Part shown: positions 1-37,412 of the stretch, piece after piece
How positions within the stretch are numbered: the stretch's first letter is position 1
Layout of the letters: each line of letters starts with the position of its first letter
Assembly (NCBI GenBank): GCA_902605755.1
Contig: CACLDR010000018.1
Location: 1 to 37,412, forward strand
Length of the DNA: 37,412 nucleotides
From: an uncultured Marinoscillum sp.
GTDB lineage: Bacteria; Bacteroidota; Bacteroidia; Cytophagales; Cyclobacteriaceae
Reading direction: 5' to 3'
The notes under the pieces: generated by a model
What the model was told of the DNA's origin: nothing
The model's database searches: none
The model's input: only the letters and a program-made list of their open reading frames with translations
Program-made: the position numbers and the translations under genes

Positions 1-198
1 TCTGAAGTAATTGAAATACTAGAAGCAGCCAAAGCACTATCAGGAAACGGGCAACCTATAATGATCCTAATGAAAACGCAAATGGGAAAAGGTGTGGACT
101 TCATGGAGGGCTCACATAAATGGCATGGCATTCCTCCAGATGATGTACAACTCGAAACGGCATTAAATCAGCTCGAAGAAACACTAGGAGACTATTAA
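1..198 (+). CDS. Transketolase, N-terminal subunit (3' end only)
   Basis: The frame is open from the first base and ends at TAA 196-198, showing the last 65 residues of a longer protein. The visible part contains MGKGVDFMEG followed by HKWHG, which fits the end of the thiamine-diphosphate-binding half of split transketolases. This half binds TPP and pairs with the C-terminal subunit encoded next, moving two-carbon units between sugar phosphates in the non-oxidative pentose phosphate pathway. The downstream gene starts one base after the stop, so the two subunits are almost certainly co-transcribed and translated in coupling. The gene is cut by the window edge, not broken. Confidence 0.88.
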   Translation, partial: SEVIEILEAAKALSGNGQPIMILMKTQMGKGVDFMEGSHKWHGIPPDDVQLETALNQLEETLGDY

Positions 199-199
199 T

Positions 200-1150
200 A
201 TGAAATATCAGTTTACTGAAAAAAAAGATACTAGATCTGGATTTGGTGATGGACTCACTGAAATTGGAAGAAGTAATCCAGAAGTGGTAGCACTTTGTGC
301 AGACCTTGTTGGCTCTCTTAAAATGGGAAATTTCATAAAGGAAAATCCATCAAGGTTTTTCCAAATGGGTATTTCTGAGGCCAATATGATGGGCACGGCT
401 GCAGGTTTGGCAACAGCAGGAAAAATACCATTTACCGGTACATTTGCTAACTTCTCTACTGGCCGGGTTTATGACCAACTACGTCAATCGATTGCATATT
501 CAGAAAAGAATGTCAAAGTATGTGCTTCACACGCTGGACTTACTCTGGGTGAAGATGGTGCTACACATCAAATTTTGGAAGATGTGGGAATGATCAAAAT
601 GTTGCCAAATTTTACGATTGTGGTACCCTGTGATTATAATCAAACTAAAGCTGCAACTATAGCAATCGCTGATCACGAAGGACCAGTTTACTTAAGGTTC
701 GGACGACCCAGTTGGCCTATTTTCACTAATTCGGATGAGAAATTTGAAATAGGTAAAGCGCAAAAAATGATATCAGGGACAGATGTTACGATTATGGCTT
801 ATGGTCATATGGTATGGAAATCTATCGAAGCTGAGGCCATCTTGCAAGCTGAGGGTATTTCTGTTGAAGTGATCAACATGCATACCATTAAACCATTAGA
901 TGAACGTGCTATTTTAAATGCGGTAAAGAAAACTGGCTGTATAGTTACTGCAGAAGAACATAACATTAATGGTGGATTAGGTGAATCTGTAGCGCGATTA
1001 TTAGGCCAGAATGAACCTTGCCCTCAAGAATTTGTCGCAGTGAATGATTCTTTTGGTGAAAGTGGTACTCCAGACCAATTATTAGAGAAATATGGTTTAA
1101 GTACAGATAACATTGTTTTGGCAGCGAAAAGAGCTATTTCAAGAAAGTAA
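200..1150 (+). CDS. Transketolase, C-terminal subunit
   Basis: A 316-residue protein starting at ATG 200, directly after the N-terminal subunit. It carries the pyrimidine-binding domain (about residues 10-175; MGISEANMMGTAAGLA and SHAGLTLGEDGATHQ are typical) and the transketolase C-terminal domain (about 190-310; TIKPLD and EEHNINGGLGE). The length matches the C-terminal half of two-gene transketolases. The enzyme is cytosolic and links glycolytic intermediates to pentoses and erythrose-4-phosphate. A DXS-like or dehydrogenase E1-beta-like role is less likely, because the partner subunit upstream is a transketolase half. No separate promoter is visible. Confidence 0.92.
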   Translation: MKYQFTEKKDTRSGFGDGLTEIGRSNPEVVALCADLVGSLKMGNFIKENPSRFFQMGISEANMMGTAAGLATAGKIPFTGTFANFSTGRVYDQLRQSIAYSEKNVKVCASHAGLTLGEDGATHQILEDVGMIKMLPNFTIVVPCDYNQTKAATIAIADHEGPVYLRFGRPSWPIFTNSDEKFEIGKAQKMISGTDVTIMAYGHMVWKSIEAEAILQAEGISVEVINMHTIKPLDERAILNAVKKTGCIVTAEEHNINGGLGESVARLLGQNEPCPQEFVAVNDSFGESGTPDQLLEKYGLSTDNIVLAAKRAISRK

Positions 1151-1185
1151 TTATTTATTCAAATGAGATCATAACTAAAGCAATT

Positions 1186-2388
1186 TTGTCAAAATCATTA
1201 ACCCAACGTCAATTTTTACAATTGATTGCGCAAACTTCAGATACACCCTTAATGGTTGATGTTGCACATGCTAAAAATTGCCATATTTTTGATACAAAGG
1301 GTAAAAAATATTTTGATCTTATTGCCGGAATAGGTGTTAGTAGTATAGGTCATCGTCATCCAAATGTGATAAAAGCTATCAAAGATCAAATAAATAAAAA
1401 CCTTCATGTCATGGTTTTTGGCGAATTTGTTCAAACTCCTCAAGTACGATTAGCAGAGGCTCTATCCAAAACATTGCCTAATCAATTAGAATGTACTTAT
1501 TTTGTAAATTCTGGAAGCGAAGCTACTGAAGGAGCACTGAAATTAGCAAAAAGATATACAAATCGCTTCAATATTATTTCATGTATAGATGGATATCATG
1601 GATCCAGTCATGGTGCGTTATCAGTTAGCGGCAACGAATCTCTTAAACAAAACTTCAGACCCCTTCTGCCAAATATTCAACATATACCATTTGGTGATGA
1701 AAACGCACTTAATTTGATAAATATGGAAACAGCCGCTGTTATCATAGAAACAGTGCAAGGCGAAGCAGGTGTTAGAACAGCCAAAAAAAAATACTTTCAA
1801 AAATTACGTGAGAAATGCAAAGCAAAAGGAGCACTACTTATATTAGATGAGATTCAGTGCGGATTTGGTAGAACCGGTAAACTTTGGGCATTTGAGCATT
1901 ATAACATTCAGCCTGATATCCTTTTGGCTGCTAAAGGGATGGGAGGAGGAATGCCTATTGGCTGTTTTATAAGCTCTAAAGAAATTATGCATTCTTTAAG
2001 AGAAAATCCAGTTCTTGGCCATATTACTACTTTTGGTGGCCATCCTGTCAGCACTGCTGCCTCATTGGCCACGCTCGAAACTCTTCTTGAAGAAAATTTA
2101 ATCGATCAAGTTGAAAAAAAGGCCTTGCTATTTAAATGTTTGTTGAAGCATCCCAGTATCATAGAAATTCGTAACAAAGGACTACTCATGGGAGTAGAAT
2201 TCGAATCTTATGAATTCCTTAAAAAAATCATCGATAGATCCTTAGAGGTTGGGATTATTACCGACTGGTTTTTATTTTGTAATAACAGCATGAGGATTGC
2301 TCCACCTCTAACTATTTCAGAAATTGAGATTAGGGAAGTTTGCCATAAATTGTTAGAATCAATTGAATGGGCATCGAAAAAAAATTAA
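1186..2388 (+). CDS. Class III PLP-dependent aminotransferase
   Basis: A 400-residue fold-type I aminotransferase of the acetylornithine/ornithine/4-aminobutyrate family. The start is TTG 1186; no upstream ATG is in frame, and the LTQRQFLQLIAQTS opening looks like part of the protein, so the first ATG (1252) would truncate it. Visible motifs are NSGSEATEGALKLAKRY (cofactor phosphate loop), LLILDEIQCGFGRTGK (Asp contacting the PLP ring) and LAAKGMGGGMPIG, where the Lys should form the Schiff base. The substrate cannot be fixed from sequence. The gene lies 35 bases after transketolase on the same strand and converges with glutamine synthetase. Confidence 0.85.
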   Translation: MSKSLTQRQFLQLIAQTSDTPLMVDVAHAKNCHIFDTKGKKYFDLIAGIGVSSIGHRHPNVIKAIKDQINKNLHVMVFGEFVQTPQVRLAEALSKTLPNQLECTYFVNSGSEATEGALKLAKRYTNRFNIISCIDGYHGSSHGALSVSGNESLKQNFRPLLPNIQHIPFGDENALNLINMETAAVIIETVQGEAGVRTAKKKYFQKLREKCKAKGALLILDEIQCGFGRTGKLWAFEHYNIQPDILLAAKGMGGGMPIGCFISSKEIMHSLRENPVLGHITTFGGHPVSTAASLATLETLLEENLIDQVEKKALLFKCLLKHPSIIEIRNKGLLMGVEFESYEFLKKIIDRSLEVGIITDWFLFCNNSMRIAPPLTISEIEIREVCHKLLESIEWASKKN

Positions 2389-2404
2389 TTAATCAGATTT
2401 TTTT

Positions 2405-2437
2405 ATAAAAAAAGGAATGGGATCAACACATTCCTTA
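2405..2437 (-). terminator. Intrinsic terminator of the glutamine synthetase gene
   Basis: Inverted repeat AAGGAATG (2412-2419) / CATTCCTT (2429-2436) with a 9-base loop. Read on the minus strand, the stem runs straight into a T-rich stretch (complement of the A run around 2407-2413). It sits 24 bases beyond the minus-strand stop at 2460, in the gap between two convergent genes. Confidence 0.7.
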
Positions 2438-2459
2438 TCTTCGGTAGACTTTATCAAAA

Positions 2460-3467
2460 TTACGTGCCTGCGGATTTAACTGTCTTAATAATCACTGCAG
2501 CAATTTTATAGGGATCACCGTTGGAAGCAGGTCTTCTGTCTTCTAGCCAACCCTTCCAATTTTTCTCAACGGTCATTAAAGGAATTCTTATCGAGGCACC
2601 TCTATCTGATACACCGTAGCTAAAATCTGTAATAGCTGCCGTTTCGTGATCTCCCGTCAATCTTTTATCGTTATCTGCTCCGTATACTGCAATATGATCT
2701 GCAACAGTTGGCCTGAATGCCTCACATATTTTATCATAAGTGCCCTTATCTCCACAAGTTCTCAAAACATTATTTGAAAAATTAGCATGCATCCCAGAAC
2801 CATTCCAATCTGTTGCGCCCAAAGGTTTTGGATGCCAGTTGATGGCAAGTCCATATTCTTCCCCTAACCGCTCAAGCAAATACCTTGCTATCCACATCTC
2901 GTCACCAGCTTGTTTTGCACCTTTAGCAAAAGTTTGATATTCCCACTGACCAGCGGCAACCTCGGCATTAATACCTTCAATATTGATACCCGTATCTATG
3001 CATAAATCAATATGTTTTTCCACCATTTCTCTACCAAAGGCGTTCGATCCACCAACTGAACAATAAAACTGTCCCTGGGGAGTTTGGTCTTTTGGAAATC
3101 CTAAAGGTAATTTTGATTCCGGATCCCATAGAAAGTATTCTTGCTCAAAACCAAACCAGAAATCATTATCATCATCATCTATTGTTGACCTTCCATTTGA
3201 AATATGAGGAGTACCATCAGCATTTAATACTTCAGTCATTACCAAAAATCCATTTTTTCTGGCTGGATCGGGATAGCAAGCAACTGGCTTGAGTAAACAA
3301 TCTGATGAATTTCCATCCGCCTGTTGCGTAGAGCTACCATCAAATGACCACATAGGGCAGTCTTCCAATTTACCACCGAAGTCAGCCTCAATTTTTGTTT
3401 TACTTCTTAAATTCGCTGTAGGCGTATAGCCATCTAGCCAGATATACTCTAGTTTTGATTTTGTCAT
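2460..3467 (-). CDS. Glutamine synthetase, eukaryotic-like type II (GSII)
   Basis: A 335-residue protein, far shorter than GSI (about 470) or GSIII (about 700) and close to the GSII size. It makes glutamine from glutamate, ammonium and ATP in the cytosol. Motifs in order: EYIWLDGY near the start, WSFDGSSTQQADG, FGFEQEYFLWDP (metal-binding Glu residues), GINAEVAAGQWEYQ, WNGSGMHANFSN (glutamate/ATP pocket), RGASIRIP and EDRRPASNGDPYK. The GSI adenylylation loop is absent, so covalent control of the GlnE type is not expected. It is the last gene of the amt, barrel protein, GSII group on this strand and has a good terminator. Start is ATG 3467. Confidence 0.93.
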   Translation of the reverse strand: MTKSKLEYIWLDGYTPTANLRSKTKIEADFGGKLEDCPMWSFDGSSTQQADGNSSDCLLKPVACYPDPARKNGFLVMTEVLNADGTPHISNGRSTIDDDDNDFWFGFEQEYFLWDPESKLPLGFPKDQTPQGQFYCSVGGSNAFGREMVEKHIDLCIDTGINIEGINAEVAAGQWEYQTFAKGAKQAGDEMWIARYLLERLGEEYGLAINWHPKPLGATDWNGSGMHANFSNNVLRTCGDKGTYDKICEAFRPTVADHIAVYGADNDKRLTGDHETAAITDFSYGVSDRGASIRIPLMTVEKNWKGWLEDRRPASNGDPYKIAAVIIKTVKSAGT

Positions 3468-3595
3468 AATTCAGTTAAATTTTAAGGTAATTTTTAATAT
3501 TTTTTTATTTTTTATTGAAATCAAGGCTCATTTCTTACCTTATACATCAGCAATTATAAAAAGTACTGATATAAAGGTAAAAAATAAACCTCAAT

Positions 3596-3651
3596 TTGAA
3601 AGAACTATGAATTATGTATTATGGTTGGTATGTTCATAGTGTTGCTTTCAA
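3596..3651. other. Two-tier inverted repeat between barrel-protein gene and glutamine synthetase
   Basis: Outer stem TTGAAAG (3596-3602) / CTTTCAA (3645-3651) encloses an inner stem CTATGAA (3605-3611) / TTCATAG (3633-3639), separated by a small asymmetric internal loop and capped by 21 bases. It begins 5 bases after the barrel-protein stop on the minus strand. There is no immediate T run, so it may be a 3'-end stabiliser, a processing site or a weak terminator ahead of glutamine synthetase. Confidence 0.5.
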
Positions 3652-3656
3652 TTAAT

Positions 3657-4694
3657 CTAAAAGGCATAAACTGCCGCAAGGACAAAAGAAGAAAGAGAAG
3701 ATCCAGCTGCTCCATCGCTATCAGTGTAGCCGTCAAAGGATAAGGCATCTAATCTAATTTCAGGAATGATAGTCAAACTACCACTTGTATAAGGTGCCGA
3801 AAGAGTAGTAGCAAATACACTTTCTTCTTCTATACTACCTAAAATACCTCCAAGACCATCACTAAAATACTCACCTCTAACTCCTAAAGCAAATGCATCT
3901 GATACCGACAGTTGAAGATAGCCAGCAGCACCATAAAAATCAGCAGAATTATCTCCTGATTGAGAAGTGGCATTAACACCTAAATAGAAAGATTCACTTA
4001 GATTCCAACCTGTTGTTAGATCTATTTGAAAGAATTTATCACTTGCTAATACATTTAAGTAGGCGCTGCCCGAACCAGCAGAATAACCCAACTGCAGACC
4101 AGTAACATATTCATTAACAGGGTTAAAGTCGGTTGCGTCAGTTGGGTTCATGTAAGCAATGGCAAGACTAAAGCTCTCACCAAGTGCGAAATCCGCCTTA
4201 ATTCCCGAATGAGAAAAAGGTCCATAAGAGAACATGTATGAGGTGGAATAATTAAAATTGGCAGTCGGCGAAATGACTTCATAACCTAAAAATGTATTGA
4301 AGTTACCTAAAGTAAGCTTAAAATTATCTGTTACATTAATGTAGGCATTTAATTGATTGACAATATTTAAGGCTGGATTTGATCCAAATACAGCTTCTGC
4401 ACCTCTTGGTCCAAATACCAAGTCAGCTACAAAACCCACTTTATCACCGTCATATGACATAATAACATTAGCCATACCAAGTGAAAAACCTGGTAAATTA
4501 GCAAATGACGTTACCGGTGCAAGGGTTCCTCCATCAATTGGATCATTAGTTCCTCCGCTTAAATTTGTCCTAAAATAAGTATCAATGGACCCTGAGACAG
4601 TAAAAGCTGGCTCATCTTGTGCTACCGCTAAGGATGAAACGACCATCATCATGGCAATAAGTAGGCTTTTTATATTTAATTTAAAATTGTTCAT
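3657..4694 (-). CDS. Outer-membrane beta-barrel (porin-like) protein
   Basis: A 345-residue protein with a Sec signal peptide (NIKSLLIAMMMVVSSLAVAQ, cleavage near residue 25). The mature part is built of alternating polar and aromatic/hydrophobic strands rich in Gly, Ser, Asn and Tyr. It ends FVLAAVYAF, a terminal aromatic residue as expected for insertion by the Bam machinery. No catalytic motif is seen. It lies between the ammonium channel gene and glutamine synthetase, all on one strand, so a role in passing ammonium or small nitrogen compounds across the outer membrane is a reasonable inference from context only. Start is ATG 4694, with a typical signal sequence right behind it. Confidence 0.75.
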   Translation of the reverse strand: MNNFKLNIKSLLIAMMMVVSSLAVAQDEPAFTVSGSIDTYFRTNLSGGTNDPIDGGTLAPVTSFANLPGFSLGMANVIMSYDGDKVGFVADLVFGPRGAEAVFGSNPALNIVNQLNAYINVTDNFKLTLGNFNTFLGYEVISPTANFNYSTSYMFSYGPFSHSGIKADFALGESFSLAIAYMNPTDATDFNPVNEYVTGLQLGYSAGSGSAYLNVLASDKFFQIDLTTGWNLSESFYLGVNATSQSGDNSADFYGAAGYLQLSVSDAFALGVRGEYFSDGLGGILGSIEEESVFATTLSAPYTSGSLTIIPEIRLDALSFDGYTDSDGAAGSSLSSFVLAAVYAF

Positions 4695-4746
4695 TTTTTT
4701 TTATTGTTTATAAGTGATTTATTTTTAATTAATTGAAAATGAATAG

Positions 4747-4791
4747 GTTTTCTCAAAGTGATTTTCGTGATCAATTTGAGAAAACTTTTTT
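4747..4791. terminator. Strong hairpin between amt and the barrel-protein gene
   Basis: Perfect 11-bp inverted repeat GTTTTCTCAAA (4747-4757) / TTTGAGAAAAC (4775-4785) with a 17-base loop, located just after the amt stop (4793). The uninterrupted T run (4786-4791) follows the stem on the plus strand; on the minus (amt) strand the flank is only moderately T-rich. It could attenuate transcription between amt and the barrel gene or stabilise the amt 3' end. Confidence 0.55.
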
Positions 4792-4792
4792 A

Positions 4793-6112
4793 TTATTCTA
4801 CTGTAATCGTATAACCTCTAATTCCATGCTCATGACTGTCAAGTCCCTCTTCTTCATGTTCTTTTGAAACTCTGATACCTGTCGTCATTTTTAGAATAGT
4901 GAATATGATAAAAGCTGCAGGAAAAGCGACTGCTCCTACGATTCCCACAGAAATCAACTGAGTTACAAATGAATGATCTGCGTTCGTTGAAAAAATTCCT
5001 ACCGCCAATGTTCCCCATATACCACAGGTTAAATGAACTGAAACAGCACCTACGACATCATCTAACTTAAGCTTATCTAGGCCTATTGCTGAGAATACAA
5101 CTAAAACACCCGCTACAAGTCCAACTATAATAGAAGCACCAGGGTTGATAACGTCCGCACCCGCCGTAATTCCTACGAGCCCTGCCAAAATACCATTTAG
5201 TACCATTCCCAAATCCATTCTGTTAAAAACAAAATAGCTAGTTACAAATCCGCCTACACCACCAGCACATGCAGCTAGGCACGTTGTTACTAAGACGAAA
5301 GATGTAAGCGCTGGGTCAGCTGAAAGAACAGAGCCACCATTAAATCCAAACCATCCCAACCAAAGTAGGAAGACACCAATTACAGCCAAAGGCACACTTG
5401 ATCCTGGTTTATCAACTACTTTACCGTCGACGTATTTTCCTAGTCTGGGACCCAGTACGATGATACCCGCTAAAGCTCCCCATCCACCTACAGAATGGAC
5501 GAGTGTTGAACCTGCAAAATCATAAAAACCCATCATATCAAGTGCTCCTCCACCCCATTTCCAGCTACCAATCAACGGGTAAACCATTCCAACGAAAACT
5601 ATAGTAAAAATTAGATAAGATGATAATTTTATTCTCTCAGCGACAGCCCCTGACACAATTGTGGCTGCAGTAGCGGCAAACATTCCTTGGAAAAGAAAAT
5701 CCGTCCAGTACGTATAACCAGCACTTGCATAACCTGCTGAGACATCTGCTTTTTCAGGAGAACCCCAGAACATAGACCAACCAGCAGAATCGAAAGCAAA
5801 CCATCCTGAACTTCCGTCAGCAAAACCCGGGTACATTAAGAAAAAACCAAGACCTGCATATGTTAACAGACCTATAATTGGAGTAAGTGTATTTTTGAAT
5901 AATATATTGACTGTATTCTTGGCTTGGCCGAACCCAGACTCAACACCTGCAAACCCCAAATGCATGATAAAAACCAAGGCAGTTGCCAGCATCATCCATA
6001 CATTGTTTGCAGTAAGCAAATCCCCCTCAGCGGCTGCTGCGGTAATTGCTTCTGCTCCTCCACCATCCTGGAGTGCATCAAAAAAAGTTAATATTGGTGA
6101 TTCATTTTTCAT
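4793..6112 (-). CDS. amt: Ammonium channel/transporter (Amt family)
   Basis: A 439-residue inner-membrane protein with about 11 predicted membrane segments. Amt hallmarks: FYDFAGSTLVHSVGGWGALAG contains the conserved Asp and the first pore His, and VGAVSVHLTCGIWGT supplies the second pore His. GFGQAKNTVNIL and the repeated Gly-rich helices also fit. It conducts ammonium/ammonia into the cytoplasm. A roughly 35-residue N-terminal tail rich in Ala/Glu precedes the first membrane helix and does not look like a cleavable signal. No PII (GlnK) gene is adjacent, although amt is often paired with one. Start is ATG 6112. It heads a same-strand group ending in glutamine synthetase. Confidence 0.95.
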   Translation of the reverse strand: MKNESPILTFFDALQDGGGAEAITAAAAEGDLLTANNVWMMLATALVFIMHLGFAGVESGFGQAKNTVNILFKNTLTPIIGLLTYAGLGFFLMYPGFADGSSGWFAFDSAGWSMFWGSPEKADVSAGYASAGYTYWTDFLFQGMFAATAATIVSGAVAERIKLSSYLIFTIVFVGMVYPLIGSWKWGGGALDMMGFYDFAGSTLVHSVGGWGALAGIIVLGPRLGKYVDGKVVDKPGSSVPLAVIGVFLLWLGWFGFNGGSVLSADPALTSFVLVTTCLAACAGGVGGFVTSYFVFNRMDLGMVLNGILAGLVGITAGADVINPGASIIVGLVAGVLVVFSAIGLDKLKLDDVVGAVSVHLTCGIWGTLAVGIFSTNADHSFVTQLISVGIVGAVAFPAAFIIFTILKMTTGIRVSKEHEEEGLDSHEHGIRGYTITVE

Positions 6113-6195
6113 TATTCGTTATGTTTATAATTTACAAAAATTAAAGACTTTAGGTTATTTCAAGAGTCAATTTTATGTTTTTTAAATATTAAATT

Positions 6196-6222
6196 AAAAA
6201 ACTAGGGTATTTTTTTACCCTA
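6196..6222 (-). promoter_or_regulatory. Terminator-like hairpin upstream of amt
   Basis: Perfect 7-bp repeat TAGGGTA (6203-6209) / TACCCTA (6216-6222) with a six-base T loop on the plus strand. Read on the amt strand, the stem is followed after one G by six T residues, the layout of an intrinsic terminator. It lies about 90 bases before the amt start, so it is either a leader attenuator or the terminator of transcription arriving from gcdH. Confidence 0.45.
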
Positions 6223-6556
6223 TCATAGTAAAATTTACACATATTGTAAAAAAATAGGTTTATTTTAAAAAATAAATATTAATTAAGGAGGAAACATCAA
6301 TAAAAAGCTAATTTTTTATAGTCAAAGTGTCAAAAAATTGCCTAATTCGAAGAATTTGGGTGTTAAAATATTTTCAATCTCAATTGGTAAGAGGATAAAA
6401 TATCCAAAATTACATTTGACATTATTAAAAAAAGTAGTTCAATCACATTGAAATGATATACTTATCAAGTCTGATATTTTCATGCAATTATCTTGAAAAA
6501 GACTTTTCCTTAATAATAAGAATAACCATCTTAACGATAAATTATGAGTGGCCGTC
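6223..6556. other. AT-rich intergenic DNA, no gene seen
   Basis: This stretch between the amt upstream hairpin and the possible gene remnant at 6557 is very AT-rich, with stops in all frames and no convincing ORF or tRNA-like fold. A minus-strand TAATTTTG (complement of 6405-6412) fits the Bacteroidota -7 pattern, but no TTG lies at the right distance upstream, so it is only a weak candidate for a distal amt promoter. Confidence 0.4.
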
Positions 6557-6989
6557 ATGAATCCAAAAAAAAATACTTATCTCAAATAACCAGCTTCTTA
6601 TATTCTGCCTTTGGTTATTTCACTTGTTTTGATTCATTTAACTCCAAAGGCAGCAGAAAATGATCCATTATACAATGCTCAATCACGTGAGATAATTGCT
6701 ATAAATCCTTACTTTTGGATTAATTATTCCCTTTTTGTAATTCCCACTAAGGTTGATTGAAAAATGTGTTAAAATAATCTTTCATTTCCAAAAACAAAAG
6801 ATTTAATAAATCAAAGAAATTAAACCCTATTCGCTTCGAAAATTACGATGACCAAAAATTTGAAATAATCAAAAAAGCTAAATTGGAATTTTCGTGGCAA
6901 GATTATTTAGAATAAAATTTGATCCACTTTGTTCTTCTATACTGAAAAAAAATCCAGGTGAGCCTCAAAGTAAACTGATTGAAAAAACT
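6557..6989 (+). pseudogene. Possible decayed gene of unknown identity
   Basis: Three coding-looking pieces follow each other in different frames. From ATG 6557 the frame reads MNPKKNTYLK, hits TAA at 6587, then continues open to 6757 with a hydrophobic segment (ILPLVISLVLIHL) followed by a polar stretch containing AINPYFWINYS. A second frame is open from 6778 to 6912 (includes NPIRFENYDDQKF and FSWQDYLE). A third, from 6894, reads RIKFDPLCSSILKKNPGEPQ and runs into the 3' end of gcdH. This looks like a small membrane-anchored protein broken by a stop and frameshifts. I do not recognise the family, and chance ORFs in AT-rich DNA remain possible. Confidence 0.33.
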
Positions 6990-8210
6990 TTAAGAAAATG
7001 CATTTATACCGGTGATATCAGCACCAAGAATAAGCAAATGAATATCATGGGTTCCTTCATATGTAACTACCGATTCTAAATTCATCATATGACGCATCAT
7101 TGGAAAATCACCTGTAATTCCCATTCCTCCATGAATTTGCCGCGACTCACGAGCTACATTCAATGCTGTTTCAACACTATTCCTTTTAGCCATTGATATT
7201 TGAGGTGTTGTGGCTTTGCCCTGATCCATCAACAAACCTAGTTTCCAATTAAGCAATTGAGCTTTGGTAATCTCAGTCAGCATCTCAGCCAATTTCTTCT
7301 GAATTAATTGGAATGCCCCTATCGGCTTCCCGAATTGGATACGCTCCAGTGAATATCGGCGAGCTGCATCGTAACAATCCATAGCTGCACCGATTGCTCC
7401 CCAGGCTATTCCATACCGCGCACTATCAAGACATTTCATGGGTGCACCCAAACCGTCTTTCCCTTTTAATAAATTTTCCTTAGGTACTTTGACATCACTA
7501 AAAACAAGCTCTCCAGTGCAAGAGGCTCTCAAAGACCATTTACCATGAGTCTCTGGCGTGGTAAACCCTTCCATTCCTCTCTCAACGATTAAACCATGAA
7601 TCCTACCCTTTTCATCCTTTGCCCAAACAACAGCAATATCTGAATATGGGGCATTGGAAATCCACATTTTTGCTCCATTTAACAAATAATGATCTCCCTT
7701 ATCTTCAAATCTTGTCTCCATTTCTGACGGATTTGATCCATGGTTAGCTTCTGTCAAACCAAAACACCCCAACATTTTTCCAGAGGCTAATTTGGGTAAA
7801 TACTTTTTTTTCTGTTCCTCAGAGCCGTAAGCATTAATAGGGTACATTACCAAAGAACCTTGAACTGATGCAGTAGACCGCATTCCCGAATCACCTCGTT
7901 CAATTTCTTGCATAATTAATCCGTAGGAAATGTAGTCTAGTCCACCTCCACCGTACCGCACCGGAACAGTAGGGCCAAATGCACCAATCTTTCCAAACTT
8001 TGATACAATCTCATTTGGAAAGTAGTTTTTCTGCGCCCAATCTTCAATGAAAGGCGTAATTTCCTTTTTGACAAAATCCCTAATTGAACTACGAATCATT
8101 ATATGTTCTTCAGTGAGCAGATCATCAAGTTGATAATAATCTGAAGACTCGAAGTGGTCTTGTTGATTATTTACGATTTGATGGTTCGAAGGAGATGAAA
8201 TTTTTGACAT
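6990..8210 (-). CDS. gcdH: Glutaryl-CoA dehydrogenase-type acyl-CoA dehydrogenase
   Basis: A 406-residue FAD flavoprotein, predicted to oxidise and decarboxylate glutaryl-CoA to crotonyl-CoA in lysine/tryptophan breakdown. It has the full acyl-CoA dehydrogenase order: helical N-domain, central barrel (GCFGLTEANHGSNPSEMETR) and C-terminal helices with RIQFGKPIGAFQLIQKKLA. Features specific to the glutaryl type are DSGMRSTASVQGSLVMYPI, whose Arg matches the substrate-carboxylate Arg of the human enzyme, and TYEGTHDIHLLILGADITGI, where Glu385 is the catalytic base. The gene stands alone: amt lies about 880 bases downstream and a divergent MORN gene upstream. Electrons would pass to an ETF not encoded here. 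Confidence 0.87.
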   Translation of the reverse strand: MSKISSPSNHQIVNNQQDHFESSDYYQLDDLLTEEHIMIRSSIRDFVKKEITPFIEDWAQKNYFPNEIVSKFGKIGAFGPTVPVRYGGGGLDYISYGLIMQEIERGDSGMRSTASVQGSLVMYPINAYGSEEQKKKYLPKLASGKMLGCFGLTEANHGSNPSEMETRFEDKGDHYLLNGAKMWISNAPYSDIAVVWAKDEKGRIHGLIVERGMEGFTTPETHGKWSLRASCTGELVFSDVKVPKENLLKGKDGLGAPMKCLDSARYGIAWGAIGAAMDCYDAARRYSLERIQFGKPIGAFQLIQKKLAEMLTEITKAQLLNWKLGLLMDQGKATTPQISMAKRNSVETALNVARESRQIHGGMGITGDFPMMRHMMNLESVVTYEGTHDIHLLILGADITGINAFS

Positions 8211-8243
8211 TTGATTAACTTTGATTCAATAAAAATTAAAATT

Positions 8244-8251
8244 CAAATTTA
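8244..8251 (-). promoter_or_regulatory. -7 promoter element of gcdH
   Basis: The minus strand reads TAAATTTG, an exact match to the Bacteroidota TAnnTTTG element, 34 bases before the gcdH start (8210). No TTG is found at the ideal upstream distance, so this is a half-site prediction. Confidence 0.45.
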
Positions 8252-8318
8252 ATTTGTTACTCGTTCATTTAATCCTTATAATGGAAAAATATTTTGATTA
8301 AAATTTATTAGTCTAATC

Positions 8319-10088
8319 GTGGATAAATATTGTTATCTCCTCATTTTTTCTCTGCTTTGGATTCACATCTCTCAAGGACAATTATTACTTCAAACTAATT
8401 TTTTTGATAAAAAAAATCAAAAAATTGAAAGTATTATCAGTCTTTCCCCGAACGATTCAACATTGGAAGGACCTTATCTTACTTATTATCCAAATGGACA
8501 TAAAAAAATCGAAGGATATTATCATTTAAACAAAGCTGACAGTCTTTGGATCTTCTATCACGATAATAATTATGTAAAATCAATCGGCCATTTTTTGAAT
8601 AATAGGCAATTTGGTCTTTGGAAATATTATAATAACTTAGGAATTAAACAAAGAGAAATTACATTTAAAAACGGAAGAAAAAATGGTATTTACAAAGAAT
8701 ACTATGATGAAGAAAATTTAAAATTGTCAGGAGAATTATTGAATGATAAAAAAATAGGTCTTTGGAAAGAATACTATCAAAATGGGATAATAAAAAGTAC
8801 AAAACTGATTCAAAATGATACTGCTGTAATACTACGATCATTCTTTCCCAGTGGCAATGTCAGTCTAAAAGGAACAAAAATTAACAACAAACGCTCGGGT
8901 AAATGGACTTATTTTCATGAAAATGGCGAAGTGGCCAGCGAAGGGTTTTATAAAAAAAATACAAAGGATGGTTCTTGGACATATTGGAATGAAAATGGAA
9001 CAAAAAATGCTGAAGGCAATTATACTTTAGGAAAGAAGCAGGGCTATTGGTTTTTTTATGATAACAATGGAGCGCTAAGAACTTCAGGAGATTTCTCAAA
9101 TGACCTTGGCGATATAAAAACATTTGACACGGCAGGTAATATCCAGGCAAGGGGAAAACTTTTAAACGGAGAAAAATTTGGTAATTGGATATATTTTAAT
9201 CCTGATGGTAAAATCATTGGTAAAGCTATTTTTGAAAATGGACTAGGTAGATATCAAGGTTTCTATCTTGATGGTACTTTGCGAACATCTGGCACCATTG
9301 AAAATGAAAAGAAAATTGGCGAATGGATGATCTATGACAAGAACGGCAATTTGGAAGGTAAATATACTCCTATTTACGATCATTTGTATGATCATTCATT
9401 AAAGATCAAACCTCAAAAAGACCAGCGGCAACCTCTTAGTCCAAAGACATTAAAACAAAATCCTGACTTTTTATATAAACCTAATTTAAATAGATACTTC
9501 AATAAGCGTAAACATGAATACAATGGTTTAATTTTTTCCTCAGGACTTCTTAATCCTATGCTGAATCAAATATCTCTGGGTCTAGAATTGTATTGTCAAG
9601 AACGTTTGGGTCATGAAATAATCTACAGCTTTTATCGCGATCCCATCTTTAAAAAATTCAGGGATATAAATGATTACCAACCATATGAATATGGTCATGA
9701 TATCACAATCAAGCAAAAGTTCTACCAAAGAGACAGTGATTTAGGTATGCCATATTTCGGTCATCAAATTTCGATGTCTCTGCGCAAACACGAATTAAAT
9801 GGATTAGACAAAACAAAGTTACCTTTTCAAGCCCTGATTATACAATGCGAGGAACTCTCTATTGAATATGGTGTCTACATTGGATATAAATGGATGAAAA
9901 AATCAGATGGCAAGGGTTTTGTCCTAGATGCATTTTCTGGAATAAATCTAGGTATATCAAAATGGACTCCATTATATGAAGAAAATGCCTTATATGACAC
10001 ATATTTTAAGGATGTAAAGATGAGCGCATCTTTACTCTCTTTAAACTTTGGTGTTATGATTGGTTTCTCGACAAAAAAAATAAAATGA
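8319..10088 (+). CDS. MORN-repeat protein with C-terminal barrel-like domain
   Basis: A 589-residue secreted protein starting at GTG 8319, with a signal peptide (LLIFSLLWIHISQG, cleavage near residue 20). Residues about 50-345 hold roughly 13 MORN_2-type repeats of about 23 residues, pattern GxWxYYxxNGxxxxxGxxxxxxxx; clear copies start GLWKYYNNLG, GKWTYFHENG and GSWTYWNENG. After a basic linker, residues about 395-589 alternate polar and aromatic residues (EYGVYIGYKWM, FVLDAFSGINLGI, SLNFGVMIGFS) and resemble a small outer-membrane barrel. This would anchor the repeats at the envelope. The function is unknown. Automatic pipelines often call such repeats YwqK antitoxin, but no toxin is near. 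It overlaps the next gene by 4 bases. Confidence 0.75.
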   Translation: MDKYCYLLIFSLLWIHISQGQLLLQTNFFDKKNQKIESIISLSPNDSTLEGPYLTYYPNGHKKIEGYYHLNKADSLWIFYHDNNYVKSIGHFLNNRQFGLWKYYNNLGIKQREITFKNGRKNGIYKEYYDEENLKLSGELLNDKKIGLWKEYYQNGIIKSTKLIQNDTAVILRSFFPSGNVSLKGTKINNKRSGKWTYFHENGEVASEGFYKKNTKDGSWTYWNENGTKNAEGNYTLGKKQGYWFFYDNNGALRTSGDFSNDLGDIKTFDTAGNIQARGKLLNGEKFGNWIYFNPDGKIIGKAIFENGLGRYQGFYLDGTLRTSGTIENEKKIGEWMIYDKNGNLEGKYTPIYDHLYDHSLKIKPQKDQRQPLSPKTLKQNPDFLYKPNLNRYFNKRKHEYNGLIFSSGLLNPMLNQISLGLELYCQERLGHEIIYSFYRDPIFKKFRDINDYQPYEYGHDITIKQKFYQRDSDLGMPYFGHQISMSLRKHELNGLDKTKLPFQALIIQCEELSIEYGVYIGYKWMKKSDGKGFVLDAFSGINLGISKWTPLYEENALYDTYFKDVKMSASLLSLNFGVMIGFSTKKIK

Positions 10089-10462
10089 TAACAAAAAAAT
10101 ACACTCTTATTTTGGGAGCTTCGCCAAATCCGAAAAGATATGGAAATATGGCTGCACTAAAACTTTACTATGCTGGCAAACCCTTTATTCCCGTTGGAAT
10201 AAAGTCAGGTCAGATTGCTGGAAAAAATATAGAAGAGCTCAGTACTCTTAAAAAATATGATAACATAGATACGGTAACACTTTATCTTAGCCCAAAAAAT
10301 CAAATACCCTATGAGGATTATATCATTTCTATTAAGCCGAGGAGAATAATTTTTAATCCTGGAACGGAAAATCCTAAGCTCATGAATCTTGCTCAAAATA
10401 AAGGCATCGAAGTCTTAAAAGCCTGCACTTTAGTAATGCTAGCTTCAAACACCTATGACTAA
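10085..10462 (+). CDS. CoA-binding domain protein (YccU-like)
   Basis: A 125-residue single-domain Rossmann protein starting at ATG 10085 inside the stop of the MORN gene (ATGA overlap), so translation is probably coupled. The opening TLILGASPNPKRYGNMAAL is the nucleotide-binding turn of the CoA_binding_2 family, and KPFIPVG, VTLYLSPKNQ and IIFNPGTENP follow in the usual order. The length is normal for the family, which resembles the N-terminal domain of succinyl-CoA synthetase alpha. These proteins bind CoA; the cellular role is poorly defined. The MORN neighbour does not clarify it. Confidence 0.8.
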   Translation: MITKKYTLILGASPNPKRYGNMAALKLYYAGKPFIPVGIKSGQIAGKNIEELSTLKKYDNIDTVTLYLSPKNQIPYEDYIISIKPRRIIFNPGTENPKLMNLAQNKGIEVLKACTLVMLASNTYD

Positions 10463-10528
10463 TAAACTTAAAAAGCGAATTAATCGAAGCAGAACCATTA
10501 TCTTACAATTTTTATGAGTAAATCTTTA

Positions 10529-10543
10529 TTTTGATAATCAAAA
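10529..10543. repeat. Palindrome upstream of gyrB
   Basis: TTTTGATAATCAAAA, with 7-bp arms around one central base, followed by TTTT. It lies 66 bases after the CoA-binding gene and about 55 bases before the gyrB start. It may be a weak AT-rich terminator or a protein-binding site. Confidence 0.4.
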
Positions 10544-10571
10544 TTTTCTCATGATGTAAGACTATTTTTAG

Positions 10572-12557
<1,986 letters not shown>

Positions 12558-12594
12558 AGGATCTGTCTAAAATTTCCTTGATTCAATAAAAAGT

Positions 12595-14418
12595 ATGATT
12601 AAAGTTATCCTATGCTTAATGTTAGCCATGCCTTTGATCGGTACCTCACAAGAAGCTTATTGGCAGCAAGAGGTGAATTATAAAATGCAAGTAGATGTTG
12701 ATGTCGAAAGACATCAATTAAACGGAAATCAAACACTCCTTTATACTAATAATAGTCCAGATACACTTCATGAAATTTACTATCACCTTTATTTTAATGC
12801 TTTTAAGCCTGATGGTATGATGGACATACGAAGTAGATCAATTCTAGATCCTGATGATAGGGTCCTCGACCGAATTTCCAAATTAAATAACGATGAAATT
12901 GGATATCATATAATAACTAATCTCTCACAAGATGGAACTGATTTATCATATAATGTCGAATATACCATTCTTGAAGTTGAACTAGCGCATCCAATATTAC
13001 CAGGTGGCAGGACAGAATTAAGTTTGAACTTCAAATCTCAAATTCCGGTTCAAATACGAAGATCAGGAAGAGATAATAAGGAGGGTATATCATATTCAAT
13101 GGCGCAATGGTATCCAAAAATTGCAGCCTATGATTCTCGAGGATGGCATGCTAACCCCTATATAGCACGAGAGTTTTATGCACCCTGGGGACAATTTGAT
13201 GTCTCAATAACAATAAATAAAAATTACATCATAGCTGCTTCGGGAATCTTAGAGAATAATAACGAAATAGGATATGGTTATCAAGACGATCTCTCAATTG
13301 ACCCAAAGCATAATGAGGAAAAACTTACCTGGCATTTTATAAATGAAAAAGCACATGACTTTATGTGGGCCGCAGATCCAGATTATATCCATGAAACCGT
13401 TCAAGTTCCCAATGGTCCAAAACTACATTTTTTTTATCAACAAAGTCATGCCACAAGGCATTGGAAAAAACTACCAGAAATACTCATAACTGCCTTCAGA
13501 TATATGAATACCCATTTTGGTACGTACCCGTATAATGATTTCTATGTTATCCAAGGAGGAGATGGCGGTATGGAATATCCAATGTCAACGCTAATTACAG
13601 GTCATCGAGATTTGGTAAGTCTTGTTGGTGTGGCTGTTCATGAAGCTTTACACAGTTGGTATCAGGGTGTATTGGCTACAGATGAAAGTTATTACCATTG
13701 GATGGATGAAGGTTACACAACCTATGCTAGTAGCCTAACTATGGACTATTTGATGGGAGTTGACAACGACCAATCCAATGCTAAGAACTATATCAACTAT
13801 TACAGCTTAGTCACTAGTGGTCAAGAAGAACCAATGTCAACGCATGCAGATTATTTTGAAACTAATTTTGCTTATAAAAGAGCGGCATATTCAAAGGGTG
13901 CCGTCAGCTTATCTCAATTGGGTTATCTGGTCGGAGATGACTGCCTTAAAAAAATTTTATTGAATTATTTCGATCAATGGAAATTCAAACATCCAAATAT
14001 GAATGATTTCATTAGAGTAGCAGAAAAAACTTCCTCTATGGAGTTGGATTGGTACTATGACTACTGGATTCACTCGATTAAAACTATTGACTACGCAATT
14101 CAAGAGGTACAATCAATTGAACAATCTACAATTATTAAACTCCAAAGAATAAAACCTATACCCATGCCTATTGACTTGATAATTAATTTAAAAGATGGAA
14201 CCAAAAAGTGCTATTATATTCCATTAGGAATTATGCGAGGATATAAAAAACCGGAAAATGCCATGCCCAGAGAAATAATGAGAGACTGGCATTGGACGCA
14301 CCCCAACTATAATTTAATGATCGAGGTCAATTTGGATAACATAAAATCAATAGAAATAGACCCAAGTCGAAGAATGGCAGATATTGATCGGTCAAATAAT
14401 AGCTATCTTAATAAATAA
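12595..14418 (+). CDS. M1-family zinc metallopeptidase (aminopeptidase N-like), exported
   Basis: A 607-residue protein with a signal peptide (VILCLMLAMPLIGTSQ, cleavage near residue 18). The N-terminal beta domain carries WYPKIAAYDSRGWH. Zinc site: HEALH at residues 349-353 with the third ligand Glu372 in DEGYTTYAS, exactly HExxH-x18-E. The exopeptidase signature GxMEN is present in altered form as GGMEYPM upstream. It is likely a periplasmic or envelope-attached aminopeptidase. The protein is shorter than E. coli PepN, as is common for Bacteroidota M1 members without the large helical C-domain. It follows gyrB by 37 bases and may share its transcript. Its stop lies 2 bases from the convergent DUF1573 gene. 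Confidence 0.88.
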   Translation: MIKVILCLMLAMPLIGTSQEAYWQQEVNYKMQVDVDVERHQLNGNQTLLYTNNSPDTLHEIYYHLYFNAFKPDGMMDIRSRSILDPDDRVLDRISKLNNDEIGYHIITNLSQDGTDLSYNVEYTILEVELAHPILPGGRTELSLNFKSQIPVQIRRSGRDNKEGISYSMAQWYPKIAAYDSRGWHANPYIAREFYAPWGQFDVSITINKNYIIAASGILENNNEIGYGYQDDLSIDPKHNEEKLTWHFINEKAHDFMWAADPDYIHETVQVPNGPKLHFFYQQSHATRHWKKLPEILITAFRYMNTHFGTYPYNDFYVIQGGDGGMEYPMSTLITGHRDLVSLVGVAVHEALHSWYQGVLATDESYYHWMDEGYTTYASSLTMDYLMGVDNDQSNAKNYINYYSLVTSGQEEPMSTHADYFETNFAYKRAAYSKGAVSLSQLGYLVGDDCLKKILLNYFDQWKFKHPNMNDFIRVAEKTSSMELDWYYDYWIHSIKTIDYAIQEVQSIEQSTIIKLQRIKPIPMPIDLIINLKDGTKKCYYIPLGIMRGYKKPENAMPREIMRDWHWTHPNYNLMIEVNLDNIKSIEIDPSRRMADIDRSNNSYLNK

Positions 14419-14420
14419 TG

Positions 14421-15485
14421 CTAAGGTATCAATGCCTCAAGGGAAATTACATGTGTTGCATTTAATGGATCATTAGTAAATAAGGTTAAATTTTTAAATT
14501 GACGTCCTCTTCTGTTTTGAGGATTTAGCATAATAGTTAAAATTGTACTATCTCCCCCAACAATATTTTTCTTCTCTAAATTCCACTCGATGCACCCGCA
14601 ATTAGACTTAATCATCCTAATATTTAATAAATCAATACCCTTATTGTATAAATTCAATGTGTACATAGAGGATTGATTCGATGATATTTTACCAAAATCT
14701 ATATTTTTCACAGAACACTCGAGTACGGGATAATTAGCTGAATCAATCCCATTAAATTCTTCATTTTGAAGATATTCCTCAATAGTCGCAACAACACTTA
14801 TCATTTTCAAAGGCATGTCCTTATCCGTAGTATTTATGACCAACCCATCACTGAGAAAACCTAAATCAGACCTTTGAACTGGATCATAATTTATAGTAAT
14901 GGTACCTACAGATTTGGGAGGCAAAGTATTAGGAGTTATCCTTAATCTAATAAAGTCTGGAATAATAGATGAGGGCATCAGAAAGGTCATTGCGCTGTCT
15001 GAATTATTATAAATTTTAAAATCTTTTTCAACTGATTTATGATGCCAAATTGATCCCATATTAAGAACTTTATAATGCAAAAAAAGATTTCCATAATGGG
15101 CAGTAAATTTCGAAATGATATTTTTACTATTAATTACGTAACCTGTCATATATAAGGCAGTACTGCTACCCTGATCGTTGACTGCATAAATGCGTTTGTG
15201 AAAGGCGCCAATTCTATTCGATACGTCAAAGTAAACCGTAATAGAATCTGATGCATTAGGTGGTATTTTTGAAGTATTCCAAACCGCTTCAATGCACTCA
15301 CAAGTTGATCTCACATTGACGATACTAACACTATCCTCTCCTTGATTCATAAATATGTAATTGTGACTTACCTCTTCATTTTCATACAGATCACCAAAAC
15401 GATGCGTAGTTTCCAGAAATTTTAGACTTGACTGCCCGAGGCCTGACAGTGAATAAAAAACAAAAATGATAAAAAAATGACGCAT
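14421..15485 (-). CDS. Exported protein with two DUF1573 domains
   Basis: A 354-residue protein with a signal peptide (HFFIIFVFYSLSGLGQ). Two related immunoglobulin-like DUF1573 units are visible. One spans about residues 22-115 (ETTHRFGDLYENE, then VRSTCECIEAVW). The other spans about 255-350 (VKNIDFGKISSNQ, then IKSNCGCIEWNL). Each has the family's paired Cys in a CxC motif. The middle (about 120-250) looks like a third, more diverged beta-sandwich without the Cys pair. The family is common in Bacteroidota and is extracytoplasmic; its biochemical role is unknown. The gene converges with the M1 peptidase and diverges from trpS, with a 93-base gap. Confidence 0.82.
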   Translation of the reverse strand: MRHFFIIFVFYSLSGLGQSSLKFLETTHRFGDLYENEEVSHNYIFMNQGEDSVSIVNVRSTCECIEAVWNTSKIPPNASDSITVYFDVSNRIGAFHKRIYAVNDQGSSTALYMTGYVINSKNIISKFTAHYGNLFLHYKVLNMGSIWHHKSVEKDFKIYNNSDSAMTFLMPSSIIPDFIRLRITPNTLPPKSVGTITINYDPVQRSDLGFLSDGLVINTTDKDMPLKMISVVATIEEYLQNEEFNGIDSANYPVLECSVKNIDFGKISSNQSSMYTLNLYNKGIDLLNIRMIKSNCGCIEWNLEKKNIVGGDSTILTIMLNPQNRRGRQFKNLTLFTNDPLNATHVISLEALIP

Positions 15486-15534
15486 AAAATATTGACAATA
15501 TTACATGAAATTCCACAATTTTAGCCCTTAATAA

Positions 15535-15564
15535 TTGATTTCTCAACAAGTAACTATAGGTTTG
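15535..15564 (+). promoter_or_regulatory. Promoter of trpS
   Basis: TTG (15535-15537), 19 bases, then TAGGTTTG (15557-15564): a full match to the Bacteroidota primary sigma consensus. The predicted transcript would begin about 8 bases before the trpS ATG (15579), giving a very short leader. Confidence 0.7.
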
Positions 15565-15578
15565 CAAGTAAAAAGAAA

Positions 15579-16547
15579 ATGGCCAGAATATTAACCGGAA
15601 TTCAAAGTTCTGGAAAACCACATTTAGGCAATTTATTAGGTGCTATAATTCCTGCAATTCAACTTAGTGAGGTAGAGTGCAATGATTCCTATTTTTTTAT
15701 AGCGGACTTACACTCACTCACCACCATCAAGGATCCTGAAATAAGAAAGGCAAATATCAATTCAGTAGCTGCTGCATGGATAGCCTGTGGTTTTGACACT
15801 GAAAAAAATACTTTTTATCGTCAGTCAAAAGTTCCTGAAGTTTGTGAGTTAGCTTGGATTTTAAATTGTTTTTCCCCTTTTCCCATGTTAGCAAATGCCC
15901 ACTCTTTCAAAGATAAAACTGAGAAGCTCAGTGATGTAAACGCAGGGCTATTTGTTTACCCAGTACTTATGGCTGCTGATATCCTATTATACGATGCAGA
16001 GATTGTTCCAGTTGGTAAAGATCAAAAACAACACTTGGAGATGACTCGAGATATAGGTATTTCATTCAATAAAAAATTTGGTGATACTTTTATTATTCCC
16101 GAACCTCAGATCACCAGTCAGATTGAAATTGTTCCAGGAACTGATGGTAAAAAAATGAGTAAATCCTACAAGAATACCCTCGATATTTTTCAGTCTGATA
16201 AAAAACTAAGAAAAAATATAATGAGTATTCAAACCGACAGCTTAAATTTGGAAGCTCCTAAAAATCCGTCTACCTGCAACGTATTTAAGCTCTATGAATT
16301 GCTTGGATCTGAGGAGGAAATTCAAGCTTTACGCAAGTCCTATTTAAAAGGCAATTATGGCTATGGCAATGCCAAGCAAGAATTATTTGAACTTATCCTA
16401 AGAAAATTTGCCAAAGAACGAAAAACTTATGAAGAACTTATGTCACGTCCTAAATTATTGGAAAAAATGCTTTCCCAAGGAGAAAGTAAAGCGTCTAAAA
16501 TTGCTCACTCTGTATTGTCTCGAGTCAAAAGTAAAATTGGTTTTTAA
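15579..16547 (+). CDS. trpS: Tryptophanyl-tRNA synthetase
   Basis: A 322-residue class Ic synthetase that charges tRNA-Trp in the cytosol. The HIGH-equivalent motif is KPHLGN within TGIQSSGKPHLGNLLGAI (residues 6-23), and the KMSKS loop is GKKMSKSYKN at about residues 190-199. DADLHSLT-type (IADLHSLTTI), YPVLMAADILLYDAEIVPVGKDQKQHLEMTRDI and DGKKMSKS occur in the order of bacterial TrpRS. The length is standard. It has its own promoter and is followed 83 bases later by the phosphohexomutase gene on the same strand. Confidence 0.96.
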   Translation: MARILTGIQSSGKPHLGNLLGAIIPAIQLSEVECNDSYFFIADLHSLTTIKDPEIRKANINSVAAAWIACGFDTEKNTFYRQSKVPEVCELAWILNCFSPFPMLANAHSFKDKTEKLSDVNAGLFVYPVLMAADILLYDAEIVPVGKDQKQHLEMTRDIGISFNKKFGDTFIIPEPQITSQIEIVPGTDGKKMSKSYKNTLDIFQSDKKLRKNIMSIQTDSLNLEAPKNPSTCNVFKLYELLGSEEEIQALRKSYLKGNYGYGNAKQELFELILRKFAKERKTYEELMSRPKLLEKMLSQGESKASKIAHSVLSRVKSKIGF

Positions 16548-16569
16548 TTTAGAATATTCATCTTAACTC

Positions 16570-16586
16570 AATGAATACAATTCATT
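16570..16586. repeat. Palindrome between trpS and the phosphohexomutase gene
   Basis: AATGAAT-ACA-ATTCATT, with perfect 7-bp arms and a 3-base centre, 22 bases after the trpS stop and 44 bases before the next start. No T run follows, so a binding site is as likely as a terminator. Confidence 0.35.
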
Positions 16587-16630
16587 AATAAGCATCCTAA
16601 AATCTCATCAACTCATATTTTAATTTAAAA

Positions 16631-18355
16631 ATGAATTTTGAAGAAAAGGCCCAATCTTGGTTGAAGTCAACTAAGCTAAGTAGCTCCGCCCGTAAGCAAA
16701 TCAAGGATTTAAAAGGTGATCCCTCGGCATTCGAAGATGCTTTCTATAAAGATCTTGCATTTGGCACTGGTGGATTAAGGGGCATAATGGGCATAGGATC
16801 TAATAGAATAAATGAATACACTATAGCCATGGCTACTCAAGGTTTTGCCAATTATTTAAAAGAAATGTTCCCAAATGAAAAAATAAAAGTTGCTATTGCC
16901 CATGATAGTAGAAATAATGCTGAATTATATACTCGAGTCACGGCCGAAGTTTTCAGCGCTAATGACATTTTTGTTTATCTGTTTAAAGAGCTCAGGCCCA
17001 CACCTGCACTATCATTTGCCATTAGAGCCCTAAAATGTCATGGTGGTGTTGTATTAACCGCTTCTCATAATCCTAAAGAATACAATGGCTATAAAGCCTA
17101 TTGGAATGATGGAGCACAATTAATTCCTCCGCATGATGAAAAGGTAATAAATTATGTCAAATCCATTCATACGATCGATGAGATCAAATTTGATAAAAAA
17201 AGTGATCTCATAAAATATTTGGATGATACCATTGATAATCAATATATAGATATGATTACATCGCTGAGTTTAAATACTCCTCAAAAAAATAAGGCCAGTA
17301 ATCTCAATATTGTTTTTTCACCAATCCATGGATCAGGCGTTACTTTAGTGCCACTGGCTTTAAAAAAATTTGGATTTGAAAATGTCACAGTTGTTTCAGA
17401 ACAATCTCAACCCGACGGTAACTTTCCTACAGTTATTTATCCTAACCCCGAGGAAGCGGAAGCCCTAGAAATTGCACTTAGAAGTGCAAAAAATATCAAT
17501 GCTGACCTTGTCTTAGCCACTGATCCTGATGCAGATAGAGTAGGTATTGCTGCTAAGAACACGAATCACGAGTTTGAGCTGCTCAATGGTAATCAAACAG
17601 CTGTACTTCTAATATATTATTTGCTCAGAAAATGGAAAGAAAACAAACAGTTAAAGGGGAAAGAGTATATTATAAAAACTATTGTTACAACTGATCTTAT
17701 TAGTGCAATTGCTACCCATTTTAAAGTGGACTGTTTCGATACATTGACGGGTTTTAAATATATCGCGGAAAAAATTCGTAAACTGGAAAATACGAATACA
17801 TTTATTGGCGGAGGGGAAGAGAGTTATGGTTACTTAATTGGAGATCATGTACGTGATAAAGACGCAGTAATGTCCTGTGCCATGATTGCTGAACTTACCG
17901 CTTGGGTCAAAGAGCAAAACAAAACTCTATTTGATTTATTAATTGATATATGGATGGAATTTGGTCTTTATCAGGAGGGACTTATTTCTATTACCAAAAA
18001 AGGTAAATCGGGCGCGCTAGAAATTGAACGAATCATGAAAACGCTTAGAACAACTCCTCCAACTATTTTAAATAACTTTTTCATTACTGACATTATCGAC
18101 TACGCAAACCTTACACATCTTAAAACAAAATCGAAAAAAATCATCTCAATAGACTCACCTCAGTCTAATGTTTTGCAATTCATTACAGAAAATGGATCCA
18201 AAATATCAATTAGGCCCTCGGGTACAGAACCCAAAATAAAAATTTATTTTTCAGTACATTCTTCATTGAAAAGCAGAAGCGAATTGAAAGCGCGAAAAGA
18301 TAAATTAAATTCCCAAATCTCAAAACTTTCAACTTCACTATTGAAACATTTCTAA
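16631..18355 (+). CDS. Phosphoglucomutase/phosphomannomutase (alpha-D-phosphohexomutase)
   Basis: A 574-residue cytosolic enzyme that interconverts hexose 1- and 6-phosphates through a phosphoserine. All four domain signatures are present: catalytic TASHNPKEYNGYK with Ser145, the Mg loop DPDADRVG at about 298-305, the sugar-binding GGGEESYGYLIGD, and the phosphate-binding RPSGTEPKIK at about 528. The length and the N-terminal FGTGGLRGIMG fit the PgcA-like group of about 570-580 residues rather than the shorter GlmM or ManB. Whether glucose or mannose phosphate is preferred cannot be read from sequence. Pgi lies 616 bases downstream on the same strand. Confidence 0.9.
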   Translation: MNFEEKAQSWLKSTKLSSSARKQIKDLKGDPSAFEDAFYKDLAFGTGGLRGIMGIGSNRINEYTIAMATQGFANYLKEMFPNEKIKVAIAHDSRNNAELYTRVTAEVFSANDIFVYLFKELRPTPALSFAIRALKCHGGVVLTASHNPKEYNGYKAYWNDGAQLIPPHDEKVINYVKSIHTIDEIKFDKKSDLIKYLDDTIDNQYIDMITSLSLNTPQKNKASNLNIVFSPIHGSGVTLVPLALKKFGFENVTVVSEQSQPDGNFPTVIYPNPEEAEALEIALRSAKNINADLVLATDPDADRVGIAAKNTNHEFELLNGNQTAVLLIYYLLRKWKENKQLKGKEYIIKTIVTTDLISAIATHFKVDCFDTLTGFKYIAEKIRKLENTNTFIGGGEESYGYLIGDHVRDKDAVMSCAMIAELTAWVKEQNKTLFDLLIDIWMEFGLYQEGLISITKKGKSGALEIERIMKTLRTTPPTILNNFFITDIIDYANLTHLKTKSKKIISIDSPQSNVLQFITENGSKISIRPSGTEPKIKIYFSVHSSLKSRSELKARKDKLNSQISKLSTSLLKHF

Positions 18356-18971
18356 ATAACTTAAACCGCCTTATCTAAATTATAAACAATTATTTTTGAG
18401 ATCTTATCAAATTATTATACCCATTAAAAAAGGCACATATTATTCAAACTTAATGCATATTAATATTTTTAATATTGTTTTAATGTTATTGGATTTACAA
18501 TACTTGTTCGAGGTACTTAATTCATAGTCAAAGGTACTTCATTACTTGAAAAAATTAATTTACTAATTTTTTTAACGGTCTTTTTGTTATTGTCATGGGT
18601 ATATTTATACCAAAACTCAACATGAATTCCATTTCAAAAGTTAACTTATGAAGAAATTAAAAAATACACAATGTAGTATTTGATAATATCATTGGCTCCA
18701 ATATATTTAAAATACTCTTATTTTAAAGTCACAAAAGTGTTCCTGCATGTGAAATTAGGTCTAAGAGTAGTTCTATATGGAATTATACATTAAAAATGGA
18801 GGAACTTTATCTCGTTTCTTCCTTAGATATAGTTTTGGTAAATACAAATTAGATCGCATTATTCGCTTCTCCTATTTTTTGGATTTATTGCCAATTTTAT
18901 TTTAAATGTTAAAATTATAAGTATTTGATTAGTAAATATATTGTTAGACTTTTGGGCTTTAAATTTGTAAA
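18356..18971. other. 616-base gap without a convincing gene
   Basis: A very AT-rich spacer with stops in all frames; the longest readable piece is a 42-codon ORF (18777-18905) with no recognisable motif or leader. It contains two direct copies of AGGTACTT (18511-18518 and 18532-18539) spaced 21 bases start to start, and the palindrome GGTATA-TT-TATACC (18598-18611). No tRNA-like fold is seen. Old gene remnants are possible but not demonstrable. Confidence 0.45.
18960..18967 (+). promoter_or_regulatory. -7 promoter element of pgi, predicting a leaderless transcript
   Basis: TAAATTTG is an exact TAnnTTTG match ending 4 bases before the pgi ATG (18972). A TTG at 18941-18943 lies 16 bases upstream, shorter than the usual 19-20. 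If the element is used, transcription would start at or next to the start codon. Confidence 0.4.
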
Positions 18972-20630
18972 ATGTCACTAATCAAAGATATCGATCCAAC
19001 CCAAACGAAAAGCTGGAAAAAATTAGAACAGCATTTTAATGAAATCAAAGATCAATCTCTTATTGAACTTTTTAAAAAAGAGCCGAACCGTTTGGAATAT
19101 CTTTCATTTGATTCGGGAAATTTTTATTTTGATTTTTCAAAGAACCATTTAACCAAAAAAACTTTATCACTATTTTCTTCACTGGCTAAGGAAATGGGTT
19201 TAGGCAATGCCAAAAATGCTTTATTCCAAGGTCAGAAAATTAACAAAACGGAGGACCGTGCAGTTTTACATACAGCCCTAAGGAATATTAAGAAAAAGCC
19301 GATAAGTCTTGACGGCGTGGAATTAATGCAATTCGTATTCGCTGAATTAAATAAAATGAAAAATTTCAGCATCAAAATACATGAAGGGAAGCACTTAGGG
19401 TATAGTTCAAAACGAATTGAAAATATCGTGAATATTGGCATTGGAGGCTCTGATTTAGGTCCAAACATGGTTTGCGAGGCACTAAAACCATATTGGATTA
19501 AAGGAATTACACCTCATTTTATCTCCAACGTGGATGCAAGTCAAATTGATCCCCTTCTAAAAAAACTTAACCCTGAAACTACACTCTTCATCATAGCCTC
19601 AAAGACATTTACCACCCAGGAAACAATGACCAATGCCAGGACAGCACGTAATTGGTTCATTAATCATGCTTCAGAAAAAGAAATAGATAAACATTTTGTC
19701 GCAGTCTCCACAAACTCACAAAAGGTAATTGAGTTTGGAATTGATCCTCAACACATGTTTAAATTTTGGGATTGGGTAGGCGGCCGTTATTCACTTTGGT
19801 CAACAATTGGTTTAAGTATTGTTTGTGCAGTAGGTTATGATCATTTTACAGACCTCTTAAAAGGAGCAGAAAAAATGGATGAACATTTCTTGAATGCTCC
19901 TTTAGAATCAAACGCTCCAACTTTAATGGCTTTTATTGGTATTTGGTATAATAATTTTTTCAAAACTCAAACCCAAGTTATATTACCATACGACCAAAGA
20001 TTAGCCTATTTTTCAAAATATCTTCAACAAGCAGATATGGAGAGTAATGGTAAATCAATAGATCGAAATGGCAATCAAATCAAATATGAAACCGGCCAAA
20101 TTATTTGGGGAGAACCTGGAACCAACGGTCAGCATGCCTTTTATCAGCTTATACATCAAGGAACCAAAATAGTCCCTTGTGATTTTATTGCTGCTGCCCT
20201 GCCAGCACATGATAAAACAGATCACCATGACAAATTGATGGCTAATTTTATTGCCCAGACAGAGGCATTAATGAAAGGGAAAAATATCAAATCGGTTAAA
20301 TTGGAGCTAAAACAACAAAGTTTAAGTGATAAGGAAATCAAGACCCTACTTCCCTTTAAAGTTTTTGAAGGTAATCGACCAACCAGCACTATTTTAATCG
20401 ATAAATTATCTCCTGAAAATCTGGGTAGCCTCGTTGCTCTTTATGAACATAAAATTTTTGTTCAAGGATTCATTTGGAATATTTTTAGTTTTGACCAATG
20501 GGGAGTAGAACTAGGGAAGCAACTTGCTGGAAACATCTTGAATGAGATCAAATCCGGTGAAGTAGATAAATCTCACGATCCCTCTACTCAAAAAATGATT
20601 AAAAAATACCTTTCACACAAAAGATCTTAA
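18972..20630 (+). CDS. pgi: Glucose-6-phosphate isomerase
   Basis: A 552-residue glycolytic enzyme interconverting glucose-6-phosphate and fructose-6-phosphate. Family signatures: NIGIGGSDLGPNMV (phosphate binding), FIIASKTFTTQETMTNA, WDWVGGRYSLWSTIGLS (active-site Arg), EPGTNGQHAFYQLIHQG (contains the catalytic Glu and His region) and FDQWGVELGKQLA near the C-terminus. The length is typical of the long bacterial/eukaryotic form. Its 3' end overlaps the convergent SpoU methyltransferase gene by 18 bases, so the two transcripts must overlap or end inside each other. Confidence 0.96.
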   Translation: MSLIKDIDPTQTKSWKKLEQHFNEIKDQSLIELFKKEPNRLEYLSFDSGNFYFDFSKNHLTKKTLSLFSSLAKEMGLGNAKNALFQGQKINKTEDRAVLHTALRNIKKKPISLDGVELMQFVFAELNKMKNFSIKIHEGKHLGYSSKRIENIVNIGIGGSDLGPNMVCEALKPYWIKGITPHFISNVDASQIDPLLKKLNPETTLFIIASKTFTTQETMTNARTARNWFINHASEKEIDKHFVAVSTNSQKVIEFGIDPQHMFKFWDWVGGRYSLWSTIGLSIVCAVGYDHFTDLLKGAEKMDEHFLNAPLESNAPTLMAFIGIWYNNFFKTQTQVILPYDQRLAYFSKYLQQADMESNGKSIDRNGNQIKYETGQIIWGEPGTNGQHAFYQLIHQGTKIVPCDFIAAALPAHDKTDHHDKLMANFIAQTEALMKGKNIKSVKLELKQQSLSDKEIKTLLPFKVFEGNRPTSTILIDKLSPENLGSLVALYEHKIFVQGFIWNIFSFDQWGVELGKQLAGNILNEIKSGEVDKSHDPSTQKMIKKYLSHKRS

Positions 20631-21347
20631 TTGATACAAGAGAATGTTAGCACTCATTGCTACATTTAATGATTCAGCACTTCCATATTTTTTTATGGTC
20701 AATCGATCTTTGAGTAACGGTAAAATAGATGGACTGATGCCATGAGATTCATTACCTAAAATAAACCCACATTTGTTTGGACTACTAAAAGTATTTAAAG
20801 ATTTTCCAACTAAATCTAGACCATATAAGTCTCCTGAAAAGTTATTTAAGAAACTCTCTAAATCAACATATAATGCAGTTACGCGGGTAAAAGAACCCAT
20901 TGATGCTGTGAGTGTTTTTGGATTATGGAAATCTGCACAATTTTTACTGCAGATCAGATGCTTAAATCCAAACCAATCAAGGGCCCTGATTATATTCCCT
21001 AAATTTCCTGGATTCGCAATACCATCTAAAATAATGATTTGTCGCTCGTTAGAAAATTGATCTAATTCAACTTCCATACACTTAGCAACCGCCAAGCAAG
21101 CATTATTGGTAGTAAAGTTACCCATAACTGATAATTCTTTTTTCGAAATCAGCTTACAACCATAATTATTGAATAATTTTACATACGTATTGGTGCAAAA
21201 TAGATCTAAAACATCATACTTCGAATTTAATAATTCTTGTACATTCTTTAGTCCTTCAACTATAAACTTGTTTTCTTTTACCCTATTTTTTTTTAGTTTA
21301 AGCGACTTAACAAATTTAATTTCAGATTTTGTGGCTATTTTATTCAT
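20613..21347 (-). CDS. SpoU/TrmH-family RNA 2'-O-methyltransferase
   Basis: A 244-residue SPOUT methyltransferase when started at ATG 21347; the frame also allows a start at 21368, but MNKIATKSEIKFVKSLKLKK is the usual opening of the family. An N-terminal substrate-binding domain (VKENKFIVEG) is followed by the knotted SAM domain. Its three motifs are visible: ILDGIANPGNLGNIIRALDWFG, FILGNESHGIS and IKKYGSAESLNVAMSANILLY. It methylates a ribose of rRNA or tRNA; the exact site cannot be told. The start is 3 bases from the divergent tamL start, and the 3' end overlaps pgi. Confidence 0.88.
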   Translation of the reverse strand: MNKIATKSEIKFVKSLKLKKNRVKENKFIVEGLKNVQELLNSKYDVLDLFCTNTYVKLFNNYGCKLISKKELSVMGNFTTNNACLAVAKCMEVELDQFSNERQIIILDGIANPGNLGNIIRALDWFGFKHLICSKNCADFHNPKTLTASMGSFTRVTALYVDLESFLNNFSGDLYGLDLVGKSLNTFSSPNKCGFILGNESHGISPSILPLLKDRLTIKKYGSAESLNVAMSANILLYQLRSFV

Positions 21348-21350
21348 GTT

Positions 21351-23804
21351 TTGAAATATATCCTTCACTATTTATCATTAGCTCTTTCCCTATCCTCTTG
21401 CATAGGTTATCGCTTCCTGCCTGAAGGTGAAAAATTACTTGTCAAAGATCCTAAAATTATCGGACTTTCAACTAATCAAGAAAAAGAGATCGAAAACTTC
21501 GTCACTCAAAAAGCAAATAAACGATTGGCGAGCCTGCTACCCATTAGTTATCTCGCCAATATTTATGAGCTTGGAAAACTCAGATATGATACCGCGATAT
21601 ACCAGACAAAAATGAAAAGCTTAAATATTGAGGATAATTCTACAATTAGCAAATTAAATAACCCTCGCCATATTACTCGGATCACAAAAAAGGTCAATAA
21701 AAAAATCGATAAAACAAATGTTCAGATGACTCAAGGAAATTATCTTATGCGATTGGGAGAACCCTTGGCCGTATATGACAAGGAAAAACATATTGAATCT
21801 AAAGATAAGATCAAGCGCTATTTATCATCCAAAGGTTATTTAAATGTCAGCATAAACTTGATAGAAAAAAAAATAAGAAATAAAAAAATTAAAGTGGTTT
21901 ATAATATAAAATTAGGCGATCAGTTCTTGATTGACTCTATAAAATATGACATTAAGGATCAGAATATTAAAAAACTTTTAGAAGAAAATAAAAAAGTAAG
22001 TTTTTTAATAGAAGGAACACCATATGATCAGCAAAATATTAAAAAAGAGCGAGCACGCATTTATAATGTTTTATCCGATAACGGATATTATAAATTTGAT
22101 AAAAAATTTATCACTTTTGACTTAGATACTACCATTACAAAAAGAAATGATCTTTGGGTAACCGTAAAAATTTCCGCCCCATCTCAACGGAAATCTCACA
22201 ATAAGTATATAGTTCAAGCGGTAAATTTCTATTCATCAAGGAATACAGGATCTAAAAGAAAAAATAAATTGATGGACCGATATGAAGTAGTTTTTGATCA
22301 AAATAGTGATGGATTCAATAAAAAGATATTGAATAGGACTATTTCAATAAAACCAGATAATTTGTATAGCAAAGCAGAAATGCTAAAAACTCAGCAACGA
22401 TTAAACCTACTTGAGACTTATAAGTTCATCAATATTACTTACGATACTGTCAATCAAAATAATCTAATCGCTCAAATTTTTTCAAGCCCAATGGATAAAT
22501 ATCAAACAAGTAACGAAATTGGATTTTTGCAAGATGACTTTTCACAAGTTTTACCAGGACCTTTCATCAATCTCGGAGTTAAAAAAAGAAATGCATTTGG
22601 CAATTTTGAATTAGCTGAATTAAACTTAAATTTTTCACTTTTAGGTATCTCTAATATTGATTCAAGAAATCAGGCCTATTCTCTTTTTGAATATGGAGGA
22701 CGATTGGCTTTCACTTTTCATCAGTTTTTATTTCCTTTATCCCCGGATTTTAATAAAAAAATCAACTTACTTAACCCACGTACAAGACTTTCTTTCTACT
22801 ATAATTATGAAGACCGCACCAAAGAATACGAGAGAAACCAAATTTTTAGTGACTTCTCCTACCTATGGTCCCAAAATAGGAAAAAACAGTTCATATTTAC
22901 CCCCTTTGGGATTAATTATACTGAAATTCGTAAAATAGACCAATCATTTCAATCTTTTTTGGATACACAAGATACATTAGGCAATCGTTCATTGTCTGCA
23001 GCTTTTAAACCTTCACTTACTACACTAATTTCTTTTGAAGCCATCATAAATCAAAATAATTATGGTAATTTATCCTCAAAATCGAGCCTTTTAAGATTAC
23101 TAACTGAATCGGGCGGACTTTATGTAAACGCCTTTGAGAACTTACTTCCAAACTCAAATTTTACTTTATTCAAATGGCTAAAATTTAATATTGATTTTAG
23201 ATCTCATATGATTTCTAAAAGTGGTCAGATTGCTTTAAAAATTAATTTTGGAGCTGCTTATGCATATGGGGATGCCCAAGCCCTACCATATGAGCGAAGA
23301 TTTTATGCCGGTGGTAGCAATAGTATTCGAGCATGGCCTGTGAGAAGACTTGGACCTGGTGCCTATGGAGAAATTAACACTATGAAATATGCATTTAATC
23401 AGGATGAAGTAGCTCAAATAGACTATCAAAGAGAGCAAGGAGGAGATCTGATCATAGAGACCTCTTTAGAATACCGAAATAAATTGACAACCAATATAAA
23501 CTATGCTATCTTTGCGGATATAGGCAATATTTGGTTACTCAATGGCAACCAATCCATCAAAGATTACGAAGGAGATGATGGGATATTTCGGTTTAACTCG
23601 TTTTACAAAGAACTTGCCATGGGTATCGGTATGGGACTTCGATATGATTTCTCCTTCATGATCCTAAGACTAGATGGTGCCATTCAGGTGGTGGATCCCG
23701 CTCAGCCCACAGGCAAAAGATATGTTTTAAACCAACTATTGTCTCAAAATGGAGTTTTCAGGAATAAGTCTAACATAAATATAGGTATTGGACTACCTTT
23801 TTAA
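21351..23804 (+). CDS. tamL: TamL-type Omp85 outer-membrane lipoprotein
   Basis: An 817-residue Omp85 protein starting at TTG 21351. It has a lipoprotein signal, HYLSLALSLSSC, with Cys17 as the lipid-bearing residue. POTRA-like repeats span about residues 90-400 (KRYLSSKGYLNVSI, RIYNVLSDNGYYKF, RTISIKPDNLYSKAEMLKTQQRL), and a 16-strand-type barrel runs to the terminal NIGIGLPF. The L6 lock motif region reads RRFYAGGSNSIRAWPVRRLGPG. Bacteroidota carry this lipidated TamA/BamA relative, called TamL; it is thought to work with TamB in envelope biogenesis, but no tamB is in view. hemF follows after 5 bases. Confidence 0.85.
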   Translation: MKYILHYLSLALSLSSCIGYRFLPEGEKLLVKDPKIIGLSTNQEKEIENFVTQKANKRLASLLPISYLANIYELGKLRYDTAIYQTKMKSLNIEDNSTISKLNNPRHITRITKKVNKKIDKTNVQMTQGNYLMRLGEPLAVYDKEKHIESKDKIKRYLSSKGYLNVSINLIEKKIRNKKIKVVYNIKLGDQFLIDSIKYDIKDQNIKKLLEENKKVSFLIEGTPYDQQNIKKERARIYNVLSDNGYYKFDKKFITFDLDTTITKRNDLWVTVKISAPSQRKSHNKYIVQAVNFYSSRNTGSKRKNKLMDRYEVVFDQNSDGFNKKILNRTISIKPDNLYSKAEMLKTQQRLNLLETYKFINITYDTVNQNNLIAQIFSSPMDKYQTSNEIGFLQDDFSQVLPGPFINLGVKKRNAFGNFELAELNLNFSLLGISNIDSRNQAYSLFEYGGRLAFTFHQFLFPLSPDFNKKINLLNPRTRLSFYYNYEDRTKEYERNQIFSDFSYLWSQNRKKQFIFTPFGINYTEIRKIDQSFQSFLDTQDTLGNRSLSAAFKPSLTTLISFEAIINQNNYGNLSSKSSLLRLLTESGGLYVNAFENLLPNSNFTLFKWLKFNIDFRSHMISKSGQIALKINFGAAYAYGDAQALPYERRFYAGGSNSIRAWPVRRLGPGAYGEINTMKYAFNQDEVAQIDYQREQGGDLIIETSLEYRNKLTTNINYAIFADIGNIWLLNGNQSIKDYEGDDGIFRFNSFYKELAMGIGMGLRYDFSFMILRLDGAIQVVDPAQPTGKRYVLNQLLSQNGVFRNKSNINIGIGLPF

Positions 23805-23809
23805 AATCT

Positions 23810-24706
23810 ATGAAAACAGAAATAAGTACGCAATTCAAAAGACTTCAAGATCAAATTTGCATAGGTCTGGAGAAAATCAATACTGATTCTAAATTTTCTG
23901 AAGACTTATGGGATCGCCCCGGTGGCGGTGGTGGTCGAAGTCGTAACCTATCTGATGGTAATGTAATTCAAAAGGGAGGTGTAAATTTTTCCGAGGTGAA
24001 AGGGAAGACTCCTGAGCTTGTTTTAAAATCTTTAGATCTTCCACCATCAGATTTTTATGCTACCGGAATTTCTATTGTAATTCACCCCTTAAATCCATGG
24101 GTGCCTATCATACACATGAATGTGAGATATTTTGAGATTTCTGATGGTACTTATTGGTTTGGAGGAGGCATTGACCTAACACCACATTATGTGATTGAAA
24201 CAGATGCCGTTTTTTTTCATAAACAACTTAAAGCAATTTGTGATCAACATAACATCAGTAATTATAGTCAATTTAAAAAGTCGGCCGATGATTATTTTTT
24301 TATGCCGCATAGAAATGAAAGCCGAGGGATTGGAGGGATCTTCTTTGACCGTTTATCCTCAAAAGAGTACAAAGAAAAAGAAAAAATTTGGCAATTTATT
24401 CTAAGTTTAGGAAATGGTTTTTTACCCATATACATTGAATTAATTTCTCGAAATAAAGATCGCCCTTTTACAAAAGCACAAAAAGATTGGCAATACTTAA
24501 GAAGAGGTAGATATGTAGAATTTAATCTCGTTTTAGATAGAGGTACCAAATTTGGTTTGGATACAAATGGAAGAACGGAATCCATCTTAATGAGCCTTCC
24601 CCCTTTTGCAAGCTGGGAATATAATCATAATCCGGAACCGGAAAGTCTGGAGGCAAAAACTTTGACCTACCTAGTCAAAGATTTTGATTGGATCAGTCAT
24701 GATTGA
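23810..24706 (+). CDS. hemF: Oxygen-dependent coproporphyrinogen III oxidase
   Basis: A 298-residue enzyme that converts coproporphyrinogen III to protoporphyrinogen IX using oxygen, in haem synthesis. Conserved blocks: DLWDRPGGGGGRSRNLSDG, IVIHPLNPWVPIIHMNVRYF, YWFGGGIDLTPHY, FFMPHRNESRGIGGIFFD, RRGRYVEFNLVLDRGTKFGL and ESILMSLPPFASWEY. The length is standard. It implies aerobic or microaerobic growth. It lies 5 bases after tamL and overlaps the PAP2 gene by 8 bases, so the three are probably one transcript without an obvious functional link. Confidence 0.96.
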   Translation: MKTEISTQFKRLQDQICIGLEKINTDSKFSEDLWDRPGGGGGRSRNLSDGNVIQKGGVNFSEVKGKTPELVLKSLDLPPSDFYATGISIVIHPLNPWVPIIHMNVRYFEISDGTYWFGGGIDLTPHYVIETDAVFFHKQLKAICDQHNISNYSQFKKSADDYFFMPHRNESRGIGGIFFDRLSSKEYKEKEKIWQFILSLGNGFLPIYIELISRNKDRPFTKAQKDWQYLRRGRYVEFNLVLDRGTKFGLDTNGRTESILMSLPPFASWEYNHNPEPESLEAKTLTYLVKDFDWISHD

Positions 24707-25271
24707 ATTAATCAAATCTTTAGATATTGCATTACTTGACCTCATAAATGGTACAGGAAGACCTTTTCTAGATCCAATTATGATTTTCCTCTCGAATAAA
24801 TACGTTTGGATTCCTTTATATGTGTATCTTATATTCATACTTTACATAGATTACAGTAAACATTTTTGGATACCATTACTATTTATTCTGATCAGCTTGA
24901 CTTTATCAGATCAGTTTACTTCCTCGTTTATGAAACCTTATTTTCAGCGCTTTAGACCATGCTTAGATGGAAATATTAATATACTTATAGAAGTCGTAAA
25001 AGGTTGTGGCGGAAAATATGGATTTGCTTCCTCTCATGCAGCAAATTCGATGGGACTAGCTACTTTTTACCTTATGATGTTAAAACGAAAAAAAATGCTT
25101 GGTTATTGTATTTTGACTTGGGCATTATTGGTTGGCTATTCACGAGTTTATCTAGGTGTACATTATCCTGGAGATATCTTAGTGGGCTTTTTAGTAGGTT
25201 CATTTTTTGGGTATTTGTGCTATCTAACATGTCGCCTCGTTCTCAAAAGGTTAAGTTACTCTCTTAGTTAA
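24699..25271 (+). CDS. PAP2-superfamily membrane phosphatase
   Basis: A 190-residue membrane protein with about five hydrophobic segments. I choose ATG 24699 rather than the in-frame TTG 24684, since MIELIKSLDIALLDLING is the natural opening. The three phosphatase motifs are present: KPYFQRFRP (KX6RP), FASSHAANS (the SxxH motif with catalytic His) and SRVYLGVHYPGD (SRX5HX3D). It probably removes a phosphate from a lipid such as undecaprenyl pyrophosphate or phosphatidate; the substrate is not determinable. It overlaps hemF at its start and the convergent riboflavin synthase gene by 21 bases at its end. Confidence 0.88.
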   Translation: MIELIKSLDIALLDLINGTGRPFLDPIMIFLSNKYVWIPLYVYLIFILYIDYSKHFWIPLLFILISLTLSDQFTSSFMKPYFQRFRPCLDGNINILIEVVKGCGGKYGFASSHAANSMGLATFYLMMLKRKKMLGYCILTWALLVGYSRVYLGVHYPGDILVGFLVGSFFGYLCYLTCRLVLKRLSYSLS

Positions 25272-25841
25272 TATCTTTTCTATATACTTACCAATAATAT
25301 CAAACTCAATATTGACCCTATTCCCCTCTTTGAGTACTCCCAAATTGGTGTTTTCATAAGTATACGGAATAATTGCTACTTGAAATTGCATTTCCGATAC
25401 ATTAAAACAAGTTAGACTGATTCCATTTATTGTTACGCTTCCTTTTTCAACCATAATGTTGTTAGGTTCATCGAATATAAAAGTAAATAGCCAACTCCCT
25501 TGTGCATCTTCAACAGATAGGATGCGCGCAGTCTTATCAACATGTCCTTGCACCACATGACCATCAAATCTACTGTTAACGACCATACATCTTTCTAAAT
25601 TAACTGAATCCCCAATATTAAGAGTTTCAAAATTAGTTTTTTGCATTGACTCATCCACTAAAGTGACCCAATGCTTGTCACCCTCTGTGGCTGTTACAGT
25701 CAAGCATACGCCATTGTGTGCGACACTTTGATCTACCTTGAGATCCTGGCCAATTGATGAGGTAATACAAAAATTATAATTTTTATTTTTTTTAACTATT
25801 TCTGAAACTTTACCTTGAACCTCTATTATTCCTGTGAACAT
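25251..25841 (-). CDS. ribE: Riboflavin synthase, alpha subunit
   Basis: A 196-residue enzyme that dismutates two 6,7-dimethyl-8-ribityllumazine molecules to riboflavin. It opens with MFTGIIEVQGKV and contains two homologous lumazine-binding barrels. The first (about 1-97) has VAHNGVCLTVT and ends at the junction RFDGHVVQGHVD; the second (about 98-190) has KGSVTINGISLTC and NIEFDIIGKYIEK. The length is standard. The gene stands apart from other rib genes. Its start is 40 bases from the divergent pcm ATG, with a perfect 14-bp palindrome between them. No FMN riboswitch can fit in that gap. Confidence 0.95.
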   Translation of the reverse strand: MFTGIIEVQGKVSEIVKKNKNYNFCITSSIGQDLKVDQSVAHNGVCLTVTATEGDKHWVTLVDESMQKTNFETLNIGDSVNLERCMVVNSRFDGHVVQGHVDKTARILSVEDAQGSWLFTFIFDEPNNIMVEKGSVTINGISLTCFNVSEMQFQVAIIPYTYENTNLGVLKEGNRVNIEFDIIGKYIEKILTKRVT

Positions 25842-25848
25842 ACTATAA

Positions 25849-25869
25849 AATTATCGATAATTAGTTTTG
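25849..25869. promoter_or_regulatory. Palindrome plus -7 element between ribE and pcm
   Basis: AATTATCGATAATT (25849-25862) is a perfect 14-bp palindrome. Its last base begins TAGTTTTG (25862-25869), an exact plus-strand TAnnTTTG element 12 bases before the pcm ATG at 25882. No TTG lies at the ideal -33 distance. The layout suggests a dimeric protein site controlling pcm, ribE or both, though an AT-rich palindrome can arise by chance. Confidence 0.45.
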
Positions 25870-25881
25870 ATTTGCAATGAT

Positions 25882-26535
25882 ATGAATAATTTAAACGATA
25901 GCTACAAAGCTAAAGGTTTAAGGAGACAACTTGTTAAGGAAATTAAAAGAAAAGGAATAAGATCTGAAGCAGTACTCTCAGCGATTAAAAAAATGCCTCG
26001 ACATGCTTTTTTTGATCCTATTTTTCTTGAACATGCTTATGAGGATAAGGCCTTTCCAATCGGGGAAAAGCAAACCATCAGTCAACCCTACACGGTAGCT
26101 TTTCAAACCGAATTACTCGATGTTTCAAAGGGTGATAAAATTTTGGAAATTGGTACGGGTTCAGGATATCAAGCTGCAATACTTCTAGAATTAGGTGCAG
26201 AAGTCTTTACGATAGAATATAACCATAAGTTATTTCTAAAAACAACTGATTTTTTACCTAAGATAGGTTACTATCCTCATTTTTTTCATGGAGACGGCTC
26301 CCTAGGATTAGCCAAACATGCTCCATATGATAGTATTGTAGTGACGGCAGGCGCACCTAATATTCCAAATAAACTCATCAAACAATTAAAAATTGGTGGT
26401 ATTTTAGTTATTCCCGTAGGTGACCAAAAACAACAAAAAATGATCGCTATCAAGAAGCTATCAAAAAACAAGGCCTCAAAAAAGGAATTCACTCACTTTA
26501 GCTTCGTACCTTTATTGGGCAAAGATGGATGGTAA
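25882..26535 (+). CDS. pcm: Protein-L-isoaspartate O-methyltransferase
   Basis: A 217-residue SAM-dependent enzyme that methylates L-isoaspartyl residues and so starts repair of aged proteins. ATG 25882 is preferred over the in-frame TTG 25867, which falls inside the -7 promoter element. Visible motifs: KMPRHAFFDP, GEKQTISQPYTVAFQTELL (family signature), KILEIGTGSGYQAAILLELG (SAM motif I with IEYN after it) and APYDSIVVTAGAPNIPNKL, then GGILVIPVGDQ. The length is as usual. The thioesterase gene follows after 7 bases. Confidence 0.94.
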   Translation: MNNLNDSYKAKGLRRQLVKEIKRKGIRSEAVLSAIKKMPRHAFFDPIFLEHAYEDKAFPIGEKQTISQPYTVAFQTELLDVSKGDKILEIGTGSGYQAAILLELGAEVFTIEYNHKLFLKTTDFLPKIGYYPHFFHGDGSLGLAKHAPYDSIVVTAGAPNIPNKLIKQLKIGGILVIPVGDQKQQKMIAIKKLSKNKASKKEFTHFSFVPLLGKDGW

Positions 26536-26542
26536 CTAAAAA

Positions 26543-27052
26543 ATGAAGAAAACCTGTAAAGCGTCATGGGTCACCATGACTGAATTGATATTACCCAATG
26601 ATACCAATAATCTCAATAACCTGTTTGGTGGCAGGCTGATGCATTGGATGGACATTGCGGCGGCAGTCTCTGCCCAGCGCCACTGCAATAACGTAGTTGT
26701 AACCGCCTCAGTTGATAATATTTCCTTTTCTCAACCGATCAAGATAGGTAATGTAATTACCATTGAAGCGTTCGTAGTTAGAGCTTTCAAAACTTCCATG
26801 GAAGTATTTATCAAAGTCATCGCAGAGGACATTACAAATGTAAAGAAAATTCAAACACATACTGCTTTTTTTACTTTTGTCGCTGTTGATAAAACAGGTA
26901 CACCATTGAAAATTCCTGCGGTAAAGCCTGAATCACTATTGGAAAAAGAACTTTACAAAGGTGCCTTAAGGAGGAGACAATTGCGCTTGGTTCTCGCAAA
27001 AAGAATGGAGCCTAAAGATGCGCATGAGTTAAAAGCTTTATTTATTAAATAG
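26543..27052 (+). CDS. Acyl-CoA thioesterase, hotdog fold (YciA/BACH-like)
   Basis: A 169-residue single hotdog domain. NDTNNLNNLFGGRLMHWMDIAAAVSA is the central helix with its Asp and preceding Asn/Gly loop, and VTASVDNISFSQPIKIGNVI is the typical second block, as in YciA and the brain acyl-CoA hydrolase group. It is predicted to hydrolyse acyl-CoA to free acid and CoA in the cytosol, as a hexamer or trimer of dimers in relatives. Chain-length preference is unknown. It lies 7 bases after pcm and ends before a likely terminator. Confidence 0.88.
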   Translation: MKKTCKASWVTMTELILPNDTNNLNNLFGGRLMHWMDIAAAVSAQRHCNNVVVTASVDNISFSQPIKIGNVITIEAFVVRAFKTSMEVFIKVIAEDITNVKKIQTHTAFFTFVAVDKTGTPLKIPAVKPESLLEKELYKGALRRRQLRLVLAKRMEPKDAHELKALFIK

Positions 27053-27057
27053 GATTT

Positions 27058-27078
27058 GGTTGTTAATAACCTTTTTTT
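27058..27078 (+). terminator. Probable intrinsic terminator after the thioesterase gene
   Basis: A short stem GGTTG (27058-27062) / TAACC (27067-27071), including one G-T pair, with a 4-base loop, runs directly into seven T residues (27072-27078). It begins 5 bases after the thioesterase stop. The stem is weak, but the T run is good. Confidence 0.45.
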
Positions 27079-27126
27079 ATAACTTAAAAAAAATTCGAAA
27101 AAATTTTATTATTAACTAAAAAAATA

Positions 27127-27585
27127 ATGAAAATAGCCACTGAAAACCTTTATCTAATTCTCACCGAAGAATATTATGAAGTTGATCAAATAGATAAAAT
27201 GTCGCCCAAAAGTGAAACTAAACTTCCAGAATCATCGCAATATCACGAATTAGAGCTTCTAAGTAGTCAAGGCTCATTTTTATCACCTGGTTTACAAATT
27301 ATAACTGAACCTCTCACAAATACTACTAATGTTACACTTACCAAATTGCTGAAAGCCATTGGTCAAGATGTCAAAACTACTTCAATCATAGAATCATGGG
27401 ATAGATCCATTAATTTTGAAAAAACGATAATTTTTGGCTATTTAGATCCTGAAACAAAGCTAAATGACCTTCAAGAAAAGGGAAAACATCAAATTTTACA
27501 TACACAAAACATATCTTATTTAGACAATCATAAGGTAGCTAAAATTAAATTTTGGCAAGTGCTAAAAGCTTGGTTCAATGCTTAA
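27127..27585 (+). CDS. Small conserved-type protein, possibly HolD/uracil-glycosylase-fold related
   Basis: A 152-residue protein with no firm identification. The N-terminal 45 residues are polar and probably flexible. From about residue 55 the pattern is alternating strands and helices: LQIITEPL, LTKLLKAIG, TTSIIESWDR, KTIIFGYLD, HQILHTQNISYL. It ends with a basic amphipathic helix, KVAKIKFWQVLKAWF. This layout resembles small Bacteroidota proteins that I associate with a HolD (DNA polymerase III psi)-like fold, but that is recollection of a pattern, not a motif match. No signal peptide or membrane segment is present. Its stop overlaps the convergent tlpA-like gene by 4 bases. Confidence 0.6.
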   Translation: MKIATENLYLILTEEYYEVDQIDKMSPKSETKLPESSQYHELELLSSQGSFLSPGLQIITEPLTNTTNVTLTKLLKAIGQDVKTTSIIESWDRSINFEKTIIFGYLDPETKLNDLQEKGKHQILHTQNISYLDNHKVAKIKFWQVLKAWFNA

Positions 27586-28685
27586 TCAAAAAGCTCACCA
27601 AGTTTAGCCTCGAGTGAAGGGCCTCTCAAACCTTTAGCCACAATCTTTCCTTGAGGATCGATCAAAAAAGTTTGGGGTATGGAACTTACCTGATAGTCTC
27701 TTGCGGCTTTAGTGTTGAAGTAACTTAAATCTGAAACATGAATCCACTTCAAGCCATCGTCAGCAATCGCTTTCCTCCAAGCTCGGTCTGTTCGATCTAA
27801 TGAAACACCTAAAATTTCAAAATTTTTATTTCGATATTTATCATAAAGTCTCACTACATTTGGATTTTCTTGACGACAAGGTCTACACCATGCCGCCCAA
27901 AAATCAATCAAAACATAATTACCTCTTAACGAACTCAAATTAAAAATAGATCCGGACGTGTCAGGTAAACTGATTTCAGGTGCAGAAGCTCCAATAGCAG
28001 TGCTTTTCAAACTATTTACCTTTGACATAAGGTCTAAAGTGAAAAAATGATCAGGTAATTCTTTCTGATATACGGAGGCTAAACTGTCAACAAAACGAAA
28101 ACTGGTCTCGAAGTCAATATAATTTAATCCATAAATACCTGCTAGTTGCGGACTGGCAATCTTGATTTGACTTTTTAAATGCTCATCATGTCGTTTACTT
28201 AAATAATTAAATTGATTCAATATGGCATTAAAAGTATTTATATCCCCTTGCGACCTAGCTTTTATAGCCTCTTGATTGAGCAACTGCATGTCACTTTGCT
28301 TCTTTCGCATAGTACTGTCCATGGCAATTATCAATGATGTCTGAATTGAACCCTCCACTTTGATACGACTATTAGATTTTATTGAAGTTCTTATGAAGAC
28401 TTCCTTTTTATCTTGGGATCCGATAATCAAATTGATATTTTTTCTTCCGAATACATCCAAACGATAAAATTCAGAAAGTACAGGCTCAATAAAAAATACT
28501 GCCATTCCTTCAGAAAGTTCAGCAGAATCAATGGCTACTAAGCCCACTCCTTTGACTTGCTGCAACCAAACCCATTCTCCAGTAATATTTTCCTCCAAAA
28601 TGAGACTTACTTTCAATAACGATGAATCAGGACTACAGGATGATATCCATGTAAGGGAAATAATTCCCAAGAAATGCTTAATCAT
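27582..28685 (-). CDS. TlpA/ResA-like thioredoxin-fold lipoprotein with DUF4369-type N-domain
   Basis: A 367-residue exported protein with a lipoprotein signal (FLGIISLTWISSC, Cys17 lipidated). The N-terminal half (about 25-130) is a beta-rich DUF4369-like domain, followed by a helical linker. The C-terminal thioredoxin domain (about 230-365) carries DFWAAWCRPCRQENP with the redox CxxC, then FEILGVSLD and the cis-Pro loop SSIPQTFLIDPQG. It is predicted to reduce or exchange disulfides, or to act in cytochrome c maturation-type chemistry, at the periplasmic face. Its ATG overlaps the gatB stop (ATGA), making it the last gene of the alaS-gatB operon, an odd functional partner. Confidence 0.88.
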   Translation of the reverse strand: MIKHFLGIISLTWISSCSPDSSLLKVSLILEENITGEWVWLQQVKGVGLVAIDSAELSEGMAVFFIEPVLSEFYRLDVFGRKNINLIIGSQDKKEVFIRTSIKSNSRIKVEGSIQTSLIIAMDSTMRKKQSDMQLLNQEAIKARSQGDINTFNAILNQFNYLSKRHDEHLKSQIKIASPQLAGIYGLNYIDFETSFRFVDSLASVYQKELPDHFFTLDLMSKVNSLKSTAIGASAPEISLPDTSGSIFNLSSLRGNYVLIDFWAAWCRPCRQENPNVVRLYDKYRNKNFEILGVSLDRTDRAWRKAIADDGLKWIHVSDLSYFNTKAARDYQVSSIPQTFLIDPQGKIVAKGLRGPSLEAKLGELFD

Positions 28686-30136
28686 TGTATCCTCTTTAAA
28701 TTTTCTTTAATCATTGTATTTACCTTTTGGGGATTTCTTCTTTTATCGGATTTTTTCATGACTAACCCCATGAACATTCCTAAAATGCCCTTTTTCCCAT
28801 TTTGGTATTCTCTCACCTTTTCGGGGTTATCTGCCAAAACATTAGCTATCAGTTGTTGGACCTCATCATAATCATCTACTTGTGCCAGACCCAAAGTTAC
28901 AATAGCATCTTTCACTTCAACATCTGGATGTTTTACGAGATACCCAAAAGCTTGTTGTGTAGCATCTAGAAGGCTGATCTCTCTTTTCTGAACCGCATTA
29001 ATCAAATCTGCTAATTTTGAATGACAAAAGTTTAAATTACCAATACACATTTCATTTTCATTCAAGTAGGACCTAATCGGTCCCATGATCCAATTGGATA
29101 CAGCCTTATAATGCCGGCAAGTATTTACCGTTCTGAAAAAATACTCTGCAATAGATCGATCATCACTTAATAATTGGGCATCGTAATTAGGCAGACCATA
29201 GTCCTTAATCAATATCCTTTTAACTTGATCAGGTAAGACTGGAATTGACTTCTTAATAGATTCGTACCATTCATCACTGATTATTATCGGACTGATATCA
29301 GGTTCAGGAAAGTATCTGTAATCATTTAATTCCTCCTTTTTTCGCATACCAAATGACGTATTATTATCAGCATTGTAAGTTCGTGTTTCGGAAATGATGG
29401 CTTGACCGGCAACGATCATCTTTGTTTGGCGTTGAACCTCATGATCGATAGCCTTTCGGACATTCTTTATTGAATTCATATTTTTAATTTCCACCTTACT
29501 ACCTAAAGTTGCTCCATGTAATCTTAGAGAAATATTGGCATCACAACGCAAAGATCCTCGCTCCATATTTCCATCGCTTACACCTAAATACCTTACCAAT
29601 TTCCTAAGTTCGATTAAGCATAAACCGGCTTGCTCGGAAGAAGTTATCATAGGCTCTGTCACAATCTCCAGTAAGGGAACTCCTGACCTATTGAGGTCTA
29701 AATTGGTAAAATCTGCATTTTTAACATGTATAGATTTTCCTGCATCTTCTTCCAAATGAATTTTAGTCAACTTAACATCAAAATGTGGGCAATCATCGCT
29801 TCTAATTTTTATAATACCCCCTTCGCATATAGGAGTAGCATCTTGGGTAATTTGATAACCTTTAGGTAGATCGGGATAAAAATAGTTTTTACGATCAAAA
29901 ATTAAATTTCTATTTATAGTCCCTTCCAAAGCAATACCCAATGTCATACCCATATCAATGACTTCTTTGGAAACCATAGGCAGCGTACCAGGATGTGCCA
30001 GCGTAATTGCCCCAACGTCAGAATTAGGTTGATTTCCAAAATCATTATAATCAGAGGAAAATATTTTACTTTTAGTGTTCAACTGAACATGTACCTCCAA
30101 TCCTATTACTGTTTCTAGTGTAGCCAATGTACTCAA
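28682..30136 (-). CDS. gatB: Asp-tRNA(Asn)/Glu-tRNA(Gln) amidotransferase, subunit B
   Basis: A 484-residue subunit of GatCAB, which turns mischarged Glu-tRNA-Gln or Asp-tRNA-Asn into the correct amide form. The cradle domain has VIGLEVHVQLNTKSKIFSSD, LAHPGTLPMVSKEV, RKNYFYPDLPKGYQITQ, LEEDAGKS, DLNRSGVPLLEIVTEP and GSLRCDANISLR. The helical and YqeY-like tail (about 330-484) includes IVTLGLAQVDDYDEV and KGILGMFMGLVMKKS. The start is TTG 30136 overlapping the alaS TGA by two bases; no nearby ATG keeps the conserved N-terminus. gatA and gatC are not in the window. Confidence 0.95.
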   Translation of the reverse strand: MSTLATLETVIGLEVHVQLNTKSKIFSSDYNDFGNQPNSDVGAITLAHPGTLPMVSKEVIDMGMTLGIALEGTINRNLIFDRKNYFYPDLPKGYQITQDATPICEGGIIKIRSDDCPHFDVKLTKIHLEEDAGKSIHVKNADFTNLDLNRSGVPLLEIVTEPMITSSEQAGLCLIELRKLVRYLGVSDGNMERGSLRCDANISLRLHGATLGSKVEIKNMNSIKNVRKAIDHEVQRQTKMIVAGQAIISETRTYNADNNTSFGMRKKEELNDYRYFPEPDISPIIISDEWYESIKKSIPVLPDQVKRILIKDYGLPNYDAQLLSDDRSIAEYFFRTVNTCRHYKAVSNWIMGPIRSYLNENEMCIGNLNFCHSKLADLINAVQKREISLLDATQQAFGYLVKHPDVEVKDAIVTLGLAQVDDYDEVQQLIANVLADNPEKVREYQNGKKGILGMFMGLVMKKSDKRRNPQKVNTMIKENLKRIQ

Positions 30137-32757
30137 AATTTTTCCTTCAAAATTTTAATTCCTTTCTCCAACGCTGCTGTCAGACCATCTATATTTTTAC
30201 CTCCAGCAGTTGCATAAAAGTCTTGTCCACCCCCACCTCCTTGTATAGACTTTGCCATCGACTCGATAATAACCGAGCAATTCAAATTTTTCTGTTCAAC
30301 TAATTCTTCATGAATCATAACTGTTAATAGTGATTTTCCTCCTACATTTGCACCAATCAATAGGATTAGATTATCAATTTCTCTTTTGAGATCAAAAGCG
30401 ATTTTTTTAACCGAATTGGCATCAGGAAATATACCTTCAAAACTGATAATATTTGTACCTTTATAGGGCTCGACAGCCGCTATCATTGTTTTCTTCAACT
30501 CTTTTAATTTTTCTTTATTAACTTTTTCAACTTGCTTTACCAAATCATTTTTTTCAATTAATAATGTCTCTAAAGCTTTTAATGTATTCACTGGATTTTT
30601 GAGAGTTTGCTCAACTTGATCCAATAAATCTATTCTTTGCCACAAAAAAGATTCCGCCTCGTCAGCAGTAATAGCTTCAATCCTTCTTACTCCTGTCGAT
30701 ATAGAGCTTTCGGATATTATTTTAAAAATACCTATGTCGCCGGTAGCCTTCACATGAGTACCTCCGCACAGCTCAATAGAATAAGGTGCATCAAAGAGGA
30801 TCATACGCACTGTATCTCCATACTTTTCCCCAAATAATGCCATGGCCCCTTCTTCCTTAGCCTTTTCAATTGGAACTGATCTGCGCTCAACTAAAGGAAT
30901 GTTATTTCTAATTTTTCTATTGACCTGTTGCTCAACAGCCAACAGTTCTTCGTGACTCAATTTAGCAAAATGCGAAAAATCAAATCGCAAAGATTGATGA
31001 TGAACAAACGATCCTCTTTGTTGGACATGGTTTCCTAGTACATCTCTAAGTGCCGCATGTAGTAAGTGAGTAGCAGTATGGTTATTCTCAATTAAACCGC
31101 GTTTATCTTTGTTAACCTCTGCCCTAAACATAGCATCTAATTTTTTTGGAAGTACTTTGACCAAATGAATAAATAAATCATTTTCCTTTCTTGTATCAAG
31201 AATATCAATCGTTTCATCAACACCTATCAATTTACCTGAATCACCAATTTGCCCTCCACTCTCTGCATAAAATGGAGTTGTATTCAATACTAATTCGTAA
31301 GATACTTTATCTTTTTGCTTTATTTTTCGCCACCTGTTAATTTGGGTGTCAGCGGTCAAAAAGTCATATCCCACAAAATCAGTAGCAGTGTTATACTGAT
31401 GTACCATTTTCCAATCACCTATATCATGATTAGCTGCATTTTTAGATCTGTTTTTCTGCTTAACCATTTCTTTTTCAAACCCTGATAGATCTACGGAAAG
31501 ATCATGCTCTTTTGCTATCAGCGCTGTCAAATCAAAAGGAAACCCAAAAGTATCGTATAGCTCAAAAGCATCTGTTCCACTTATCTGCAAATTGCCATTT
31601 TTTTTTAAAATACTTAATTTAATGAGACCCTTTTCGAGGGTTCGTAAAAATGATATTTCTTCTTCTTTGATAACTTTTATAATGAATGCCTCTTGCGCTT
31701 CAATCTCAGGGAATATTTCCGAAAATTGATGGGATAAAATTGGTATTAAATCAAACAAAAAGGGCTCATTAAACTTTAAAAATGTATATCCATATCTAAC
31801 CGCCCTTCTCAAAATTCTCCTAATTACATAACCTGCCTTAGTATTACTCGGTAACTCTCCATCAGCAATTGTAAAGGCAATGGCACGAATATGATCTGAA
31901 ATTACACGAATAGCTATGTCAATTTGGTCATTATCTCCATATCGCACTTGAGCACGTTTAGCTACTGCCTGAATAAGAGGTTGGAAAACATCTGTATCAT
32001 AATTTGACTGCTTCCCTTGCAAGGCCATTACCAGACGTTCAAAACCCATACCTGTATCTACATGCTTTTCTGGAAGTTCTTGCAATACTCCGGATGCCAA
32101 GCGATTAAATTCAATAAATACAATATTCCAAATTTCCACTACTTGCGGATGATTTTTATTAACTAAACTGGCTCCTGGAATTAATTTTAACTCTTCCTGA
32201 TCACGTAAGTCAATATGTATTTCTGAACAGGGTCCACAAGGACCGAAATCTCCCATTTCCCAAAAATTATCTTTCTTATTCCCATTAATTATCCGATCTT
32301 CATCAATATGTTCAAGCCAAAAATTATATGATTCTTCATCCGGTTGAAGGACTTCTTTTTTATCTCCCTCAAAAATCGTTACGTACAAACGTTCTTTGGG
32401 AAGGCCAAACTCTTTAATTAGCAATTCCCAGGACCATAAGATAGCTTCTTTTTTGAAGTAATCCCCAAAAGACCAATTACCTAACATTTCAAACATAGTG
32501 TGATGATAAGTATCAAAACCCACCTCTTCTAAGTCATTGTGTTTTCCGGATACCCTTAAGCATTTTTGGGTATCTACCACTCGCTTTTGGTCTGCTTTCT
32601 TATTTCCCAAAAAATAATCTTTGAACTGATTCATACCTGCATTAGTAAACATAAGGGTAGAATCATTTTTTACAACGATAGGTGCAGAAGGTACCCATTT
32701 GTGAGATTTTACTTTGAAATATTCCAAAAATTTCTTTCTTACTAATTTGGAGTCCAT
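30133..32757 (-). CDS. alaS: Alanyl-tRNA synthetase
   Basis: An 874-residue class II synthetase that charges and proofreads tRNA-Ala. The aminoacylation domain holds TLMFTNAGMNQFKDYFLG, DTYHHTMFEMLGNWSFGDYFK (motif 2) and VDTGMGFERLV (motif 3). The editing domain has the zinc/editing motif HTATHLLHAALR and the CGGTHVKATGDIG block. The C-Ala domain ends with SIQGGGGGQDFYATAGGKN. Length and order are standard. It leads a compact operon with gatB and a TlpA-like gene. It is read from a strong predicted promoter (32891-32920) that leaves a leader of about 125 bases. Confidence 0.97.
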   Translation of the reverse strand: MDSKLVRKKFLEYFKVKSHKWVPSAPIVVKNDSTLMFTNAGMNQFKDYFLGNKKADQKRVVDTQKCLRVSGKHNDLEEVGFDTYHHTMFEMLGNWSFGDYFKKEAILWSWELLIKEFGLPKERLYVTIFEGDKKEVLQPDEESYNFWLEHIDEDRIINGNKKDNFWEMGDFGPCGPCSEIHIDLRDQEELKLIPGASLVNKNHPQVVEIWNIVFIEFNRLASGVLQELPEKHVDTGMGFERLVMALQGKQSNYDTDVFQPLIQAVAKRAQVRYGDNDQIDIAIRVISDHIRAIAFTIADGELPSNTKAGYVIRRILRRAVRYGYTFLKFNEPFLFDLIPILSHQFSEIFPEIEAQEAFIIKVIKEEEISFLRTLEKGLIKLSILKKNGNLQISGTDAFELYDTFGFPFDLTALIAKEHDLSVDLSGFEKEMVKQKNRSKNAANHDIGDWKMVHQYNTATDFVGYDFLTADTQINRWRKIKQKDKVSYELVLNTTPFYAESGGQIGDSGKLIGVDETIDILDTRKENDLFIHLVKVLPKKLDAMFRAEVNKDKRGLIENNHTATHLLHAALRDVLGNHVQQRGSFVHHQSLRFDFSHFAKLSHEELLAVEQQVNRKIRNNIPLVERRSVPIEKAKEEGAMALFGEKYGDTVRMILFDAPYSIELCGGTHVKATGDIGIFKIISESSISTGVRRIEAITADEAESFLWQRIDLLDQVEQTLKNPVNTLKALETLLIEKNDLVKQVEKVNKEKLKELKKTMIAAVEPYKGTNIISFEGIFPDANSVKKIAFDLKREIDNLILLIGANVGGKSLLTVMIHEELVEQKNLNCSVIIESMAKSIQGGGGGQDFYATAGGKNIDGLTAALEKGIKILKEKF

Positions 32758-32817
32758 GATATTAAGGGTAAAATTCTTAATTTAGTTTTTAATTTTATTC
32801 TTATAATTTACTATTGA

Positions 32818-32849
32818 TTTGTTATTTTTTATTGTTAGTAATAAATTTG
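32818..32849 (+). promoter_or_regulatory. Promoter of the M23 peptidase gene
   Basis: TTTG (32818-32821), 20 bases, then TAAATTTG (32842-32849): a full Bacteroidota promoter match on the plus strand. The predicted start is about 58 bases before the M23 ATG (32914). It points toward the oppositely directed alaS promoter. Confidence 0.65.
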
Positions 32850-32890
32850 CAACCAAATTAATATTATTTGTTCTCTGAATCCAAACAGCA

Positions 32891-32920
32891 CAAAAGTACC
32901 TCTATAAAAATTAATGGCAA
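32891..32920 (-). promoter_or_regulatory. Promoter of the alaS-gatB-tlpA operon
   Basis: On the minus strand TTG (complement of 32918-32920), 19 bases, then TACTTTTG (complement of 32891-32898), a full consensus match. The -33 box lies within the first codons of the divergent M23 gene. The alaS leader would be about 125 bases. Confidence 0.65.
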
Positions 32921-33897
32921 GAATAAAATATTATTATGACACGGAATCCTGTAAATACGAAATAATTCGTACATCTAAATGGGATATATTAGTCAATTCA
33001 CTTGCATTTCTGACAGTAGCAACAGTTATAGCGACTGGCTTAGTCTACGGATATATGTCATATTTTGAGTCTCCTGAGGAGGCACAATTAAGAAAAGAAA
33101 ATCAAGAATTGCTTATATATTATAATCTCATAAGCAAAGATATGGAAAGCATTTCACAAGTACTTCAAGGTATGCAAGAAAGAGATGACGATATTTATCG
33201 CGTAATTTTTGGTGTAAACCCTCTTGCAGATGAAATTAGGACAGGAGGCACTGGCGGAGCGAATAAATATAGAGCGTTGATGGAAAAGGGCCTTTCAAGA
33301 GAGGACCTCATTTTAAATGACCTTCAAAAAATTGATGTGCTCAAAAAGCAAATGTACATACAAACTAAATCCTACGACGAAATCGTTGAATTGGCAAAAA
33401 ACAAAGAGGATTTTTTAGCAGCACTTCCAGCAATTCAGCCAGTATCAAATAATGAACTTAAGCGAATTTCTTCAGGTTTTGGATACCGTATTGATCCTTA
33501 TTTGAAAACTAGAAGAAAGCATCCAGGTATAGACTTTTCTTTGGAAATTGGCAGCCCAGTCTATGCTACTGGAGACGGAAAAGTTAAATATACCAAAAGA
33601 TCTTTATCAAGTTACGGTAAACAAGTACACATAGATCACGATTTTGGATTTGAAACCAAATATGCTCATTTGGACCAAATTTTGGTAAGAAAGGGACAAC
33701 GTCTTAAACGAGGAGATCTGATTGGCTACTCAGGAAACTCGGGTAAATCCACTGGACCTCATTTACATTATGAGGTTATCAAAAACGGAGAAAAAGTAAA
33801 CCCAATTCATTATTTCAGCCGAAATTTATCTGCTGAGGAATATGAGGAAATATTAAGACTAGCTTCGATAGAAAATCAAGCTATGGGATCTTACTAA
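32914..33897 (+). CDS. Membrane-anchored M23 (LytM-type) peptidase
   Basis: A 327-residue protein with a short basic cytoplasmic tail and one membrane segment at about residues 28-48 (LAFLTVATVIATGLVYGYM). A charged coiled-coil region (about 55-175) follows, then a C-terminal M23 domain. Zinc and catalytic residues are intact: His203 and Asp207 in HPGIDFS, and HLHYE with His283 and His285, so it is probably an active peptidoglycan endopeptidase rather than a degenerate activator. The order alaS, M23, CapA-like, MerR is, as far as I recall, partly conserved in Bacteroidota. Start is ATG 32914. Confidence 0.9.
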   Translation: MARIKYYYDTESCKYEIIRTSKWDILVNSLAFLTVATVIATGLVYGYMSYFESPEEAQLRKENQELLIYYNLISKDMESISQVLQGMQERDDDIYRVIFGVNPLADEIRTGGTGGANKYRALMEKGLSREDLILNDLQKIDVLKKQMYIQTKSYDEIVELAKNKEDFLAALPAIQPVSNNELKRISSGFGYRIDPYLKTRRKHPGIDFSLEIGSPVYATGDGKVKYTKRSLSSYGKQVHIDHDFGFETKYAHLDQILVRKGQRLKRGDLIGYSGNSGKSTGPHLHYEVIKNGEKVNPIHYFSRNLSAEEYEEILRLASIENQAMGSY

Positions 33898-33939
33898 TTT
33901 CGAATACAAAACTAAGTTCGGCTACTGTGCCATTGAAGA

Positions 33940-35118
33940 ATGCTTATTGACCTTATCAAATCACTTTGGGTTTTAATCCTGGCTTTTGGTACGCACATAG
34001 AATTAAATGAGCATCGCTTGTTCAATAGAGATATTTTACAATCCAGCTCAAAAATGAAAATTGATATATTTAAAGTCAATACAGTTAAGATTTCTTTATC
34101 ATCTTCTGACTCAAATAAAAAATATAATGACAAATCTTTTTCATTAGCTGCAGTTGGTGATCTGATGATGGGCACCAATTTCCCCTCTAAAAAACACTTA
34201 CCGCCGGATAACGGTAATGCATTATGGTCTGAGGCAGGTCCCCTACTTAAATCCTCTGATGTGACTTTTGGTAACTTGGAAGGAGTCATTCTAAGCAAAG
34301 GAGGTCAGATGAAAGAATGTCAAAACCCTAAAAACTGTTATTTATTCAGGACCCCTGACAATTTAAGCTTTCAATTTAAAAATAATGGATTTAATTTATT
34401 GAGTTTGGCAAATAACCATGCCAATGATTTTGGAGAAATAGGACGTCATAACACACAAAGAGTACTGGACTCTCTGGGAATTGGACATGCCGGATCAATT
34501 GAAAAAGCATATCATCTACTTTATTTAGATGAAATTACCATAGGTTTTGCGGCATTTTCTCCCAATAAAGGCACACAACTCATAGGAGAAATGGATGAAG
34601 CCCTTAGACTAGTTGAAATTCTAGATAGCATATCAGATGTAATTATCATTTCTTTTCATGGGGGTGCTGAAGGTGTACAACATCAACATGTGACAAGAGA
34701 AACTGAAATCTATTACGGAGAAGACCGGGGCAATGTTTATGACTTTAGCCATTCCCTAATTGATGCGGGTGCAGATGTATTGATCGGACATGGTCCACAC
34801 GTGGTCAGGGGGATTGAAGTCTATAAGAACAGAATCATTGCTTATAGTCTTGGAAATTTTCTAACCTTCGGACGATTTAATTTAAATGGCTCGAACGCTC
34901 TCGCTCCACTATTATGTCTTAAAATAGATTACGAAGGTCGTTTTTTGAATGGAAAAATTCACTCATTCTATCAAACATATGACGTCGGCCCACGAATTGA
35001 CGAAGAAAACAAAGCAGCTTTACAGATAAAAGAATTAAGTGAAGTTGATTTTCCAAAAAATCCAATATTGATTGATGATTTTGGAGGAATTAATTACCTT
35101 AACAACAAAATAGATTAA
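33940..35118 (+). CDS. CapA-family (PGA_cap) metallophosphatase-fold protein
   Basis: A 392-residue protein with an N-terminal hydrophobic segment (LIKSLWVLILAFG) serving as anchor or signal. The CapA domain (about 65-370) shows FSLAAVGDLMMGTNFP, SSDVTFGNLEGVI, FNLLSLANNHANDFG, VIIISFHGGAEGVQHQH, GADVLIGHGPHVVRGIE and IIAYSLGNFLTFGRF. These are the metal-binding blocks of the calcineurin-like CapA/PgsA family. Such proteins are linked to poly-gamma-glutamate capsule, but no pgsB/pgsC-like gene is near, so a capsule role is not supported here. It follows the M23 gene by 42 bases and abuts merR. Confidence 0.87.
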   Translation: MLIDLIKSLWVLILAFGTHIELNEHRLFNRDILQSSSKMKIDIFKVNTVKISLSSSDSNKKYNDKSFSLAAVGDLMMGTNFPSKKHLPPDNGNALWSEAGPLLKSSDVTFGNLEGVILSKGGQMKECQNPKNCYLFRTPDNLSFQFKNNGFNLLSLANNHANDFGEIGRHNTQRVLDSLGIGHAGSIEKAYHLLYLDEITIGFAAFSPNKGTQLIGEMDEALRLVEILDSISDVIIISFHGGAEGVQHQHVTRETEIYYGEDRGNVYDFSHSLIDAGADVLIGHGPHVVRGIEVYKNRIIAYSLGNFLTFGRFNLNGSNALAPLLCLKIDYEGRFLNGKIHSFYQTYDVGPRIDEENKAALQIKELSEVDFPKNPILIDDFGGINYLNNKID

Positions 35119-35457
35119 GTGCCTTACAAGGAAAAAGAAATAGAGAAAAAATATTTCACCATTGGTGAAGTTGCGAGGAGCCTTAAGGTTGCTACCTCTT
35201 TAATTAGATTTTGGGAAAGCGAATTTGATATTATAAAGCCAAAAAAAAATAGGAAAGGAAACCGTCAGTTTACTCGAGAAGACATAAAAAACATAAAGCT
35301 TATATACCATCTCGTTAAAGATAAAGGATTTACATTACAAGGTGCACGAGATTTCATCGCCCGAGGGTCCGAAACCATTCAAGATAAACTGGAACTCATT
35401 AAATCCCTACAGAGTGTAAGAGATTTTTTAGTCAAATTAAGAAATGAATTGCCCTAA
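35119..35457 (+). CDS. MerR-family transcriptional regulator
   Basis: A 112-residue protein whose GTG start comes immediately after the CapA-like stop. The winged helix-turn-helix is at about residues 12-80: KYFTIGEVARSLKVATSLIRFWESEF, then RKGNRQFTREDIKNIKLIYHLVKDKGFTLQGARDFI. The remaining roughly 30 residues form a dimerisation helix without Cys ligands, so it is not a metal sensor; the effector, if any, is unknown. It belongs to the short MerR type frequent in Bacteroidota. The 229 bases downstream, up to metH, hold no gene. Confidence 0.92.
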   Translation: MPYKEKEIEKKYFTIGEVARSLKVATSLIRFWESEFDIIKPKKNRKGNRQFTREDIKNIKLIYHLVKDKGFTLQGARDFIARGSETIQDKLELIKSLQSVRDFLVKLRNELP

Positions 35458-35686
35458 ATTTAAAATTAAAAAAGGTCTCCTGCCAAACTAAGTTATACAT
35501 ATTTTGGTATCCTTCTTTTTTAATCTATGTCAGCTTTTTCGTTGATGTTTATATAGTACTTTGGATCAAACAATTAATACTGAGACCTGAAAAATAAATA
35601 AGTTATCTGAGAGGTAACACTACAATTATTTCGAAAAATTAATAAAATAATTGATTAAATTTATCAAGTAAATGTTCTATTAAAGA

Positions 35687-37412
35687 CTATTTATAACCCA
35701 GCACTGGTGCCAGCCAGCGTTCGACCTCCTCTTTATTCATGCCCTTTCTCTTGGTATAATCGTTGAGCTGGTCTTCTCCTATCTTGCCCAAACCAAAATA
35801 TTTCGCCTTTGGATGTGAAAAATAAAAGCCGCTGACCGAAGAAGCTGGATACATTGCAAACGATTCTGTGAGAGTAATTCCTGTATTTTCTTCGACTTCA
35901 AGTAATTTAAAAAGTGCCTTTTTTTCAGTATGGTCAGGACAAGCCGGATAGCCTGGTGCAGGTCTGATTCCTTGATACTTTTCCTTAATCAAGGCTTCGT
36001 TTTCAAAATCTTCTTGTGGTGAGTAACCCCAATATTCTTTGCGCACTTTCTTATGCATTAATTCTGCAAAGGCTTCTGCCAATCGATCTGCGATTGCTTT
36101 GAGCATAATTATGTTGTAATCATCATTATCAGCTTCGAAATCTGCTATTAATTTTTCGATGCCAATACCCGAAGTAGTGGCAAAACCTCCTATGTAATCA
36201 GTTACGCCAGTTGATTTAGGAGCTATAAAGTCTGCCAAACAAATATTAGGAATATTATTTCCTTTTTTACCTTGCTGTCTCAAAAAATGAATGAACCTTA
36301 CCTTTTCACTATTGATCTCAAGATCGTCATTTACTGATTGTGCCTCAAAAAAACCGATGACTGCATTGGCCTGAAGTGATTTATTTGATATAATCTGATC
36401 AAGCAATGCATTAGCTTCTTTGAAAAGATTTTTTGCTTCGCTTCCCACTGTTTCATTTTCAAAAATTTGCGGATACTTGCCTTTAAGCATCCAAGTAGAG
36501 AAAAAAGGCGTCCAATCGATATATTCTCGAATTTCTTCCAAAGGGAAATTCTTAAAACTTTTTATCCCCAAAAACGATGGCTCCAGAACTTGATGATCAG
36601 ACCAATCGATGTCGATTCTATTAGATCTGGCGGCTCCAATATTAATCAAGGTTTTAGCTTCTTGCTTACTTTGATGATCTTTCGCTAATTGCTCATATTC
36701 TAAACGAATTTCGGTACTAAAATCATCGCTTTTCTCGCCCAATAATTTGGAGGCTATAGATACAGATTTTGACGCATCTAACACATGTATTGTTGGACCA
36801 CTATATTTAGGTGCTATTTTCACAGAAGTGTGAATTCTTGAAGTTGTCGCTCCTCCGATGAGCAGTGGAATATTCAAGCCTTTCCTTTCCATTTCTTCAG
36901 CTACGATAACCATCTCATCCAGAGAAGGTGTAATCAAACCACTTAAACCGATGATATCTACATCATTTTTTATAGCCTCATACAATATTTTCTGAGCAGA
37001 AACCATTACTCCCAAATCTAAAATATCATAATTATTACATCCTAAAACTACGCCGACAATATTCTTTCCAATATCGTGCACATCACCTTTCACAGTAGCC
37101 ATTAAAATTTTACCTTTACTATTATTAACTCCAGTTTTTTCAGCCTCCAAGTATGGCAATAGATATGCCACCGCTTTTTTCATTACCCTAGCACTCTTTA
37201 CTACTTGTGGCAAAAACATTTTACCACTACCAAAAAGATCTCCTACCGTATTCATACCAGCCATCAAAGGCTGCTCAATCACATGCAAAGGTTTTCCGTA
37301 TTTAAGGCGGGCTTCTTCTGTATCTTCCTCGATATAATCTATCACGCCTCTGATCAATGCATATGCCAATCGCTCTTCAACGCTACTTTTTCTCCATTCG
37401 TTGTCAACGCTC
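35687..37412 (-). CDS. metH: Cobalamin-dependent methionine synthase, C-terminal part
   Basis: The frame is open to the window edge, so the 5' portion is simply outside; the first visible residues read [20 protein letters not shown]. Present are the cobalamin-binding cap ([28 protein letters not shown]), the B12 domain with [12 protein letters not shown] about 110 residues in, whose DxHxxG His coordinates cobalt, and [13 protein letters not shown]. The SAM-dependent activation domain follows, with [15 protein letters not shown] and [11 protein letters not shown] near the end. It makes methionine from homocysteine and methyl-tetrahydrofolate. The homocysteine and folate domains are not visible and could be on the same or a separate gene. 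The stop is TAA at 35687-35689. Confidence 0.94.

Follow-up and report, generated by a model that had tools for sequence, protein, structure and literature searches.

We identified a gene on the forward strand at positions 8319..10088 of the window (the whole stretch of DNA that was analysed, 37,412 nucleotides) that encodes a 589-residue protein in which MORN_2 repeats precede a distinct C-terminal domain. Modelling suggests that this domain is most likely a small eight-stranded outer-membrane barrel that anchors the MORN rod. Orthologues support the gene as a whole, and the protein belongs to an orthologous, mostly single-copy family. We are quite confident of the anatomy, namely a barrel anchor with a periplasmic MORN rod. 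We think it somewhat likelier than otherwise that the protein acts as an outer-membrane-anchored periplasmic scaffold that binds other proteins or dimerises.

A MORN rod and a predicted C-terminal barrel

The open frame begins with GTG, at a position shared with the first start codon of relatives L038, L039, L042, and L011 (GTG) and of L040/L012 (ATG). In relative L043, a further in-frame TTG precedes the shared position. Among six close relatives in named records, the frame is intact in L038, L039, L040, L042, and L043 and broken in L041. On the L010/L041 contig, which comes from one draft genome, matches to the MORN-barrel, acyl-CoA dehydrogenase, and GyrB genes are all broken; breaks across three genes suggest sequencing errors rather than pseudogenes. 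The source genome is a 1.76-Mb draft that is 67.9% complete. Residues 1-21 (8319..8381, forward strand) read as a probable signal peptide with cleavage near Q21: the N-terminus is hydrophobic by eye, and Q21 is nearly invariant across relatives.

Thirteen MORN_2 repeats of 22-25 residues each occupy residues 49-354 (8463..9380, forward strand), with unit borders set by reading and the last unit running into the linker. The protein matches the MORN_2 model (Pfam accession PF07661) with an E-value of 4.9e-20 and 69.7 bits, against a gathering cut-off of 29.6. Residues 46-352 show a 24-residue period with 64 identities at lag 24, compared to a maximum of 40 identities over lags 10-39 in 1000 shuffles. 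The repeats are followed by a linker that begins with a Y-x-P-x-Y motif; the span used for its charge count (residues 349-392; 9363..9494, forward strand) has a computed net charge of +4 and a pI of 9.6. A sequence-only reading of this DNA had described about 13 MORN_2 repeats and a basic linker, and both descriptions are borne out.

The full-length AlphaFold2 model is poor (pLDDT 50, pTM 0.29), so the barrel was also folded alone (residues 391-589, with five close relatives); each of the two structure alignments held six close sequences. The full-length model has solved MORN folds among its best matches, including radial-spoke proteins, SET7/9, MORN1, and junctophilin (Z about 8-12), mostly over residues ~48-200. 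Residues ~220-355 match OspA-type sheets and some glycosyltransferase sheets, and residues 398-585 match CarO (Z 10.3) and a Thermus outer-membrane protein (Z 10.2).

All 41 full-length proteins, comprising the source protein and 40 orthologues, contain MORN_2 (E ≤ 0.001). Rod charge varies widely within the family. Net charge ranges from -19 to +12 among 65 proteins, and the median rod pI is 6.1 over these 65, compared to 9.3 in the source protein. Rod charge is thus not conserved; it points to no ligand in common, and a single electrostatic ligand kept across the family is disfavoured. We also detected six further MORN-like matches to the rod (L002-L007) on four contigs (C14, C54, C19, and C17) of the source genome (G000), none of which covers the barrel part.

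The C-terminal domain spans residues 393-589 (9495..10085, forward strand). Folded alone, it is modelled as eight antiparallel strands (residues 399-412, 417-428, 432-442, 456-469, 477-497, 504-529, 532-551, and 572-584) with a pLDDT of 64 and a pTM of 0.59, a modest confidence that weakens the case for the barrel. When Foldseek candidates were aligned with VIA-align 2, the best solved fold was the OprF N-terminal domain (Z 12.3, rmsd 2.6, 130 aligned residues), and other top membrane barrels were NspA (Z 12.1), OmpA (11.3), and OmpW (10.5). By title or general knowledge, 19 of the first 20 solved-match rows are natural outer-membrane barrels or designed transmembrane barrels. Structures that we take to be soluble barrels scored lower: BcnB (Z 9.4), a YceI-like protein (9.2), and a polyisoprenoid-binding protein (8.1). 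Foldseek itself returned no match at E ≤ 0.001. Its best match was a Thermus outer-membrane protein (E 2.4e-3), and its first ten include two leukocidin chains (probability 0.41 and 0.33).

Two properties of the strands bear on a membrane barrel. Hydropathy alternation over the eight strands is 14.5, compared to 8.4 for shuffles (p 0.007), being strong in strands 2, 4, 7, and 8 and weak in strands 1, 3, 5, and 6. The barrel-like alternation that the sequence-only reading had seen across about 195 C-terminal residues is real overall and uneven among strands, and its weakness in four of them counts against the barrel reading. The last strand (10032..10070, forward strand) carries NFGVMIGF at residues 576-583, which we read as a beta-signal-like end on the motif that we assume for such signals. 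A beta-signal-like pattern occurs within the last 45 residues in 44 of 72 rows, among which some genomes appear twice, compared to 1693 of 6843 internal control windows (24.7%). Terminal enrichment of a strict pattern is moderate, and this pattern is the one sign seen of BAM-dependent assembly in the outer membrane.

Sequence searches place the domain near no described family. When residues 395-589 were searched by themselves, neither Pfam nor NCBIfam gave a match up to E 10, in line with the earlier remark that the architecture was not recognised as a characterised one. In the PDB, searches with the full protein (best E 0.083) and with a profile of 29 relatives (best E 0.092) found no solved relative, and the best hits carry unrelated names. 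Scanned singly against Pfam at E up to 1, the same 29 relatives hit seven families, all below threshold. Four of these families, which we take to be of the membrane-barrel type, are OMP_b-brl (two relatives, with the best E-value overall, 0.0073), DUF481 (two relatives), OmpW (one relative, E 0.009), and DUF3575 (one relative, E 0.02). The other three have unrelated names and were hit by one relative each.

Several observations bear on the side of the membrane that the rod would occupy. With eight strands, a barrel has its two ends on the same side of the membrane, and in known outer-membrane proteins that side is the periplasm. In the model, 12 residues in three turns are assigned to the inside and 43 residues in four loops to the outside. 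Conservation is higher in the strand halves next to the turns than in those next to the loops (0.566 vs 0.434, over 65 rows after merging identical ends). No permutation in 10,000 matched this difference, a number that serves as a guide since columns were treated as independent. Among turns and loops, conservation peaks in the first barrel turn, RLG (0.728; the next is 0.436). The model thus places the constrained face of the barrel on the periplasmic side. The even strand number, the short turns and long loops, and the conservation bias together argue for a periplasmic MORN rod. Of the ‘surface or periplasmic’ rod on a small barrel proposed from sequence, the barrel anchor gains support from structure prediction, the periplasmic placement is favoured, and the surface placement is disfavoured.

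Distribution and relatives with helical-looking N-terminal domains

We searched residues 395-589 on their own for homologous barrels, as the sequence-only reading had suggested. Of 196 genomes sampled from the taxonomic family (Cyclobacteriaceae), 132 have a match and the other 64 have none. The 132 nearly always hold one copy, with two matches in just two of them, and the open frames are mostly ~570-690 residues long. In the order-level sample, 67 of 291 genomes have a barrel match, with strong scores in nine other families; two of the 67 have weak matches only (E 0.005-0.007) in frames of ~210 residues. The class-level sample of 295 genomes yields 13 with a match: four belong to the family and nine lie outside the order. 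No relative of the MORN-barrel protein was found in the viral contigs searched.

All nine matches from beyond the order have weak scores, with E-values from 1.8e-5 to 7.2e-4. Two are to proteins of ~235 residues. Six (L051, L052, L053, L056, L057, and L058) are to long Bacteroidia proteins in which an N-terminal domain that looks helical is joined through a charged linker (by reading) to a barrel-like end. Compared by hhalign, the barrels of these six proteins and the MORN barrels align over 178 columns with a probability of 96.6, an E-value of 6.9e-10, and 15% identity. By reading, the N-terminal domain of the six appears TPR-like; one of them, scanned whole, gave sub-threshold TPR hits only and no clear Pfam match. 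The helical-repeat barrel part has no real Pfam match, and its profile (A4) matched 0 of 296 phylum genomes, a result that carries no weight, as the sample may not include the A4 source genomes. Homology between the two sets of barrels is as expected of an anchor whose periplasmic domains differ; the barrel seems to be an anchor reused with various N-terminal domains.

Genomic neighbourhood and gene history

The MORN-barrel gene lies in a conserved block. Upstream, at 6990..8210 on the reverse strand, is a divergent acyl-CoA dehydrogenase gene, which in NCBIfam scores best against the glutaryl-CoA dehydrogenase model (282.7 bits; cut-off 470). Downstream, a CoA_binding_2 gene (10085..10462, forward strand; Pfam accession PF13380, E 7.7e-21) overlaps the MORN-barrel gene by ATGA, and a GyrB-type topoisomerase gene (10578..12557, forward strand; product read by eye) ends the block. 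We examined 40 chosen orthologue loci with ~5 kb flanks where available, some of them cut by contig ends. The acyl-CoA dehydrogenase gene is divergent upstream in 26/40 loci, the CoA_binding_2 gene is downstream on the same strand or overlapping in 24/40, and GyrB is downstream on the same strand in 14/40. A tryptophan-2,3-dioxygenase-like gene lies on the same strand, within 207 bases or overlapping, in 27/40 loci, and a gene for an FAD-dependent protein (Pfam accession PF21688) lies downstream, within 2 kb or overlapping, in 22/40. In 19/40 loci both are present, the dioxygenase-like gene before the MORN-barrel gene and the FAD gene after it. The dioxygenase-like match covers part of the Pfam model only and reaches 96.6 bits against an NCBIfam equivalog cut-off of 390.7.

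Similar blocks exist without the MORN-barrel gene. Among 16 chosen genomes that lack a barrel match, 12 have the FAD gene immediately after the dioxygenase-like gene; another gene lies between the two in one, and the FAD gene was not found nearby in three. A dioxygenase-like homologue is present in 169 of 196 family genomes, compared to 132 with the MORN-barrel gene. The source genus has kept the MORN-barrel gene, and the dioxygenase-like and FAD genes are missing from its block. A quick tree of 41 acyl-CoA dehydrogenases gives two presence/absence changes, of which well-supported branches force one. The MORN-barrel gene thus appears to be an old resident of the conserved block that was lost once or twice in the sample. 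The missing matches in 64 of 196 family genomes and these apparent losses indicate that it is dispensable there.

Two functional links suggested by gene order were considered and set aside. The sequence-only reading had proposed translational coupling to the CoA-binding gene. The ATGA overlap stands and, by coordinates, also occurs in L038, L042, L081, and L085, but a joint function is not supported: the overlap is a local feature of a conserved block that lost genes, and the FAD gene lies on the same side in more than half of the loci. A link to tryptophan catabolism is not our main reading, as each of the two genes is found without the other.

We also noted several features around the locus and in the family. 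The family seems to hold two classes of tryptophan-dioxygenase-like gene. In G013:C1, matches lie at 5770876 and 3781936, one of them 58% and one 47% identical to the query; each of the five other genomes in the source genus has a single match (47-48%), and the source draft has none. Two genes downstream of the GyrB-like gene, 14421-15485 (reverse strand) encodes a protein with DUF1573 and HYDIN/VesB-like Ig matches, a relative of which is encoded upstream of the MORN-barrel gene in 7/40 loci. Elsewhere in the window, 21351-23804 (forward strand) encodes an Omp85-superfamily protein with a POTRA match and adjoins genes for a coproporphyrinogen oxidase and a PAP2 protein. A BBP2-type porin gene at 3657-4694 (reverse strand) adjoins 4793-6112, the product of which reads as an ammonium transporter.

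Proposed role and relation to known systems

From the computed repeats, barrel-type fold, orthology, and conservation bias, we infer a route that runs from export to a scaffold role. The protein would be exported by the Sec route, and its last ~195 residues would insert into the outer membrane as an eight-stranded barrel. On the periplasmic side, the 13 MORN repeats would form a stiff single-sheet rod hung below the outer membrane on the flexible basic linker. We estimate a rod length of ~12 nm if each repeat contributes two strands of 4.8 Å. By analogy to known MORN proteins, the rod would most likely self-associate or bind other proteins, and thereby hold or space parts of the envelope. One study describes MORN1 structures that dimerise and terms MORN repeats protein-protein interaction modules (PMC7725318). 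We found no interaction partner for the rod.

Other roles can be weighed against the same evidence. In one that overlaps with the scaffold reading, and that we consider unlikely, the protein handles lipid or tethers the cell wall: its rod would reach across part of the periplasm and bind peptidoglycan or the tails of lipids. A rod of the estimated length might reach peptidoglycan. TbMORN1 is reported to interact with individual phospholipids but not to bind membranes or vesicles (PMC7725318). The unconserved rod charge also argues against this role, as does a Pfam scan up to E 10 that found no OmpA-like peptidoglycan-binding domain. It is improbable that the barrel is a channel through which a small hydrophobic or aromatic compound is taken up, tied to the tryptophan and acyl-CoA neighbour genes, with the MORN rod passing on the substrate or positioning the channel. 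OmpW is among the fold matches, and small hydrophobic substrates are a known feature of OmpW-type barrels. The frequent dioxygenase-like and acyl-CoA dehydrogenase neighbours fit such a channel; however, the dioxygenase-like gene is kept without the MORN-barrel gene (12/16 loci; 169 vs 132 of 196 genomes), the source genus keeps the MORN-barrel gene without a dioxygenase-like gene at the locus, and conservation sits on the periplasmic side of the barrel.

A rod or adhesin displayed on the surface, with its MORN repeats outside the cell as in LIC20035, is decidedly improbable. The LIC20035 model (NCBIfam) aligns with the MORN region, but at 67.7 bits against a cut-off of 250, and its best stretch covers residues 50-206 only. 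An even-stranded barrel that follows the repeats would leave them in the periplasm, with the long variable loops opposite, and Pfam and NCBIfam scans to E 10 showed no secretion-type C-terminal domain. We give very little weight to a C-terminal domain that is a soluble periplasmic lipid-binding barrel of the YceI/calycin type, which would make the whole protein soluble. BcnB, YceI-like, and polyisoprenoid-binding structures do match the model, but the best membrane barrels score ~1-3 Z higher, the weak Pfam hits of the relatives are mostly to outer-membrane families, and beta-signal-like ends are enriched. MORN_2 proteins are also often labelled YwqK antitoxins, a role that we regard as close to negligible here. 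YwqK is a named antitoxin in Bacillus subtilis (PMC6562991), but the neighbours of the MORN-barrel gene encode an acyl-CoA dehydrogenase, a CoA_binding_2 protein, and a GyrB-like protein, with no toxin gene among them; the MORN-barrel and CoA-binding proteins have no PADLOC match, and the barrel does not fit an antitoxin.

The periplasmic scaffold reading can be compared to known envelope proteins. OmpA consists of a barrel with a periplasmic domain borne on a linker. The MORN-barrel protein resembles OmpA and OprF in its small eight-stranded barrel fold (Z 11-12) and in having a linker-borne periplasmic domain, whereas its order is reversed, with an N-terminal periplasmic part that is a MORN rod. 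The C-terminal OmpA-like peptidoglycan-binding domain sought as a test of membership in the OmpA family was not found (Pfam, E up to 10). The six Bacteroidia proteins share the layout of N-terminal domain, charged linker, and homologous C-terminal barrel, and differ in that their N-terminal domain reads as helical rather than MORN. These likenesses raise a tentative and rather doubtful wider reading, in which the Bacteroidia barrel is a general socket, an ‘inverted OmpA’ with an interchangeable N-terminal rod, and the MORN version is a ~12-nm spacer or docking rail. If so, the rod would be a MORN sheet in this order and helical repeats elsewhere, and the rail would set the distance from the outer membrane to the cell wall or to a partner complex, an envelope part new to description. 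MORN repeats are widespread in bacteria and poorly characterised. This family ties them to a predicted outer-membrane anchor and so makes their location and side predictable and testable, and the homologous barrel that carries helical repeats hints at modularity in how scaffolds are hung under the Bacteroidota outer membrane.

Among the literature matches listed (titles and abstract starts, with subscription papers mostly outside), no MORN-barrel fusion is described, and no paper matched MORN repeat with Bacteroidetes outer membrane or with Bacteroidota. Known MORN proteins share single features with the family. MORN1, junctophilin, and SET7/9 have the same repeat type and single-sheet fold, but are eukaryotic and have no membrane barrel. 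The LIC20035 family adhesin (NCBIfam accession NF033566) aligns with the MORN region below its cut-off, as above, and likewise has no barrel. A 2009 study lists a chlamydial ‘MORN motif proteins, kinases’ cluster among predicted outer-membrane proteins; this is a prediction in a different phylum, and the passage concerned mentions no barrel fusion (PMC2811131). In bacterial MORN-heliorhodopsin fusions, too, the MORN repeats precede a membrane domain, but the partner is a rhodopsin, the MORN part is cytoplasmic with typically three repeats, and the hosts are Firmicutes (PMC8612252). The parts of the MORN-barrel protein are thus of known kinds; their combination, MORN first and barrel last, and the homology of its barrel to a version with helical repeats were not found described among the papers listed, nor as a family in Pfam or NCBIfam.
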